Shown: positions 1 to 64,000, numbered from the stretch's first letter. The stretch: 64,000 nucleotides of DNA from Pyrococcus yayanosii CH1 (GCF_000215995.1 NC_015680.1:620001-684000); one strand, 5' to 3'. Translations and numbers: made by a program. The notes: generated by a model not told the origin, from the sequence alone.

Positions 1-428
1 GAGAAGGCGAACTCCATACCGGAGCCAGCCGCCACGTATTTATCCTCCGTAATCCCACCGGCCATATCCACCGAATAAAGCCGGGGGGCGTCGTCGTAAC
101 CTCCCACGAGGAACCACACAAGGTAAGGGAAATAGCGAGTGCCGTTCAGTATGTTGGCCAGAAGCGTTGCGAGGGCCTTGGCACTCATACTCCTCCCGAC
201 TCTGGATCTGTAGAGCCTAACCTCTGCCCTGAGGAGCCTGACGAGGCTGAGGATGTCTCCAACGTTCCCTGCCCCAGCTATAGCCAGACGCTCGTCTATC
301 TGGTATATCTTAGTGACGTTTTTTGCATAGACCATGTTGCCAAGGCTAGCCCTCCTGTCTGCCGCCAGAACCACGCCGTCCCTACATACAATGCCCACCG
401 TGGTTGTGCCCTTAAACTTTTCTGTCAA
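1..428 (-). CDS. psmB: 20S proteasome beta subunit (incomplete, runs off the left edge)
   Basis: This is the catalytic beta subunit of the archaeal 20S proteasome, an N-terminal nucleophile hydrolase. The start is read as TTG at 428, preceded by GGGGTGTT. The first residues are a short propeptide ending in Gly7, followed by the mature Thr1 of a TTTVG motif. Counting from Thr1, Asp17 and Lys33, both needed for catalysis, are present, so the subunit should be active. About 142 residues are visible, ending at a GSGMEFAF stretch. Thermococcales usually carry two beta paralogues; the [12 protein letters not shown] stretch looks more like the second paralogue than the first, but that is from memory. 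The gene has its own promoter inside the 3' end of the upstream trmY gene. Confidence 0.93.
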
Positions 429-487
429 GTGCAACACCCCTTTGAGTTGCTTAGAACAGAAGAAACTCTCATGGAAAGGTTAGCGAG

Positions 488-508
488 CAGTTATATAAAG
501 TTTTCGCT
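488..508 (-). promoter_or_regulatory. Promoter of the proteasome beta gene (BRE and TATA box)
   Basis: On the minus strand the sequence GCGAAAACTTTATATAA forms a typical archaeal BRE plus TATA box about 65 nt upstream of the TTG start of psmB. Transcription would begin near 465. The BRE overlaps the stop codon of trmY. Confidence 0.7.
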
Positions 509-1115
509 ATAGTACTCCGAGCCTGTCGAGGTGTATGTTCACGTAGGCGATAACGTGGGAAGTGAGATAGGAACGGGGTCCGACGCTGACCCTCTTAGCT
601 ATAGGCCGGAGAAATGTCTCGTCCTCTGGCGGAAGCCCTATATGGTCTCCCAGGACAAAGGCTACGTTGCCTGAAAACTTCACCTTTGATATATCCTCCC
701 CCTCCTCGTGGAGGTAGTAGAGGGTGGCCCCCTTAATTGTCCTCCTTACGATGTCCTCGAACGTCATGTTACTCACGTAAATCCCGGGTAGAACTTCCAG
801 TTCCTTCGAAGGCTCCCTAAGTCCCTTCGCCCCCTTCAGGGCTCTTGCGATGAGCTTCGCGGTACTTAGCTCATCGGGGTTCAAGGTCTTGGGCTTCATT
901 ATCTGCCCCTCGAACCTTATGGCTTTGGGGGGATTTGGAGGTCCGTAAAGGGAGAGCCAGACCCTTACGTTCTTTCTGAAGCCATGGGAGATATGGAACG
1001 CGGCGTTCAACGCCCTGCAGAGGAGATCTATGCGGCCGCTCGTCCCGGGCAGGTCTTTGAAGCTGAAGGTGGCATCCGTGCGGGCCTCATTTGCCTTAAT
1101 TATGAACACCCTCAT
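507..1115 (-). CDS. trmY: tRNA (pseudouridine(54)-N1)-methyltransferase TrmY
   Basis: TrmY methylates N1 of pseudouridine 54 in the archaeal tRNA T-loop, using S-adenosylmethionine. The protein is about 202 residues and starts [14 protein letters not shown], the usual family start. The SPOUT-fold knot is seen as [16 protein letters not shown] followed by [17 protein letters not shown] near the C terminus. An in-frame ATG 15 nt upstream exists, but the start at 1115 is preferred because it forms a TGATG overlap with the stop of the upstream CPBP gene and matches the family N terminus. It is the last gene of a minus-strand cluster beginning with the FKBP gene. Confidence 0.92.
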
Positions 1116-1702
1116 CACATCACCCCACACATCACGTCGAATATCATGGAGCCCAGCCAGTGAAGAAGGAAGCTCGGAAAGATGCTCTCAGCCCTTAGGT
1201 CGAGGTCCGCAAAAATTATGCCGGCTACGAAGGCATAGGGAATCTCAACGGCCGGTTTACCGATATGGACAAGCGTATAGGGAACGTTCTGAGCCAGTAT
1301 CGTGCCCCACTTGTTCCGCCTGGCTAGGGGAAAGAGAAGGACACCCCTGTAAAAGAACTCGTGGGCGAACATAAAAAGGGCCATTTTCAGTTCCCCTGCG
1401 ATGAACTCAATCGGCGTCTCGTAAGGAAAGATTGGATAGTAGGAGCGCATCTCAGGAATTAACGTACCGGCAAGGCTCAAGGGGATGGAGAGGAGAAGAA
1501 GGATGAGGGCTAGCTTATATCCTTCCCTTTTTCCTCGTGAAAGCCCCAAATCCTTCGGATGGAAGCCTAGGATGAGCGCCGCGAGGAAGGGCACGAGAAC
1601 GTAAAGGAACAAGTAACCTAAGGGAAAAGGAAGGAAGTTCCCGTGGAAATAAGCGACATATGGTATCGGAAGGAGGAGCAAGAAGAGCAGGAGGGTCTTC
1701 AT
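1115..1702 (-). CDS. CPBP family intramembrane glutamic endopeptidase
   Basis: This is a membrane protein of the CPBP (Abi/CAAX-protease-like) family. It has about six hydrophobic segments. The family motifs are visible: AHEFFYRG (motif 1, Glu and Arg), YTLVH (motif 2 His), and a C-terminal [11 protein letters not shown] (motif 3 His with Asp). The ATG at 1702 is preferred because GGTGTGA lies just upstream; a GTG at 1711 overlapping the preceding stop is the alternative. The substrate is unknown. It sits between an unknown 298-residue protein and trmY, with overlaps on both sides, so the genes are translationally coupled. Confidence 0.82.
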
Positions 1703-1707
1703 TTCAA

Positions 1708-2604
1708 TCACACCAGCAGGTTTATCTGTGATCTCTTCACCCTGTCCCTGACCTCCACCTTTCCTTCCCTGAACACTATCGCGAGCTCAAGGGGTCTGTC
1801 GGGCCTCGAACGTCGTCTGATGATTATTCCAACTTCGTTCCCTATTCTGTCGAGGTTTATCCTTGAGAGGTGGAAGTAAAGGAGCTGGAGGAAGTTCCTG
1901 TAGTCGTGCATCTCTTCGAGGAACTCCCTGTGCTCGAGGGGGAGCTTCGGATATACATGCCTCATGAAGAACTCGTAGAAGTGGCCAAAGGTATCGAGAG
2001 AAGCGGCGAACAGCAGCCTGTAGAACTCAGCATTCTTGGAGTGGAACATTGAGTCAAGGATGAAGGTCGCCCTTCCCAGGAGCCGGGGGAGAAGGGAAAG
2101 AGGCACGTTGTGGGTAGCTAGCTCCAGCGTTGAACCCACCATCATGAGCTTAACGAACCTGTCGCCTCCGAAGTCCATGTATATCTCGTTACCAAAAGAT
2201 GATATTCTCCGGGGCCTCTCCCTCATGGCGGGGAGGATGTTGGAGAGGATTTTCTTTACGAGCCTCACCGCTCTCTCGTCGCCAACGAGAAGCAATGGGA
2301 CTCCCATAATCTGGGTTCTCTCGACGAGATGCTTATCGAGGTGGAACTCGAACACCCTATGCCAAGGGGGCATGTTGGCCTTGGTGATTATTTTGAGCTC
2401 TATTGGGGACACAAGGACCTCTCTATCAATGCCCCCAAGCCTCTTCTTAAGCAGAACGAGCGGATGCGTCCTGCTTGGGTTTATAGGAGAAATTGGAATT
2501 GAAGCAAGCTCACGGAAGGCCTTTATAACCTCGCCCGCTCTTTTTATCTCCCTCTCAGGAAGCCTCAGAGAGAGGTCTTTAAGGAGGAGCTCAAACCTGT
2601 CCAT
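1708..2604 (-). CDS. Conserved hypothetical protein, 298 residues
   Basis: I do not recognise a family. The protein is soluble, rich in Arg and Leu, with an N-terminal helical part and a basic C terminus containing IIIRRRSRPDRPLEL. No signal peptide or membrane segment is seen. It lies 23 nt after the FKBP gene and overlaps the CPBP gene by a few bases. The ATG at 2604 has no clear Shine-Dalgarno sequence; the upstream stretch is pyrimidine-rich, so translation may rely on readthrough from the FKBP gene. The context with FKBP and a membrane protease hints at protein quality control, but that is only guilt by association. Confidence 0.75.
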   Translation of the reverse strand: MDRFELLLKDLSLRLPEREIKRAGEVIKAFRELASIPISPINPSRTHPLVLLKKRLGGIDREVLVSPIELKIITKANMPPWHRVFEFHLDKHLVERTQIMGVPLLLVGDERAVRLVKKILSNILPAMRERPRRISSFGNEIYMDFGGDRFVKLMMVGSTLELATHNVPLSLLPRLLGRATFILDSMFHSKNAEFYRLLFAASLDTFGHFYEFFMRHVYPKLPLEHREFLEEMHDYRNFLQLLYFHLSRINLDRIGNEVGIIIRRRSRPDRPLELAIVFREGKVEVRDRVKRSQINLLV

Positions 2605-2627
2605 GGATAAAAACAGAAGATAGGGGT

Positions 2628-3437
2628 TTAAGAAGATTCCGGCTTAGCCTCCTCACCCTGAGGCTCCTCAGTAGGCTCTTGGGGTTCTCCTTCGGCCTTC
2701 TCTTTCTCCTCGCTTGCCTCTCCCTCCGTTCCTGGCGGCTTTAGAAGTTCATCCATGCCCGGCTTGAACTCGACCTTCTCATAACCTAGGAACTTTATGT
2801 CGCTCTCAAGAAGGATTTCTCCGAGTATGAGGGTGTTTCTGTCCACGGGCTGGTCGCCGAAGTCTATTTTGACGTCCTTCTCGCCGACCTCTATCATTAT
2901 CTTGTCCCTGTCAACCATCGGGAGCCTGAGCTCTATGAGAGCCTTTATCTTCTCGATTGGGTCATCAACCTTCTCGACAATCTCGACCTCGTAGACCAGG
3001 GTCTTGCCGGCGAGCGGGTGGTTGAAGTCGACCCTGACGCGGCCACCCGAGACCGTGAGGACCCTCCCTTTTAGCTTCTTCCCGTCCTCGGTCGTTATCT
3101 CTACCTCGAGGCCCGGGAAGGGGATTATACCCTGCCTCCTAAACTGGCCCAACGTGAAAACCTTCACGAGCCTCGGGTCCCTAAGGCCAAAGCCCTCCTC
3201 GGGTGGAACTTCGATAGTGTACTTCTTACCAACCTCGAGCCCCTCTAGTCTCTTGTCGAGACCGCTTATAAGGTGGCCCGCACCGACGGCCACGGGAACA
3301 GGCCCGTATATTCCCTTGGGGTTGTATATGCCGGCCTCCTTTGCGACATCCTCATAGGTCGTGTCGAAGATTTCACCCGTCTCCTTAACCCTGCCCGTGT
3401 AGTGCAGCCTGATGACATCACCCTTCTGGACCTTCAT
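2628..3437 (-). CDS. FKBP-type peptidyl-prolyl cis-trans isomerase (long, SlyD-like)
   Basis: Cytoplasmic prolyl isomerase and chaperone of the long archaeal FKBP type (FKBP26-like). Residues 1-90 and about 140-155 form the FKBP domain, starting with GDVIRLHYTGRVKETGEIFDT. An insert-in-flap chaperone domain lies between about residues 85 and 150 and includes VDFNHPLAGKTLVYEV. A further domain runs to about residue 230, followed by an acidic Glu/Pro-rich tail of about 40 residues. The start has GGAGGTCAGGCTC upstream. A TATA box (AGCTTAAAAAGAG on the minus strand, near 3485-3495) lies in the divergent region shared with dys. Confidence 0.92.
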   Translation of the reverse strand: MKVQKGDVIRLHYTGRVKETGEIFDTTYEDVAKEAGIYNPKGIYGPVPVAVGAGHLISGLDKRLEGLEVGKKYTIEVPPEEGFGLRDPRLVKVFTLGQFRRQGIIPFPGLEVEITTEDGKKLKGRVLTVSGGRVRVDFNHPLAGKTLVYEVEIVEKVDDPIEKIKALIELRLPMVDRDKIMIEVGEKDVKIDFGDQPVDRNTLILGEILLESDIKFLGYEKVEFKPGMDELLKPPGTEGEASEEKEKAEGEPQEPTEEPQGEEAKPESS

Positions 3438-3489
3438 GAGCCTGACCTCCTTTGAGCTCTACCACCCGGTTGCCGCGGGCTCTTTTTAA

Positions 3490-5229
<1,740 letters not shown>

Positions 5230-5274
5230 TTTTGAGCCTCCAGAAGAGTGGAATTAATGAAAAGGGAAGAGAAA

Positions 5275-7338
5275 TCAGCTGAGGTTGGCAAGGTACTCGA
5301 GGAGGTACTTGGCGGCCTCCATCGTACCCTCCCTGTCGGTACCTGCAACGAGGAGGGCCTCATAGTCAGTGCCGGGTATCTGGGCGACCTTGAGGACGTA
5401 GGCCTCCTTGCCGGTGCCGTACTTGGACTTCCACTCGTCGTAGGTGGTGGGTACACCAAAGGCCTCAGCGAGGGCGGCGGCGACCTTGTTAATGACGGGA
5501 CCACCGACGACTATAAGGTTGCTGTTCACATCGTCAGGTATCTGGATGTCGGTGTCAAGGACGGTAATTCCCTCACTGGGCTTGACGATCTTGTAGGTCG
5601 TGACGGTGGCCTCGGCACTGGTGAGCTCGTAGTCGGGGACATAGTCACCATTTACGTCAAGCTTGTCTCCAACCTCTAACTTCATGATGTCCGGGTTGGC
5701 GATTTGCTGGATCTGGATCTCGGCGTAGATGTTGTAGACGTACTGGCCATAATAGTCGTTCCCTTCAACGGTACACTGACCACCGCAGTAGTCGACGGCA
5801 TAGTGGAGCCTGTAAATCGGGTCGAGCGTGGGTATCTCGATGTCAGTTGTTCCTCCGATGTCGTCAGCGTTGACGAGCTTGATCTTGGCGACGGCCTTGG
5901 CATAGGCGGTGCCCGGAAGGTTGATTATGTTTGCAACGTTCTGAGTGTACCAGCCGAAACCATAGTAGGTTTCATACGTTGTCGTGTCATCGCTGGTGTC
6001 CAGGAGACCCTCAGCGGCCGTGTCCTGTATCCAGCCACCGTCGGCATTGTAGTCAACGAGACCCATGAAGTGGACGGTCCAGTCCGCGGTCGGCCAGGCA
6101 TCTCCCTCGTTGACGGCCTTGAGGTTGGTGTATGCGACAAGCCTGACCTTGGGTTCGGTGTTGAGGCCTATGAAGGAGTCTGCCAGGGCAACGACGAGGT
6201 CGTCAGCACCATCACCGTCGTAGTCACCCCAGACGCTGACACCCTGTGGTATCTCGGTACTCTCGAGGGCAACGGTAACCTGCCTGGCGGGCCTCTGTCC
6301 AGTGGTGTCCTCGACGTTGAGGAGGACCTTGTCTCCCGTCGGCGATATGTCAACGACGGTTATCTTGTAGGGCCCGATTGTGAGGCTGTCTCCGACCTGG
6401 ACCCAGCCCTCTTCGCCCTCGATGGTCTGGTCAGCGAGCAGGAGGACGTAGTCGCCAGCCTTGGTGGCCTCACAGGTCGGACAGATGCTGGCGAGGTTGG
6501 GCGTTCCGGGCGTGTAGGTGCCGTAGACACAGACGACGTGGTACTTGTGGCCGAGCAGCGTGAAGGAGTCTCCGGGCTCGATACCTGGGTCGGTAAGCGT
6601 GTAGTAGGTGACCTCCTGATAGTCGCCACCAAGGCCACAGCAGTCTGGTATGTTAACCGTCACCACTGTGGTGGAGGACCACTGCCAGTAGTCAACTATG
6701 TACTGGAAGGCTCCTGCTGGGACGGTTATGGTCTCATCGCCGTCTGGCCACTCAGGTTCGTTCTCGTCTGGGCCAAGGTTTATGTCAATCTTGTCAATGA
6801 TGACACTGACGTAGGCGTTGGGGTTGACGTCATCAAGCTTGTCAGACCAGTCGGAGCTTGGGTTGTCTCCCTCGTTGAGTATCTTCTCCCTGAGGCCTAT
6901 GTCAAGCTTTACATCGTAGGTGTTCCACCAGTTCCTCCAGTCATCAAGTGTCCCGGCGTAATCGGCGCCGTTCCACCAGTAGTTCGGAAGGGCATTAGCG
7001 GCGGCGGTCTCAGTTGTGAAGTTTCCGGCGAAGCTGTAGACAGGCACGGTCTCAAGGGTCTTCGGAAGGATCTCAGTGAAGACGGCGGTGGCGCTGGCCT
7101 TAACCTCCTCCTCAGTGTAGAGCAGGCTACCGATGGCGAGGGCTATGTCTGCGGCTGCCACAACATCCTCGGCTGCGGCGCCACTACCAACGACGATCTT
7201 CACGTTTGGCTTACCGTCCTTAACGAAGAAGTCCTTCGCTGGGAGCTGGCCAATTTCGGGCTGGGCACTTACAGCTCCGAGGGTCGCTCCAACCATCGCG
7301 GCACCCACGGCGAGTGCCGCGATCTTCTTCACTTTCAT
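5275..7338 (-). CDS. S-layer protein
   Basis: Major cell-surface lattice protein of Thermococcales, 687 residues. A signal peptide occupies residues 1-25 (AVSA before the cut). The N-terminal S-layer domain starts with VKIVVGSGAAAEDVVAAAD; the C-terminal one ends with LIVVGGPVINKVAAALAEA and ALLVAGTDREGTMEAAKYL. Between them is a Thr/Asp-rich extracellular part with two candidate calcium loops (GDYDGDGADD and DVNGDYVPDYE), a CC pair and a CPTC motif. The start has GGGAGGTGTTGGAGA upstream. The antisense strand is open for 556 codons, a side effect of biased codon use in this highly expressed gene. Confidence 0.93.
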   Translation of the reverse strand: MKVKKIAALAVGAAMVGATLGAVSAQPEIGQLPAKDFFVKDGKPNVKIVVGSGAAAEDVVAAADIALAIGSLLYTEEEVKASATAVFTEILPKTLETVPVYSFAGNFTTETAAANALPNYWWNGADYAGTLDDWRNWWNTYDVKLDIGLREKILNEGDNPSSDWSDKLDDVNPNAYVSVIIDKIDINLGPDENEPEWPDGDETITVPAGAFQYIVDYWQWSSTTVVTVNIPDCCGLGGDYQEVTYYTLTDPGIEPGDSFTLLGHKYHVVCVYGTYTPGTPNLASICPTCEATKAGDYVLLLADQTIEGEEGWVQVGDSLTIGPYKITVVDISPTGDKVLLNVEDTTGQRPARQVTVALESTEIPQGVSVWGDYDGDGADDLVVALADSFIGLNTEPKVRLVAYTNLKAVNEGDAWPTADWTVHFMGLVDYNADGGWIQDTAAEGLLDTSDDTTTYETYYGFGWYTQNVANIINLPGTAYAKAVAKIKLVNADDIGGTTDIEIPTLDPIYRLHYAVDYCGGQCTVEGNDYYGQYVYNIYAEIQIQQIANPDIMKLEVGDKLDVNGDYVPDYELTSAEATVTTYKIVKPSEGITVLDTDIQIPDDVNSNLIVVGGPVINKVAAALAEAFGVPTTYDEWKSKYGTGKEAYVLKVAQIPGTDYEALLVAGTDREGTMEAAKYLLEYLANLS

Positions 7339-7401
7339 TCTCCAACACCTCCCTACGTTGTGGAGTATCCCTAGTGTTAGTTCACTATCTTCCTGGCCGC
7401 G

Positions 7402-7421
7402 GGGGTATAAATACTTTTCGG
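7402..7421 (-). promoter_or_regulatory. Promoter of the S-layer gene
   Basis: On the minus strand CCGAAAAGTATTTATACCCC is a near-ideal BRE plus TATA box, with the TATA core at 7406-7413. Transcription should start near 7380, giving a leader of about 40 nt that ends in a strong Shine-Dalgarno sequence. Confidence 0.75.
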
Positions 7422-7463
7422 TTCCAGACCCTTTCTTACGATTAAAAGAGCTCGCTTATTGCC

Positions 7464-7488
7464 GTAAAAGAAAAGAGGGGCTTCCCCT
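7464..7488 (-). terminator. Hairpin and T-run after the amrS-linked hypothetical gene
   Basis: On the minus strand AGGGG-AAG-CCCCT forms a short perfect stem (7476-7488) followed by CTTTTCTTTT. It lies about 40 nt past the stop of the 269-residue gene and before the S-layer promoter, so it should separate the two transcripts. Confidence 0.6.
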
Positions 7489-7523
7489 TGTGTCTACAGG
7501 CTCTTCGGTATTTGCCGATAATA

Positions 7524-8330
7524 TCACTCTCCAAACTGAAGGTTGGCCAGTGGCCTATGAACGAGCTCGTTGATGAGGGCTGCGAGGTCCGAAAGGGCGT
7601 TTTGAATCTCAGAGGGAGAAGGTTCCACTATCTGAGGCTCGACGATGGCGATGCCGATCGGAGCATATTTTGCCGTCAGAACAAAGAGCGTCTCGAAAGT
7701 GGAGAGCAGCTCGGCAGCAACGAGGGCTTCAACCCTCTTCTTTCCGTTAACCTCAAACTCCCCTTGAGGCTGGAGAACAAACTTGTTTATCCTGCAACCC
7801 TCCAGGGAGAGGGCCTTTTTTATGTTGGATTCAAGCTCCTTGTAGTCGTTTCCGTACACCTTTATGACGAACTGATACCGAACCATCCCCTCGTCGAGTA
7901 TCATCTCCTCTATTTCATCTTCAGAATAACCAACCCTGGGCTCGGGAATCCCCTCCAAGGAAGGATAAACGGCGAGACCTCCGAACTCCTTCATGAGTTT
8001 GCCCATAAAGTACGACACCTTCCCAAGGGTCTCCATGAGTTCCTTAGCATTGATCTCGGTCCCCTTGATGTCAACAAGCTCTACTAAAGTAGGGCCGTAC
8101 TTCATGATTAGCTCCACAACCTTTCCAAACTCTCCCTCGAGCTCTACTTCCAGCATGGCCGAGTACTTCAGGGGCCCCTCCTCGACTTCGATCACGTCCC
8201 CTTTCTCCAGCCTGTGGAGGGTAATCTTCTCATCCTTGAGCTTCTTCTCGATCTCTGATATAGAAGTTTCTACGGCTTTCTTATCGTTTCCTATGGCTTC
8301 AATATAAAATATAACCCTCAAGGCCAGCAT
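7524..8330 (-). CDS. Conserved hypothetical protein, 269 residues
   Basis: Not recognised. The protein appears to hold two similar alpha/beta halves: residues 1-120 start with LALRVIFYIEAIGNDKKAVETSI, and residues from about 140 contain VRYQFVIKVYGNDYKELESNI, each followed by a beta-rich stretch and then a helix. This suggests an internal duplication of a ferredoxin-like unit. It is soluble with no signal. The ATG at 8330 follows the amrS stop by one base (TAGTATG), with GGTGGT upstream; an upstream in-frame extension into amrS is rejected. It forms an operon with amrS. Confidence 0.8.
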   Translation of the reverse strand: MLALRVIFYIEAIGNDKKAVETSISEIEKKLKDEKITLHRLEKGDVIEVEEGPLKYSAMLEVELEGEFGKVVELIMKYGPTLVELVDIKGTEINAKELMETLGKVSYFMGKLMKEFGGLAVYPSLEGIPEPRVGYSEDEIEEMILDEGMVRYQFVIKVYGNDYKELESNIKKALSLEGCRINKFVLQPQGEFEVNGKKRVEALVAAELLSTFETLFVLTAKYAPIGIAIVEPQIVEPSPSEIQNALSDLAALINELVHRPLANLQFGE

Positions 8331-8331
8331 A

Positions 8332-9378
8332 CTACCACCACATTCCCCTGTACGACTTTCCAAGGTACCTTCCCACTATCGGTATGGGTTCCCCACAGTA
8401 TTGGCACTTCCCATCCTTTACGTGATACTCAGTTATGGCAAAGCCCCAACGTCCGATGACTATTCGGCCGCACCTCGGGCAGTAGGTGTTCTCTCCATCG
8501 TGCCCAGGTACGTTGCCGAGGTATACGAACTTCAATCCCTCTTCCTTGGCTATCTTATAAGCTTTTTCCAGCGTTTCGAGAGGTGTGGGCGATAAATGAA
8601 GGAGCTTGTAGTGGGGATAGAAGCGGGAGAAGTGAACGGGGGTATCGTCGCCGAGGTTCTCAACTACCCAGCGGGCGAATGCTCTTATTTCCCCCTCCTC
8701 GTCATTAAGCGTCGGGATTATAAGGTAAGTCAGCTCGACGTGGATGCCAAACTCCTTCTTCGCTATAACAGCCGTCCTTCTGCTTGGCTCACCGCCCAGA
8801 ACGCTCGCTATCCTCATGTAGAAGCGGTCATCGAAAGCCTTTATGTCTATGTTCATGGCATCTATATATGGGGCGAGTTCCCTGAAGGGTTCCTCGTTGA
8901 TGTAACCGTTCGTCACGAGGATGTTGTTGAGACCCTCCCTCTTTGCCAGCCTCGCCGTTTCGAGGACGAATTCGTACCATATCGTGGGCTCGTTGTAAGT
9001 GTAAGCGATGTTCTCACAACCGTAGTGCTTTGCCATTGCAACTAATCCCTCGGGCGTAGCATCCTCCAAGTATGGAAACCTCTCCTCGCCCTGACTTATC
9101 TCCCAGTTCTGGCAGTGCTTGCAATGCATATTGCATCCAACAGTCCCTATAGAAAAGGCGCAAGAACCAGGCCAGAAGTGGAATAGGGGTTTCTTCTCAA
9201 CGGGATCGAGAGCTACTGAGGAAACCTTTCCGTAGTTTAGGGTGTACAACTTTCCGCCAATGTTCTTCCTAATCTTGCACGACCCCCTCTGGCCATCGTC
9301 TATGATGCAGTTGAGGGGACACAACCTACACCTCACCCTGCCCCCTTCGAGGGGCTCCCAATACATGGCTTCTCTCAT
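8332..9378 (-). CDS. amrS: AmmeMemoRadiSam system radical SAM enzyme
   Basis: Radical SAM protein of the AmrS family, 348 residues. The [4Fe-4S] cluster is bound by Cys82, Cys86 and Cys89 in GCNMHCKHCQNWE. Upstream is a Cys-rich N-terminal segment (RCRLCPLNC, GSC) typical of the family, and near the C terminus there are two CxxC pairs (YCPRCG and CQYCGE) that could bind a second metal. The usual partners AMMECR1 and Memo are not in this window. The substrate is not established. It is followed by the 269-residue unknown gene after one base. Confidence 0.9.
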   Translation of the reverse strand: MREAMYWEPLEGGRVRCRLCPLNCIIDDGQRGSCKIRKNIGGKLYTLNYGKVSSVALDPVEKKPLFHFWPGSCAFSIGTVGCNMHCKHCQNWEISQGEERFPYLEDATPEGLVAMAKHYGCENIAYTYNEPTIWYEFVLETARLAKREGLNNILVTNGYINEEPFRELAPYIDAMNIDIKAFDDRFYMRIASVLGGEPSRRTAVIAKKEFGIHVELTYLIIPTLNDEEGEIRAFARWVVENLGDDTPVHFSRFYPHYKLLHLSPTPLETLEKAYKIAKEEGLKFVYLGNVPGHDGENTYCPRCGRIVIGRWGFAITEYHVKDGKCQYCGEPIPIVGRYLGKSYRGMWW

Positions 9379-9473
9379 AAGCTCACCGACATACCTTGTA
9401 ATGCCTAAGCCTTTAATGTTTTATCATGACAAAGGGTATAAAGGACCCAAGGGGAAAGTTATCTGGGATAGCC

Positions 9474-10409
9474 ATGAAAATATACGTGCTCGGTGCCGGT
9501 GCCATAGGTTCCCTGTTCGGAGCCCTTCTAGCGAGGGCTGGAAACGACGTTCTCCTGGTGGGTAGAAGGCCTCACGTCGAGGCAATCCAGCGGGATGGTC
9601 TCAAGGTCATTGGGGTGGAAGAGTTCACAGTTGACATCGATGCGGCGGTGGAGATTCCTGAGGAGCCGCCCGATCTTATAGTATTGGCAACGAAGTCCTA
9701 CTCTACAGCCGAGGCTCTCGAGGCCGCTAAGAAGGCCATTGGGGAGAGAACGTGGATAATGAGCATTCAGAACGGGCTCGGAAATGAGGAGAAGGCTCTT
9801 AAATATACGAAAAACGTTATCGGAGCTGTAACCACGAACGGGGCGATGCTGGAGGCACCGGGACGGGTTAAATGGACGGGAAAGGGTATAACGGTGCTCG
9901 GGCTTTACCCGAGGGGAAGACACCCCTTCGTGGAGGAGGTTAAGGAAGAGATGAGAAGGGCCGGTCTGGAAGCCTTCGTAACGGAAAACGCCGCTGGATG
10001 GAAGTGGGCCAAGGCCATAGTGAACTCGGCCGTAAACCCAATAGGGGCGCTCTTAGAGGTCAAAAACGGTTATCTCCTCGAAAACGAGAGTCTGCTTTCC
10101 ATCGTGATGGAGGTCGTGAAGGAAGGATGCAGGGTGGCCCTCCAGAACGGAATTGAATTCGAGGTTCCCCCGATGGAGCTTCTCTTCCAGACCCTTGAGA
10201 GGACAAGGGAAAACTACAACTCCATGCTCCAAGACATATGGAGGGGAAAGAGGACGGAGGTTGATTACATAAATGGTAAAATAGTCGAGTACGCGGGGGC
10301 CGTCGGGCTGGAGGCTCCGATGAACGAACTTCTATGGGCCCTGATAAGGGGGAAGGAAGCTCTTGCGGCGGGTGGGAAAAATGCCGATACTGGGAGGAAA
10401 GGAGGATGA
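9474..10409 (+). CDS. panE: 2-dehydropantoate 2-reductase (ketopantoate reductase)
   Basis: Reduces 2-dehydropantoate to pantoate in coenzyme A biosynthesis, using NAD(P)H. The start at 9474 gives [16 protein letters not shown], with the GxGxxG Rossmann motif at residues 7-12; the reading frame is open 48 nt upstream, but this start is the family start. The catalytic lysine is Lys180 in [12 protein letters not shown], aligned to Lys176 of the E. coli enzyme. Total length is 311 residues, normal for the family. The 3' end overlaps the next gene by 29 nt. Confidence 0.92.
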
Positions 10410-11025
10410 GGTTTTCGAGAAGATTGAGGAGCACGTAGAGGTCGTCGGGGAGACGCTGGGAGCTCTCAAAGAGCTCATTAGGGCTTACCTCGACGGGGAC
10501 GTGGAGAGTGCCGAGAAACTTGTGAAAGCCGTGGAGGGGAAGGAGAGCCAGGCTGATGAGCTTAGAAGGGAGGTAGAGTTAATGCTCTATGGAGGTGCCT
10601 TCATTCCCGCCAACAGGGGCGACTATGCGAGGCTGAGCGAACTAATAGACAACGTGGCGGATGCCGCCGAGAGCGCGGCTCACGTTCTGATATTCGCCAA
10701 GCCAGATGTTCCAGCTGATCTGAAGATGGAAATCTGGGAGCTCGTGGAGGAATCGCTGAAAACGTTTGACTATTTGAAGGAGGCCGTTCTGTCTCTTAAC
10801 AGGGACGTTGACGATGCCCTGAGGCTCTCTAAGAAGACGGAGGAGCAAGAAGAAAAGGCAGATAAGGTAGAGTACGACCTGCTGAGAAAGATATTTGAGT
10901 CCTCCACCCTAAGCACCTACGCAAAGCTTATTTGGAATCAGGTCATTACGAAGATCGGCGACGTTGCCGACAGGGCGGAAGATGCTTCCGACCAGGTTAT
11001 GCTGATGGCTATAAAAAGGAGGTGA
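10381..11025 (+). CDS. PhoU-like DUF47 (TIGR00153) family protein
   Basis: A 214-residue all-helical protein of the DUF47 family, related to PhoU. It starts [19 protein letters not shown] and has the typical [12 protein letters not shown] and [16 protein letters not shown] stretches. In many archaea it sits next to a Pit phosphate permease and is thought to regulate it. Here it lies between panE and serA and no permease is present, so its partner is elsewhere or its role differs. The ATG at 10381 has GCGGGTGGG upstream and starts inside the panE frame. Confidence 0.87.
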
Positions 11026-11029
11026 TACT

Positions 11030-11950
11030 ATGAAGGTGTTGGTCGCCGCGCCTCTCCATGAGAAGGCCCTTCAGGTTCTGAAGGATGCCGGCCTCGAAGT
11101 AATCTATGAGGAGTACCCGGAGGAGGGCAGGCTCGTCGAGCTCGTGAAGGATGTCGAGGCTATAATCGTCAGGAGCAAGCCAAAGGTAACGAGGAGGGTC
11201 ATTGAGGCCGCCCCAAAGCTGAAGGTCATTGCTAGGGCTGGCGTCGGGCTTGACAACATCGATCTCGAGGCGGCCAAGGAGAGGGGAATACAGGTTGTGA
11301 ACGCTCCCACAGCTTCCAGCAGGAGCGTTGCCGAATTAGCTATTGGCCTGATGTTCGCCGTTGCCAGGAAGATAGCCTTCGCAGACAGGAAGATGCGCGA
11401 GGGCGTCTGGGCCAAGAAGCAGGCCATGGGTTTCGAGCTTGAGGGCAAAACGATTGGAATTGTCGGCTTCGGTAGGATAGGCTATCAAGTTGCAAAGATA
11501 GCAAAGGCCCTCGGCATGAAGGTGCTCTTATATGACGTTTATCAGAACGAGGAGAAGGCGAAGGAAGTTGATGGGAAGTTCGTTGACCTCGAGACACTCC
11601 TCAGGGAAAGTGACATCGTCACGCTCCACGTGCCCCTCCTTAAGGACACGTACCACCTCATAAACGAGGAAAGACTGAAGCTCATGAAACCGACCGCCAT
11701 ATTAATCAACGCCGCCAGAGGAGCCGTAGTTGACACCAACGCCCTTGTCAAGGCCCTCAAGGAAGGTTGGATTGCCGGCGCTGGTTTAGACGTCTTCGAA
11801 GAGGAACCCCTGCCTGAGAACCACCCGCTCACTAAGCTCGATAACGTCGTCCTGACGCCTCACATTGGAGCATCGACGGTTGAGGCTCAGGAGAGGGCTG
11901 GAGTGGAGGTTGCAAAAAAGGTTGTGGAAATCCTTAAGGGTTCTTCCTGA
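11030..11950 (+). CDS. serA: D-3-phosphoglycerate dehydrogenase (short archaeal form)
   Basis: Catalyses the first step of serine synthesis, oxidising 3-phosphoglycerate with NAD. The protein is 306 residues, lacking the regulatory ACT domain. The Rossmann motif GFGRIG is at residues 146-151. The catalytic Arg230 (INAARGAVVD), Glu259 and His278 (LTPHIGAST) are all present. The start follows an AGGAGGTGATACT ribosome-binding site 4 nt after the previous stop. Glyoxylate or hydroxypyruvate reductases share the fold, but the length and sequence fit Thermococcales SerA. Confidence 0.9.
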   Translation: MKVLVAAPLHEKALQVLKDAGLEVIYEEYPEEGRLVELVKDVEAIIVRSKPKVTRRVIEAAPKLKVIARAGVGLDNIDLEAAKERGIQVVNAPTASSRSVAELAIGLMFAVARKIAFADRKMREGVWAKKQAMGFELEGKTIGIVGFGRIGYQVAKIAKALGMKVLLYDVYQNEEKAKEVDGKFVDLETLLRESDIVTLHVPLLKDTYHLINEERLKLMKPTAILINAARGAVVDTNALVKALKEGWIAGAGLDVFEEEPLPENHPLTKLDNVVLTPHIGASTVEAQERAGVEVAKKVVEILKGSS

Positions 11951-11955
11951 GCTTT

Positions 11956-13650
11956 TCAAACATTTTTACCAACCTCAGCCTCCTCACCGCCAGTTGGGAC
12001 TTCTGGAGGCTCCACGTAAGTGGGGACTTCGGGTGGCTCCTCACTGACGTAGGGCTCCAAGATTATGGGATGGAAGGGATTGTCCATTTTCTCGAGCTCC
12101 TCTAAGAGTTCCATTTCCCTAAAGTCCCCGGTTTCGAAGTACTCCTCTAGGGCGTTGGCGATGCGGTGGAAATAGTGGGCGTGTTCGAGAACCCTTCTCT
12201 CACCGTATTCCTTGGCCTGACCGGTTGTTATAAGGAACTGCCAGTCACTGCTTTCCATAAGCAATAACTCCCTGCCAAGCTGTTCGAGAACCCTGTCCCC
12301 GAACCTGTCCTCCCCGAGATACTTGCTGGCGAGGTACACCATCCTCCTCTCAGCCAGATGGATGTGAGACCAAGTCCACTCAACCTTGGGGTTCCACCAA
12401 GTGTAGTGGTTGCCGAACATTCCCCACGAGCCCTCCGGAAGTTCGATCTCGTATCTCAGCCCTCTGTAGTCGTTGAGAAACTCGCTTATGGTCGTCGTGG
12501 CTATGCCTTCATCAGCCATCAGCTCTAAGACACGGCCGAGCCACTTAACCCCCTCGAACCACCAGTGGCCGAAGAGCTCCGTATCATAGGGAGCCACAAC
12601 GATGCCTTTCTCACCGGTCTCCCTCTCAAACTCCTCCAGCAGAGACTTAACGAGTGATACGAAGTGCCTCGCGTGCTCCTCAACTTTCTCCAGGGCTTTC
12701 TCTGGTTCGTAGGGCTCCTTATGGGCAAGGTCAATGTGCTTCCCGGTGACCCTCCAGTACTGCCCACCGCTTCCCTCGGCCTTTTTGTGGAATTCTCTAT
12801 ACCAGAAGTCTCCCGGGTATCCTATATCACCACTCCACACCTGCATGCTTGTTTCCCTGTTCCTTGCAAAGACCGCGATACCGTTCTTGAGAAAGTATGG
12901 TCTAAGAGTCGATTTTCTGCTCTTTGCAGGCAGAATGACCCCATATTGCTGAGTCGCAGGTCCTTCATCTATGAGGTGGCTCTCGACGAAGAAGAACTCT
13001 ATCCCATGCTTTTTAAGGAACTCCTCGAGACCCTTCCTCCAGACTACCTCCCCCGTGCTTGGACTCCTCCAGAAGCCGGCTGGCCTGTAGGCGCACTCAG
13101 GAAGCCATATCCCCTTCGGCCTTTTCCCAAAGTGTTTCTCATAAGTCGCTATCCCATTTACTATCTGGGCCTCTATGGCCTCATCCCTTTCCAGCAGAGG
13201 CAGATAGCCATGGGTCGCTGTAGATGCTATGACCTCGACGTAGCCCTCGTCTTGAAGCTTCCTGAGTTTTCCGATTACGTCTCCCTCAATCTTCTTCCAG
13301 TAGTCGTAAACATCCTCAAAGTAGCCGATCATGAATCTGATTGCCCTCTTGAGCTTGAAGTCATTAAATTTCTCAAGATCTTCTCTCATCTTCTTCAGCT
13401 TCCTCTCCATGTACTCCTCGAAGCCTGCCTTTATGTCTCCGTCGGCTAACTGCTCCATGAGAATCGGAGTAATCCCAATGACAAGCCTGAATTTAATTCC
13501 CTTTTCCTTGAGCCTCTCCAGCTCCATAAGGAGCGGGAGGTAGCTCTCGGCGATCGCCTCGTAAAGCCATTCTTCACCGAAGGGCCATTTGCCGTGCTTC
13601 CTGACGTAAGGTATGTGTGTATGTAGAACAAAGGTGAAGTATCCTTTCAT
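11956..13650 (-). CDS. 1,4-alpha-glucan branching enzyme, glycoside hydrolase family 57
   Basis: Forms alpha-1,6 branches in glycogen. The N-terminal GH57 motif is FVLHTHIPYVRKHG. The nucleophile is Glu185 in WLPECAYRP and the acid/base is Asp356 in APYDTELFGHWWFEG, two positions off the known Glu183 and Asp354 of Thermococcus kodakarensis TK1436. The protein is 564 residues, about 110 shorter than TK1436: the C-terminal helix-hairpin-helix repeats are missing and replaced by a Pro/Glu-rich tail (residues about 530-564). It is followed convergently by serA with 5 nt between the stops. A TATA box lies near 13685-13695 on the minus strand. Confidence 0.93.
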   Translation of the reverse strand: MKGYFTFVLHTHIPYVRKHGKWPFGEEWLYEAIAESYLPLLMELERLKEKGIKFRLVIGITPILMEQLADGDIKAGFEEYMERKLKKMREDLEKFNDFKLKRAIRFMIGYFEDVYDYWKKIEGDVIGKLRKLQDEGYVEVIASTATHGYLPLLERDEAIEAQIVNGIATYEKHFGKRPKGIWLPECAYRPAGFWRSPSTGEVVWRKGLEEFLKKHGIEFFFVESHLIDEGPATQQYGVILPAKSRKSTLRPYFLKNGIAVFARNRETSMQVWSGDIGYPGDFWYREFHKKAEGSGGQYWRVTGKHIDLAHKEPYEPEKALEKVEEHARHFVSLVKSLLEEFERETGEKGIVVAPYDTELFGHWWFEGVKWLGRVLELMADEGIATTTISEFLNDYRGLRYEIELPEGSWGMFGNHYTWWNPKVEWTWSHIHLAERRMVYLASKYLGEDRFGDRVLEQLGRELLLMESSDWQFLITTGQAKEYGERRVLEHAHYFHRIANALEEYFETGDFREMELLEELEKMDNPFHPIILEPYVSEEPPEVPTYVEPPEVPTGGEEAEVGKNV

Positions 13651-13838
13651 TACGGCAACACCTGTGACGAGATTTCTACCGGGAGTATTTAACTATTTCG
13701 GGTTTATCAAGCCTTTGTTTTCCAAAAAATGATTTACCAGCATGAAACAAAATGCGCCGTGATCTCCCCCAGCAGGATTTGTGGATTAGGACTTAAAAGT
13801 TATTTAAGGATTGAATCCCAGAGGGCGGGGGTGGAAAT

Positions 13839-15785
13839 ATGAAGGAAGCCATGACGAGCGTGGACATCAGGTACATCGTGAAGGAGCTTAGGGAGCTAGT
13901 GGGCGCAAGGGTCGACAAGGTTTATCATGAGGGTAACGAGATAAGAATAAAATTCCATAAGGCGGGTGAGGGCAGGAAGGATTTGATAATTGAGGCGGGC
14001 AAAAGGATTCATCTGACCACATACATAAAGGAGATTCCCACTCCAACTTCCTTTGCCATGCTTCTCAGGAAACACCTCGGAGGGGCTTTTCTGAGCGGAA
14101 TAGAGCAGCACGACTTTGATAGGATAGTGAAGTTGAGCTTTAGAGACTACACGCTCGTAGTGGAGCTCTTCGGCAAGGGCAACCTCGTGCTCGTGGGGCC
14201 AGATGGTCTCATAATAGCGGCCCTCCGCTATGAGGAGTTTAGGGATAGGGCAATAAAGCCGAAGGTGGAGTACAAGTTTCCACCGAGCAGAGAGAGCCCG
14301 CTTGAGGTCTCTTGGGAGAGGTTTAGGGAACTTGTAGCTTCCGATGATTCCGAGATCGTAAGGGTGTTGGCGAGAAAGTTCAGCATTGGCGGCCTCTACG
14401 CCGAGGAAATTCTTCTGAGAGCTGGTATCGAAAAGGGAAGAAAGGCGAGGGAGCTAACCGAGGACGAGCTCAGAAAGATCTTTGAGACGATGAAGGGCCT
14501 CTTTTCCGCCCCTAAAAGACCCAGCATCGTTTACAAGGATGGGCAAATGGTTGACGTAGTTCCAATAGAACTCAAATGGTACGATGGATACGAGCGGAAA
14601 TACTTCGAAACTTTCAGCGAAGCTCTTGATGAATACTTCGGCAAACTAACGGTGGAGAAGGCTAAGGCCGAAAAGACAAGGAAGCTTGAGGAAAAGAGGA
14701 AGGCGCTCGAAATATCCCTCGAAAGGATCCGCGAGCAGATGATGGCCTTCGAGGAGGAGGCTAAAAAGAACCAAGAATTAGGTGATCTTATATATGCAAA
14801 CTATTCCCTTGTGGAGAGGTTGCTGGAAGAGCTCAGGGCCGCCGTCAAGAAGCTGGGATGGGAAGAGCTCGAGAGGCGCGTTGAAGAGGGAAAAAAGACA
14901 GGGAACAAGGCCGCCGAGGTTATTAAGGGAATTCATCCCTCGGAGAACGCCGTAACGGTTGAGATAGATGGAAAGGCCATAAAGCTGTACCTTAACAGGA
15001 GTTTGGGGGAGAACGCGGAGCTCTACTACGAGCGGGCCAAGAGAGCGAAGGCCAAACTGGAGGGTGCTAGGAAGGCCTACGAAGAGACGAAGATTAAGAT
15101 TGAGGAGCTAGAGCGGCTTATAGAAGAGGAAGGAAAGAAGGTCGGTGTGAAGAAGCTCGAGAGGAGAAAGAAGAAGTGGTTCGAGAAGTTCAGGTGGTTC
15201 ATCAGCAGCGAGGGGTTCCTCGTCATCGGGGGCAAGGACGCTACCACAAACGAGATGGTCGTGAAGAGACACATGGAGGAAAACGATATTTACTGCCACG
15301 CCGACGTTTACGGCGCCCCCCACGTAGTTATCAAGGACGGGAGGAAGGCCGGGGAGAGAACGATATTCGAGGCGTGTCAGTTCGCCGTCTCCATGAGCAG
15401 GGCGTGGGGTCAAGGGCTCTACAGCGCGGACGCCTACTGGGTTTATCCCGAGCAGGTTAGCAAAAAGAGCCCGGCCGGAGAATACCTGCCAAAGGGAGCT
15501 TTCATGGTGTACGGAAAGAGGAACTGGTTCCACGGCATTCCCCTGAAGCTCGCCGTGGGGGTAGTCAAGTACGAGGGTGATGAGCTTGTCATGTGCGGCC
15601 CCGTGGATGCCGTGAAGGCCCACACTAACAGATACGTGGTCATAAGACCCGGCGACCTCAAGAAGAGCGAGCTCGTGAAGAGAATAAAGAAGATACTCGA
15701 GGGTTGGGGCTATAAGGTTCCTGAAGAAGATTTGATGGCTATCCTGCCGCCGGGCGGCGGGGAGATAGTGGAGGTGGTAGGATGA
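13839..15785 (+). CDS. rqcH: Ribosome rescue factor RqcH (Rqc2/NEMF family, NFACT)
   Basis: Binds obstructed large ribosomal subunits and directs C-terminal tailing of stalled nascent chains. Length is 648 residues. The N-terminal NFACT-N domain begins VDIRYIVKELRELVGARVDKVY; the conserved Asp-Arg pair needed for tRNA recruitment is Asp94-Arg95 in HDFDRI. A long charged coiled coil spans roughly residues 270-460, then the NFACT-R domain with FRWFISSEGFLVIGG and DIYCHADVYGAPHVVIKDG. Upstream is a TATA-like GACTTAAAAGTTATTTAAGG. The stop overlaps the start of the next gene by 4 nt. Confidence 0.93.
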   Translation: MKEAMTSVDIRYIVKELRELVGARVDKVYHEGNEIRIKFHKAGEGRKDLIIEAGKRIHLTTYIKEIPTPTSFAMLLRKHLGGAFLSGIEQHDFDRIVKLSFRDYTLVVELFGKGNLVLVGPDGLIIAALRYEEFRDRAIKPKVEYKFPPSRESPLEVSWERFRELVASDDSEIVRVLARKFSIGGLYAEEILLRAGIEKGRKARELTEDELRKIFETMKGLFSAPKRPSIVYKDGQMVDVVPIELKWYDGYERKYFETFSEALDEYFGKLTVEKAKAEKTRKLEEKRKALEISLERIREQMMAFEEEAKKNQELGDLIYANYSLVERLLEELRAAVKKLGWEELERRVEEGKKTGNKAAEVIKGIHPSENAVTVEIDGKAIKLYLNRSLGENAELYYERAKRAKAKLEGARKAYEETKIKIEELERLIEEEGKKVGVKKLERRKKKWFEKFRWFISSEGFLVIGGKDATTNEMVVKRHMEENDIYCHADVYGAPHVVIKDGRKAGERTIFEACQFAVSMSRAWGQGLYSADAYWVYPEQVSKKSPAGEYLPKGAFMVYGKRNWFHGIPLKLAVGVVKYEGDELVMCGPVDAVKAHTNRYVVIRPGDLKKSELVKRIKKILEGWGYKVPEEDLMAILPPGGGEIVEVVG

Positions 15786-16228
15786 GCCTCATGAAGCTCT
15801 ACGCTCTGGCAAGAGAGCTCGCGAGGGACCTTGTCTTTGAAATAGATGGAGAAGTCGTTACTCTCTCAGTGAAGGGAGTGCTCCTGGTAAAGATACCCTC
15901 CGATAACTACAACTTTTCCTTTTTCGAGGTCACAGAACAGGAGTTCATCTTAGCCATCCAGATGGGAGGTTACATGGTCTATCTAGGAATCGAAGCAGAT
16001 GACGAAGTTGAGGAAGAGGCCTACCCAATGGTCGTTCGGACGTTGATAGCTCAGCTAATACCCGACGTCAATGCCCTGATAAGAGAGGCAAAGAAAGTTA
16101 AGTATGCAGGTCCCGGAGACATGCTCCTCGACGACAATATGTCCCCCGACCTGAAGGAGGCGATGTACGACATCCTGATGAGGCATAGGAGGGGTATTAC
16201 TCCCTACGAACAAGTTGAGGTTGCCTGA
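15782..16228 (+). CDS. Conserved hypothetical protein coupled to rqcH
   Basis: A 148-residue soluble acidic protein I do not recognise. The N-terminal half looks beta-rich (LVFEIDGEVVTLSVKGVLLVKI, FILAIQMGGYMVYLGIEA) and the C-terminal half helical. Its ATG overlaps the rqcH stop (ATGA), so translation is coupled to the ribosome rescue factor. That makes a role in the same process possible, without other evidence. Downstream is an AT-rich gap. Confidence 0.78.
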   Translation: MSLMKLYALARELARDLVFEIDGEVVTLSVKGVLLVKIPSDNYNFSFFEVTEQEFILAIQMGGYMVYLGIEADDEVEEEAYPMVVRTLIAQLIPDVNALIREAKKVKYAGPGDMLLDDNMSPDLKEAMYDILMRHRRGITPYEQVEVA

Positions 16229-16386
16229 CTTTGTAAATTTCCCAATTCTTGTTGTAAATTTTCCAACAAACAAACAAACTCTCTTGAATAGTTTCCAATT
16301 ACATGGCTAAGTTTCTGGTTATTGTATGAATTCTATAAAAAGACTTAAATATTTTCCAAACAAAATGGGGAGGTGAGGTGAGAGAC

Positions 16387-17136
16387 ATGGAGGTTAGGTA
16401 TTCTGGCCCCGAGAGATACTTCCCGCTCATCAACGCTCACTCTAACATCATTGTTGATGGCCTCTCATCCCTTGGGATAAAGGTTGAGGAGGTTGAAGTT
16501 GGGGCGAGGGAGCTTGCCATAGGTGGGAGGCTTATTCTTCATGTGGTCATGGAGATAAAGGTCAATGTTGAGGAGAGCGGGTTGATGAGGTCTCAGCTTG
16601 AGAAGATAGTTTACCCCTTGGTAGATAGGTTCAGGGAAGCTCTTAAGAGGGAGCTTTACCCCATCGGAGTTGTTCCCTACATCAGGACTGAGGATATCAG
16701 GATAGTACCGTTGAAGAAAGAAGTTGATAAGTTGGGAAACGTTGTCGTGGACGCTCCTCCCGAGTTCGAGAGCGCCTTTAGGAGATACGCCCAGGGAATA
16801 GCAATAGGCCTCAGGGAAAGGGGGATAAAGTTTGAGACCCTCGTCGTCTCGGTTTATGAGGATGGCAAAAGGCTTGGCCTTAGGGTTGTGCTGGTGCCAT
16901 TAAAAGAGTTCGAGGGTATCGAAAAAACCCTAAGAGGGCTGGCCGAAAAGTACATGGGCTTCCTGAGATATACCCTTAAGAACATCAAGGTATCCCTAGA
17001 CGGCGTCGAGGTGATAACAAGTAAGATCAAGCCCTGGCCAGCAAGAATACTAGCGCAGAAGGAGCGTATTATTGCTCAGGTTGATGAGATTATTGAAGAC
17101 GAAGATGTTAAGTCACTCATGGTTAAACTTAGATGA
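16387..17136 (+). CDS. Conserved hypothetical protein, 249 residues
   Basis: Not recognised. Soluble, mixed alpha/beta, with GIAIGLRERGIKFETLVVSVYEDGKRLGLRVVLV in the middle and a helical C terminus. The ATG at 16387 is chosen over an in-frame GTG 9 nt upstream because GGGGAGGTGAGGTG is then correctly spaced. A TATA-like ACTTAAATATTTT lies at about 16342-16354, so it has its own promoter rather than belonging to the rqcH operon. It ends 14 nt before the convergent radical SAM gene. Confidence 0.75.
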   Translation: MEVRYSGPERYFPLINAHSNIIVDGLSSLGIKVEEVEVGARELAIGGRLILHVVMEIKVNVEESGLMRSQLEKIVYPLVDRFREALKRELYPIGVVPYIRTEDIRIVPLKKEVDKLGNVVVDAPPEFESAFRRYAQGIAIGLRERGIKFETLVVSVYEDGKRLGLRVVLVPLKEFEGIEKTLRGLAEKYMGFLRYTLKNIKVSLDGVEVITSKIKPWPARILAQKERIIAQVDEIIEDEDVKSLMVKLR

Positions 17137-17150
17137 GACGGGCGCAAAGG

Positions 17151-17984
17151 TTATGGAACAAGATGTGAACCGTCGCAGGTCGGCCACGAATAGTAACCCT
17201 CACGACACGAGCCGAAGGTAATGCCCTTTGCCTCTATCTTCCTCCTTGCCTCTTCAAGTATCTTAAATCTCATGTCCCTTCGGATGTAGAGGTAGCCCTC
17301 ATGCCTCTCCGTGTATAGAGTTTCTAACTTTTCCATGAGCTCTGGAAACTTGGCCCGCATCCTCGCCCTTATGTCGGGCCTTAGCTTGAGAGTCGAGACT
17401 GTAATGTGCCTAACGAAGCTCAAGGCATCGAGAGTCTTGTCGAAGTCCTCCCAGGTGTAGAAGGGGATCACGGGGTCTATACGCGCGTATACAGGGATGC
17501 CCTCCCTCCAGGCCTTCTTCAGAGCCCTTATCCTTGCTTTTGGCGGCGGCGCGTTTGGCTCTAGGAGCTTCGCCTTTCTCTCATCCGCAGTCGTCACCGT
17601 TATCCCAATGGCACAGCGCAATTCCCTCAGTATGTCAAGGTCTCGCTCGAACATGTCCGACTTCGTGAGAAGCAGGCAACGAATGTCGTAACGCCTGAAG
17701 AGTTCGAGCACCTTCCGGGTTATGCCGAGCTCCCTCTCAATCGTCGGATAGGGGTCGGAGGAGTAGGAAAGTGCTATGATATGGCGCTTGTCGAACCTCC
17801 TAAGCTCCTTCTCAAGCTTGGGCAGGAGATCCTCTTTTACCCTAACGCGGAATGCCTTTGGAATGTAGCCCGTTATGTAGCAGTAAACGCAGGCGTGGTC
17901 GCAACCCGTGTAGGGATTGAGGGTGTACTTAAAGGGGCACGTGCAGAGCCTTGACCTCCAAGGGTCAAAGGGCCGGATGTACAT
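17151..17984 (-). CDS. Radical SAM protein, SplB-like (COG1533)
   Basis: A 277-residue radical SAM enzyme related to spore photoproduct lyase. The cluster motif is GCDHACVYCY with Cys28, Cys32 and Cys35. It is shorter than true spore photoproduct lyases and, as in other archaea, probably has a different, unknown substrate. Other cysteines near the N terminus (RLCTCP) and the C terminus (GSCREGYYSWPTC) could bind a second cluster or metal. It is divergent from the osmC-like gene, with 56 nt between starts. Confidence 0.87.
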   Translation of the reverse strand: MYIRPFDPWRSRLCTCPFKYTLNPYTGCDHACVYCYITGYIPKAFRVRVKEDLLPKLEKELRRFDKRHIIALSYSSDPYPTIERELGITRKVLELFRRYDIRCLLLTKSDMFERDLDILRELRCAIGITVTTADERKAKLLEPNAPPPKARIRALKKAWREGIPVYARIDPVIPFYTWEDFDKTLDALSFVRHITVSTLKLRPDIRARMRAKFPELMEKLETLYTERHEGYLYIRRDMRFKILEEARRKIEAKGITFGSCREGYYSWPTCDGSHLVP

Positions 17985-18040
17985 GCTACTCCCTACGAAA
18001 ATGCCTTAAAATCGGTTGCGTTCTCTTGAGGGGTGAGAAC

Positions 18041-18475
18041 ATGACGGAAGTCAGGGGGCGCGTTAGGTGGGTCGAAGGGGAGCAGTTCATCGGGAGGATA
18101 GAGGATGATAAGTGCTCGGTAATCCTTGGAGAAGGCGGCATTAGCCCCATGAAGCTCCTCCTCCTTAGCGTCGCTGGATGCACCGCCTACGACGTGGTGA
18201 TGATCCTCAAGAAAATGCGGCAGCCAATAGAGGGCTTGGAAGTTGATATTAAGGGAGAGCGCAGGGAGGAGCACCCGCGGATATACAAGAGGATTCACAT
18301 TCATTACAGGATATACGGGAACGTGGATGAGGATAAGGCAAGGAGAGCAATAGAGCTCAGTCAGGACAAATACTGCTCCGCATCAGCCCACCTTAAGCTT
18401 AGCGGCGCCGAGGTCACGTATTCCTATGAGATAATCCCAGCGGCAGGGGAGGGGATTGAGGCTCAGGATCGGTGA
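18041..18475 (+). CDS. OsmC family protein
   Basis: A 144-residue protein of the OsmC/Ohr peroxidase fold. The two redox cysteines of the family are Cys47 (VAGCTAYDVV) and Cys112 (DKYCSASAHL). It may reduce organic hydroperoxides; archaeal OsmC-like members are not all tested. The ATG at 18041 has GGGGTGAGAAC upstream and is preferred over an upstream in-frame start that would overlap the divergent gene. The 3' end overlaps the next gene by 20 nt. Confidence 0.88.
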   Translation: MTEVRGRVRWVEGEQFIGRIEDDKCSVILGEGGISPMKLLLLSVAGCTAYDVVMILKKMRQPIEGLEVDIKGERREEHPRIYKRIHIHYRIYGNVDEDKARRAIELSQDKYCSASAHLKLSGAEVTYSYEIIPAAGEGIEAQDR

Positions 18476-19112
18476 CGTGGAGGTTGAATATGAAGTTGTC
18501 TTGAGGCCGACCCGCTACGTTACCATCAGGGTTAACCCGAATGGTAGTCTCACGGTGGTCTCGCCAGTCGAAGGCGTTGATGAGATTTTAAAGAGGAAGG
18601 CTCGGTGGATACGGAGGCAGCTTGCAGTAGTGGAAGAAGGGAAGAGGCTAGCCTCTCAGGGCTTCCCCCTCTTTGGCCGCTTCTACAAACCAGTAAGATG
18701 TGAGAGAACGGGAGTGGAGGGCGAGAGTCTCTGCTATTCCTCATTGAGGGCCCTTGAGAATTTCATAAGGAACTCCCTTAAGGAGAGGATAGGGGAAATC
18801 GTTGAGGATGTCTCAGGGGTTCTCGGCGTGAGACCAAGGAAGGTCTTCATCAGGGTCATGAGGACGAGGTGGGGCAGCTGCTCGGGGAGGGGAAACGTGG
18901 CGATAAACCTTGCGGCCGCGGCCCTTCCCTTTGACCTCCTTCACTACCTCGTTACCCACGAGGTAGCGCACCTGATAAGCCCCAGGCATGACGGAGAGTT
19001 CTGGTCAGCCGTGGCAAAGCTTCACCCAGATTACAGGGAGAAGAGGGGAGTTCTTAAGGTATGGTGGGTTGTGGTTCACGTCCACGAGCTCTGGAGGGAG
19101 GTTCTGGGATGA
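18456..19112 (+). CDS. YgjP-type M48 family zinc metallopeptidase
   Basis: A 218-residue protein of the YgjP (COG1451) family. The zinc motif HEVAH is at residues 168-172 and a third ligand is probably His178 in SPRHDGEFW; the family signature RWGSC is at 138-142. No membrane segment is seen. It starts with TTG at 18456 after GGGGAGGGGA, inside the osmC frame, and ends in an ATGA overlap with the next gene. The substrate of archaeal members is unknown. Confidence 0.87.
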   Translation: MRLRIGDVEVEYEVVLRPTRYVTIRVNPNGSLTVVSPVEGVDEILKRKARWIRRQLAVVEEGKRLASQGFPLFGRFYKPVRCERTGVEGESLCYSSLRALENFIRNSLKERIGEIVEDVSGVLGVRPRKVFIRVMRTRWGSCSGRGNVAINLAAAALPFDLLHYLVTHEVAHLISPRHDGEFWSAVAKLHPDYREKRGVLKVWWVVVHVHELWREVLG

Positions 19113-19873
19113 GGATCATTCTCCTTGGCTCCGGATCCTACAGCGGAACGCCAAAACCCTTTTGTGGCTGTGAGAACTGCACTAGAGCTAGGAGGTTTCC
19201 CATCTATAGAAGGACTAGATTTTCTCTCTACCTAGGGAAGCTTAAGGCGATAGTCGATCCCTCGCCGGACCTTCACTACCACCTCGAGCACCTGAACGAG
19301 AAAGTTGAGCAGGTGTTAATAACACACCCCCACTTTGACCACATTGCCGGCGTCCCGGAGCTTCAGATATTCGAGAAGCTTACCTTTTACTCTCATGAAG
19401 AAACGCTCAGGGTCGTGAAGTGGCTGCAGGAGGCCTTCGTCGGGGAGAAGAGGTGGGAGCATGTCTCTTTAAGCTTTGGCGAGTGGAAAAGCTTTGGAAA
19501 CTTTAATGTCCTCCACTTTAGAACCCCTCATAAGCCGGGCGACGTCGCGGGTGGCTTCGTGATTGAGATCGGAGGAAAGAAGATAGGAATAACGGGCGAC
19601 ACGGGACCCGAGATCCTCAAGGACGAGAAGACGCTCGAATCACTCACAGACCTCGACCTGCTTGTCGTCGAGATGACCCACAGGGAATCCATTCCAGGCA
19701 CGCATCTCGGCGTCGAAGATGCTTTAAGGCTCGTCGAGCTGACAAAGCCAGAACTTGCCGTTTTCGCACACATAAGTCACAACAACTACCCGCACGAGAT
19801 CTTAGAAAGGAAGGTTATGGAGAGAGGGATAAGGGGGATCGTCGGGAGGGACTTTCTGCATCTCGACATTTAA
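19109..19873 (+). CDS. MBL-fold metallohydrolase, PhnP-like
   Basis: A 254-residue metallo-beta-lactamase-fold hydrolase. The HxHxDH motif is THPHFDHIAG with His73, His75, Asp77 and His78. An N-terminal zinc-ribbon-like element Cys19, Cys21, Cys24 (FCGCENCTRAR) is typical of the PhnP group, which cleaves cyclic phosphodiesters. Starting at 19109 gives MRIILLGSGSYSGTP and a 4-nt overlap with the YgjP gene. The three genes osmC, ygjP-like and this one form one operon. It converges on yjbQ with a 4-nt overlap. Confidence 0.87.
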   Translation: MRIILLGSGSYSGTPKPFCGCENCTRARRFPIYRRTRFSLYLGKLKAIVDPSPDLHYHLEHLNEKVEQVLITHPHFDHIAGVPELQIFEKLTFYSHEETLRVVKWLQEAFVGEKRWEHVSLSFGEWKSFGNFNVLHFRTPHKPGDVAGGFVIEIGGKKIGITGDTGPEILKDEKTLESLTDLDLLVVEMTHRESIPGTHLGVEDALRLVELTKPELAVFAHISHNNYPHEILERKVMERGIRGIVGRDFLHLDI

Positions 19874-20283
19874 TCACCGATAGCCTGCAGTATGACCTTC
19901 CTCTTCCTCGGTCTCGTGTCGAGCTCCACGAAGAATATCTGTTGCCAAGTTCCCCTCACGAGCTCCCCGTCTATTATGGGAAAGACTAGGCTTGGGCCGA
20001 GGAGGGTGGCTCTAAGGTGAGAGTGGGCGTTGTCGTCTATCCGGCCATGCAGATAGCCCTTTTCTTTGGGCACCAGCTCTCTCAGGAGCCTTCTAAAGTC
20101 CTCAAGAAGGCCCTCCTCGTGCTCTATCGCAACCACAGCCCCTGTGGCTCCGGGAACAAATATCAGAACCTGGCCGTTGGTGATCTCACTCTCAGCCACG
20201 AAGCGCTCGACCTCGTCCGTTATATCTATTAGGTCTATTTCTCCCCTCGTCGAGAACCGGAGCTCCTTCCTTACCACCCTCAT
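19870..20283 (-). CDS. YjbQ family (UPF0047) protein, secondary thiamine-phosphate synthase
   Basis: A 137-residue protein of the UPF0047/YjbQ family. The signatures IDDNAHSHLRATLLGPS and GTWQQIFFVELDTRPR are present. Members have been reported to have weak thiamine-phosphate synthase activity; the true role is unsettled. It starts 11 nt after the ThiR-like regulator, with GGGGGTGGAAGG upstream. The neighbour also carries a ThiN-type domain, so a thiamine link is supported by context. Confidence 0.88.
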   Translation of the reverse strand: MRVVRKELRFSTRGEIDLIDITDEVERFVAESEITNGQVLIFVPGATGAVVAIEHEEGLLEDFRRLLRELVPKEKGYLHGRIDDNAHSHLRATLLGPSLVFPIIDGELVRGTWQQIFFVELDTRPRKRKVILQAIGD

Positions 20284-20294
20284 CCTTCCACCCC

Positions 20295-21185
20295 CTAAAG
20301 GTTCTCCTCAATCCTCCTGAGCTTCTTCAAGACATCAAACGGGTCCGAGCCAAATATGTAAACGCAGGGCTCTATCCCAAACCCTCCCCTGTCAACGACG
20401 GCGTCCAATTCCCTCTCTCGGAAGAGGGCCGCTATAGCGTCCTCAGTTTCCTCCTCACTCCTCCTCTCCTTCTTGAGGAATGCCACCCTTAGGTCGGCCC
20501 TCTTTAGGGCCTCTTCAACATCACCCCCTGCCCTTATGTTCAGCACCGAGCGGACCTCAGGCCTCACGTTCGAGACCTTTACGAGGAGCCTAGCGGTATG
20601 CCTGCTGACCCCGAACTCGGGAGGCATCGCGAAGGCCCTTCCCCTCACGACCGTTATCCTTCCAGGAATTGCGGCCACATCCTCGGGTCCTCGGGGGTTC
20701 GGCAGGGCGTAGGCGAAGTTGCTCCTTATCTCAGGGATTAAGCTTGGGAACTTTTCATCCTCAAGAAGGGAGCGGAGGGCAATTGAAAGAAGTTCAAGGA
20801 TCTCTCTCCTTTCCCTACCCTTTGGTATTATCTCCTGGCAGACTATCCCCGATATCCCGGAATACCTCTCGTAGGCCATACAGAAGTCAGGATCTGCAAG
20901 CATCTCGAAGAACTTCGCTTCGACGAACTTCACAAGATCTTCCTTTTTGGCCCCCTCAAAAATCATTTCGGCGACAGAATTTGCGATCCTCTCAACCTTC
21001 TCCCCTAGGCTCCCCTCCAGCTTTTTGTAGCTTCCTGAGAGGTATTTGCTGACCATCGCCTGGGTTATCCCGAGATGTTCCCCTATCTTCGATTGTGGCA
21101 TCCCCTTTGAATAAAGTATTTCCGCTATCTTTGCCCTTAAAAATGGCATGATGACCTCTGCCCAGAAGACGGAAGGCGTTTTCAC
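20295..21185 (-). CDS. ThiR-like transcriptional regulator (HTH plus ThiN domain)
   Basis: A 296-residue protein with an N-terminal helix-turn-helix (about residues 30-50, MPQSKIGEHLGITQAMVSKYLSG region) and a C-terminal ThiN-like domain (about 150-296) with VVRGRAFAMPPEFGVSRHTA, NIRAGGDVEEAL, VVDRGGFGIEPCVYIFG. This is the layout of archaeal ThiR, which represses thiamine genes when thiamine phosphates bind the ThiN-type domain. Stand-alone synthase activity cannot be excluded. The GTG at 21185 is chosen because GGGGGTGGGG lies upstream and it forms a GTGA overlap with the previous stop; the upstream extension is rejected. Confidence 0.83.
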   Translation of the reverse strand: MKTPSVFWAEVIMPFLRAKIAEILYSKGMPQSKIGEHLGITQAMVSKYLSGSYKKLEGSLGEKVERIANSVAEMIFEGAKKEDLVKFVEAKFFEMLADPDFCMAYERYSGISGIVCQEIIPKGRERREILELLSIALRSLLEDEKFPSLIPEIRSNFAYALPNPRGPEDVAAIPGRITVVRGRAFAMPPEFGVSRHTARLLVKVSNVRPEVRSVLNIRAGGDVEEALKRADLRVAFLKKERRSEEETEDAIAALFRERELDAVVDRGGFGIEPCVYIFGSDPFDVLKKLRRIEENL

Positions 21186-22336
21186 TTCTTCCCCACCCCC
21201 GCCGCCAAGATTACAAGCAGGAGCATGATTCCAGGCCCACAAACGATTGTCTCGGTCGGAGTCGCAGAACTTGGGAGGACAGGAGGATTCTCAGGAGCAT
21301 CGTAGGTCCAAGCTTCAGAACTAATACACTTAACTAGGACAGCGTTCTCGCTCTCGAAGTACGGCTTCCATTCGCCGTCAAACCACCCAATCCTGGAGTT
21401 GTATCCCGCACGTCCGAACTCAGCAACCTTTGAGATTTTCGCGATGTCATCTTCCGAAACGTTTAGGACTCCAATATCCCTAAGCCATTCGAGCTCTATT
21501 CTAAGGGCCTCCGAAGCATTAAGGGAGTAGGGGTCAGCGATAGGCCGGAGACCCTCTCTCTTCACGGGCTCGAACCTAAGTTCTGCGTGGCACCCGATGA
21601 CGGACAAAAGCGTCTCTATCTCTCTGTAATCTTCATCCGTGGGTTCTTCCCTGTCCATGATGAGCACGATGGCATTGTACCTTGCCTTAACTATCTTCTT
21701 TGGGTCTAGGCCCTTTTCTTGTAAGCATGAAAGGAACTCCGGAGTGGGCTTCCACATGCAATAGCCATTGTAGCAACCACAAGTCGTCAGCTTGAGGCAG
21801 TCGTACCATTCCCTATAAACACATATGGATACAATCTCTTTTGCCCCCTTCCGAGTGGTACATATCTCTCCAGAACAACCGCCCGTTGCGCAGTCCGCGT
21901 CGCTCCTGCACTCCCCCCCTTGGATAGGACTCAGCTCCACGAGGTACCTTCCCTTCGTGAATCTCCATCCATCAACCGCCCACCCTAGGGACTTGGCCTT
22001 CTCCCTTACGGAATCATCGAGAGGGGCTATAATCTCCACTTCGGCCTTCAAATCCGTGGTGTTTCTCAACTCTAGGGGTATCTGGATGCGAAGGTGGAGA
22101 TATGTATCATTCCACAAGATCACTATGAGGCGGGGATCGTAATGGGACCGGTAGACTATTCGCCCGTTATCGAGTAAGATGTTCTCGGCCCGAAGTAAGG
22201 GCGTGAGATCAAAGGTTATTCCGGGTTTGTTTAGCTCAACTTCGACGGCATAAGGGTCCGCTGGGGAAATGCAAGCTGATACTGGCCGGAGGATGCTGAG
22301 GAGCAGGAAAAATATCAGGATGTAGGGTCGACGCAT
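21182..22336 (-). CDS. CGP-CTERM-anchored surface protein with a cysteine cluster
   Basis: A 384-residue exported protein. It has an N-terminal signal (IFFLLLSILRPVSAC) and ends in the Thermococcales CGP-CTERM sorting tail: Cys-Gly-Pro, a hydrophobic stretch of about 13 residues and GKK. Residues 143-193 hold nine cysteines (143, 149, 154, 159, 172, 180, 186, 188, 193), matching the eight-cysteine-cluster domain found in such proteins. A linker with Pro/Ser/Thr (PPVLPSSATPTET) precedes the anchor. Function is unknown. It overlaps the regulator gene downstream by 4 nt, an odd partner for a thiamine sensor. Confidence 0.87.
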   Translation of the reverse strand: MRRPYILIFFLLLSILRPVSACISPADPYAVEVELNKPGITFDLTPLLRAENILLDNGRIVYRSHYDPRLIVILWNDTYLHLRIQIPLELRNTTDLKAEVEIIAPLDDSVREKAKSLGWAVDGWRFTKGRYLVELSPIQGGECRSDADCATGGCSGEICTTRKGAKEIVSICVYREWYDCLKLTTCGCYNGYCMWKPTPEFLSCLQEKGLDPKKIVKARYNAIVLIMDREEPTDEDYREIETLLSVIGCHAELRFEPVKREGLRPIADPYSLNASEALRIELEWLRDIGVLNVSEDDIAKISKVAEFGRAGYNSRIGWFDGEWKPYFESENAVLVKCISSEAWTYDAPENPPVLPSSATPTETIVCGPGIMLLLVILAAGVGKK

Positions 22337-22396
22337 GGGTTCTCACCAAGAGGTTATTTTTCACCCATTCCTTAAGTAACTATCTCAAAGGGAAAG

Positions 22397-23362
<966 letters not shown>

Positions 23363-23818
23363 ATGGCCGAGCTCAAGGTTTCGGCCATTAGGGAAGGTAC
23401 CGTGATAGACCACATCTCCGCGGGCAAAGGGCTGAAGGTTATAGAGATACTGGGACTTGGGAGGCTCAACGGCGGGGCTGTCCTCCTCGCCATGAACGTC
23501 CCCAGCAAGAAGCTTGGGCGCAAGGATATAGTCAAGGTTGAAGGCCGCTTTTTAAGCGAGGAGGAGGTTAACAAGATAGCCCTCATCGCTCCAAGCGCTA
23601 CCGTGAACATCATAAGGGACTACAAGGTCGTGGAGAAGTTCAAGGTTGAGGTTCCGGACGTCATAGAGGGAATACTCCGGTGTGCAAACCCTAACTGCAT
23701 AACGAACCATGAATACGTCACCACGAAATTTTACGTCATCAACAAGGAGCCCCTTAAGGTTAGGTGCTACTACTGCGAGAGGACAATGGAAGAAGACGAG
23801 ATTCTGGCAAACCTCTAA
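23363..23818 (+). CDS. pyrI: Aspartate carbamoyltransferase regulatory chain
   Basis: Regulatory subunit that binds nucleotides and contacts the catalytic trimer through a zinc domain. Length is 151 residues. Zinc ligands are Cys107, Cys112, Cys135 and Cys138 (RCANPNCITN and RCYYCERT). The N-terminal allosteric domain contains GTVIDHISAGKGLKVIEIL. The start codon directly abuts the pyrB stop; the Shine-Dalgarno GGGGGTGATT lies inside pyrB. Confidence 0.96.
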   Translation: MAELKVSAIREGTVIDHISAGKGLKVIEILGLGRLNGGAVLLAMNVPSKKLGRKDIVKVEGRFLSEEEVNKIALIAPSATVNIIRDYKVVEKFKVEVPDVIEGILRCANPNCITNHEYVTTKFYVINKEPLKVRCYYCERTMEEDEILANL

Positions 23819-23820
23819 AC

Positions 23821-23857
23821 TTTTTTCGAAATTTTTGGCTTCAAAATTTTTGAAGAA
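23821..23857. terminator. Terminator between pyrI and the pyrolysin gene
   Basis: The sequence has T-runs and a perfect palindrome CTTCAAAA-T-TTTTGAAG at 23839-23855. It lies between two convergent genes and has T-rich tails on both strands, so it can stop transcription from both sides. Confidence 0.6.
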
Positions 23858-23872
23858 GAAAGGGGAGAGAAA

Positions 23873-26800
23873 TCAGCTCTTGGCCTCTTCTATGGCCTGC
23901 TCCAGTATCTTTATGGCCTCCCTCATGCTCAGGTAGGCCTTCCTGATGTACTTGATGCCCACTATGCCGGCCCTGTATGGTGAACCGTACTTCATGAACT
24001 CCTCGAAGTACTGCTCGGCCTCAGCCTTGTACTTGACGGCCTGCTCGAGGATGTCCTCACTGACGCCGAGCGCCTTGGCTTCTTCGTAAAGGTCGTTGAA
24101 CCTCCTGCTGTATGCGAGGTACTTCATGTACCATATCTGAATCATGCCCTGCAGAACCATTTCGGGCGTCTTGTAGGTAACCGTTACAGTGGCCGTGGAG
24201 GCGAATTTCACAGTGGCGATTACGTAGACGTTGTTGCTACCGTAGATAACTTGGTAGTCAACGATGTTAGTGCCACTGACGCCCGTAACCCTGGAGCCCC
24301 TCGGAAGCGTGATGATGACGGTGCTCCACTCGCCGGTCTCTCCATTAAGCGTCATGGTGATTCTTCCCGGGGCCGAGTCAACGCTGGTTATCTGACCGGC
24401 TCCAAGGACTATGTGTCCCTCAGCCGCCCTGACTGCGGTGGGTTCGGCGACGGTTCTGGTGATTACCCTATGGACATCCTTGTACTCATCGCTGATCACC
24501 TGAACGTCGAAGGTGACTGCACCTAGGTTGGTCGGCGTGTAGTAGAAATCAACCCTGCCGTTCTCGGTGTAATAGGTCTCGCCGTTTATCACGACGGTGG
24601 TGGGCCCAGTCACGGGCTCAAGGGTGGCCCTGTCGAGGAGCACGAGGGTCATCTTGCTCTTTTCGCCAAGTACGGGCGTTCCGTAGAGCACTGCGACCAT
24701 CTCGGGCTTGCCGACCTGGATGATCATTGGAGCGTAAGTTAGCGGTGTTCCCGTTCCAGCCTCGCTTACTCCAATTATGCCAAGGAACGTTCCTTCGCTT
24801 GGTGCCGTTACTTCAGCCGTGACGGTCACGGACTCTCCTTGCTCAAGACTTACACTCGTTGGATTGACGACAACATCCCCATTATCGCTGAGGATACGGT
24901 AGTAGAACGTGAACTCCATGGGATAGGCCAAGTACCATGGGTCTATGACGACGAGGTAATACCCGGGAGCAGGCTTGAACATTCTGAATACCTCTTCGTT
25001 CGTTGGACCAACTTGGTCGTAGTAGACCGTGTACTCGGCCTCTTGGCCATTGAGGAAGTTGTTAAGGTCAGCTAAAGTTGGGAAGTAGTAGACTATAAGG
25101 TCAAGGTCCGCGTTGTATGGGTCTTCCGGCGATGTTATGCCAAACTCTATGTAGTAGTCGTTTTCATTCACCTGGAATGGGCCCTGTAGTATTGGACTGT
25201 CTGGTGTTATTTGGAGCTGCATTATTTCAGGATCCGCTACATTGAGACCGTATCCAGCGATATCCACGCTAATTGGGGCACCGTTGAAGTTCATTACCTC
25301 CACCGGCACTTCAACGGTTCCAGGCTCCTTTATGTCCGTCTTTATAAGCTCTGGCTTAAGTGCGACTGAGTATGCTTGCACTTCAATCTCGTAATAGGAT
25401 TCGTCAAGGCCAGTGTAATACTTAGTTATGACGCTCGTGTAGGCCGTTATCTCCCAGACGCCTTCGGCAGGATTCCTGACTACCCACGTATATTCGGTTG
25501 TTTCCTCTATAGCTCCAACATAAGGCCCATCGTAGATAACCCTGCCCGTTGGACTTGCAATGACGAGTTTTGTTCTACCCATTGGGTTGCCGTTCTCATC
25601 CGTCTTGAGGCGAAGTGTAATGCGGAGCTCCTGGGTTCCTCTTGGAACCTCGAAGAAGTAGTGCTTTGCTTCACCAGGTCTTCCGGTGTCACTGAGCTTC
25701 GCGGAGCTCTCGCCGTTGAGGTTCATGGGTATGTCCACGGTGACGGCGACGTAACCATCGATGTAGCTGGTGCTCGGGTCATCGATGTATATGAGGCCGA
25801 CGTACGTTCCGCTCTTCTGGAGCTTGGAATAGTCTATGAATATGGAGAACCTTCCGGGCGTCGAGCCGCCTGCTTCGACCCAAGTGACGTTCGGGATTAT
25901 CCAGTCAACGCTTGTGCTTATCCTGTATCCCTTGACAGATTTCGTCAGGTTAAGTCCGTGGCCGGGGATGTAGTCCATCGGGTAGAAGTATATAGGCACG
26001 ACGCGCGGCCTCTCGTTCCTTATGTAGACACCACGGTAGAGGTACGGCAGGCCGAGGTTGTAGAAGTAGCTGCCAAGTTGGACATGATACTTGGAGAGCG
26101 GTATCTCTTTCTCTCCCATAATGTCCTTGAAGCTCGTGAAGGTAGTTCCGGCATAGATGTACGTGGTCGGCTCCTGGCTGAGCTCTTCGAGTTTGGCTAT
26201 GGCCTTGTCAACCTGAATGAGACCGAAGCCTTGGTCTATGAGTGTTCCGTTGACGGGCTTCGCGGTGAGCTCGAGGGCACGCTTTATCATTATCGGATCG
26301 TACCTGATGCCCTTCTCCCTCGCGTAGCTTATCATTAGGGCAACGGCACCGCTGACGTGCGGGGTGGCCATCGAGGTTCCGCTCCAGAATCCGTAATACC
26401 TGTATGGGTCCCCGTAGAGAACCGTGTACCACATCGGAAGACTCGAGAAGATAGCAGTTCCTGGGGCTATGACGTCTGGATCGAGGAGACCGTCCATCCT
26501 AGGACCTCTGGATGAGCTCATTGCAGGTCCATTAACTACTCCAGGGAATCCATATAAGAGCTCCCACCTTTCGCTCTCCCAATAGTTTCCAACCGTTATA
26601 GCCAAGTCGCTATCTGCTGGAGCTCCGACTGTATTTGTCGTTGGACCCTCGTTTCCAGCGGCTATGCTGAAGACAACGCCATAGTAGTCAGTCAGGTAGT
26701 TGACATAGAAACTGTAAGGAGTCTCAAGTCCATCATTGTACTCCCTAAGGCCGCCAAGGGACATGCTTATGACATCAGCTTCATCGCCGCTCATTGGGAC

Positions 26801-28090
26801 TTCATCGGGGCCGTAAACGGCTGCGTATATCATTCCATTTATTATCCAGCTCGTCCGACCAAAGCCTCCCTCACCAGGAAGGACTTTGACCTCAATGAGC
26901 TTGGCGTTGGGGGCAACGCCATAGACGCCGTTGAATACAGGGTCGTTCGAAAGGCCAACTCCAGCTATGGTACCACTGACGTGGGTTCCGTGACCGTGGC
27001 TATCCCACATAAAGATGGCGTAGCCATCCTCGGGATAGAACCGGGCAAAGGCTACGGTGACCATCGTCTCTGGGAACTGAATGTAGTCCCCAGTGTCGTC
27101 GAAGAGCCTCATCGGGGTTTCGTCCGTAAAGTTGTTGTCGAGGTCAGTGTCGATGTAGGCTATGAAGTTACCGCTCTGGTTAACTATGAGAACCGGATAC
27201 ACGTCGCTGAGGTCGCCAAAGAGCCCGAGGTTATAGGGGTCATTGGGAGCGGCGTTGAAGTTGTTGAAGTCGAAGTACCTCTCAGGCAGGAGACCAATGT
27301 AGTACCTGTTTCCTGGGATGTTGCCGACGTAGTAGCTTGTCAGAGTATATTCAGTGTACCTTGTCTGGTGACCGTAATAGAGATAGTAGGACCCCCAGTC
27401 AATCTGAACGATCTTGTTAACAGTTATATAACCATCCGTGACAGTGCTCGTGTTGTAGTATATTTCGACAATTCCCTCGTCACTGGCATCGTATATATCA
27501 ATTATCTTCCTCTCGCCGTTGAGGTCAATCTGGAGGAAGGGGTGAGCAACGTCAACGCCCGTGTCAAGAACAGCGACGATAACGCCATCACCGTAGACAC
27601 CGTAGTCCTGCCACGCCTTAACGGCATCAATCGTGTAAACGCTCATGAACATGCTTGGCTTCTCCATATCTTCGGAGTTGACGGCGAGCTTTTCAAGGTA
27701 CTCCTCCCTCTTTTCTGGTTCTGGAAGCTTAACGATCCTGTCTTTCCACACCCTGAAGATTCCTGGAATGCTCTTGAGGGCGTCAAGCTTATCCTTTGGG
27801 AGCTCAACGACGATGAACTTGTATTCGGGCTTGCTTATCGGGTCAACGTGACCGAGCTTCTTGAGGGCCTCGTATACCTCCATCTCGTAGCCGTCCTTCG
27901 GAGCCACTATGAGCCTTAGCGTGTCCTCTTGGGACAGCTTGAGCCTCTGTATCTGCAGGTCAAGGATGTTATCGGCTGGGGATTCTTGAACGTTGAATGA
28001 CTGCTCATTGGCGGCCGCCGGGGTGAAGAGGGGCACCGCTGAGACCAACATAAGTAGTGCCACGAGAACGCTTAGTGCCCTTTTACTCAT
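23873..28090 (-). CDS. pls: Pyrolysin-like subtilisin family (S8) serine protease
   Basis: Large secreted cell-envelope protease, 1405 residues, close in size to P. furiosus pyrolysin. Residues 1-27 are a signal peptide (PLFTPAAA). A propeptide follows to about residue 148. The catalytic triad is Asp176 (AVLDTGVD), His367 (HGHGTHVSG) and Ser573 (GTSMATPHVSGA), with oxyanion Asn480 (AAGNEGP). A large insert lies between Asp176 and His367, as in pyrolysin. Long beta-rich C-terminal domains follow and the last 90 residues are helical with several Tyr. Its 3' end resembles that of the S-layer gene. Confidence 0.93.
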   Translation of the reverse strand: MSKRALSVLVALLMLVSAVPLFTPAAANEQSFNVQESPADNILDLQIQRLKLSQEDTLRLIVAPKDGYEMEVYEALKKLGHVDPISKPEYKFIVVELPKDKLDALKSIPGIFRVWKDRIVKLPEPEKREEYLEKLAVNSEDMEKPSMFMSVYTIDAVKAWQDYGVYGDGVIVAVLDTGVDVAHPFLQIDLNGERKIIDIYDASDEGIVEIYYNTSTVTDGYITVNKIVQIDWGSYYLYYGHQTRYTEYTLTSYYVGNIPGNRYYIGLLPERYFDFNNFNAAPNDPYNLGLFGDLSDVYPVLIVNQSGNFIAYIDTDLDNNFTDETPMRLFDDTGDYIQFPETMVTVAFARFYPEDGYAIFMWDSHGHGTHVSGTIAGVGLSNDPVFNGVYGVAPNAKLIEVKVLPGEGGFGRTSWIINGMIYAAVYGPDEVPMSGDEADVISMSLGGLREYNDGLETPYSFYVNYLTDYYGVVFSIAAGNEGPTTNTVGAPADSDLAITVGNYWESERWELLYGFPGVVNGPAMSSSRGPRMDGLLDPDVIAPGTAIFSSLPMWYTVLYGDPYRYYGFWSGTSMATPHVSGAVALMISYAREKGIRYDPIMIKRALELTAKPVNGTLIDQGFGLIQVDKAIAKLEELSQEPTTYIYAGTTFTSFKDIMGEKEIPLSKYHVQLGSYFYNLGLPYLYRGVYIRNERPRVVPIYFYPMDYIPGHGLNLTKSVKGYRISTSVDWIIPNVTWVEAGGSTPGRFSIFIDYSKLQKSGTYVGLIYIDDPSTSYIDGYVAVTVDIPMNLNGESSAKLSDTGRPGEAKHYFFEVPRGTQELRITLRLKTDENGNPMGRTKLVIASPTGRVIYDGPYVGAIEETTEYTWVVRNPAEGVWEITAYTSVITKYYTGLDESYYEIEVQAYSVALKPELIKTDIKEPGTVEVPVEVMNFNGAPISVDIAGYGLNVADPEIMQLQITPDSPILQGPFQVNENDYYIEFGITSPEDPYNADLDLIVYYFPTLADLNNFLNGQEAEYTVYYDQVGPTNEEVFRMFKPAPGYYLVVIDPWYLAYPMEFTFYYRILSDNGDVVVNPTSVSLEQGESVTVTAEVTAPSEGTFLGIIGVSEAGTGTPLTYAPMIIQVGKPEMVAVLYGTPVLGEKSKMTLVLLDRATLEPVTGPTTVVINGETYYTENGRVDFYYTPTNLGAVTFDVQVISDEYKDVHRVITRTVAEPTAVRAAEGHIVLGAGQITSVDSAPGRITMTLNGETGEWSTVIITLPRGSRVTGVSGTNIVDYQVIYGSNNVYVIATVKFASTATVTVTYKTPEMVLQGMIQIWYMKYLAYSRRFNDLYEEAKALGVSEDILEQAVKYKAEAEQYFEEFMKYGSPYRAGIVGIKYIRKAYLSMREAIKILEQAIEEAKS

Positions 28091-28143
28091 CTATCGCACA
28101 CCCCCAGCTAGTAGTTTCATCATTACCCTACATAGCGGCAGGG

Positions 28144-28158
28144 ATATAAAAGTTTCGG
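28144..28158 (-). promoter_or_regulatory. Promoter of the pyrolysin gene
   Basis: On the minus strand CCGAAACTTTTATAT forms a BRE plus TATA box about 55 nt upstream of the ATG at 28090. The leader would be about 30 nt and includes GGGGGTGTGCG as ribosome-binding site. Confidence 0.65.
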
Positions 28159-28209
28159 CCCATGATTACCTTTTACAACTACCGATGTCAAAAATTGAGC
28201 GGGAGTGAC

Positions 28210-29352
28210 TTAAAGCATGAAAGCTATCCCAACTTCGAGCGCTGTTCCAAAGGGCAAGGCATCCTCATCCACGTCGAACTTCGGATGGTGATGTGGGTAC
28301 ACTATTCCCTTCTCTTCGTTCTTTATTCCCAGAGCTATGAAAGTCCCGGGAACTTTCTGGAGGTAGAATGCAAAGTCTTCAGCCCCCATCGTTTGCCTAA
28401 CTTCGCTCGTCTTCAGCCCAAGCCCCTCCGCGACCTTCTTGACGAAAGCGGCCATACTAGGGTCGTTTACGGTGGGCGGGCCAAGCTCCTCAATGGAAAG
28501 CTCCAGTTTCGTGTTATGAGCCCTAGCTATTCCCTCAAGGATTTCTCTTATCCTCTTCTCCACCAGCCTGCCGACCTTGGGCTCGAAGAACCTGTAGGTG
28601 CCCTCGAGCTCGACGCTCTCCGGTATGATGTTAAAGGCTGTCCCGCCACTTATCCTACCCACCGTGACTACGGCACTCTTAAGCGGGTCCACTTCCCTGC
28701 TCACTATCCTCTGAAGTGCCAAAACCATTTCAGCTGCTGTCGGAATCGGGTCGTTTGACAGGTGGGGGGCTGCACCGTGTCCGCCCTTGCCCGTAACCTT
28801 AGCCCAGAACTTGCCTACACCAGCGAGGAAGGGGCCTTCCCTAATGCCGATGAGGCCCGATTCTAGCTCCGCCCAGACGTGAATGCCGAATATAGCCTCG
28901 ACATTCTCCAGGGCTCCAGCCTCAATCATCTTCAGGGCCCCGTTGCCTCCCTCCTCAGCCGGCTGGAATATCAGGCGAACCCTGTTTGGCAAGGCATCGG
29001 AATGCTCCGCGATTATTTTTGCAGCTCCAAGGAGCATGGCGGTATGGGCATCATGACCACAGGCGTGCATCTTCCCAGGAACCCGGGATTTATAGGGAAC
29101 GTCGTTCTCTTCCTGAATGGGCAGGGCGTCCATGTCGGCCCTGAGGGCAACCACCTTTCCCTCGCCGATCTCGGCTATTATGCCAGTGCCGACCCTCTTA
29201 ATCCTGTAGCCCCACTCTCTCAGATGCTCTTCCACAATTTTTGACGTCCTTTCCTCCTCATAGCCGAGCTCGGGGTGCATGTGGAAGTCCCTTCTCCAGC
29301 TTATTATCTGGTCCTTTATGGCAAGGGCTTCCTTCAGGGGGTCGAAGTTCAT
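28210..29352 (-). CDS. M20 family carboxypeptidase/aminoacylase (amidohydrolase)
   Basis: A 380-residue zinc amidohydrolase like the thermostable carboxypeptidase or L-aminoacylase of Pyrococcus and Thermococcus. Metal ligands are Cys98 and His100 (HACGHDAHTAM), Glu133-Glu134 (PAEEGGNG), His158 (FGIHVWAE) and a C-terminal His in YPHHHPKFDVDE. The dimerisation domain includes GKGGHGAAPH. Starting at 29352 gives MNFDPLKEALAIKD after GGTGATGGC; two in-frame ATGs upstream are less well placed. It removes acyl groups from amino acids or cleaves C-terminal residues; the exact substrate cannot be read. Confidence 0.9.
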   Translation of the reverse strand: MNFDPLKEALAIKDQIISWRRDFHMHPELGYEEERTSKIVEEHLREWGYRIKRVGTGIIAEIGEGKVVALRADMDALPIQEENDVPYKSRVPGKMHACGHDAHTAMLLGAAKIIAEHSDALPNRVRLIFQPAEEGGNGALKMIEAGALENVEAIFGIHVWAELESGLIGIREGPFLAGVGKFWAKVTGKGGHGAAPHLSNDPIPTAAEMVLALQRIVSREVDPLKSAVVTVGRISGGTAFNIIPESVELEGTYRFFEPKVGRLVEKRIREILEGIARAHNTKLELSIEELGPPTVNDPSMAAFVKKVAEGLGLKTSEVRQTMGAEDFAFYLQKVPGTFIALGIKNEEKGIVYPHHHPKFDVDEDALPFGTALEVGIAFML

Positions 29353-29448
29353 TGCCATCACCATCTAAACATGTTCATAATAATTGAAATATCTAACGCT
29401 GCCCAAAATCCTTAAACGTCGGTGGCTAGGGTTGTGGGGTGGTGCGAG

Positions 29449-30246
29449 ATGGCCCTCTACTTCATAGGGCTCGGCCTCTACGATGAGAGCGATATAACGC
29501 TGAAGGGCATCGAGACCGCGAGGAAGTGCGACTACATATTCGCCGAGTTCTACACCTCCCTCATGGCCGGAACGACGCTAGAGAGAATCGAAAGGCTAAT
29601 TGGGAAGCCCATACGGGTTCTGAGCAGGGAGGAAGTGGAGCTTCACTTTGAGGATATAGTTTTACCCAAGGCAAAAGAGGGAGACGTGGCTTTTCTGACG
29701 GCAGGCGACCCCATGGTCGCTACGACCCACGCGGAACTGAGGATAAGGGCGAAGCAAATGGGTGTCGAGAGCTACGTAATCCACGCCCCAAGCATCTATT
29801 CGGCCGTTGCCATAACCGGCCTTCAGATATACAAGTTCGGGAAGAGCGCCACCGTGGCGTATCCTGAGAAGAACTGGTTCCCCACGAGCCACTACGACGT
29901 GATAAAGGAGAACAAAGAAAGGGGACTCCACACGCTCCTGTTCCTTGACATAAAGGCTGAGCAGAACCGCTACATGAGGGCCAACGAGGCCATGGAGATC
30001 CTCCTCAGGGTGGAGGAAATGAAGAAAGGCGGCGTATTCACACCGGACACCCTAGTAGTTATTCTGGCAAGGGCAGGCTCCCTAAACCCAACGCTCAGAG
30101 CCGGATATGTGAAGGATTTAATCGGTGAGGACTTCGGTTCGCCCCCACACGTTCTTATAGTACCCGGCCGTCTCCACATAGTTGAGGCGGAATACCTCGT
30201 GGCCTTTGCAGGTGCCCCAGAAGAAATATTGGAGAAGAGGCTATAG
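29449..30246 (+). CDS. dphB: Diphthine synthase
   Basis: Methyltransferase that trimethylates the modified His of elongation factor 2 on the way to diphthamide. The 265-residue protein starts MALYFIGLGLYDESDITLKG and contains FLTAGDPMVATTH and APSIYSAVAITGLQIYKFG, all standard. The start at 29449 has GGGGTGGTGCGAG upstream; nine residues upstream in frame are rejected. A TATA-like AATCCTTAAACG is about 40 nt upstream. It overlaps the convergent glgP by 6 nt. With dys, it is the second translation-factor modification gene in the window. Confidence 0.95.
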   Translation: MALYFIGLGLYDESDITLKGIETARKCDYIFAEFYTSLMAGTTLERIERLIGKPIRVLSREEVELHFEDIVLPKAKEGDVAFLTAGDPMVATTHAELRIRAKQMGVESYVIHAPSIYSAVAITGLQIYKFGKSATVAYPEKNWFPTSHYDVIKENKERGLHTLLFLDIKAEQNRYMRANEAMEILLRVEEMKKGGVFTPDTLVVILARAGSLNPTLRAGYVKDLIGEDFGSPPHVLIVPGRLHIVEAEYLVAFAGAPEEILEKRL

Positions 30247-32751
30247 AGGCCTCCACTTCACGAAGCCACCGAGAATAAAGCGCTGGGGTATCATGGAATG
30301 GTGTGGGTAAACTCTAATGGCGTAGTGCCAGCAGGGCTCACCGAGCTTCGCCAGCGCCCTGCCCTTATACCTGTATTTATAGCGGGCGTCTCCCAGAGCC
30401 TCGACGTTTCTGAGTTCCACGATGTTAGGAACGGTTATCCTCTGTTCCTCGTCGGTTAGTCCGTAGTAGAGCTCGACCTTAACGTCGTCTGGGGTTAGAC
30501 TACCCAGCCTAACAATGACCTCGATGGCCTTCTTTTCTTCCACCCTGACGTCCTCTATCTTCACGTCCTTCCAGGTTTCCACAACCTTCTTTCTCCACTG
30601 GGCGAGTATCTTTGCCCACCTGAAGTTGTCTCTCATGAGGTATATGCCCATTTCCATAGCCTTTGAGTAGAACGTCGTCATATACTCCTTCACCATCCTA
30701 TATGTGCTGAACCTCGGCGCTATGCTTTTGATGCTCTCCTTCATCATCCTTATCCAGGCCTCTCTGTTCTCGTAGTAGAGGGGGATTATGACGTTTTCGA
30801 GGAGGTCGTAGAGGCTCATCGCGTCCCGATAATCGTCCTCCTCGGTCTCTGGCTCCGTCGTAGTGTCTCCGATTACCCATCCGTTCCTTCCATTATACCC
30901 TTCCACCCACCAACCGTCGAAGATGCTGAGGTTTATCACGCCATTAAGGCCCGCCTTCATCCCGCTCGTTCCGCTGGCTTCAAGGGGCCTGCGAGGGGTG
31001 TTGAGCCACACGTCAACGCCTGCAACCATAATACGGGCGCTTCCCATGTCGTAGTTCTCAATAAGGATTATCTTGCCCCTGAACTCGGGCATCCTCGAGA
31101 CCTCGTAGACTCTACGGAGGAACTCCTTTCCGGCTTCGTCTCTTGGGTGGGCCTTACCGCCGAAGATTATGTAAACAGGCCTCTCCGGGTTGTTCAGGAT
31201 CTTCTTAAGCCTCTCAAGATCGGTGAATAGGAGGATGGCCCTCTTGTAGGTCGCGAAGCGCCTAGCAAACCCGATAATTAGGGCATTCTCATCTATGGTG
31301 GGCAGGGGTTCATCAAGCCCAAGGCGCTCGTTTCTCCTCATGATCTTCCTTCTTATAAGGTCGATGAGTTCCTTCTTGGCCTTAAGGTGTGCCTCCCAGA
31401 GCTCTTCATCTGGTATTCTCTCCACCGCGTACCATGTTCCTTCGAGGTTTACGTGCTCCCTCCACACTTTGCCCATGTAGGTGTCATAAAGCCTGGCGAT
31501 GTTCTCATTAACCCAGGTAGCCGTGTGGACACCGTTGGTTATGGCCTCTATTGGGATCTCATCTACCGGAACGCCCTCCCAGAGCTCCGCCCACATCTTC
31601 CTCGACACGCGAGCGTGGAGCTTGCTTACTCCATTGACGAAGTTAGAGGTTTTTATTGACAGAACGGTCATGTTGAATACCGAATCATTCTCCCGGGCAC
31701 TCCCGAGGTCGAGGAACTTCTCAGCAGGCAGGCCCTCAAAGAACTTGGCGAGCTTCTCCCTGACGAAGTCCACGGGAAAGACGTCGTGACCAGCAGGGAC
31801 GGGCGTGTGGGTTGTGAATATGCTTGTCCCCCTGACAACTTCAAGGGCCTCCTCGAAGCTCAGGCCCTTCTCCATGAACCACCTTATCCTCTCGAAGTTT
31901 GCGAAGGCCGGATGACCCTCGTTCAGGTGCACGACGCCCGGCTCTATCTTAAGGGCCCTTAGGAGGCGCATGCCGCCGATTCCAAGGAGTATCTCCTGCT
32001 TTATCCTCTTGTCGGGTTCAGCGTTGTAGAGGTAGTCGCATATCCTCCTGTCCTCCTCGTTGTTCTCCGGCACGTCGGTGTCGAGAAGATAGAGCTTCGC
32101 CCTGCCAACCTCGACGAGGAAGACCCTTGCATAGACGGTTCTGTTCTCTATGGGAACTTCGATGAGAAGTGGCCTGCCATTCTCGGTGAGAACCTGCCTG
32201 AGGGGTAACTCACTTAGATTGTACTCCGGGAAGACCTCTATCTGTCGGCCGTCCTTATCTATCTCCTGGCGGAAGTAGCCGTGCTTGTAGAGGAGCCCTA
32301 TGGCAGTGAAGGGAAGGCCAAGGTCGCTCGCGGTCTTAAGGTGGTCCCCCGCCAGTATTCCCAGGCCACCCGAATAAATGGGCAGGCTCTTGCTTATGCC
32401 ATACTCCATACAGAGGTATACTATCGGCTTATCCCACTTGGGATAGTTCGTTGAGAACCAGGTCGTCTTCTCCTTAATATAGCCTTGGAATCTCTCCATA
32501 ACGAGCTCGTAGAGGTCGAGGAAGGAGTCGTCGCGGGAGAGTTCCTTTAGCTTGGATTCCGGTATTTCAAGGAGGAGCTTGACGGGATTTTTATACTCCC
32601 TCCAGTGCTCCTCATCCATCTTCTGCCAGAGCTTCATGGCCTTGTGATCCCAGCTCCACCAGTAGTTGTAGGCTAGTTCCGCAAGGCTCCTCAGGTTCTC
32701 GGGTAGCTTCTCCTCAATTAGCTTCTTAATACTGTTGTCCACCGTGACCAT
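30241..32751 (-). CDS. glgP: Alpha-glucan (maltodextrin) phosphorylase, GT35
   Basis: Cleaves alpha-1,4-glucans with phosphate to glucose 1-phosphate, using pyridoxal phosphate. The protein is 836 residues from the ATG at 32751, which has GGGTGGTG upstream; a GTG 9 nt earlier is possible. The short archaeal type begins SLAELAYNYWWSWDHKAMKLW, followed by YLCMEYGISKSLPIYSGGLG and GVVHLNEGHPAFANFE. The PLP lysine is in EASGTSGMKAGLNG. The promoter carries a putative Thermococcales glycolytic operator. Together with the GH57 branching enzyme it belongs to glycogen and maltodextrin turnover. Confidence 0.94.
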   Translation of the reverse strand: MVTVDNSIKKLIEEKLPENLRSLAELAYNYWWSWDHKAMKLWQKMDEEHWREYKNPVKLLLEIPESKLKELSRDDSFLDLYELVMERFQGYIKEKTTWFSTNYPKWDKPIVYLCMEYGISKSLPIYSGGLGILAGDHLKTASDLGLPFTAIGLLYKHGYFRQEIDKDGRQIEVFPEYNLSELPLRQVLTENGRPLLIEVPIENRTVYARVFLVEVGRAKLYLLDTDVPENNEEDRRICDYLYNAEPDKRIKQEILLGIGGMRLLRALKIEPGVVHLNEGHPAFANFERIRWFMEKGLSFEEALEVVRGTSIFTTHTPVPAGHDVFPVDFVREKLAKFFEGLPAEKFLDLGSARENDSVFNMTVLSIKTSNFVNGVSKLHARVSRKMWAELWEGVPVDEIPIEAITNGVHTATWVNENIARLYDTYMGKVWREHVNLEGTWYAVERIPDEELWEAHLKAKKELIDLIRRKIMRRNERLGLDEPLPTIDENALIIGFARRFATYKRAILLFTDLERLKKILNNPERPVYIIFGGKAHPRDEAGKEFLRRVYEVSRMPEFRGKIILIENYDMGSARIMVAGVDVWLNTPRRPLEASGTSGMKAGLNGVINLSIFDGWWVEGYNGRNGWVIGDTTTEPETEEDDYRDAMSLYDLLENVIIPLYYENREAWIRMMKESIKSIAPRFSTYRMVKEYMTTFYSKAMEMGIYLMRDNFRWAKILAQWRKKVVETWKDVKIEDVRVEEKKAIEVIVRLGSLTPDDVKVELYYGLTDEEQRITVPNIVELRNVEALGDARYKYRYKGRALAKLGEPCWHYAIRVYPHHSMIPQRFILGGFVKWRPL

Positions 32752-32771
32752 AAGCACCACCCTGCAGGTGT

Positions 32772-32788
32772 TATCATCTAGGGTGATA
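32772..32788 (-). promoter_or_regulatory. Putative TGM operator (Tgr/TrmBL1 site) of glgP
   Basis: On the minus strand TATCAC-CCTAG-ATGATA matches the Thermococcales glycolytic motif TATCAC-N5-GTGATA at 11 of 12 fixed positions. It lies just downstream of the TATA box (TTAAT at about 32790-32798) and over the expected transcription start. In T. kodakarensis such a position means repression of glycolytic genes without sugar. Confidence 0.7.
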
Positions 32789-32803
32789 CATTAAAAGCCT
32801 TTC

Positions 32804-33340
32804 TCAGAGAACCTCGAGGGCTCTCCTGTAGTCTTCTTCTGAATACAATACAAGGTAAACCTTCTCCACGTTTTTCGCTTCCTTCATGAATTCTTCCATA
32901 ACTTTCTTGAACGTCCTAACGACCTCCTCGAGGGGACATCCGAATATACCGGCGCTTATGGCCGGGAATGCAACCGTTCTAACCCCTAACTCTTCAGCCT
33001 TCCTTAGGGCACCAAGCACGGCCTTCCTTAGCTTCTCTCTCTTCTCGGCATCCCACCGACCGCCGCAGTAGGGACCGACCGTGTGGATAACATACTTGAC
33101 GCCGTGCCTCTCAAGGTTCATGGCCGGCGTGACAACAACCTCGCCGTGGTCTATCCAGTCTTTGCCAAGTTGCTCCCTTATGGCCGCCTTACTAATTCTT
33201 ATATATTCCCGAACGTCTCCGGCGGCCGCCTTGGCTATGGCATAGGCGACGCCGCCCCCGTGCTCAAGGTAGCGGTTGGCGGCGTTAACTATGGCCTCTG
33301 CCGGGAACTTCGTTATGTCTCCCCTAACGATCTCAATCAT
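32804..33340 (-). CDS. Macro domain protein
   Basis: A 178-residue single macro domain, similar to AF1521-type ADP-ribose-binding proteins. Signatures are GDITKFPAEAIVNAANRYLEHGGGVAYAI, VIHTVGPYCGG and AVAFPAISAGIFGCP-like AFPAISAGIFGCPLEEV. Such domains bind ADP-ribose and may remove it from targets or hydrolyse O-acetyl-ADP-ribose. The ATG at 33340 overlaps the stop of the DUF835 gene by 4 nt, so it is the last gene of a three-gene operon. Confidence 0.92.
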   Translation of the reverse strand: MIEIVRGDITKFPAEAIVNAANRYLEHGGGVAYAIAKAAAGDVREYIRISKAAIREQLGKDWIDHGEVVVTPAMNLERHGVKYVIHTVGPYCGGRWDAEKREKLRKAVLGALRKAEELGVRTVAFPAISAGIFGCPLEEVVRTFKKVMEEFMKEAKNVEKVYLVLYSEEDYRRALEVL

Positions 33341-34293
33341 GGTTCCTCACCCAGGATCCTCTTTAAAACGATCCTCTCCCTCTCTCCGAGCGATGAGAGG
33401 TTGCCTACAAGCACGACGGTAGAACCGCTTACCAGGGCGTGATCCCTCAGGTGGGCAAGGAACTTAAGAACAGTATCAAGTCCGTTCTCAAGGATCAGGT
33501 AGTCAATCCCGTCTATTACTACAACTCCACCTCCCTTCATGAACTTGACGGCCATATCGAGCATCTTTGGGAGGTTAGTGGGCTCAATGGTTTTCTTTCC
33601 CTCTGTCCTAACCTTCGTCATCCAGAACCACGTCTCATCCTCTCCCGGTCGTCTTGAGAACACGAGTGCGTTCTTCAAAATCTCCTTGGGCACGGCCTCC
33701 ATGAAAATAACACCGGGCTTGAGCTCCCTCGATACTTCTTCGGGGACCTTTTTGGAGAACGTTCCCAAGAAGGAGGTGTGGGCGGTCGCCGAGATTATCA
33801 GGTACGCCAAAACTATCGACAGTATTCCCTGAGGGATGTAGAGCTCCTCGCTGAAGGGGAAAGCAACGGCCAAGATTGTCCAGATTAGGAGCACCAATGA
33901 TGTAAGCCTAAGCTCTCTATATTTGAGGTCCCAGAGTATCGCGGACGATAGGAGGAGGGGAATTGCAATGATAATTGCTGAGAGAAGCGTGTTTATGGGC
34001 GAAAAAAATAGGAGGGCGGCGAGAGGGGTTGCAGCCACGTACTTCAGCTCCTTCGAATAGGGTAATCTCCCCATAAGCTCTTCGGACAGCGTCACGGTTC
34101 CAAGCCAGAAGAAGGCTGAGAACACAGCAAATCCACTCAGAAAAGTCGTGTTCGGGAGGAGATTGGCTATCCCAAGAGATAGGAACGCGAGGGAGTAATA
34201 AAGAACGGACGTTCTGCTACTTAGGTGATGCTCGTAGAACATGACCGCGTAGGTCACAAGGAGGGCAACCCCGAGGACCATTCCCACAACCAT
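33337..34293 (-). CDS. Membrane protein with C-terminal DUF835 domain
   Basis: A 318-residue protein. The first about 170 residues form six or seven hydrophobic helices; the rest is a cytoplasmic DUF835 domain, recognised by PGVIFMEAVPKEI, LPKMLDMAVKFMKGGGVVVIDGIDYLILENG and VSGSTVVLVGNLSSLGERE. DUF835 is common in Thermococcales and has no agreed function; it looks like a degenerate nucleotide-binding fold. The ATG shares one base with the stop of the upstream deaminase (TAATG). Confidence 0.83.
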   Translation of the reverse strand: MVVGMVLGVALLVTYAVMFYEHHLSSRTSVLYYSLAFLSLGIANLLPNTTFLSGFAVFSAFFWLGTVTLSEELMGRLPYSKELKYVAATPLAALLFFSPINTLLSAIIIAIPLLLSSAILWDLKYRELRLTSLVLLIWTILAVAFPFSEELYIPQGILSIVLAYLIISATAHTSFLGTFSKKVPEEVSRELKPGVIFMEAVPKEILKNALVFSRRPGEDETWFWMTKVRTEGKKTIEPTNLPKMLDMAVKFMKGGGVVVIDGIDYLILENGLDTVLKFLAHLRDHALVSGSTVVLVGNLSSLGERERIVLKRILGEEP

Positions 34294-35564
34294 TAAATCA
34301 CCACCTCCCTAATATTTTCGACTTTATCAAGAACTTTTTCCTCGTCAACGCCAAGAACCTCTCCGTCGAGCATAACAATCTTGCCCGCCACTATGAGGTC
34401 TTCCACATCCCCACCTCTGGCTGAATAAACAAGGTGGCTCACGGGGTCGTTTAAGGGCCTTAGGTGGGGTCTCCTGAAGTCGATAACGGCCAAGTCCGCC
34501 AGATATCCCTCCTTTATGATGCCAGCCTTAAGCCCGAGGGCTCTCGCCCCGTGCACGGTGGCCATCCTGAGGACCATCTTCGCATCGGCGACCGTCGGGT
34601 CGAGGGTGTGAACCTTGTGGAGGAGGGCAACCAGCTTCATTTCCTCAAGCATGTCCAGGTTGTTGTTGCTTGCAGCTCCATCCGTTCCGAGGGCCACGTT
34701 GACCCCAGCCTTCAGGAGCATTTTAAGCGGCATGACTCCGCTGGCGAGCTTCATGTTGCTTGCTGGGCAATGAACAATCGTGACTTCTCTGGTAGCCAGT
34801 ATCTTCGCGTCCCTCTCATCGAGCCAAACACCATGGGCGGCTATCGTCCCCGGGGTTAGCAGGCCAAGAGAGTCAAGGAGCTGGACGGGCGTCATCCCAT
34901 AGCGCTCCTTAATCTCCTTAACCTCCTCCCTCGTCTCGGCAAGATGAATAGTCACGAGAATGCCCTCCCTAGCCCTCTCAGCCACCCACCTGAGGCATTC
35001 TGGAGAGCATGTGTAGGGGGCATGGGGGGCGAGGATGAAGTTAATCCTCCTATCGCCGAGCTCCTCGATGAACTTCATGAACCTCTCCGTCTCCCTTATC
35101 TCGGCCTTCCTCTTCTCCTCATTCCCAAGGTCCACCATTCCATAGCCGAGGAAGGCCCTGAGACCAACCTTCATGACTGCCTCCGCGACGGCGTCCATGT
35201 GGAAGTACATGTCCACGAAGGTCGTTGTCCCAGACTTCGCCATTTCTATAAGGCCGAGAAGAGCCCCCCAGTAAACCTCCCTCCTGCCAAGCTTCCTCTC
35301 GGCAGGCCAGATGTAGTTCTGGAGCCACTCCATGAGCGGTAGATCGTCGGCAAGGCCCCTGAGGAGCGTCATTGGGGAGTGAGTGTGGGCGTTGATGAGG
35401 CCGGGGATTATTACCCGGCCGCTCGCATCTATGACCTCGTCGGCCTCTGCGGATATTCCCCTAGCAACCCTTACTATCCTGTCTCCCTCTATCAGCACGT
35501 CTGCCCTCACGGGCTCGAACCCCTCCCCATAAATCACTAGGCCCCCACGGAGCAGGATGCTCAC
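34293..35564 (-). CDS. mtaD: 5'-methylthioadenosine/S-adenosylhomocysteine deaminase
   Basis: Amidohydrolase that deaminates S-adenosylhomocysteine, methylthioadenosine or adenosine. Metal ligands are His60 and His62 (NAHTHSP), the His of VTIHLAET, the His of IAAHGVWLDE and the Asp of ALGTDGAASNNN. About 423 residues. GTG at 35564 is preferred because the Shine-Dalgarno GTGGGGGG is then correctly spaced; the alternative TTG at 35570 is too close. It leads the operon with DUF835 and macro-domain genes. A TATA box (CATTTATATC) lies near 35596-35608 on the minus strand. Confidence 0.88.
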   Translation of the reverse strand: MSILLRGGLVIYGEGFEPVRADVLIEGDRIVRVARGISAEADEVIDASGRVIIPGLINAHTHSPMTLLRGLADDLPLMEWLQNYIWPAERKLGRREVYWGALLGLIEMAKSGTTTFVDMYFHMDAVAEAVMKVGLRAFLGYGMVDLGNEEKRKAEIRETERFMKFIEELGDRRINFILAPHAPYTCSPECLRWVAERAREGILVTIHLAETREEVKEIKERYGMTPVQLLDSLGLLTPGTIAAHGVWLDERDAKILATREVTIVHCPASNMKLASGVMPLKMLLKAGVNVALGTDGAASNNNLDMLEEMKLVALLHKVHTLDPTVADAKMVLRMATVHGARALGLKAGIIKEGYLADLAVIDFRRPHLRPLNDPVSHLVYSARGGDVEDLIVAGKIVMLDGEVLGVDEEKVLDKVENIREVVI

Positions 35565-35671
35565 GTTCAATTCCCCCCACGCTTTTTCCGCTTCAGATAT
35601 AAATGCCTTTCCCGAACAAGGTTTTAATAAGGTTTTTAATCCCAGCTTCCCTCATGCCTCGGGTGTGCGCG

Positions 35672-36568
35672 ATGCTAGAAGTTGAGCTATTCGGCTTGAG
35701 ATTCGAGAACCCACTCATCCTAGCCTCTGGAGTCGTTGACATGACTCCCGAGCTCCTTAGGAGAGCCCATAGGGAGGGGGCGGGCGGCGTCGTAACGAAG
35801 TCCATCGGAAAAGAGCCGAGAAAGGGTTATGAGAATCCCACCATCGTGGAGCTCCCCTACGGCCTGATAAACGCCATGGGTCTGCCCAATCCTGGCTGGG
35901 AGGCCTTCCTTGAGGAGTTCGGGGGGGAGAAGTTTGACTTCCCCGTTATAGTGTCCATATTCGGCGGGACTCCCGAGGAGTTCGCCTTTTTAGCCGAAAA
36001 GCTGAGCGAGGTTGCCGATGCCTTTGAGCTGAACCTCAGCTGCCCTCACGCTAAGGGATATGGCATGGAAATCGGGCAGAAGGATGAGATGGTTTACGAG
36101 GTCGTCAAGGCCGTGAAGGACGCAACCGATAAACCAGTCATAGCTAAGTTGACACCCAATGTGGCCGACATAACTAAGCTGGGTCTAGCCGCCGAGAAGG
36201 CGGAGGCGGACGGGGTTTCGGCGATAAACACGTTGAAGGCCACGGCCATAGATATCTATGCGAGGAAGCCCATATTGAGCAACCGAGTGGGTGGTTACTC
36301 TGGGCCAGGTATCAAGCCCGTCGCCCTGAGGGCCGTTTACGACCTCGCAAAGGCTCTGGACATCCCCGTTATAGGCATCGGCGGCATAACGACGTGGCAG
36401 GACGCCGTTGAATTCCTTCTGGCCGGGGCGAGCGCCCTCCAGATAGGTACGGGCGTTGCCCTGAAGGGTTTCTCCGTCTTCAGGGAGATATCTGACGGTA
36501 TAAAAAGGTACTTGGAGGAGGAGGGCTTCTCCAGCGTGAGGGACATTGTAGGCTTGGCACTTGAATGA
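35672..36568 (+). CDS. pyrD: Dihydroorotate dehydrogenase, class 1B catalytic subunit
   Basis: FMN enzyme of pyrimidine synthesis, oxidising dihydroorotate to orotate. The 298-residue protein starts MLEVELFGLRFENPLILASG. The active-site cysteine of class 1B is Cys124 (NLSCPHAKGYG), and FMN-binding segments are AKLTPNV and IGIGGITTWQDAVEFLLAGA. The start at 35672 has GGGTGTGCG upstream; an extension of 23 residues is rejected. The electron-transfer subunit PyrK is not adjacent. Together with pyrBI it gives three pyrimidine genes in the window. Confidence 0.93.
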   Translation: MLEVELFGLRFENPLILASGVVDMTPELLRRAHREGAGGVVTKSIGKEPRKGYENPTIVELPYGLINAMGLPNPGWEAFLEEFGGEKFDFPVIVSIFGGTPEEFAFLAEKLSEVADAFELNLSCPHAKGYGMEIGQKDEMVYEVVKAVKDATDKPVIAKLTPNVADITKLGLAAEKAEADGVSAINTLKATAIDIYARKPILSNRVGGYSGPGIKPVALRAVYDLAKALDIPVIGIGGITTWQDAVEFLLAGASALQIGTGVALKGFSVFREISDGIKRYLEEEGFSSVRDIVGLALE

Positions 36569-36668
36569 TTTTGGCATCCGTCGATTTCCTTTTCGTCAAA
36601 TTGGGAAGAGAAAAGTTATAACATTCGTCGGAGAGCGAAGGATGTAAACTCCCTCAGGGGTGAAGAAG

Positions 36669-38051
36669 ATGAGTCTGGAGGCCCTTTTTAATCCAAAGAG
36701 CATCGCTGTGATAGGCGCTTCTGCAAAACCGGGCAAAATCGGCTACGCAATTATGAAGAACCTCATCGAGTACGGCTACGAGGGCAAAATATACCCCGTG
36801 AACATCAAAGGTGGAGAAATTGAGATTGCTGGGAGAAAATTCAAGGTTTACAAGAGCGTCTTGGAGATACCGGACGAGGTTGATATGGCTGTCATAGTCG
36901 TCCCGGCCAAATTCGTCCCCCAGGTTCTTGAGGAGTGCGGCCAGAAGGGTGTTAAGGTCGTTCCGATAATAAGCTCCGGCTTTGGCGAGCTCGGTGAGGA
37001 GGGTAAGAAGGTCGAGATGCAGCTCGTTGAGATCGCCAAGAAGTACGGCATGAGGATTCTCGGCCCGAACATCTTCGGTGTCGTATATACGCCAGCTAAA
37101 ATGAACGCCACCTTTGGCCCGACAGACGTTCTACCAGGTCCGCTGGCCCTCATCAGTCAGAGCGGTGCTCTCGGTATAGCTCTCATGGGATGGACGATAC
37201 TTGAGAAGATAGGCCTTTCAGCGATCGTCAGCGTTGGTAATAAAGCTGATATAGATGACGCCGATTTGCTTGAGTTTTTCAAGGACGACAAGAACACCAA
37301 GGCCATCCTCATCTACATGGAAGGCGTCAAGGACGGCAGGCGCTTCATGGAAGTTGCCAAGGAGGTCAGCAAGAAGAAGCCAATAATCGTCATCAAGGCC
37401 GGAAGGAGCGAGCGTGGAGCCAAAGCTGCCGCTTCGCACACCGGTTCTCTGGCCGGAAGCGACACCATTTACACGGCCGCCTTCAAGCAGAGCGGTGTTC
37501 TCAGAGCTTTAACCATCGGCGAGGCCTTTGACTGGGCTAGAGCCCTCAGCAACCTGCCTGAACCAGTAGGGGAGAATGTCGTCATAATTACCAACGGTGG
37601 CGGAATTGGTGTCATGGCAACCGATGCCGCCGAGGAAGAGGGCCTCCACCTCTACGACGACCTCGAGGAGCTCAAGATCTTCGCCAACCACATGCCTCCC
37701 TTCGGCTCCTACAAGAACCCCGTTGACCTTACGGGCATGGCGGACGCCAAGAGCTACGAGGGTGCGATAAGAGATGCTCTCGCCAATCCGAACATGCACA
37801 GTATAGTAATCCTTTACTGCCAGACGGCCGTCCTCGATCCGAGAGAACTCGCCGAGATAATCATCCGCGAGTACAACGAGAGCGGAAGGAAGAAGCCTCT
37901 TGTTGTGGCCATCGTGGGTGGTATAGAGGCCAAGGAAGCCATAGACCTCCTTAACGAGAATGGTATACCAGCATATCCTGAGCCAGAGAGAGCTATAAAG
38001 GCCTTAGCCGCGCTCTACAAGTGGAGCAGATGGAAGAAGAAGCAGAAGTAA
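36669..38051 (+). CDS. acdA: ADP-forming acetyl-CoA synthetase I alpha subunit
   Basis: Alpha chain of the archaeal acetate-CoA ligase (ADP-forming), which makes ATP from acetyl-CoA in sugar and peptide fermentation. 460 residues. The CoA-binding domain begins FNPKSIAVIGASAKPGKIGYAI; the phosphorylated residue is His257 in AASHTGSLAGS, the same number as in the P. furiosus enzyme. The ATG at 36669 is preceded by GGGGTGAAGA, and a TATA-like AAGTTATAAC lies near 36616-36626. The beta subunit is encoded elsewhere, as usual in Thermococcales. Confidence 0.93.
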   Translation: MSLEALFNPKSIAVIGASAKPGKIGYAIMKNLIEYGYEGKIYPVNIKGGEIEIAGRKFKVYKSVLEIPDEVDMAVIVVPAKFVPQVLEECGQKGVKVVPIISSGFGELGEEGKKVEMQLVEIAKKYGMRILGPNIFGVVYTPAKMNATFGPTDVLPGPLALISQSGALGIALMGWTILEKIGLSAIVSVGNKADIDDADLLEFFKDDKNTKAILIYMEGVKDGRRFMEVAKEVSKKKPIIVIKAGRSERGAKAAASHTGSLAGSDTIYTAAFKQSGVLRALTIGEAFDWARALSNLPEPVGENVVIITNGGGIGVMATDAAEEEGLHLYDDLEELKIFANHMPPFGSYKNPVDLTGMADAKSYEGAIRDALANPNMHSIVILYCQTAVLDPRELAEIIIREYNESGRKKPLVVAIVGGIEAKEAIDLLNENGIPAYPEPERAIKALAALYKWSRWKKKQK

Positions 38052-38057
38052 AGAGAA

Positions 38058-38246
38058 TCAGTGGACGTTCTTTTTCTTCTTCCACTTCTTGCTCCAGCGG
38101 TACTTCCTAAGCCTCCTGCTTCTGCCAAAGCCGCAGGCGGCGCAGTAACCCTTCTTGATGTTGTATGCCTTCCTGCCACAGCGCCTGCACTTTATGTGAG
38201 TGGGAGTCTTGTTCCTCTTACCGAAGGTTGCGGTTCCGCTGCCCAT
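38058..38246 (-). CDS. rpl37e: 50S ribosomal protein L37e
   Basis: A 62-residue zinc-ribbon ribosomal protein with a strongly basic C terminus. Zinc ligands are Cys20, Cys23, Cys35 and Cys38 (KCRRCG and YCAACG). The N terminus [20 protein letters not shown] is typical. It follows the Lsm gene by 11 nt, the usual archaeal pairing. Confidence 0.97.
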
Positions 38247-38257
38247 TCACACCCCCC

Positions 38258-38482
38258 CTACTCGGTGGGAGATATAGCGAGAACATTGTCTCCCCTGATC
38301 ACGATCTTCCCGTACTTCTTCACGACCTCCCCATCCTGAATCATCTCGGCGTCGGCGAGGACGACGTTGAGGTGTATGTCGTAGCCAATGAGCTTGCCCC
38401 TGAACTCAAAACCCTTCTTCAGTATCACGAGGACATCCTTATCAAGCGACCTGTGAATAACATCCAAAGGTCTTTCCGCCAT
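38258..38482 (-). CDS. Sm-like (Lsm) RNA-binding protein
   Basis: A 74-residue archaeal Sm protein that forms a heptameric ring binding U-rich RNA. Sm1 is VLVILKKGFEFRGKLIGYDIHLNVVL and Sm2 is KIVIRGDNVLAIS. The start at 38482 is chosen because GGGGAAGGAGA precedes it; an upstream in-frame extension lacks a ribosome site. Its promoter TATA box (AGTTATAAAT on the minus strand, 38526-38534) is back to back with that of the FL11-type regulator. Confidence 0.95.
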   Translation of the reverse strand: MAERPLDVIHRSLDKDVLVILKKGFEFRGKLIGYDIHLNVVLADAEMIQDGEVVKKYGKIVIRGDNVLAISPTE

Positions 38483-38564
38483 TCTCCTTCCCCCCTTAGA
38501 CTTCACACACATAACCGGGAGGTGCATTTATAACTCTTTCTCTTCTCGTGAGGCTTTTCCAACA

Positions 38565-38595
38565 GGTTTATAACGATCTTCGAAAAAAACTTTCG
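38565..38595 (+). promoter_or_regulatory. Promoter and putative self-operator of the FL11-type regulator
   Basis: GGTTTATAAC at 38565-38574 is the TATA box. Just downstream, CGAAA-AAAAC-TTTCG (38581-38595) is an inverted repeat resembling the TGAAA-WWW-TTTCA site of feast/famine regulators, though with a 5-nt instead of a 3-nt centre. It covers the expected transcription start, as an autorepressor site would. Confidence 0.45.
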
Positions 38596-38606
38596 CGGTG
38601 GTCTTC

Positions 38607-39062
38607 GTGAGAGGTACCCTTGACGAGGTTGACAAGAAAATTATCGAAATACTGCAAAGGGACGGAAAGGTTCCCCTCAGGGAGATATCGAAAAAGACGG
38701 GCCTCGCCGAGTCCACTATTCACGAGAGGATAAAGAGGCTCAGGGAGAGTGGGGTGATTAAGAAGTTCACGGCCATCGTCGATCCAGAGGCGCTCGGCTT
38801 TACGATGCTTGCATTCATCCTAATAAAGGCCAAGGCGGGTAAATATGCCAGCGTCGCCGAAGAGCTCGTTAAGTATCCGGAGATCACCGAGGTTTATGAA
38901 ACAACGGGCGATTACGACATGGTCGTAAAGATAAGAACTCGAAACAGCGAAGACCTAAACATGTTCCTAGATATCATAGGGAACATCGATGGGGTTGAAG
39001 GAACTCACACAATGGTTGTTCTTAAGGTTCATAAAGAGACGACAGAGCTTCCCGTTAGGTGA
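38607..39062 (+). CDS. Lrp/AsnC feast/famine regulator, FL11 type
   Basis: A 151-residue transcription regulator. The N-terminal winged helix covers about residues 5-60 (REISKKTGLAESTIHERIKRL) and the RAM ligand-binding domain residues 65-140, with EVYETTGDYDMVVKIRT. The sequence closely recalls Pyrococcus FL11, a lysine-responsive global repressor of growth genes. GTG at 38607 gives an N terminus RGTLDEVDKK matching FL11 and is spaced well after GCGGTGGT; the GTG 9 nt upstream is less likely. Confidence 0.87.
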   Translation: MRGTLDEVDKKIIEILQRDGKVPLREISKKTGLAESTIHERIKRLRESGVIKKFTAIVDPEALGFTMLAFILIKAKAGKYASVAEELVKYPEITEVYETTGDYDMVVKIRTRNSEDLNMFLDIIGNIDGVEGTHTMVVLKVHKETTELPVR

Positions 39063-39169
39063 TAATTTCTCTGAAGGCCCCACGGATTCTCCGGCCTTCC
39101 ACGCCTTCCTCTGGTTATCTCTACGGTACTGTTATAACGGACCTCTTCGATATACCTTTGGTGATCCCC

Positions 39170-41020
39170 GTGGAGGACCCCTACCTCTGGATGGAGAATC
39201 TCAGCGACGAGCGTGTTCTTAAGCTGGTTGAGGATGAGAACGGGCGCTTCAGGGCCCTCGTTGCACGGCTAAGCGACGAGCTCTATCCCGAAGTGAAAGA
39301 GCTTTACTTCCTACCTATCGTGAGAATGGCTAGGCTGACCAAAAAGGGGACCCTTGTTATGGTGAACGGGGCAGGGAAGCAGATGATAAGGTGGTTCGAC
39401 GGAGAGATTCTCGTAGATTCGAAAAAGCTTGAGGAAGAGTTCGGAGATGAAGTTCTCCTCCAGGGCTTCACCGCGGACAGAGAGGGCAGGAAGCTGGCTT
39501 ACAGCTTCTCCATCGGCGGGGCGGACGAGGGAATAACTCGGATAACAGACCTCGAAAGCGGAGAACTCATAGAGGAGCTCAGGCCCTCAGTCTGGGGGAT
39601 AACCTTCCTGGAGAACGGCTACTACTACGTCCGCTTCTATCGCAGGGAAAAGACGCCCGATGGGGTTAAGGCTCCAGCGGTGAGGCTCTTCTTCAGGGAC
39701 GAGAAAGGGGAGAGGATGGTATTCGGCAAGGGTCTTGGCTCAGGTTACTTCATCTCGCTGAGGAAGAGCACCGACGGAAAGTGTGCCATGCTGACTGTTA
39801 CCTTCGGCTGGAACAGTGCGGAGGTATACATCGGCCCGATTGAGGAACCCGAGAAGTGGGAGAAGGTCTATTCGGCAGGCGTCCCGGCGGAGCCGATAGA
39901 TGTTGTCAATGGAAAGCTCTACATTCTGACGAGGGAAGGAAGGGGTCTCGGGAAGGTCGTGGCTATAAAAGGCGGTGAGGTCGAGGAGATAATTCCCGAG
40001 GGCGAGTTTCCGCTTGAGTGGGCCGTCATCGTTGATGATAAAATCCTGGCTGGCAGGCTCGTCCATGCGAGCCACAGGCTCGAAGTTTACTCGCTTGGCG
40101 GGGAGAAGCTCGATGAAGTAACCTTTGACCTCCCGGGTAGCGTCTACCCCCTCGACATTCACGCCGGTAAGGCTCTTCTTAGATACGAGAGCTTTACCGT
40201 CCCTTACAGGCTCTACGAGTTCGACGGCGAGCTTAAGCTGATTGACGAGCTTAAAATTGGGGGAAACTTTAAGGTCGAAGAGGATTTCGCAGTCTCGAAG
40301 GATGGCACGAGGATACACTATTTCATCGTCAAAGGTGAGAGGGAGGAAAAGAAAGCCTGGGTCTTCGGATACGGCGGCTTCAACATTGCCTTAACTCCGA
40401 GGTTCTTCCCCCAAGTGATTCCGTTCATAAGGCGCGGGGGTGCTTTTGTCATGGCAAACCTCCGTGGTGGTTCTGAGTACGGCGAGGAGTGGCACAGGGC
40501 AGGCATGAGGGAAAACAAGCAGAACGTCTTCGACGACTTCATAGCGGTTCTAGAGAAGCTTAAGGGCAAGGGCTACAGGGTAGCCGCTTGGGGGAGGAGC
40601 AACGGTGGACTTCTGGTCTCGGCGACCCTCGTTCAGAGGCCCGAGGTCATGGATTCGGCCTTGATAGGCTACCCCGTCATAGATATGATGCGCTTCCACA
40701 AGCTTTACATTGGAAGCGTCTGGATTCCAGAATACGGCAACCCGGATGACCCGAAAGATAGGGAGTTCCTGCTGAAGTACAGTCCCTATCACAATGTGAA
40801 GCCCCAGAAATATCCACCAACGTTGATCTACACAGGCTTGTATGACGACCGCGTCCATCCTGCCCACGCCCTCAAATTTTTCATGAGGCTGAAGGAAGTC
40901 GGTGCACCGGTTTATCTGCGCGTCGAAACGAAGAGCGGCCACATGGGCGCTTCGCCTGAGACGAGGGCGAAGGAACTGGCTGACCTGCTGGCGTTCGTTG
41001 TGAAGACGTTAGGAGTTTAG
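39170..41020 (+). CDS. Prolyl oligopeptidase (S9A)
   Basis: Serine peptidase cutting after proline in small peptides. From the GTG at 39170 the protein has exactly 616 residues, the length of the P. furiosus enzyme, and begins EDPYLWMENLSDERV like it; GGTGATC sits just before the GTG. A 37-residue in-frame extension is therefore rejected. The N-terminal beta-propeller spans about residues 50-350. The triad is Ser477 (WGRSNGGLLV), Asp560 (YDDRVHP) and His591 (SGHMG). Cytoplasmic; no signal peptide. A T-rich terminator (GCTTTTTTGC) follows the stop. Confidence 0.94.
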   Translation: MEDPYLWMENLSDERVLKLVEDENGRFRALVARLSDELYPEVKELYFLPIVRMARLTKKGTLVMVNGAGKQMIRWFDGEILVDSKKLEEEFGDEVLLQGFTADREGRKLAYSFSIGGADEGITRITDLESGELIEELRPSVWGITFLENGYYYVRFYRREKTPDGVKAPAVRLFFRDEKGERMVFGKGLGSGYFISLRKSTDGKCAMLTVTFGWNSAEVYIGPIEEPEKWEKVYSAGVPAEPIDVVNGKLYILTREGRGLGKVVAIKGGEVEEIIPEGEFPLEWAVIVDDKILAGRLVHASHRLEVYSLGGEKLDEVTFDLPGSVYPLDIHAGKALLRYESFTVPYRLYEFDGELKLIDELKIGGNFKVEEDFAVSKDGTRIHYFIVKGEREEKKAWVFGYGGFNIALTPRFFPQVIPFIRRGGAFVMANLRGGSEYGEEWHRAGMRENKQNVFDDFIAVLEKLKGKGYRVAAWGRSNGGLLVSATLVQRPEVMDSALIGYPVIDMMRFHKLYIGSVWIPEYGNPDDPKDREFLLKYSPYHNVKPQKYPPTLIYTGLYDDRVHPAHALKFFMRLKEVGAPVYLRVETKSGHMGASPETRAKELADLLAFVVKTLGV

Positions 41021-41113
41021 GCTTTTTTGCTTCCTTCCCTCTACCCCGGGGATGTTTTCACAACATCTTCGACAATCGTCTATTCAATTTTTAACAAATG
41101 GCTATGGAAAGGT

Positions 41114-41122
41114 TTTTATACT
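41114..41122 (+). promoter_or_regulatory. Promoter of the 69-residue hypothetical gene
   Basis: GGTTTTTATACTTAAAGG contains a good TATA box about 40 nt before the ATG at 41156. The leader ends in AGGGAGGTGATGG, an almost complete match to the 16S anti-Shine-Dalgarno. Confidence 0.6.
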
Positions 41123-41155
41123 TAAAGGTTGTACACAATAAGGGAGGTGATGGAG

Positions 41156-41362
41156 ATGGTCACCACAATTAAGAGGGACCCCATGAGGTTTTTGAGGGAG
41201 CTGAAGAAGCACTATGATGTCGTCATGAGGATTCCTGGCAGCGAGTACCTCAAGAGCCCCGACTTTGTGGTGGTTGATCCGAAGACCGGGAAGAAACTCA
41301 AGGTGAGCTTCGTGACTTTGGATGACGGAGAGCTCGCTGGCGTAGTTTACGACAGCATCAGC
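41156..41362 (+). CDS. Small conserved hypothetical protein, 69 residues
   Basis: Coding from MVTTIKRDPMRFLRELKKHYDVV; the stop codon TGA lies at 41363-41365, just past the last codon. The N-terminal part is helical and basic; the C-terminal part beta-rich (KLKVSFVTLDDGELAGVVYDS). Not recognised. ATG at 41156 is preferred over one 6 nt upstream, which lies inside the Shine-Dalgarno sequence. The strong promoter and ribosome site suggest high expression for so small a protein. Confidence 0.75.
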
Positions 41363-41517
41363 TGACTCTTTCTCCTATCTTCTTCACATACCTGCCTTCT
41401 GAGGAGAATTTCGCAGGCGATAGGATGGGCTTGAAGCCTAACCCATTTGTCAAAATGACAGAATTCTCATGAAAAGTTTTAAATAAATGGTAACTTGATT
41501 GGGAAAAGGTGGGCACC

Positions 41518-41800
41518 ATGGCAAGGAGGGGTGGAGAAACTTAGCAGGAAGGAGATACTGAAGAGTGTCCTAATGGAGGGCCTCTACTGGGCGTATCTCG
41601 GCAGGCCCAAGGAGGTAATGCCCTTCCTGAGGGGAAAGCTTCGGGCGCTCTCCGCCGGCTCCCAAGAGCTTGTCGATGAGCTCCTCCGGGAAATAGAGCT
41701 GTTCTATGAGGAAGTAAGCAGAATGGAAAGCGTTGGAGAAAGGGAGCTCAGAAGACTGAAATTCTATTTTGAGATGCTTGTGAGCCTTCTCGGCTTATGA
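41518..41800 (+). CDS. Small helical protein, possibly frameshifted near the start
   Basis: The main frame from GTG at 41531 gives VEKLSRKEILKSVLMEGLYWAYLGRP and continues to 41800, about 89 residues, all helical, unknown family. The best start is the ATG at 41518, which has AAAAGGTGGGCACC upstream, but in its own frame it stops after eight codons. Dropping one G from the GGGG run at 41528-41531 joins MARR to VEKLSRKEI. Either one base is extra (sequence error or mutation), or translation starts at the poorly spaced GTG. A TATA-like TTTTAAATAAA lies near 41477-41487. It converges on and overlaps the TraB gene by 37 nt. Confidence 0.6.
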
Positions 41801-42438
41801 GCGTTGAGTATCCTCTCGACGCCAGCCTTATGGCCGAGTCCAACGACCGCTACGACCTTTGGTTTTTCCTTCTTTCTCAGTAGATCATCCACTATCGCCA
41901 TTATGTTCTTTGCGATGACTTCGTTCCTCTCATCAACTAAGACCCTGTAGAGGTAGGGATAGCGGGTCTTAAACCTGAGGACAAGGGTCCTGTAGTCGTC
42001 GACTTCAACTTCCCCCGAAAGCGGCAGGAAGAATGAGAGTATCTCGAGGACCATAAGAATCTTCTCCCTCGTTGGGGCCTTCAGCATCTTAGAAATCGTT
42101 GTCCAGAGGGGCTGGTCAACCGGGTAGATTGGTATTCCCAGGGACAAGGCAACCTCGACGGCGGCCTTCATTTCCTCCCCTGGCCTCATCCCGAAGTCCT
42201 CTCCCAATTCCTCTTCAATCTTCTGCAGAAAGTATGCCAAAAGCCCCTTTGGGCCGAGCTTAAGGGCATCACCAAGTCCTACCGACCGCTCCGAGAAGAG
42301 GGAAGCCATCCTACCGGGGTCGAGCTCCACGGCGACGGCATCGGGCCTCTCCGCGAGGATTGTTCTTACGACCTCTTCCCTGCTCTTCGGGGACACGTGC
42401 ATGGTTCCGACGACCTTAACGTAGCGTAGGTAACTCAA
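41764..42438 (-). CDS. TraB/PrgY family protein
   Basis: A 224-residue member of the TraB family (COG1916 type) with the signatures VGTMHVSPKSREEV and VVAVVGLGHKAGVERIL and the intervening PDAVAVELD. The bacterial relatives shut off pheromone or are linked to membrane processes; the archaeal role is unknown. No clear C-terminal membrane domain is present, unlike longer relatives. Start is TTG at 42438 after GGAGGGGAG, directly after the RNase Z stop. Confidence 0.83.
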   Translation of the reverse strand: MSYLRYVKVVGTMHVSPKSREEVVRTILAERPDAVAVELDPGRMASLFSERSVGLGDALKLGPKGLLAYFLQKIEEELGEDFGMRPGEEMKAAVEVALSLGIPIYPVDQPLWTTISKMLKAPTREKILMVLEILSFFLPLSGEVEVDDYRTLVLRFKTRYPYLYRVLVDERNEVIAKNIMAIVDDLLRKKEKPKVVAVVGLGHKAGVERILNAHKPRRLTSISK

Positions 42439-42439
42439 G

Positions 42440-43339
42440 CTACTCCCCTCCGACGGTCAGTATGTCGAGGTCTCGGGGCACAATGAAGGGGATCTGGCAA
42501 ACTTTCCTGGCGAAGGCGACGTATTCGTCGTAGGGGTAGCGGGGAGCTCTGTGGAATAGGGCGAGGAGCCTTGCCTTAGCCTCTTGGGCGATGGCACACG
42601 CCTCTTCTACGGTCGTGTGGTAGCTGTCTCTCCTGTGCTCTTCCCTTATATACGTGGCCTCGTGTATAAGAAGATCGGCCCTCCTAGCGAAGAGCTTCAG
42701 CCTCTCGCAGGGCTCCGTGTCTCCGCTGTAGACTATCTTGATGCCCCTCCTCTTGGGCCCTGTCACATCCTCAAGCCGTATCCTCATCCCGCTGACCTCA
42801 ACTTCACCCCTCTCCTCAAGCACTTTCATCCAGGGACCTGGCTTAAGGCCAAGCTTCCTTATCTTCTCGAGGTCGAAGTGGCCCCTCCTGTCCCTTTCTT
42901 TGAAGACATAGCCGAGGGCCGGAATTCCATGCTCGACTTCAAAGCTCCAGATCTCGTATTCCCCGAACCTCAGCCTAACCTCCCCTATTTCGTGAATGAC
43001 CACGTCAAAGGCTGGCTTAAAGTAGCCGCTCCTGAGGAGGTTCTTCACGAACTCGGCACTTCCTTCTGGACCGTAGATATGTAGGGGTTTCGTCCTGTTC
43101 CAGAGATTCATCGTTTGAATTAGTGCGGCGAGACCAAGGTAGTGGTCACCATGGAAGTGCGTTATGAAAATCTTGTCAACCTTCATCGGGCTCAAGCTGG
43201 CAGTGTTCATCTGCCTTATCGTCCCCTCCCCGGCGTCAAAGAGCACTATCTCACCCTTGTACCTAATGGCTATGGCAGGCACGTTTCTTTCCTTTGTTGG
43301 CATTATGCCTCCCGTTCCCAGGAATACCACCGTTACCAT
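42440..43339 (-). CDS. rnz: Ribonuclease Z
   Basis: tRNA 3'-end processing endonuclease of the metallo-beta-lactamase fold, 299 residues. The metal motif THFHGDHYLG has His61, His63, Asp65 and His66; further ligands are in SGDTEPCE and in LFHRAPRYP. The N terminus VVFLGTGGIMPTKERNVPAIA is typical of archaeal enzymes. It follows the racemase-like gene by one base and precedes the TraB gene, forming an operon. Confidence 0.94.
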   Translation of the reverse strand: MVTVVFLGTGGIMPTKERNVPAIAIRYKGEIVLFDAGEGTIRQMNTASLSPMKVDKIFITHFHGDHYLGLAALIQTMNLWNRTKPLHIYGPEGSAEFVKNLLRSGYFKPAFDVVIHEIGEVRLRFGEYEIWSFEVEHGIPALGYVFKERDRRGHFDLEKIRKLGLKPGPWMKVLEERGEVEVSGMRIRLEDVTGPKRRGIKIVYSGDTEPCERLKLFARRADLLIHEATYIREEHRRDSYHTTVEEACAIAQEAKARLLALFHRAPRYPYDEYVAFARKVCQIPFIVPRDLDILTVGGE

Positions 43340-43340
43340 G

Positions 43341-44051
43341 TCAGTATTCCCTTAAGAGTTTTCCAAGGGGGAGCTTGTCATTCACGTCGAGTTCTCTGAG
43401 GGCGAACCAGAGGGAGGCTTGGTTGCTCGTAACCACGGGGACACCGAGATCCCTCTCGAGGGGTTCGATTATCTCAAAGGTCCTGAGGTTCGTGCAGCTT
43501 ATGAATACCGCATCAGCCTCCTCCACGAAGGTAGCTTTTGCAAGCTGATAAGCAACGCGGGGCTCCAGCCTGCCCACCTCTAGGTTGTCCTCAATGCCTA
43601 GGCCCCTTATGTCTAGAACCTCGAAGCCATTGGCCTCAAGGAACTCCCTCTCCCTTTCGTTTATTGCGTCCGTGTAGGGGGTCACGACGAGGAGAGACTG
43701 GGCATCGAGAGTCCTAAGGGCTTCTATAACGGCGGTGCTCGTCGTGAAGACAGGAACGTTAACCTCCTCCTCTATTTTCATCTCGAGGTTCTTCTCGAAG
43801 TCTGCTCCTCCGATGAACGAGCCGCTAGTACACCCGAAGATCATGACCCCTACGCCAGCGTCCGTCAGAAGCCTCGCGGCCTCCACGGCGAGGGCATTCA
43901 TCCTGAGGAGCTCTTCCTCCGTGATGCTCTTCAGCGGCATTCGCGAGGTGTGTAGGGAGACCCCCTCGGGGAGGTGGGAATGTAGTTCCATCTCCATGGT
44001 CGTGTTCGAGGACGGAACCACGAGGCCTATTCTGCCCCTCCATCCGTACAT
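43341..44051 (-). CDS. Asp/Glu racemase superfamily protein, maleate isomerase-like
   Basis: A 236-residue protein with two pseudo-symmetric halves. The two catalytic cysteines of the superfamily are Cys74 (IFGCTSGSFIG) and Cys186 (FISCTNLRT), and the N terminus RIGLVVPSSNTTME matches maleate cis-trans isomerases and arylmalonate decarboxylases. The substrate in an archaeon is uncertain. A TATA-like GGTTTAATAAAGG lies upstream, near 44078-44090 on the minus strand. It heads the operon with rnz and the TraB gene. Confidence 0.82.
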   Translation of the reverse strand: MYGWRGRIGLVVPSSNTTMEMELHSHLPEGVSLHTSRMPLKSITEEELLRMNALAVEAARLLTDAGVGVMIFGCTSGSFIGGADFEKNLEMKIEEEVNVPVFTTSTAVIEALRTLDAQSLLVVTPYTDAINEREREFLEANGFEVLDIRGLGIEDNLEVGRLEPRVAYQLAKATFVEEADAVFISCTNLRTFEIIEPLERDLGVPVVTSNQASLWFALRELDVNDKLPLGKLLREY

Positions 44052-44145
44052 AGACTCACCAAATTGGGAATAAGAAAGCCCTTTATTAAACCACCGGTTC
44101 CAAAAGTTTTTTATTCACCTCGCCCAACGCTCCCCGGTGGTGCCT

Positions 44146-45192
44146 GTGAAAGATAGAATTAAAAGGCTCATCGATTTCGCCAATGAAAACGGGCTCGACG
44201 GAATACTTATTGCAAAGAGCTCAAACGTTTTCTACTTCACCGGCGCTTCACCTCTCGCGGGGGGCTATCTTTTAATCAGGGGAGATGAGGCCATCCTCTA
44301 CGTCCCAGAGCTCGAATACGAGATGGCTAAGGAGGAGAGCTTCCTTCCCGTGGAGAAGTTCAAGAAGATTGACGACTTTTACTCGACTCTCAAGGGCATT
44401 AAGACGCTAGGCGTCGAGGGCTCGATGACACTTTCCATGATCAACGCCCTCAGGGAGAAGGCGGACGTGAAGGACTTCAAGGTTGTTGACGATGCTATAA
44501 AGGAGCTGAGGATTATCAAGACCAAGGAGGAGATCGAGATCATTGAGAGGGCCTGTGAAATCGCCGACAGGGCCGTCATGGCGGCCATAGAGGATGTTAC
44601 GGAAGGAAAAAAGGAGAGGGACATCGCCGCGAAGGTGGAATATGTCATGAAGATGAACGGGGCTGAGAAGCCTGCCTTCGAAACCATAATAGCGAGTGGA
44701 CACCGCTCCGCCCTTCCCCATGGCGTGGCCAGCGATAAGAGGATCGAGAAGGGCGACCTCGTCGTTATGGATTTAGGGGCCCTCTACAGGCACTACAACT
44801 CCGACATAACGAGGACCATAGTGGTAGGGAGCCCCAATGAGAAGCAGAGAGAGATTTATGAAATAGTCCTCGAGGCCCAGCGGAAGGCAATCGAGGCTGT
44901 AAGGCCGGGAATGAAGGCTAAAGAGCTCGACTCGGTGGCAAGGAATATAATAGCGGAGTATGGCTACGGCGAATACTTTATCCACAGCCTTGGCCACGGT
45001 GTCGGCCTTGAGATACATGAATGGCCACGGATAAGCCAGCACGACGAGACTGTCCTCAGGGAGGGCATGGTGATAACGATAGAGCCGGGGATATACATGC
45101 CCAAATTTGGCGGCGTCAGGATAGAGGACACCGTCCTCGTGACAAAGAACGGTGGAAGGAGGCTCACAAAGACCGAGCGGGAGCTGATATGA
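44146..45192 (+). CDS. pepQ: Xaa-Pro dipeptidase (prolidase), M24
   Basis: Cobalt/manganese enzyme that splits dipeptides with C-terminal proline. From GTG at 44146 the protein has 348 residues and starts KDRIKRLIDFANENG, like P. furiosus prolidase; GGTGGTG lies just upstream. Metal ligands Asp209, Asp220, His284, Glu313 and Glu327 are all present at the same numbers as in the P. furiosus enzyme. It works downstream of prolyl oligopeptidase in peptide use. Promoter AAAGTTTTTTATT lies near 44104-44117. The 3' end overlaps the convergent gene by 29 nt. Confidence 0.94.
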   Translation: MKDRIKRLIDFANENGLDGILIAKSSNVFYFTGASPLAGGYLLIRGDEAILYVPELEYEMAKEESFLPVEKFKKIDDFYSTLKGIKTLGVEGSMTLSMINALREKADVKDFKVVDDAIKELRIIKTKEEIEIIERACEIADRAVMAAIEDVTEGKKERDIAAKVEYVMKMNGAEKPAFETIIASGHRSALPHGVASDKRIEKGDLVVMDLGALYRHYNSDITRTIVVGSPNEKQREIYEIVLEAQRKAIEAVRPGMKAKELDSVARNIIAEYGYGEYFIHSLGHGVGLEIHEWPRISQHDETVLREGMVITIEPGIYMPKFGGVRIEDTVLVTKNGGRRLTKTERELI

Positions 45193-45724
45193 GCTCGGCC
45201 AGTGCCATCGCAGCTCTCATATCTATTTTTGTAAGCTCCGTGTAAACCCCATCCCTCCTTCCCCCCACCATAACCTCCCGACCGCGAACCTCCAGCTCCA
45301 AAATGGCGTATCCGAGAGGCTTGACCCTGCCCCTGAGCACGTTCTCCAGAAGGCTTAAAGCGAGCAATGCCTCTCTATTCTCCTTTGCCAGCCTCTCCTC
45401 CTCGGCTATATGCCTTGAATGGCCCGTTGGAATTCCTAAGAGCCTGAATATGTTCCATCTCCGCATCTTGCTGACCCTCTCTTTCATTATGCTACCCGAG
45501 TGCTCCTTCACTAGCTCCAAGAGATTAGTAAGAAATGCCTCAACCTCCTCGAGACTTAGCAGTGCGTTCTCTGGTTTCTCTTGAACGGGCCTTAGCCCTT
45601 CCGCCCTCCTGATAAGTGTCGCCGCCCTTTCGGGCCTCTCGACGCGGAGAGATGTGTAGGCATCTATGCCGTAAATTCCGGAGGCCGTTCTGAAGAGCAC
45701 GTAGGGAACTCTGATGACCGGCAT
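45164..45724 (-). CDS. Conserved hypothetical protein, 186 residues
   Basis: Not recognised. The middle third is helical and charged (LLSLEEVEAFLTNLLELVKEHSGSIMKERV), followed by RHIAEEERLAKENREALLAL and a C-terminal beta part (AILELEVRGREVMVGGRRDGVY). No signal or membrane segment. It stands alone between pepQ (convergent) and gcvT (divergent, 87 nt between starts). Confidence 0.75.
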   Translation of the reverse strand: MPVIRVPYVLFRTASGIYGIDAYTSLRVERPERAATLIRRAEGLRPVQEKPENALLSLEEVEAFLTNLLELVKEHSGSIMKERVSKMRRWNIFRLLGIPTGHSRHIAEEERLAKENREALLALSLLENVLRGRVKPLGYAILELEVRGREVMVGGRRDGVYTELTKIDMRAAMALAELISAPARSL

Positions 45725-45811
45725 CGAAGGGCCTTTGTCCTCAGGGGTTAAGGCGTTTTCGGACCATAAAGATTATATCACCTCCGTAAAATAGGTTCGC
45801 CGGTGATGGTC

Positions 45812-47008
45812 GTGGCCAAGAGAGTCCACATCTTCGACTGGCACAAGGAGCACGCTAAGAAGATAGAGGAGTTCGCGGGCTGGGAAATGCCCATGTGGTA
45901 TTCCAGCATAAAGGAGGAGCACCTCGCAGTTAGGAACGCCGTCGGTCTTTTCGATGTTTCTCACATGGGCGAGATATTCTTCAGGGGCAAGGACGCTCTC
46001 AAGTTCCTCCAGTTCGCAACGACTAACGACATCAGCAAGCCCCCGGCGATAAGTGGCACCTACACGCTCGTTCTCAATGAGCGTGGCGCCATTAAAGATG
46101 AAACCCTCGTTTTCAATATGGGAGACGACACCTACATGATGGTCTGTGACAGCGACGCCTTCGAGAAGCTTTATGCCTGGTTCACGTCGCTTAAGGCCAT
46201 GATCGAGCAGTTCACGAAGCTCGACCTCCAGATAGAGCTGAAGACTTACGATATTGCCATGTTTGCCGTTCAGGGTCCAAAAGCAAGGGATCTTGCCATG
46301 GACCTCTTCGGCATCGATATCAACGAAATGTGGTGGTTCCAGGCAAGGTGGGTCGAGCTCGACGGTATTAAGATGCTCCTCTCGAGGAGCGGCTACACCG
46401 GCGAGAACGGCTTCGAGCTCTACATTGAAGATGCGAACCCCTACCACCCGGACGAGAGCAAGAGGGGCAAGCCCGAGAAAGCTTTGCACGTCTGGGAGGC
46501 TATCCTTGAGGCTGGCCAAAAATACGGTATAAAGCCCGCTGGCCTTGGAGCGAGGGACACGCTCAGGCTTGAGGCTGGATACACCCTCTACGGCAACGAG
46601 ACAAAAGAACTGCAACTCCTCAGCACGGACATCGATGAGGTCACGCCGCTCCAGGCCAACCTCGAGTTCGCGATATTCTGGGACAAGGAGTTCATAGGTA
46701 AGGAGGCCCTGCTCAAGCAGAAGGAGAGGGGCCTTAGAAGGAAGCTGGTCCACTTCAAAATGGTTGACAAGGGCATCCCGAGGGAGGGTTACAAGGTCTA
46801 TGCAAACGGTGAACCAATAGGTGAGGTTACCAGCGGAACGCTCTCGCCGCTCCTCGGCATCGGAATAGGTATTGCCATGGTAAAGAGTGAATACGCGAAG
46901 CCTGGCCTTGAGATTGAGGTGGAGATTAGGGGGCAGAGGAAGAAGGCAGTAACGGTGGTGCCGCCCTTCTACGACCCCAAGAAGTATGGCCTCTTCAGGG
47001 AGGGCTGA
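45812..47008 (+). CDS. gcvT: Aminomethyltransferase, glycine cleavage T protein
   Basis: Tetrahydrofolate-dependent T protein of the glycine cleavage system, 398 residues. Family stretches are [28 protein letters not shown] and [21 protein letters not shown] at 45812 gives [13 protein letters not shown], matching Pyrococcus GcvT, and follows GGTGATGG; earlier starts at 45803 and 45806 sit inside that ribosome site. TATA box ATTATATCACC lies at about 45770-45780. Other glycine cleavage genes are not adjacent. Confidence 0.93.
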
Positions 47009-47050
47009 TTTCTTTTCTCCCCCTTGTTTTCCACTTAAAGACGGAAGGAT

Positions 47051-47950
47051 CTATTGGAGGTATTTGCCGAGTATCACGTTTTCGCCGAGAACCTTGGGCT
47101 CGTGTTCCCTCAGAACGGTTTCGTCAACGACGGTGCGAACCTTTTTGAACCTGATCTCCCTTGCCCGTCTTAGGGCAATGGGGATGTCCTCCCGCCTGCC
47201 CCACAGGAACAGTATGCCCCCATCGCCAGAAGGCAATCCCCTGAGCACGTAGTAGGACTCACCGAGCATTCCGCTATCAAAAGGTATAACGTCGTTCACA
47301 CCGGCTATCCTGTCCCTGAAGGAAACGAACCAGTGGTGGTATGAGCTCTGGAACCTTCCCGCAACCATTTCGAGGGCCTTCACGTTGTCCCAAGAGAACT
47401 CGAATGTTTCAGAATCTTTCGGAGGTTCAGGAAACTTTGAAGTATCGAACTCGACGATGCTGGCCCTATAGACGATCTCCGAAATGCCTATTTTCTTGTA
47501 GAATCCGGCGGCATTTGGATCGGGAGTTGGTGTGAAAAGTCCGCACCCTTCTCCAGAGCGAGTTCCTCCAAGAACTCCACTATTGCCCGTCCAACTCCAC
47601 GTCCCCTGAATTCCCTGTGAACTTCGATAACATCCAGGTGCGCTATTTTAGTAATCTCCCCACGCACGGGTTCTTCGCTTATCAGAAGTTCGGCCTCGTC
47701 ACCGATCCTCCCATCTACTTCAGCCACCACTGCAATCTGCCCTTCAAGAAGAAGGTTGTTTAGGTGAACCGCACAGCTCTCGATGCTCATCCAGGGGCCG
47801 CCGTGGAGATAGCGCTCCCTTACGCTCAGCTCCTCATAGCGAGCCTTCCTAACCCTTCCGCCTTCTCGTTTAAGCCACCGCTCAATTCCGGATCGGTGGT
47901 CCAGCAACGTCTTCAAGCGTCGCAATCCTCACGTTTAGGGTAGAAGTCAT
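47051..47950 (-). pseudogene. GNAT family N-acetyltransferase, broken by two frameshifts
   Basis: The intended start is ATG at 47950 after a perfect GGTGAT, giving MTSTLNVRIATLEDVAG before this frame meets a stop. The family sequence resumes in another frame as HRSGIERWLKREGG and runs through the acetyl-CoA loop EFRGRGVGRAIVEFLEELA, then breaks again at a T-run (A-run at 47535-47538 on the plus strand). Adding one T restores FFTPTPDPNAAGFYKKIGI and joins the last 110 codons, ending at 47051. The first break, near 47896-47904, looks like a small deletion because several residues are missing between VAG and HRS. Two independent lesions make sequencing error less likely. Confidence 0.8.
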
Positions 47951-48147
47951 AATATCACCCCCAACGCCTGCCCGAAAATATTTGGGCTACTCCGCTCCTC
48001 AATCTTCTCAATGAAAGAGGCATCGAGGATCGCTCTGAGGATTCTCGCTATGATTGGGTCTTTAATTTCCCTCTTCTCACCTTCTTCAAGTGCCTCCTTA
48101 ATCTCGCTCCATGTCCTCTCCCCGGCTATCGCTTTTCTCCAAACTCG
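47947..48147 (-). pseudogene. C-terminal remnant of an archaeal ATPase (winged helix)
   Basis: Directly after the moeA stop on the minus strand, an open frame without start codon encodes KAIAGERTWSEIKEALEE, then IKDPIIARILRAILDASFIEK. This matches the C-terminal winged-helix part of the archaeal AAA+ ATPases with DUF234-type tails, as remembered. The ATP-binding part is gone. Its stop overlaps the broken GNAT start (ATGA). Confidence 0.6.
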
Positions 48148-48151
48148 TTAA

Positions 48152-49354
48152 TTAACCGAAAAGTGTCACCTCAACCACCTCTCCTTCATCGAGGCTCTCG
48201 ACGTTCTCGGGAATCTCTATGAAGCCGTCAGCATCAATAAAGCTCGTGACTGCCCCGCTTCCCTTCAGTATCGGGACTGCCACGTCTCTCTCAAGCTTTA
48301 CGGGTAGGAACTGCCTCCTCCCTTTGACGGAGAATACCTTATGCTTCAGTCTTGCCCTGACTTTCCTCACCTGTCCTTCTCTTCCGAGAAGTCTCCTCAG
48401 GAGCGGGGCCACAAGCAGTGTGAAGTTCGTCAGGCAGCTTGTCGGGTAGCCAGGCAGTCCGAACACGGGCTTGCCCTTCACAACCCCTATGATGGTCGGC
48501 TTTCCTGGCTGGATCGCTATGCCGTGGATGAGGACCTCTCCAAGCTCCGAAATAATGGAGGCAGTCAAATCTCTCATCCCACCGCTCGCTCCCCCGCTGA
48601 GAACCACGATGTCGGCCCACTCAACGGCCTCAAGGATGAGTGCCTTTAGGCTCTCCAGGTCGTCCCTTGCGATACCCAGAAACCTCGCTTCACCGCCCAT
48701 TTCCCTCACGGCGTCCGCCACGGCCCTTCCGTTTATGTCATAAATCTGACCGGCATTGAGGGGCTGGCCGGGTAAGACTATTTCGTTCCCAGTGCTTATG
48801 ACGGCCACCCTTGGTCTTCTGAAGACCCTCACCCTGGCAATCCCCACGGCAGAGAGCAGAGCCGTCTCCTTGAATCCGAGCACGGTTCCCTTTTTCAGGA
48901 GGAGCTTTCCCTTGGGTATATCGGCACCCTTTTTCATGACGCCCATGCCGGGATAGGCGGGCTTCGCGACTATTATCTCATTCCCCACCCGCTCCACGTC
49001 CTCGAACTGTATCACTGCGTCGGCCCCCTTGGGCAGGGGTGCACCCGTTGATATGTAAACGCTCTCCCCTTCTCCCACGGTAATTGAAGGGGCTTCGCCC
49101 GCATGTACCTCACCAACGACCCTCAGCCTAACCGGATTGGCCTCGCTCGCCATGAAAGTGTCCTCAGCCCTGACGGCGTATCCGTCGACGGTGGCCCTGT
49201 CAAAGGGCGGAACGTCCATCGGGCTTATTACGTCCTCCGCGAGTGTCCTACCAAGGGCCTCCTCCAGTGGAACATCCTCGGTTTTTGGCTTAAGGGGCAG
49301 AGCGTTCACAACATCAAGGGCCTTCTCCAACGGAACGACCTTCAGGAACGCCAT
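48152..49354 (-). CDS. moeA: Molybdopterin molybdotransferase
   Basis: Inserts metal (molybdenum, or tungsten in this group) into the pterin cofactor. About 400 residues. Signatures include DVPPFDRATVDGYAVRAEDT, STGNEIVLPGQPLNAGQIYDIN, VVLSGGASGGMRDLT and FGLPGYPTSCLTNF. ATG at 49354 follows GAGGTGA, which is part of the end of the upstream helicase gene; the helicase stop is 5 nt away. A start three codons upstream is less likely. Tungsten-containing ferredoxin oxidoreductases of Thermococcales need this pathway. moeA is therefore read from the defence-island transcript or from a promoter inside the helicase gene. Confidence 0.93.
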   Translation of the reverse strand: MAFLKVVPLEKALDVVNALPLKPKTEDVPLEEALGRTLAEDVISPMDVPPFDRATVDGYAVRAEDTFMASEANPVRLRVVGEVHAGEAPSITVGEGESVYISTGAPLPKGADAVIQFEDVERVGNEIIVAKPAYPGMGVMKKGADIPKGKLLLKKGTVLGFKETALLSAVGIARVRVFRRPRVAVISTGNEIVLPGQPLNAGQIYDINGRAVADAVREMGGEARFLGIARDDLESLKALILEAVEWADIVVLSGGASGGMRDLTASIISELGEVLIHGIAIQPGKPTIIGVVKGKPVFGLPGYPTSCLTNFTLLVAPLLRRLLGREGQVRKVRARLKHKVFSVKGRRQFLPVKLERDVAVPILKGSGAVTSFIDADGFIEIPENVESLDEGEVVEVTLFG

Positions 49355-49359
49355 GGTAG

Positions 49360-52300
49360 TCACCTCTTCGAGTCTTCATTTTTGGGAACAAATATTAATC
49401 CGGCCACTATATGGGGATTAACACCTTCAATTCCGGGCTCTCCTCTAGTTTCTACTCTCTTTTTCCATCCTGGAATGTTATACTTTTCGATTAGTACCTC
49501 ACAAGCTTTGATTATATCCTCGGTTCTAGCATTGGGGCTTATTTCTTTGAGGGCTCTCGCAAAGGGTTCATGATGGGTGTATCCCCATTTGATTAGCTCC
49601 AATAGCTTGGATAAGTATGCTCTTTCTGCTTCACTTTTTGATGTGTGGAGTTTCCTATAGAGCTTGTTCAAGATTCTTTCGACATTTCTGCTCTTTGGTC
49701 TCCTAGCTTTCCCCAATATTAGAGAGCTCTCTTTAATCTCCTTGAGTTTCTTGAAGTTTTCTAACGCTTTATTGGCTGCGCTGTAGTAAATATCCATGTC
49801 TTTAAAGGCATTAAATGGCCTTGTATCTTCATTCAGTTCTGTGGCCTCTAGAAATTCCTCCAGTGACATACTTTCTTGGACCCATGTTTCATTTTGTTTT
49901 CTGTAGATGAAGTACTGTGAAATAATTCCATCACTACAAACAAAGAACGCCAAATAGTCCTCTCCCTCGTATTTAGCCACGCTCCTCATTGAGTATTTCT
50001 TCTTTAATCTCTCAAATAGCTCCTTATGTTTTTCGCTAAATTCCCTGACCAACTTCTCTGCTAGGGTTGTAATTGAAAAAATGTCGCTCGCTTTTTCTAG
50101 ACTTTCTATATCTCCCTTGTAAATTGCCTCAAGGGCAGATGGGTTCCATTCTTCACTCTCTTCAAGTATCTTGCCATCGGCCCCAAGTGCCATATTAAAT
50201 TCCCTTATCCTCTTTCTGACTTTTTCTAGTAAACCTAGGTTCTCTTCTAGTGCCATTTCGGGGAAGAAGTTATACACAAAAATCACATCGTGCTCAGTCC
50301 CTATCCTGTCCACCCTTCCGATTCTTTGAATTAGTTTTATCGGTGTCCAGTGCAGGTCATAGTTCACAACGACATTTGCATCCTGAAGGTTAAGTCCCTC
50401 ACTGAGGATATCCGTTGAAATTAGGATATCTATTTCTTCATTTTTTTCTATTGAGATTCCATTTGCTATCGGGGCAAAGCGTTTTATTTTATCACTAATT
50501 CCTTTTGTTTTGGAACTAACCATCTCGATTTTATACTTCTCAGTATAGCCGAGCTTCTTCAATCCCCTATATATCCATTGGACGGTTTCTTCGAATTCGC
50601 TGAATATCAGAATTTTCTTCCTGCCTTCCTTGAAGTTCTCGTCGATTATCGAAGCAAGCTTCATCAACTTGGGATCTTTCCTTGGATCTATCTCGATCTC
50701 CTCCTTTAATGGCCTTAACACTTTCTCCATGGCCTTTAATTTTTTCAGGTCATATTCTAGGTCAGATATTAGCTCTGCCAATCTGAAGGCACCTGGCCTA
50801 TATTCGGAGACTTTCTTTTCTTTCAGTTCTTCAATGTAGGCTATCACTTCCTCCTCGCTTAGCACGTGAGGCTCTTTGCCGTCCCTAACACCAAGGAGAA
50901 TGTCATCAAACTCATCACCTGCAGGTATGAAGTTGTGCTTTACAAACCTCAGGAAGTTTTCCGTTTTGATAATATCCCTCTTGAGGGTTTGATACATTGA
51001 ATACCATGAGCTTTCGAGGCGTTTAAGATAGAGGATCTTTTCTATACCTCGTAAAGCTCTTCCTGCGGCAGATAATTCTGAATAGGGACTCTTATCTCTA
51101 AATTGAGGCTTAACATAACGATAGAGATCAAATCTAGCATATTTCATTGAGCTTATTCCAGCCAAGAGCAGAGTATATATGTCCGTTGGGTAAATTTCAG
51201 AATCTTGGGCAATTATATCTATAAGATCCTTTGGCACGTTCTCTATCTGATATACATCGGAAATTCTATATTCCGCAACATTCAACTTCCTTTCTGGAAA
51301 GCATATCTTTTTGTTTCGTATTTTTATGCAGTTGCCCTTTCCTCCATAGAGCTTAAGTATGTCATGCCTAGTTCTTCTAATCATAATTTCCCTAAGGACG
51401 TATGAGGGGTCCAACTCGCCGTTTTCAATTGCCCGTATTAGATCATCCCATGTTTGAGGAGCTATTGGAAATGGATGCCTCTTTTCAGGCCTAAACAGGC
51501 GTATTTGGTTGATTATGTCTCTATATCTCTTCCGGTATGGTGTTGCTGTCAATAATACTACCTTCTTGCCCATTAGTAGCTCTTGGAGATTCCGATATGA
51601 CTTTGTGGAAGGGTTAGTGTAGTGATGTGATTCATCGACGAGCACTATCCCCACCAGATTCCTGATGTATTCTTCCATATCCTTGTAATTCTCGGGTGAC
51701 AACTCTCTTCTAGGCAAAAGGCCCGATGAGAATACTCTTCCCTCTATGTTGAAAGCCTTAAGTAACTCTTCCCAATACTTAACTAGCTCTGGAGGTGCTA
51801 TCACGGCTACTTTATTAGGGCGCCCTTGGAGTAAGTTCAAAAGGGAAAAGTGCTCCAATATTGCCAGTCCGATATAGCTCTTTCCCAGTCCAACAACATC
51901 GCTTATGAGAACTCCATCGTACTTGTTCACTATCGCGATTGCCCTTTTGACCGCGTCAAGCTGGAAATCATATAAGACATCCCCGAGTGTCCTGATTAGG
52001 AAGCCCGTTTCACTTTCGAGAACGTCTTTGTAAAGTTCGTAAAGCCCTCTTATGAAGACTTCATAAGGATTAGGGAATGTACCAGGCTTTTGGCCGACCC
52101 AACTATCGTTTATCACCTTCATTATATAGGGATTAAACTCCTCTGCCTTCTTCCATAAGTCCTCGAACCATTGTTTCAATGTTTCAAAATGAACTGAGAA
52201 TAATGGGGCGTTCAGTTCGGTATTAGCAGAAAGCCCGTGGATTGTAAAATTACTTGAACCAACGAGTCCAATTCCAGCGATGCTACCTCTGCTTGGGTGG

Positions 52301-52779
52301 AAGAGGTACGCCTTTGCGTGCATGTACTCCTTAGCATAGATCCTTATTTCAAGACTGCCACTTTCCAACCACTTCACAAGTCTGGTCAAGAGAATCTCAT
52401 TGTCTTTTGTGTGCTCCATAAAGTTGGTCGCTTTTTCAAGAGTCTCTGATTGCTTTTCAAGGTTGGACTTGGATTTATCTAGGCTAGCCTTTCTTTTTCT
52501 TAAGGCCTCCAAGGAATGATACGCCATAAGGAGCTGCTCATACGTTTCTCTATTGGTCTGGCTCCCAATTAGTATTCTCATCCTACCACCCTTGGAGAAG
52601 AAATCGTCCAGTTCATCTTGCAGTTCCCCGAGGCCACTTATGTATAGATAACCAACGGCAATGTCTATCTGCCGGTAGTCGCCAGAGGTAAGGGCCTCTT
52701 TGAGAACATCAAGCAGGGTAACATTGCGGTTATCGACAATACCATACTTGGTTAATATGCCAATCGCGGACTCAGACAT
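49360..52779 (-). CDS. PLD-domain SNF2-type helicase of the defence island
   Basis: A 1139-residue protein. Residues 1-180 form a phospholipase D-like domain with an HxK motif (His154-Ala-Lys156) and SSN at 175-177, as in PLD nucleases, though only one full motif is seen. Then comes a superfamily 2 helicase: Walker A SDVVGLGKSY, DExH box VDESHHY, motif III LLTATPYRKRY, and the C-terminal SEGLNLQDANVVVNYD with LIQRIGRVDRIG. This fusion is common beside large adenine methyltransferases in phage-defence loci. The ATG at 52779 follows a perfect GAGGTGATC. AT-rich codons set it apart from moeA, which follows after 5 nt. Confidence 0.88.
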   Translation of the reverse strand: MSESAIGILTKYGIVDNRNVTLLDVLKEALTSGDYRQIDIAVGYLYISGLGELQDELDDFFSKGGRMRILIGSQTNRETYEQLLMAYHSLEALRKRKASLDKSKSNLEKQSETLEKATNFMEHTKDNEILLTRLVKWLESGSLEIRIYAKEYMHAKAYLFHPSRGSIAGIGLVGSSNFTIHGLSANTELNAPLFSVHFETLKQWFEDLWKKAEEFNPYIMKVINDSWVGQKPGTFPNPYEVFIRGLYELYKDVLESETGFLIRTLGDVLYDFQLDAVKRAIAIVNKYDGVLISDVVGLGKSYIGLAILEHFSLLNLLQGRPNKVAVIAPPELVKYWEELLKAFNIEGRVFSSGLLPRRELSPENYKDMEEYIRNLVGIVLVDESHHYTNPSTKSYRNLQELLMGKKVVLLTATPYRKRYRDIINQIRLFRPEKRHPFPIAPQTWDDLIRAIENGELDPSYVLREIMIRRTRHDILKLYGGKGNCIKIRNKKICFPERKLNVAEYRISDVYQIENVPKDLIDIIAQDSEIYPTDIYTLLLAGISSMKYARFDLYRYVKPQFRDKSPYSELSAAGRALRGIEKILYLKRLESSWYSMYQTLKRDIIKTENFLRFVKHNFIPAGDEFDDILLGVRDGKEPHVLSEEEVIAYIEELKEKKVSEYRPGAFRLAELISDLEYDLKKLKAMEKVLRPLKEEIEIDPRKDPKLMKLASIIDENFKEGRKKILIFSEFEETVQWIYRGLKKLGYTEKYKIEMVSSKTKGISDKIKRFAPIANGISIEKNEEIDILISTDILSEGLNLQDANVVVNYDLHWTPIKLIQRIGRVDRIGTEHDVIFVYNFFPEMALEENLGLLEKVRKRIREFNMALGADGKILEESEEWNPSALEAIYKGDIESLEKASDIFSITTLAEKLVREFSEKHKELFERLKKKYSMRSVAKYEGEDYLAFFVCSDGIISQYFIYRKQNETWVQESMSLEEFLEATELNEDTRPFNAFKDMDIYYSAANKALENFKKLKEIKESSLILGKARRPKSRNVERILNKLYRKLHTSKSEAERAYLSKLLELIKWGYTHHEPFARALKEISPNARTEDIIKACEVLIEKYNIPGWKKRVETRGEPGIEGVNPHIVAGLIFVPKNEDSKR

Positions 52780-52860
52780 TAGGATCACCTCAGTATTAAG
52801 TCTGGCATGTGGATATTAATTTTCTGGAATGAAAACCTAAACGGAAGACGTAGTATTAAC

Positions 52861-53199
52861 ACACTGTTTATGAGCAGTCAAGACTTTCTCAATTTTGTGC
52901 TTTTGATTCTCTCTACCAGTTTCATGTTTCAGTTTCATCTTTAGTTTCTCTCAGGGAGTTTTGAGGGGGAATCGGGCACGATATTAAAGAGTTCAGATAA
53001 GGGGACTTTTCCTTTCTCTCGTTTTTGCTCTTCTGCTTTTGTTTGTTCAGTTGAATTATTTCCATAATCATTTGTTATAAACCAACTACATCCATTCCTA
53101 ATTGTCGTAGTCAGTAAGATGGCATCATGGGCTGTTTCTTAGATAATTTAAGTGTGAAATTTGGCATGTAATTTTTAAATAGTTTGGAGTTTGTTTTAA
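52861..53199. other. AT-rich gap with no gene seen
   Basis: Between the helicase start and the structured segment about 400 nt are AT-rich with stops in all frames. No ribosome-binding site with a usable frame was found. The helicase promoter must be here; TATA-like stretches are too many to choose one. Confidence 0.5.
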
Positions 53200-53395
53200 G
53201 GTGTCATGGCAGTCTCCGGTATGTGGGGTTTTAAGCCCGAATGGGGACTGGAAAATGGAAGATGTGGGGAGTTACCGTTCCCCCCGAAAGCCCTCCAATG
53301 AAGATGGGAGGCTGGAAGGTCAGCCGTAACGAGCCTTACGAACTTTACACAAGTTACGGCTAACCAGAACGGACGCAATCCGTAATCCAAAACTA
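53200..53395 (+). ncRNA. Structured GC-rich segment, possible IS200/IS605 tnpB 3' end or ncRNA
   Basis: In an AT-rich gap this GC-rich stretch can fold into four successive hairpins on the plus strand. They are CAGTCTCC with GGGGACTG (53210-53250), GGGGA with TTCCCC (about 53266-53284), GCCCTCC with GGAGGC (about 53289-53311), and the perfect AGCCGTAAC with GTTACGGCT (about 53321-53361). A TATA-like ATTTTTAAATAG lies about 25 nt upstream. One frame reads through the first three stems and stops at the fourth (ends RLEGQP), as the tail of a TnpB transposase overlapping its guide RNA would. Identity is inferred only. Confidence 0.4.
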
Positions 53396-53518
53396 ATTTT
53401 TGGATAAACCTCGTCATCTACCGCATCATTGACCACAGCAACATGAGCTTTGAGGTCATTAAGATGGCTTTGAACTATGTCCCAGAATATTGTCACCCTC
53501 TTTTAAGGCTTCAATAAG
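53385..53518 (+). other. Possible gene fragment on the plus strand
   Basis: One frame stays open for about 43 codons and reads like protein (NLVIYRIIDHSNMSFEVIKM, then ALNYVPEYCHPLLRLQ) before its stop. It has no ribosome site and the upstream end runs into the structured segment. It could be what is left of a gene cut by an insertion. Not recognised. Confidence 0.3.
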
Positions 53519-53540
53519 CACATAAGAGTAACTAAATGCC

Positions 53541-53986
53541 TTAAATCGCTCTAACCGTATTTATTTTATCAATAACTTCCCCGGGAACTACCAAAACGGC
53601 ACAGTATCTTACTTTCTTTTCACTTTCTAAACCAAAAACGGGCATCAGTTCTTTTTTCAAAATTCTCAGAGTTTGAGGAAACTTGCCCTGGAGGCTTTCA
53701 CGAATGTTTTTCTTAGCTGCATCATTGATCTTCTTGAGTTCCACTACAAGTGCTGTAAATTCATCATTCTTAGAATTAGAGTTCTAGGGGCCACAGTCCT
53801 TATGAAATAGTTAACATCTCTAATGATATAATCTCGTGCAATTTCGTCAAGCATCACAAGCTGGGTGTACAGTGACTTGAGGGTGTATGAGTTTCCAGAG
53901 TTTGGAGGGCCAAGTAGCACGGTTATATCTCCAAGCTCTAGTTCGGCATCTTTTAATGGGTCCAAGTTTTTGATAGAAATCTTCAT
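53541..53986 (-). pseudogene. ATPase remnant with damaged Walker A, frameshifted
   Basis: The first 80 codons, from an ATG at 53986 after GGGTGAGAGC, start MKISIKNLDPLKDAELELGD and have a Walker A-like GPPNSGNSYT where the invariant Lys is Asn. This is the N terminus of an SMC/AAA-type ATPase that should be several hundred residues long. The frame then stops. In the next frame, open from just upstream, comes DEFTALVVELKKINDAAKKN and on to 53541; one added base near 53773-53780 would join the parts. The second part has a strand-ELK-helix pattern like PD-(D/E)xK nucleases. The gene is truncated and very likely inactive as an ATPase. Confidence 0.62.
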
Positions 53987-53993
53987 TAAGCTC

Positions 53994-54188
53994 TCACCCT
54001 CGAAGGGTACTCAGCTTTGCTTTTATTCTTTTTAACATTTCGGAGAGCCACCTTAAAACGGCATTCATTAAACTTTTGAGAGAACTCTTTAAGCCCATTT
54101 CTGGCGGCTTTTTGAAGCACTGTTTGTACCGCCGATTGATTCCGAGGATGTATTCATCGCAACGAGTCCAGTAGGGGAGTAAAGTCAA
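53994..54188 (-). CDS. Small ORF, 64 codons, in the defence island
   Basis: Starts with TTG overlapping the stop of the 239-residue gene by 4 nt (TTGA) and ends 7 nt before the ATPase remnant. It is basic with a C-terminal amphipathic helix (SEMLKRIKAKLSTLRG). Not recognised; it may be a real small component or a fragment from the same decay that hit the ATPase. Confidence 0.4.
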   Translation of the reverse strand: MTLLPYWTRCDEYILGINRRYKQCFKKPPEMGLKSSLKSLMNAVLRWLSEMLKRIKAKLSTLRG

Positions 54189-54904
54189 ATTGTTTCTTTA
54201 GATTTCTGAGAAGCGCTCTTTTGTTTTGATTTAAACTTCTTAGACTCGGCAAAGAACTCTTTGAGACATCTCTCTAAAAATTTAGCAACAAATTCCCTGT
54301 ATTCCTTGTCCTTTAATCCAATGCGGTGGTTTAACTCATCAAGTCCAGTCTGCTTGTTGAATTCATTGAGATACTCTGAAAATTTCTGTTGAAAGTGCAA
54401 TTGATTCTTCGTCTGGTGGAATATTGGCCACACCTTAACCTGCCTTGAGAGTAACTCGGTGTCTATTTTCTTTTCTTTAACAGCGCTTAGAATTCCCTTA
54501 ATGTAAACCCACTCAGCGGGCGAAAAGAGCTCTTTGAACTCGTCTTGATAAGTGAGTATTGTTTTGGAGAGTGACCTAATGCTCTCAAGGAGTTCATGGT
54601 AGTTTCTGGAAATGTTCTCAATTAGCTGTTTGGCCTTTGCATCCGGATCGAGAGGCTCAAAAAGGAGTGAATAGAAGAAGTTCGCCCCAAATGCTAGGAT
54701 TACAGCATCTGAAAGCCTGTCAACGGCTGTTTCGGCTCTTTTTACGTCATCTTCAATGAGTCTCCAGAGGATGTCTTTGAGCTTTTTCTTTTCCCTTGCA
54801 TCTTTTAGGAGTTTGAGTAGAGTGACGAATTGGCTAATAAAGGAAATGCCAGTTTGGATGTCCGAAAGAGGAAGGTTCGAGGAAATAACATCACCCCCAT
54901 TCAC
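54185..54904 (-). CDS. Helical protein of unknown family, next to the KwaB-like gene
   Basis: A 239-residue, mostly alpha-helical protein. It has a hydrophobic stretch DAVILAFGANFFYSLLF around residues 66-82 that could touch a membrane, and a Lys/Ser-rich tail (SKKFKSKQKSASQKSKETI). The GTG start is 5 nt after the KwaB-like stop, with a distant GAGGAA as ribosome site. I do not know the family. Its position makes it a candidate third component of the Kiwa-like unit. Confidence 0.65.
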   Translation of the reverse strand: MNGGDVISSNLPLSDIQTGISFISQFVTLLKLLKDAREKKKLKDILWRLIEDDVKRAETAVDRLSDAVILAFGANFFYSLLFEPLDPDAKAKQLIENISRNYHELLESIRSLSKTILTYQDEFKELFSPAEWVYIKGILSAVKEKKIDTELLSRQVKVWPIFHQTKNQLHFQQKFSEYLNEFNKQTGLDELNHRIGLKDKEYREFVAKFLERCLKEFFAESKKFKSKQKSASQKSKETI

Positions 54905-54909
54905 ACTGG

Positions 54910-55941
54910 CTATCTTATTTCCTCGGGCTTTCCTTTGAATATGTGCTGGTTATTCATTGTCTTTCCAAATCTGGCACCAATAATACTAAGGACTTCCCTA
55001 ACAGCTTTGATGTATTCTTCACTGTTAGGAGAAGGTAGTAGTACCTTTTGATTATTCTCATCAATATCAAAAGAGACATCCCTAAACTTCTTCTTTACTT
55101 CTTTGAAGTCATTGATAGTAACTTCGTTCATGTATTTAGCAGTCACGGGGTTCAACAACATTTTATGTAGCTGCCTATTTCCCTCAACCGTAGCCTTGAG
55201 ATTCGCTAAGTCTTCCTCAGATAATAATTGAGGTAATGTGCGACATTGTCCCAATATCCCCATAGCTTTTTCTTTCTGGTATTCATAGACGTCCAAAAGT
55301 GCCTCAAAATTGGACTTGTTCCAGATTATTCCCCAAGATTGTGTGGGATTGTCTTCCTGATCAAATTTAACAACAAAAATAAAATCGGTAGAGATATCCA
55401 ACTCGATACCTTCTATTTCTTCAACAGAGTTGAATAATATGCCTCTGTGAACTAGTCCTCCTTTAAGCAATTTCTTCTTTTTTAGAACTTTCGATTTAGA
55501 CAATTTCTTCGCATATCCAATTGCATAGTTTTCTGAGCGAAGATAGAAAAGATAACCCCAAAGATTTGTTTCTAAGGTTTTGGGGGCTCTTTCTTGTCTA
55601 GAGTCTGAATCTAACTTAAGAACTTCTACGAAATCTTGCCAATACGGAAAATTCTCGGATGTTAGTTCTACATAACAAGGAAGTTCATCAATGTCTGGAT
55701 GGTAGGAAGGTAAGTTATTCTCCCCCTGAGTGTTCAAAGTCATAGAAATGTAATTTGATAATATTTCCTTGAGATTTTCAGCGACGTCATCGGTTATTTC
55801 GGCAGGGTAAAACAAGTACCGGTATCTTTTATTAGTGCTTTCACTATCTTCACTTTGCTTACGTAGGGGATATCGTTTAATAATAAGCATTTGCGGGGTT
55901 CCTTCTATTTCGGGAAACTGAACATTAACTCTTTGGCTCAT
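54910..55941 (-). CDS. KwaB-like protein (DUF4868 type)
   Basis: A 343-residue soluble protein. The stretch TDFIFVVKFDQE, then SWGIIWNKSNFEALLDVYEYQKEKA, resembles the DUF4868 signature in KwaB of the Kiwa phage-defence system: a strand reporting a sensed state, an nK..Fe motif, then a helix. Length is close to bacterial KwaB (about 315). The strongest support is the partner: a small four-helix membrane gene immediately upstream overlapping by 4 nt, exactly the kwaA-kwaB layout. Direct homology was not tested. AT-rich codon use marks it as part of the island. Confidence 0.6.
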   Translation of the reverse strand: MSQRVNVQFPEIEGTPQMLIIKRYPLRKQSEDSESTNKRYRYLFYPAEITDDVAENLKEILSNYISMTLNTQGENNLPSYHPDIDELPCYVELTSENFPYWQDFVEVLKLDSDSRQERAPKTLETNLWGYLFYLRSENYAIGYAKKLSKSKVLKKKKLLKGGLVHRGILFNSVEEIEGIELDISTDFIFVVKFDQEDNPTQSWGIIWNKSNFEALLDVYEYQKEKAMGILGQCRTLPQLLSEEDLANLKATVEGNRQLHKMLLNPVTAKYMNEVTINDFKEVKKKFRDVSFDIDENNQKVLLPSPNSEEYIKAVREVLSIIGARFGKTMNNQHIFKGKPEEIR

Positions 55942-56480
55942 GTTGTTTCACCCTCATTCTTGTGTTGGATAAATATGTTAGAGTTCTCATCAATACAATA
56001 TGCTGTTAAGAATAATTCTTCGTTTCTCTTAAGGTTTTCTTTAGAAAGTAGTATCCCATCTTTATTATTAATAGTACATAGGTAGAGATTGTAGCCGAAA
56101 ATTAACTTGAGTAGTGGATTAACAGCAAACAGGGAGGTTGAAAGATACAGAGAAAATATCACTAAGAGGAGAATAGCCATGGAGATAATGTCGTTTACAG
56201 TTTTTACTGCTCCTATGAACGGAACTATGTACGTGACTATGAACCCCACATACTGATCATTAAGGTCTCTGTCAATTTTGACCTTTATTGGCTTTCCCGA
56301 GAACTTTCGTATTGAACAGAGCACTGACCAAGACAGCAACAAAATAAAAGCAAATAAGATCGTCCCAGCAAAGAGTCCCCACTTCAGCGGGAGGTTCTTT
56401 ATGAGAAGTACCACAAAAAGAGGAAAGTAAGCTAATGACCCAAGGATAATTTTTGCCCAAGATGTGAGCAAATGCCTCAC
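55938..56480 (-). CDS. KwaA-like four-helix membrane protein
   Basis: A 180-residue membrane protein. Four hydrophobic helices lie at about residues 10-27, 34-54, 77-93 and 97-130, followed by a cytoplasmic tail with NPLLKLIFGYNLYLCTINNKDGILLSK. Size and helix number fit KwaA, the membrane sensor of Kiwa. GTG at 56480 overlaps the methyltransferase stop (GTGA); a TTG nine bases on, better spaced from GAGGTGA, is an alternative. It overlaps the KwaB-like start by 4 nt. Confidence 0.58.
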   Translation of the reverse strand: MRHLLTSWAKIILGSLAYFPLFVVLLIKNLPLKWGLFAGTILFAFILLLSWSVLCSIRKFSGKPIKVKIDRDLNDQYVGFIVTYIVPFIGAVKTVNDIISMAILLLVIFSLYLSTSLFAVNPLLKLIFGYNLYLCTINNKDGILLSKENLKRNEELFLTAYCIDENSNIFIQHKNEGETT

Positions 56481-59400
56481 CTCTTCTTTTTCTTATTTGA
56501 GAAAGTCTTTGCTTTAGCAAGCCTTTGCTTTACAAGCTCCACAACGGCCCTGTAAACCTCAAGCTGCTCTTCTTCAGTTAAGCCAAGAACTTCAAAGATA
56601 ATCCTGTCAAGCTCACGGCGGTCAGGCATTACCTTGTCCAAGCTAACGTCGTCTGGATTGATGTTACTGAGATCACGGTTGGGCTTCGGAAGGCCAAGCT
56701 CCTCGAAGATGGACTTGATTTCGCGGTTTGCCATGCGGTTGAAGGCGTGGAGGAGGCGTTGAATTTGACTCTGTGAGAATATTTTCGGATTCACAACAAG
56801 AATTTCAGCAGTCTCATAAACTTTGAAGTCCAAAGCACCTTCTCCTAAATTAGCTCTTCCTGTAAGTTCAATGATTATTGGAACTAGAGTTGTATTTAAT
56901 ACACTGGCTAAAAGCTCTGATGAGATATCCAGTTTTTTGTAGATGTCATAAAGCCGCGCATCACATAGAGCAATATCATTTAACCAGAAAGGAAACCTGA
57001 TGTTGTAACTCATCATGGAGGCCAAACTTCCGATTTTTCTGTCCCCTAACGCCCACCATGGATTTCTTGTTCTACATGTTGGTTTGTTTTGATATTCCTT
57101 GTTCTCTCCCCATTCAATGTAATGCAGTGCGTGTATTTTGTCTCTGTTCTCTAATTCTTCCTTGGAGAGATTGCAGAGGAACACCTTGAACTTCAGGTCT
57201 TCAAGTCTAATCCGATAGGTCTTTATCTCCTGTGGACTCTTAACAACGGGCCTCAAAAACTCCTCCTCGATATAGCCCTCCCAGCCCGCTTTATTCCTCA
57301 CCGCAATTAATCCTTCCTCGGGCTTGTGGACTCTACCACAAATCTTACATATTGGCCACTTTATTGGATTCTTAATTGGTTCCAAATAGAAGAACTCATT
57401 CGCTCCTGTTTTAATCCCAAATCTTACCTCAGCAATCTCCCCAAGCCTCACCAGCTTTCCTTTTCCTTTATCCAGAATCACGTAGAATATCCTTGGCGCT
57501 CTAATCAGTATTCCGCCCCACTTCATGCCCTTGTACTCGCCGGAGATGTTGTAGGTTCCGAGGAGTTGGTTCTTCTTTCCGACCTTAAGGCCGCCCATCT
57601 TTGCAAGCTCCACCGCTTTAACGCTCCTCACCCTCAGTTCATCGTCCTCGTAGCTGTAAACTTCCCCTCCAAAGACCTCAACGCCCTTAACCTTCCCCGC
57701 GTAGCACTCAAGGAGCCTGTCTATTATCCCGCGGCTCAGCCCGTCAAAGTTCCTCTTCAGCAAAACGAAGTTCACGCACTCCTCTCCAACCGTGTTGAAA
57801 AGCTCCTCGGGCTTTCTCGTCAAAACTGTAATCACTGTGTTGACGTCGGCCTGCTCGAAGCTCCTCGTCGTGTAGTCAATCACCGCCCTTAAGTGGGTGA
57901 ATCTCAAGAAGAACTCCTGTAAAGCGGTTCCGTAATCAACGTCAAGCCATGAGTTGGATGTAATGAAAACCAGCGCACCCTTAGGATTGAGCAGGTTGAC
58001 ACCCTGGATGAAAAAGTATGCATAGAGGTCACTTCTAGCTGGGAGCTTCATCTCGTACTTAAACTTCTCCTTGATTATGGTTTCCATATGTTCAATTATC
58101 TTCTTCTTGTACTCCTTCTTGAGTCTCTCCTGCTCCTTTTTGGGGAGCATCTGGAACTCCGCTAAATCGTAATACTCCGGGTAGATTTTTTCCTGCCTTA
58201 CATACGGTGGATTGGCTATCACTATATCAAAACCCCTCTTTTCGAGCATCACGTCTGGAAAGTCCAGCTCCCAGATGAAGGGCGGCTTCTCAAGGGCTGA
58301 GAAGTCCTCCTTTTTGACAGCCTCAAGGAGTAGCTTGACATCTTCCTTTTCCTTAGCCTTCAGCTCTTCCTTGAGGGCATTCTCAAGAAACTCTTGAAGA
58401 GCACCCCACTTGGCTCTCTCAATGTCCCTGAGCGTTACAGGTTTCCCATTTATCTTCTCCCCCATGTAATATGCTTTCACTAGATTCTTGTATGCGACTA
58501 TGGCCTCGCTTGCTCCTTTTTTTGCCCATAGTAATCTAAGGCTCTCACGGAACTTAGCGAGGGGTATCTCGATTATCTTTTTCTTCCCGTTTATTTTAAG
58601 GACAAAGTAAGGTGGCGCTAAGGAGTCACCAACAGCTAGCTTAGTCTCGAGGTTTGGAAGAATTGGCTCATTTGGGATTTCTTCCTCTTTTTCAATTAGT
58701 GCTAACCAAAGTCTCAGTTTGGCTACCCGTACCGCCCATTCCTTAATGTCAACTCCGTAAATGTTATCCCTGATTATGGCGAGCTTTCTTTCGTAATCCA
58801 CTTTTACCCTTGCCTTCTCGTAGAGTTCCATAAGAAGATGGAACATTCCCACAAGAAATGCCCCACTCCCAGCCGCTGGATCGACTATTTTAACATCTTC
58901 AAGAGCACTAATTAACCCCCTTGGTAGCGGTCTTTTCTCCCACTCATGAAGCGGCGTAAATACAAACTCCCTCAAAAGCTCGTCCTCAACCTTTGTGTTT
59001 CTCCTTAGATACTCATAAATCGCCATCCTACACATGAAGTCTACCTCTGCTCTCGGCGTGTAGAAGATTCCCGAAACCCTTCGTTCTTCTTCCTCCAAAG
59101 CTTTCTCTTCCTCAGCAATCAAAGACTCGTAAATCTTTCCAAGCATTGCTGGATCAACTGCAACCTCAACCTCATAAGGCGTCTCTTCGGTTACGGTAAA
59201 GTTGTACTCTTCAAAGAAATCGAATATTAGCTCCTTTAATAGCTCATCTGGAAGTGATGTAATTATTTCATCTAAATCAACGCCTCCAACTTTAATGTGG
59301 TTGAAAAGACCGCCGTTGAAGTAGGGAACCATTCTAAATGCGTAAAATACTGGATCTGGTAACCTTTTGTTGAAATGTCTATCTTGAGCTGGTTTATTCA

Positions 59401-60334
59401 TTACATTTACAAATAGGTTTCTGAGAAAGTCCCTGTAGAATTCCAAATCATCGTAGCCATCTTTTTTCTTGTACTCTTGGTACATTTCCCAGAGCCAGCT
59501 AACAAATCTTTTCTTATTTGTTACTATCTCATCAACTGGATACTTAATTTTCACTTTATCGTTTATGATCCATCCTTTTTTCTGTAGGAAATAAACAAAC
59601 ATCAATCTGTTGAAGAAAGTGTGAGCAAATGTCTTAGCAGCTCTTTCAACGAATATGTCTTTTGGCAATTCCCCCGTGTAAACTTCTTCGAGCTTTTTCC
59701 CGTAGAGCTTCTTTATTACCCCCTTGAGCTTGTAGTGGTACTTCTTGTAATCTTGGAAGAATTCCTCCGTGAGCGGTCTAACGTGCATATATTCGTCAAT
59801 GAACACTTTTATCTGAGAAGCCGGAGGATACTCTTTGAGCTTTTTAATTTCTTCTCCGACCTTTAAAATGCCCTCAATTAGTGTTCTGAATTTTCCGTAG
59901 CTTGGATCTATCACGTAAATATTCGCCTTCGCTACATCAGTTTCACGCCTGTACACGGGAACTAAAAGCTTCCAGTATCCCCCATGTTCAATTATGGTCA
60001 GGAAGTTTGCAAATTCCAAGTTTATAGAGCCCGTGAACTCAACGAGATCTTTTATAATCCCTTGCCTGTACCTCACTGTGTCACTTTTACCCTTTCCCTT
60101 GACGTAGATTATGTAGAATGAGCCATCCTTTGAGGGAGATCTTGCAATTATCTTTGCGAATTCAGTATTTTCCGAAACAAACTTTCTGAAGCTCTCTACT
60201 GGGATGTCTTCATCACTATACTTAAAACCCCACACATCGACGAAAATTCTCCTAAACACATCAATCGCTTCAGATGAGCTTATATTATTCTTGAGTCTGC
60301 TAAAATACCTCTCTTCAATTTGAGTGGGAGTCAT
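56477..60334 (-). CDS. Large Eco57I-like DNA adenine methyltransferase
   Basis: A 1285-residue protein. Motif I is DPAAGSGAF at 485-493 and the catalytic motif IV is NPPY at 708-711, as in N6-adenine methyltransferases. Residues 1-430 form an N-terminal region with no PD-(D/E)xK motif I can see. From about 900 on is a TaqI-like target-recognition region (GLKVGKKNQLLGTYNISGEY, KPTCRTRNPWWALGDRK). It could be a class IIG-like enzyme, a PglX-like BREX methylase or the methylase of a helicase-methylase-ATPase system; the PLD helicase downstream favours the last. The ATG follows GGGGAGATAATA. It starts the minus-strand island operon. Confidence 0.87.
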   Translation of the reverse strand: MTPTQIEERYFSRLKNNISSSEAIDVFRRIFVDVWGFKYSDEDIPVESFRKFVSENTEFAKIIARSPSKDGSFYIIYVKGKGKSDTVRYRQGIIKDLVEFTGSINLEFANFLTIIEHGGYWKLLVPVYRRETDVAKANIYVIDPSYGKFRTLIEGILKVGEEIKKLKEYPPASQIKVFIDEYMHVRPLTEEFFQDYKKYHYKLKGVIKKLYGKKLEEVYTGELPKDIFVERAAKTFAHTFFNRLMFVYFLQKKGWIINDKVKIKYPVDEIVTNKKRFVSWLWEMYQEYKKKDGYDDLEFYRDFLRNLFVNVMNKPAQDRHFNKRLPDPVFYAFRMVPYFNGGLFNHIKVGGVDLDEIITSLPDELLKELIFDFFEEYNFTVTEETPYEVEVAVDPAMLGKIYESLIAEEEKALEEEERRVSGIFYTPRAEVDFMCRMAIYEYLRRNTKVEDELLREFVFTPLHEWEKRPLPRGLISALEDVKIVDPAAGSGAFLVGMFHLLMELYEKARVKVDYERKLAIIRDNIYGVDIKEWAVRVAKLRLWLALIEKEEEIPNEPILPNLETKLAVGDSLAPPYFVLKINGKKKIIEIPLAKFRESLRLLWAKKGASEAIVAYKNLVKAYYMGEKINGKPVTLRDIERAKWGALQEFLENALKEELKAKEKEDVKLLLEAVKKEDFSALEKPPFIWELDFPDVMLEKRGFDIVIANPPYVRQEKIYPEYYDLAEFQMLPKKEQERLKKEYKKKIIEHMETIIKEKFKYEMKLPARSDLYAYFFIQGVNLLNPKGALVFITSNSWLDVDYGTALQEFFLRFTHLRAVIDYTTRSFEQADVNTVITVLTRKPEELFNTVGEECVNFVLLKRNFDGLSRGIIDRLLECYAGKVKGVEVFGGEVYSYEDDELRVRSVKAVELAKMGGLKVGKKNQLLGTYNISGEYKGMKWGGILIRAPRIFYVILDKGKGKLVRLGEIAEVRFGIKTGANEFFYLEPIKNPIKWPICKICGRVHKPEEGLIAVRNKAGWEGYIEEEFLRPVVKSPQEIKTYRIRLEDLKFKVFLCNLSKEELENRDKIHALHYIEWGENKEYQNKPTCRTRNPWWALGDRKIGSLASMMSYNIRFPFWLNDIALCDARLYDIYKKLDISSELLASVLNTTLVPIIIELTGRANLGEGALDFKVYETAEILVVNPKIFSQSQIQRLLHAFNRMANREIKSIFEELGLPKPNRDLSNINPDDVSLDKVMPDRRELDRIIFEVLGLTEEEQLEVYRAVVELVKQRLAKAKTFSNKKKKR

Positions 60335-60431
60335 TATTATCTCCCCACTAGTTCTAAACCCAAAGACATAAAACTAAAGTAATAAGGAGTTTTTAGGGTT
60401 ATCGGTTGAAAGTGTCTAGGTGGTGAGATAT

Positions 60432-60881
60432 ATGGAAGAGGAAATAGTGGGAGTAACATTTCCAGTGCCAAAGCCCCTGTTAGATAGGATCCTAAAAGAA
60501 GGCAAAACAGTTTTTGTGAAGCCCTCAACGCTTAGAGTAAAGCCTGGAATGAAAATCGTTTTCTATGCTTCCCGAGAGAATCAGGGATTCCACGGAGAGG
60601 CAGAAGTTGAAAGCGTTAGGCATTTCAAAAACATCGAAGAGATCATTAAAGAGTATAGGAACGAGCTCTTCCTAACACCAGAAGAGCTCAGGAAATATGA
60701 GAGAGACAGACGGAGGTGGCATTCACGCGGGAAAAGGCCCAGGCCATGGATGGTGCTTAAACTTAAAGGCATCAGAAGGTACCCAAGGATAGTAAAGCCC
60801 AAGCGCTTCATCGCGGTCTCCGGAAGATACATCAGAGAGAGCGAGTATCAAGAAATTCTCGCCAAGGTGGGTTTCAAGTAG
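60432..60881 (+). CDS. DUF365 family protein
   Basis: A 149-residue archaeal protein of DUF365. It starts EEEIVGVTFPVPKPLLDRILKEGKTVFVKPSTL and contains IVKPKRFIAVSGRYI near the end, both typical. The fold is thought to be PUA/ASCH-like, which would suit nucleic-acid binding; this is inference. ATG at 60432 follows GGTGGTGAGAT. It is divergent from the methyltransferase and marks the right edge of the island. Confidence 0.82.
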   Translation: MEEEIVGVTFPVPKPLLDRILKEGKTVFVKPSTLRVKPGMKIVFYASRENQGFHGEAEVESVRHFKNIEEIIKEYRNELFLTPEELRKYERDRRRWHSRGKRPRPWMVLKLKGIRRYPRIVKPKRFIAVSGRYIRESEYQEILAKVGFK

Positions 60882-60914
60882 AAAGCGGCACCATTGCTGA
60901 ACTTGGAGTTCCCA

Positions 60915-61175
60915 TTTGCGTATAGTTCACTACTTGTTTACTACAGGACCAATCCTTGTTTCTTGCTGTTTTTGGAGTATTTTGAAAGAGGTATCATCAT
61001 TGAGTTGCGTGAGTTTTTCACGCAAATTGTTAGATAACCCAACTTATCCCTAAGCATATGGGAGTGGATACATATGAGAGAGAAAATATTATCAATTCCA
61101 TGTATGGTAAACTATACAGTAAAATGGTAAACGTATAGTAAACCACAGTGTGTACCATATAGTATTCGAGGGGGT
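60915..61175. repeat. Repeated GTAAAC/GTATAG motifs and a hairpin
   Basis: The motif GTAAACTATAC occurs at about 61107-61118, a variant GTAAACGTATAGTAAAC at about 61127-61143, and an inverted variant GTATAGTTCAC with GTTTACTAC near 60920-60941. CTATAC and GTATAG form a dyad 15 nt apart. A perfect hairpin TTGCGTGA with TCACGCAA lies at 61005-61025. These look like operator or replication-type repeats upstream of a micro-ORF. Confidence 0.5.
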
Positions 61176-61182
61176 GATCGGA

Positions 61183-61248
61183 ATGGCCAAAAAACCAGCC
61201 CTTCATAAACCTTCAAAGGAAAATGCTAAGACAAAACTTTTGAAGTGA
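61183..61248 (+). CDS. Micro-ORF, 21 residues
   Basis: ATG follows GAGGGGGTGATCGGA, a perfect ribosome-binding site. It encodes a very basic peptide starting MAKKPALHKPSKENAKT. It may be a real small protein or the N-terminal stub of a lost regulator whose operator repeats survive upstream. Not recognised. Confidence 0.45.
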   Translation: MAKKPALHKPSKENAKTKLLK

Positions 61249-61254
61249 CATATT

Positions 61255-61365
61255 CCTTATGGTCGTCCAGTCCCCGGAGAGAGGGAAGGGTGGGAGAGTC
61301 ACCCCAAGGCGACTTAGTTGATTCGGGTTATCGGAGCAATTACGCGCTCCATCCCAGTGCCAAGT
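61255..61365. other. GC-rich segment after pyruvate kinase
   Basis: Unlike the AT-rich region before it, this stretch is GC-rich and has a perfect GGAGC with GCTCC hairpin near 61334-61351. One plus-strand frame stays open for about 38 codons and ends in the pyruvate kinase stop region, with protein-like SPQGDLVDSGYRSNYALHP. It may be a structured 3' region of the pyk transcript or a fragment of a mobile gene. No firm identity. Confidence 0.35.
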
Positions 61366-62796
61366 TCAGGCTATCGTGAAGATCTTGATGGAGTTCGTGC
61401 CGACGGTCTTCTCTATGGGCTTCCCTTCCGTCATGAGGACGATGTCATCGCTCTGAACGAGCCCGAGCCCTTTGATTAGCCTCACTATGTCCCTCTCGTC
61501 GAAGTCTTCTTCCATGCAGAAGGGGTAGACGCCGTAGCTGAACATGAGGTTGTTGCAGACCCTCTCATCCGTGGAAAAGGCAAGAATCCACTGCTTTGGC
61601 TTGAACCTGGAAATAAGGCGGGGAGTTCTTCCCGTCCTCGTCGGCGTGAGGATGTACTTTATGTTCACGGTGCAGAGTGCATCTACTATGCTCCTTGTGA
61701 TCGCCTCCTTTATCGCCCCCTTCTGCGGCGTGATTTCCATGAACTCTCTCATCCGGACCATTCCGAAGCTTTCCCTGTACTCCTCGGTTACCTTGGCTAT
61801 CTTCACCATCATCTCAACGGCCTCGACCGGGAACTTTCCGACGGCCGTCTCCTCGGAAAGCATGACCGCGTCCGTTCCATCAAGGATGGCGTTTGCTACA
61901 TCCGTAACCTCCGCCCTCGTGGGAACTTTCTCCGTCGTCATGGAGACGAGCATCTGAGTGGCGGTTATCACTGGCTTGCCCTGCACGTTGGCCTTCCTTA
62001 TCAGTTGCTTCTGAAGGATTGGGAGCCTCTCTATGGGCATCTCAACGCCTAAATCGCCGCGAGCTATCATTATGGCGTCGGCCGCGTTGAGTATCTCGTC
62101 AAAGTTTCTGACCGCGTCAGGCCTCTCGATTTTGGCCACGACGAAGACGTTCCCGGCACCCTTCTTCTCAAGGAATCTCTTGACCTTAAGGACATCGTAG
62201 ACGCTTCCCACGAAGCTTATGCCAATTGCGTCCACGCCGTGCTCTATCGCGAACTCTATTATCTCCATGTCTCTCGGAGTAACGGCCTCTACCGGGAGAT
62301 GGGCCTTTGGAATGTTTATGCCCTTCCTTGAGAAGAGCTTCCCACCCGAGATAACGAGGGCTTCGACATCCGTGTCCCTTACCTCCTCAACCTTTAAGAC
62401 TATGTAGCCGTCGCTGAGGTATATCGTGTCGCCCTTGGATACCAGCCTCGGAAAATCCTTGTACTCGACTGGGATTACCATTCCGTCCCCTTCAACGTCC
62501 CTCGTTGTGAGGATTACCTTATCCCCCCTCCTCAGCTCCACGTAGCTGCCCTTTATCTCCCCAACCCGTATCTTGAGGCCGGGAAGATCGGCAAGGATTG
62601 CCACCCTCCTGTCGAGCTTCTGCGAAGCTTCCCTCACGGCCTCTATCACCTTGGCGTGCTCCTCGAAGGTCCCGTGGGAGAAGTTTATGCGGGCAACGCT
62701 CATGCCGGCTTTTATGAGCTTCTCAATCATCCTCTTCGATTTCGTTGCGGGCCCTATCGTCGCCACAATTTTCGTCTTCTGGGGAGGAAGCTTCAT
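61366..62796 (-). CDS. pyk: Pyruvate kinase
   Basis: Last step of glycolysis, making ATP and pyruvate from phosphoenolpyruvate. 476 residues from ATG at 62796 (MKLPPQKTKIVATIGPATKS), which follows GAGGGGAATCCCC; a 14-residue extension is rejected. Active-site stretches are ARINFSHG, ILADLPGLKIRVG, MIARGDLGVEMP and ILDGTDAVMLSEETAVGKFP. A CTTAAA TATA-like box lies near 62830-62838 on the minus strand. No complete glycolytic operator was found upstream, in contrast to glgP. Confidence 0.95.
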   Translation of the reverse strand: MKLPPQKTKIVATIGPATKSKRMIEKLIKAGMSVARINFSHGTFEEHAKVIEAVREASQKLDRRVAILADLPGLKIRVGEIKGSYVELRRGDKVILTTRDVEGDGMVIPVEYKDFPRLVSKGDTIYLSDGYIVLKVEEVRDTDVEALVISGGKLFSRKGINIPKAHLPVEAVTPRDMEIIEFAIEHGVDAIGISFVGSVYDVLKVKRFLEKKGAGNVFVVAKIERPDAVRNFDEILNAADAIMIARGDLGVEMPIERLPILQKQLIRKANVQGKPVITATQMLVSMTTEKVPTRAEVTDVANAILDGTDAVMLSEETAVGKFPVEAVEMMVKIAKVTEEYRESFGMVRMREFMEITPQKGAIKEAITRSIVDALCTVNIKYILTPTRTGRTPRLISRFKPKQWILAFSTDERVCNNLMFSYGVYPFCMEEDFDERDIVRLIKGLGLVQSDDIVLMTEGKPIEKTVGTNSIKIFTIA

Positions 62797-62892
62797 GGGG
62801 ATTCCCCTCGAAATAATTTTCCGGGAGGCTTTAAGCATTTGTTCCCAACAGGTTTATATCACTACCCTTTTCACTACCCGCTGGTGATTGTG

Positions 62893-63960
62893 GTGAGGGT
62901 CATAGGTGTAGATCCCGGGACCAGGAGCTTCGACGTCATAGGTCTCGAAGATGGGAAGGTAAAACTTGACCTCAGCTACCCGAGCGAGGTCGTCGCGGAG
63001 GAGCCTGAGAGAATAGTTAGGGACATTGAGAGGTTTAATGCTGAATTGATCGTCGGGCCGAGCGGTTACGGCCTCCCGCTCAAGCACATAAGCGAGCTGA
63101 CCGAGAGAGACCGTTTCGAAATGACCCTCGTGAGAGAGGAGGAGATGAAGGAGATACCCGTCCTCATCGGCCTACAGAAGATCGTCGATGGGATGGCCGA
63201 GAAGGGTATGAACGTGTGGTTCATACCTGGCGTCATTCATCTCCCGACCGTCCCCGAATGGAGGAAGTATAACAAGATCGATATGGGAACCGCCGATAAA
63301 ATGGCCATAACAGTTCTTGGAATCTACGATCAGGCCAAGAGACTCGGCATCGAATATCCGGAGGTCTCGTTCGTCCTCCTTGAGGTCGGCTTCGGCTACA
63401 ATTATGCGGGAGCTGTGAAGGGTGGAAAAATCGTCGATGGTATTGGTGGAACGATTTTCCCCGGACCGGCTTATGTGAACAGCGGCGCCCTTGATGGGGA
63501 AATTGCTTACCTAATCGGAAAGCTCAAGAAGTGGCATCTCTTCTGGGGAGGAGCCTCGATAATAGCGGCCGAGAAGATACTTCCACCGGAGGAGTTCGCT
63601 AGGAGGCTTGATGAAGAGCCCTTCGCGAGGGCATGGGAGGCCATGAAGGATGGCTTCATCAAGGCCGTTGCCAGCGAGCTGGCAGTTGTTGGTAAGGCGA
63701 AGGAGATAATCCTCTCCGGCAGGCTGATGCGCATCGACGAGCTCAGAAAGGATGTGCAGGACACCTTTGAGGACGTCTTCGGTCTTCCCGTCGTCAAGCT
63801 ACGTGGCCTGGAGGGCAAAGCAAAGGAGGCCGCCCAGGGAAGCGCGATAATCGGGGATGGCCTTGCAGGGGGCCAATTTAGAGATTTAGTCGAGCACGTC
63901 GAGATAAAAAAGGCCAGAGGAAGCGTTCTTGACTGGGTGAAGCTTCCGCTCAAGCTCTGA
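62893..63960 (+). CDS. DUF1464 family protein (ASKHA-like)
   Basis: A 355-residue archaeal protein of DUF1464. The N-terminal VRVIGVDPGTRSFDVIGLEDG looks like the phosphate-1 loop of the actin/sugar-kinase fold and GYNYAGAVKGGKIVDGIGGT like phosphate-2; function is unknown. GTG at 62893 is used, after GGTGATT; GTGs at 62884 and 62890 are possible, and the long frame into the pyk promoter is rejected. A TATA box TTTATATC is at 62853-62860, so the leader is short. It is divergent from pyk with 96 nt between starts. Confidence 0.87.
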   Translation: MRVIGVDPGTRSFDVIGLEDGKVKLDLSYPSEVVAEEPERIVRDIERFNAELIVGPSGYGLPLKHISELTERDRFEMTLVREEEMKEIPVLIGLQKIVDGMAEKGMNVWFIPGVIHLPTVPEWRKYNKIDMGTADKMAITVLGIYDQAKRLGIEYPEVSFVLLEVGFGYNYAGAVKGGKIVDGIGGTIFPGPAYVNSGALDGEIAYLIGKLKKWHLFWGGASIIAAEKILPPEEFARRLDEEPFARAWEAMKDGFIKAVASELAVVGKAKEIILSGRLMRIDELRKDVQDTFEDVFGLPVVKLRGLEGKAKEAAQGSAIIGDGLAGGQFRDLVEHVEIKKARGSVLDWVKLPLKL

Positions 63961-64000
63961 ACTTCCTTCTTCTGCCCACCAAACTTTTTAACCAAAGGTT

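Follow-up and report, generated by a model that had tools for sequence, protein, structure and literature searches.

Related defence systems

Bacterial Kiwa forms a phage-activated membrane supercomplex in which KwaA senses disturbance of the envelope and KwaB binds entering DNA (PMC12904381). BREX-related systems with auxiliary effectors have been described, and the HKD-helicase effectors of Type-2 BREX-related systems have been proposed to be translocating nucleases (PMC12839542). Defence genes embedded in other systems have been treated under the term 'guilt by embedding' (Payne et al., 2024 preprint, as cited in PMC12988326). Kiwa, the embedding of defence genes, and systems of a methylase with a PLD-helicase have each been known before; what appears to be new is that Kiwa serves in archaea as a cargo that can be exchanged, and that it lies repeatedly behind a modification gene. 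No description of Kiwa inside restriction operons, or exchanged between backbones, was found in a literature search outside which most subscription papers and preprints lay, and a 2026 survey of defence in archaea makes no mention of Kiwa in its main text.

The locus analyzed here, from Pyrococcus yayanosii CH1, shares with Kiwa the KwaA-KwaB gene order with a 4-nt overlap, a membrane-type KwaA, and a KwaB fold matching solved KwaB structures, whereas its pair lies inside a methylase-helicase operon and its KwaB misses the Pfam family PF16162. With the guilt-by-embedding cases, as far as these are summarized in PMC12988326, it has in common independent defence modules within a helicase-methylase locus; it differs in being archaeal, in carrying a known two-gene system as cargo, and in that conflicting trees and a recombinant gene show exchange. 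With Hma and the Type-2 BREX-related (BR) systems it shares an N6-adenine methylase and an HKD-SNF2 helicase as presumed restriction effector, but the genome lacks the DUF499 ATPase and no DUF3780 was recognised in the block.

Organization of the block

The window is a stretch of 64,000 nucleotides (620001-684000 of the 1.72-Mb single-contig genome, NC_015680.1), and the analyzed block occupies its positions 49360-60334 on the minus strand. In 1-kb steps the GC content is 37-48% inside the block and mostly 50-55% outside, and the AT-richness relative to both flanks that an earlier note had described is borne out by these values. Read from 60334 to 49360, the order is methylase, KwaA, KwaB, a gene for a 239-aa protein, a decayed stretch, and a PLD-SNF2 helicase, and a divergent DUF365 gene beyond the methylase probably also belongs to the locus. 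The features are as follows.

60420..60881, plus strand: divergent DUF365 gene, likely companion of the locus (Pfam DUF365, 3.2e-40)
56477..60334, minus strand: Eco57I-type N6-adenine DNA methylase, 1285 aa, upstream wall of the slot (Pfam Eco57I, 1.6e-31; DPAAGSG and NPPY motifs)
56795..57457, minus strand: presumed target-recognition region of the methylase, aa 960-1180 (drop in identity between loci)
55938..56480, minus strand: KwaA, 180 aa (12 PADLOC KwaA profiles, best 1.2e-18)
54910..55941, minus strand: divergent KwaB, 343 aa (PADLOC KwaB, 4.5e-9; Foldseek)
54185..54904, minus strand: 239-aa helical accessory protein (relatives in most slots)
54019..54152, minus strand: debris, frameshifted C-terminus of another member (258-type) of the 239-aa family (47-88% identity to intact copies, two frames)
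53744..53986, minus strand: debris, N-terminal end of an AAA (AAA_15) ATPase (62-65% identity to the 563-aa protein of L070 and the 586-aa protein of L074)
53553..53777, minus strand: debris, part of the ATPase's 161-aa partner (86% identity to the 161-aa protein of L074)
52934..53551, minus strand: debris, fragments of a PIN-domain protein (identity to the 216-aa protein of L074 up to 94%, three frames)
53193..53357, plus strand: probable scar of an IS200/IS605 tnpB 3' end (48% identity, E=2e-8, to the C-terminal end of the 393-aa protein of L072)
49360..52788, minus strand: PLD (HKD)-SNF2 helicase, 1142 aa, downstream wall of the slot (Pfam PLDc_2, ResIII, SNF2, Helicase_C)

The methylase, KwaA, KwaB, 239-aa, and helicase genes are intact, all being open with their motifs kept. 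Seven reading frames had been counted, which overstates the number of genes, since the short frames that separate the 239-aa gene from the helicase are debris; the accompanying description of most frames as overlapping or within 10 nt fits the first four genes, with joints of -4, -4, and +5 nt, but not the decayed remainder. The methyltransferase motifs read earlier are in place (DPAAGSG at aa 485, NPPY at aa 708), the helicase gene proposed at the other end is intact with HAK..GSSNF, GLGKS, DESH, and QRIGR, and the PADLOC profiles that name KwaA and KwaB confirm the Kiwa-like pair.

The methylase and helicase walls

Orthologues of the methylase occur in 16 of 94 Thermococcales genomes. PADLOC type IIG profiles match its residues 273-717 at 7.7e-58, and a Pfam search recognised no nuclease domain at its N-terminus. 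Identity between loci remains high in the parts adjoining aa 960-1180 and falls within this presumed target region to 27-63% in most locus pairs, with 83-91% in a few; the target regions of the window, G026, and G076 methylases are 83-90% identical. The region itself has been exchanged between loci. The helicase, whose likely start is the ATG at 52779, matches the PADLOC profile C3a139 (HKD+Snf2) at 1.4e-65, and it is not an equivalog of the phospholipase D-like anti-phage protein NF042964 of NCBIfam, because its match of 2.8e-34 reaches 119 bits against a cut-off of 1100. As debris separates it from the other genes, it may no longer be co-expressed with the rest of the locus.

Assignment of this backbone to Hma/BR was rejected since the DUF499 AAA+ ATPase is missing: DUF499 (PF04465) is absent from the window's genome and from 14 of the 15 other methylase-bearing genomes, and the single match, in G026, lies at a different locus. 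BREX was likewise rejected, neither PglZ nor BrxC nor further core genes being found among the block proteins with PADLOC, Pfam, and NCBIfam, where PglX models gave 64-82 bits against cut-offs of 400-900. The DISARM profiles gave only domain-level helicase and methylase matches to DrmA, DrmD, and DrmMI (NCBIfam DrmD, 111 of 610 bits); this assignment was also set aside, as genes of the DrmA/DrmB/DrmC core are missing and the block holds no other gene of the set.

The Kiwa pair and the 239-aa protein

KwaA has about four hydrophobic segments by hydropathy, and it scores 57 bits with the NCBIfam KwaA equivalog, below the cut-off of 100. KwaB is matched by one PADLOC KwaB profile and has no match to the Pfam KwaB family (DUF4868/PF16162). 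Its AlphaFold model, built from only five sequences, is poor (pLDDT 51); when this low-confidence model was compared by Foldseek with 350,542 PDB chains, the five best matches were all KwaB (9mrx, three chains of 9mtn, and 9nyu; probability 0.95-0.99), with nothing else close. The protein is taken as a divergent KwaB. The slot-type KwaB was found nowhere outside the slot among 396 genomes, and none was found in IMG/VR or in plasmids. Sequence searches of the PDB with alignments of KwaA, KwaB, the 239-aa protein, and a 333-aa protein returned nothing usable.

In four of the five Kiwa slots a protein of 301-333 aa belonging to no known family is encoded directly 3' of kwaB (L003:10122-11123, L070:11775-12689, L075:7171-8076, L078:7297-8244), whereas the window lacks it. 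Among the invariant residues of this protein are GDILFV ... Q-x-K, which recall the core of a PD-(D/E)XK nuclease, and its gene is a candidate third Kiwa gene.

The 239-aa protein is predicted to be helical, and its structure gave no significant PDB match. Matches to the HepT toxin were weak though repeated and were not used. Relatives occur in most slots and also beside loci of prokaryotic Argonaute with AbiE and of DUF1156 methylases; the family was not found in IMG/VR.

Remains of an older cargo

Translated searches resolved positions 52789-54184 into about 1.4 kb of frameshifted, shortened gene fragments with 44-94% identity to intact genes in L070, L073, and L074. The four sources, namely a 258-aa protein, the AAA ATPase, the 161-aa protein, and the PIN protein (PIN domain assigned by Pfam in the L073 copy), stand intact and in the same order in L074, and partly in L070 and L073. 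The Walker A motif of the ATPase fragment reads GPPNSGN, with N in place of lysine, against GPPNSGK in L074, and the protein to which the insertion-sequence scar is related is TnpB/Cas12f-like by Pfam. On these similarities the window holds an intact Kiwa cargo that adjoins the ruins of an older ATPase-PIN cargo.

A variable slot in Thermococcales

Fifteen Thermococcales loci retaining both walls at least in part were compared, and the comparison of gene order proposed in the earlier note showed unrelated modules in the same slot of sister loci. KwaA-KwaB is present in five (the window, L003, L070, L075, and L078); other contents are a metallo-beta-lactamase with OLD (L049, L072, L082), a 601-606-aa protein of no known family (the 604-aa family; L077, L080, and the truncated contig L076), a TIR protein (L074, L081), the AAA ATPase with the 161-aa and PIN proteins (L074; L070 without PIN), an ATPase with RAMA (L071, L074, L077), and, in many loci, AbiEi-AbiEii. 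Some slots hold modules on the reverse strand. Irrespective of cargo, the distance from the methylase to the first slot gene is -4 to +18 nt, and walls, position, and tight joints are constant across four genera.

Outside Thermococcales the methylase and helicase genes can adjoin almost without a gap, for example in Halorubrum and Halorussus, the slot being empty in such haloarchaea; other phyla have one unrelated, varied gene between the two, and in one other archaeon the helicase precedes the methylase. A 38-kb plasmid carries the locus, cargo included, in Thermococcus profundus. The search for a clean empty insertion site yielded none: the block is bordered by moeA and pyk in the window, and comparison with congeners shows no such site because in six of them moeA lies 8-14 kb upstream of pyk, an order opposite to that of the window, and in the seventh the two genes are 75 kb apart. 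The DUF365 gene occurs in 14 of the 16 genomes with the methylase and in 15 of the 78 without it (Fisher p=4e-7, which ignores relatedness).

Conflict between Kiwa and backbone phylogenies

The trees cover the five Kiwa loci only, and the conflict rests on four informative loci plus the window. The methylase and helicase trees agree in grouping {G026,G067} and {G065,G076}, whereas the KwaA tree, the KwaB tree, and their concatenation group {G026,G065} and {G067,G076}; each data set rejects the opposite grouping (AU p 9e-6 to 1e-62). Between G026 and G065, KwaA is 94% identical, compared with 71% for the methylases, 74% for the helicases, and only 54% for the methylase target regions. The kwaB gene of G065 is recombinant, with informative sites resembling G026 in 67 of 77 cases before the breakpoint and 2 of 34 after it (permutation p=0.0005); the same mosaic test detected no breakpoint in the window's own kwaB (p=0.56). 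The conflict is strong and two-sided, in a small sample of five loci. Because the Kiwa and backbone trees conflict, a kwaB is recombinant, unrelated modules fill sister slots, and the target regions differ, the data point to Kiwa as cargo and to two nested systems, not one. The earlier note had left the choice between two nested systems and one undescribed system; nesting is supported, and the single system is weakened.

Kiwa in type I restriction operons

Searching 396 genomes with a KwaA profile identified three more Thermococcales with KwaA, each followed by a KwaB-like protein (in L202 matched by Pfam KwaB at 6.7e-7). In all three, a type I operon holds kwaA-kwaB between its hsdM and hsdS genes, with gmrSD and hsdR following (L202:4320-13001, L203:3953-13001, L204:4064-11058; hsdR was read from sequence in L202 and L203). 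These operons resemble the window in having kwaA-kwaB inside an operon downstream of a methylase gene, and differ in their hsdM/hsdS/hsdR backbone, in the KwaB lineage, and in a 156-aa gene that precedes kwaA, after hsdM, in two of the three. Profile comparison with the window's Kiwa was good for KwaA and weak for KwaB, and the hsd-embedded Kiwa is a distant relative with a different KwaB lineage. A restriction of Kiwa to the methylase-helicase slot is ruled out by these three pairs and is true of the slot-type KwaB lineage alone. The Kiwa pairs found in Thermococcales, eight in number, are all inside restriction-modification operons of two unrelated types, just downstream of the methylase gene; the more distant archaeal locus L205 has KwaAB without a methylase.

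Interpretation of the locus

We consider it quite probable that a two-gene, restriction-like backbone holds interchangeable defence cargo between its genes. As expected from their families, the methylase would mark host DNA and the PLD-SNF2 protein would translocate on and cut unmarked DNA, and the comparison of loci shows the operon interior to be a slot that carries other defence modules, exchanged through recombination, the cargo in the window being Kiwa and the 239-aa helical protein. Kiwa probably acts as published, KwaA sensing the disturbance of the envelope by a virus and KwaB binding entering DNA, and may form an independent, earlier layer that its overlapping genes would let be co-expressed with the methylase; layers acting at different stages need not touch. 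Against this cargo reading, Kiwa stands beside a methylase in eight of eight Thermococcales cases, which is more regular than free shuffling suggests. Its position behind methylases could be functional, or restriction operons could merely be the usual seat of cargo in Thermococcales genomes, and the latter is the simpler reading because the same seats also accept TIR, OLD, and other modules.

One integrated system, in which Kiwa's membrane sensing and DNA binding are coupled to the modification made by the adjacent methylase, KwaB then sparing methylated host DNA or passing entering DNA to the PLD-helicase/nuclease, would account for KwaA lying directly after the methylase in five of five slots, for divergent Kiwa behind hsdM in three other Thermococcales, and for a slot-type KwaB seen nowhere else among 396 genomes; if true, the placement in two unrelated restriction operons would be a real partnership. 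It is nevertheless unlikely: Kiwa has moved between backbones with different target regions, modules of other kinds occupy this position and are joined just as tightly, another gene intervenes between hsdM and kwaA in two of three hsd operons, and KwaAB occurs without a methylase in L205. That the locus is largely a relic, its backbone split by the decayed stretch that follows the 239-aa gene and selection now maintaining just some of the genes, would suit the 1.4 kb of debris with its insertion-sequence scar and the broken methylases or helicases of L072, L074, L079, and L080, but seems very improbable with the methylase, KwaA, KwaB, 239-aa protein, and helicase all open and their motifs retained. 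Defence genes generally cluster, and AbiE and the 258-aa family are also found away from the backbone (L055, L057), as they would be if unrelated genes had piled up by chance in an ordinary island with no special slot; fixed walls, fixed position, and tight joints in four genera, and the empty slots of other lineages, make such an island scarcely credible.

With interchangeable cargo in a restriction-like backbone, the locus would illustrate how archaeal immune layers are assembled and exchanged, the backbone acting as a holder for cassettes that recombine within a family and can be carried by a plasmid. As Kiwa is repeatedly encoded right behind a modification methylase, the way in which KwaB avoids host DNA becomes testable. 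New candidates for testing are the helical family of 239/258 aa, that of the 604-aa protein, and the protein of 301-333 aa after KwaB.

Additional observations on related loci

An EVE-domain gene, of a modified-base reader family, flanks most Thermococcales methylase-helicase loci (L049:17304-17735; equivalents in L003, L070, L071, L073, L075, L077, L078, and L081), and the window's locus showed no such gene alongside it. A module of three reverse-strand genes, for which Pfam gives no match, recurs at L075:8892-10572, L079:5353-7015, L072:5505-7192, and L082:5068-6755, and is the only cargo in L079. The positions L055:1757-8933 hold in a row an integrase, a prokaryotic Argonaute (Piwi), a 255-aa relative of the 239-aa protein, AbiEi, and AbiEii. 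A DUF1156 methylase, a 135-aa protein, a 226-aa relative of the 239-aa protein, and a 178-194-aa protein are found at L057:4362-8822 and L058:1804-6312; since a DUF499 ATPase gene overlaps the start of L058 in G026, the L058-type locus is probably of Hma/BR type, using the same accessory family as the 239-aa protein. Elsewhere in the window's genome, near 1.340 Mb, lie the remains of a second copy of the methylase-helicase locus (L059:10159-12616), in which a fragment from the C-terminus of this methylase is followed by AbiEi and a broken AbiEii. On plasmid NZ_CP014863.1 (L080:1339-5332), the N-terminal part of the methylase lies on the strand opposite to the rest, as if inverted, possibly as a switch or as a broken gene.
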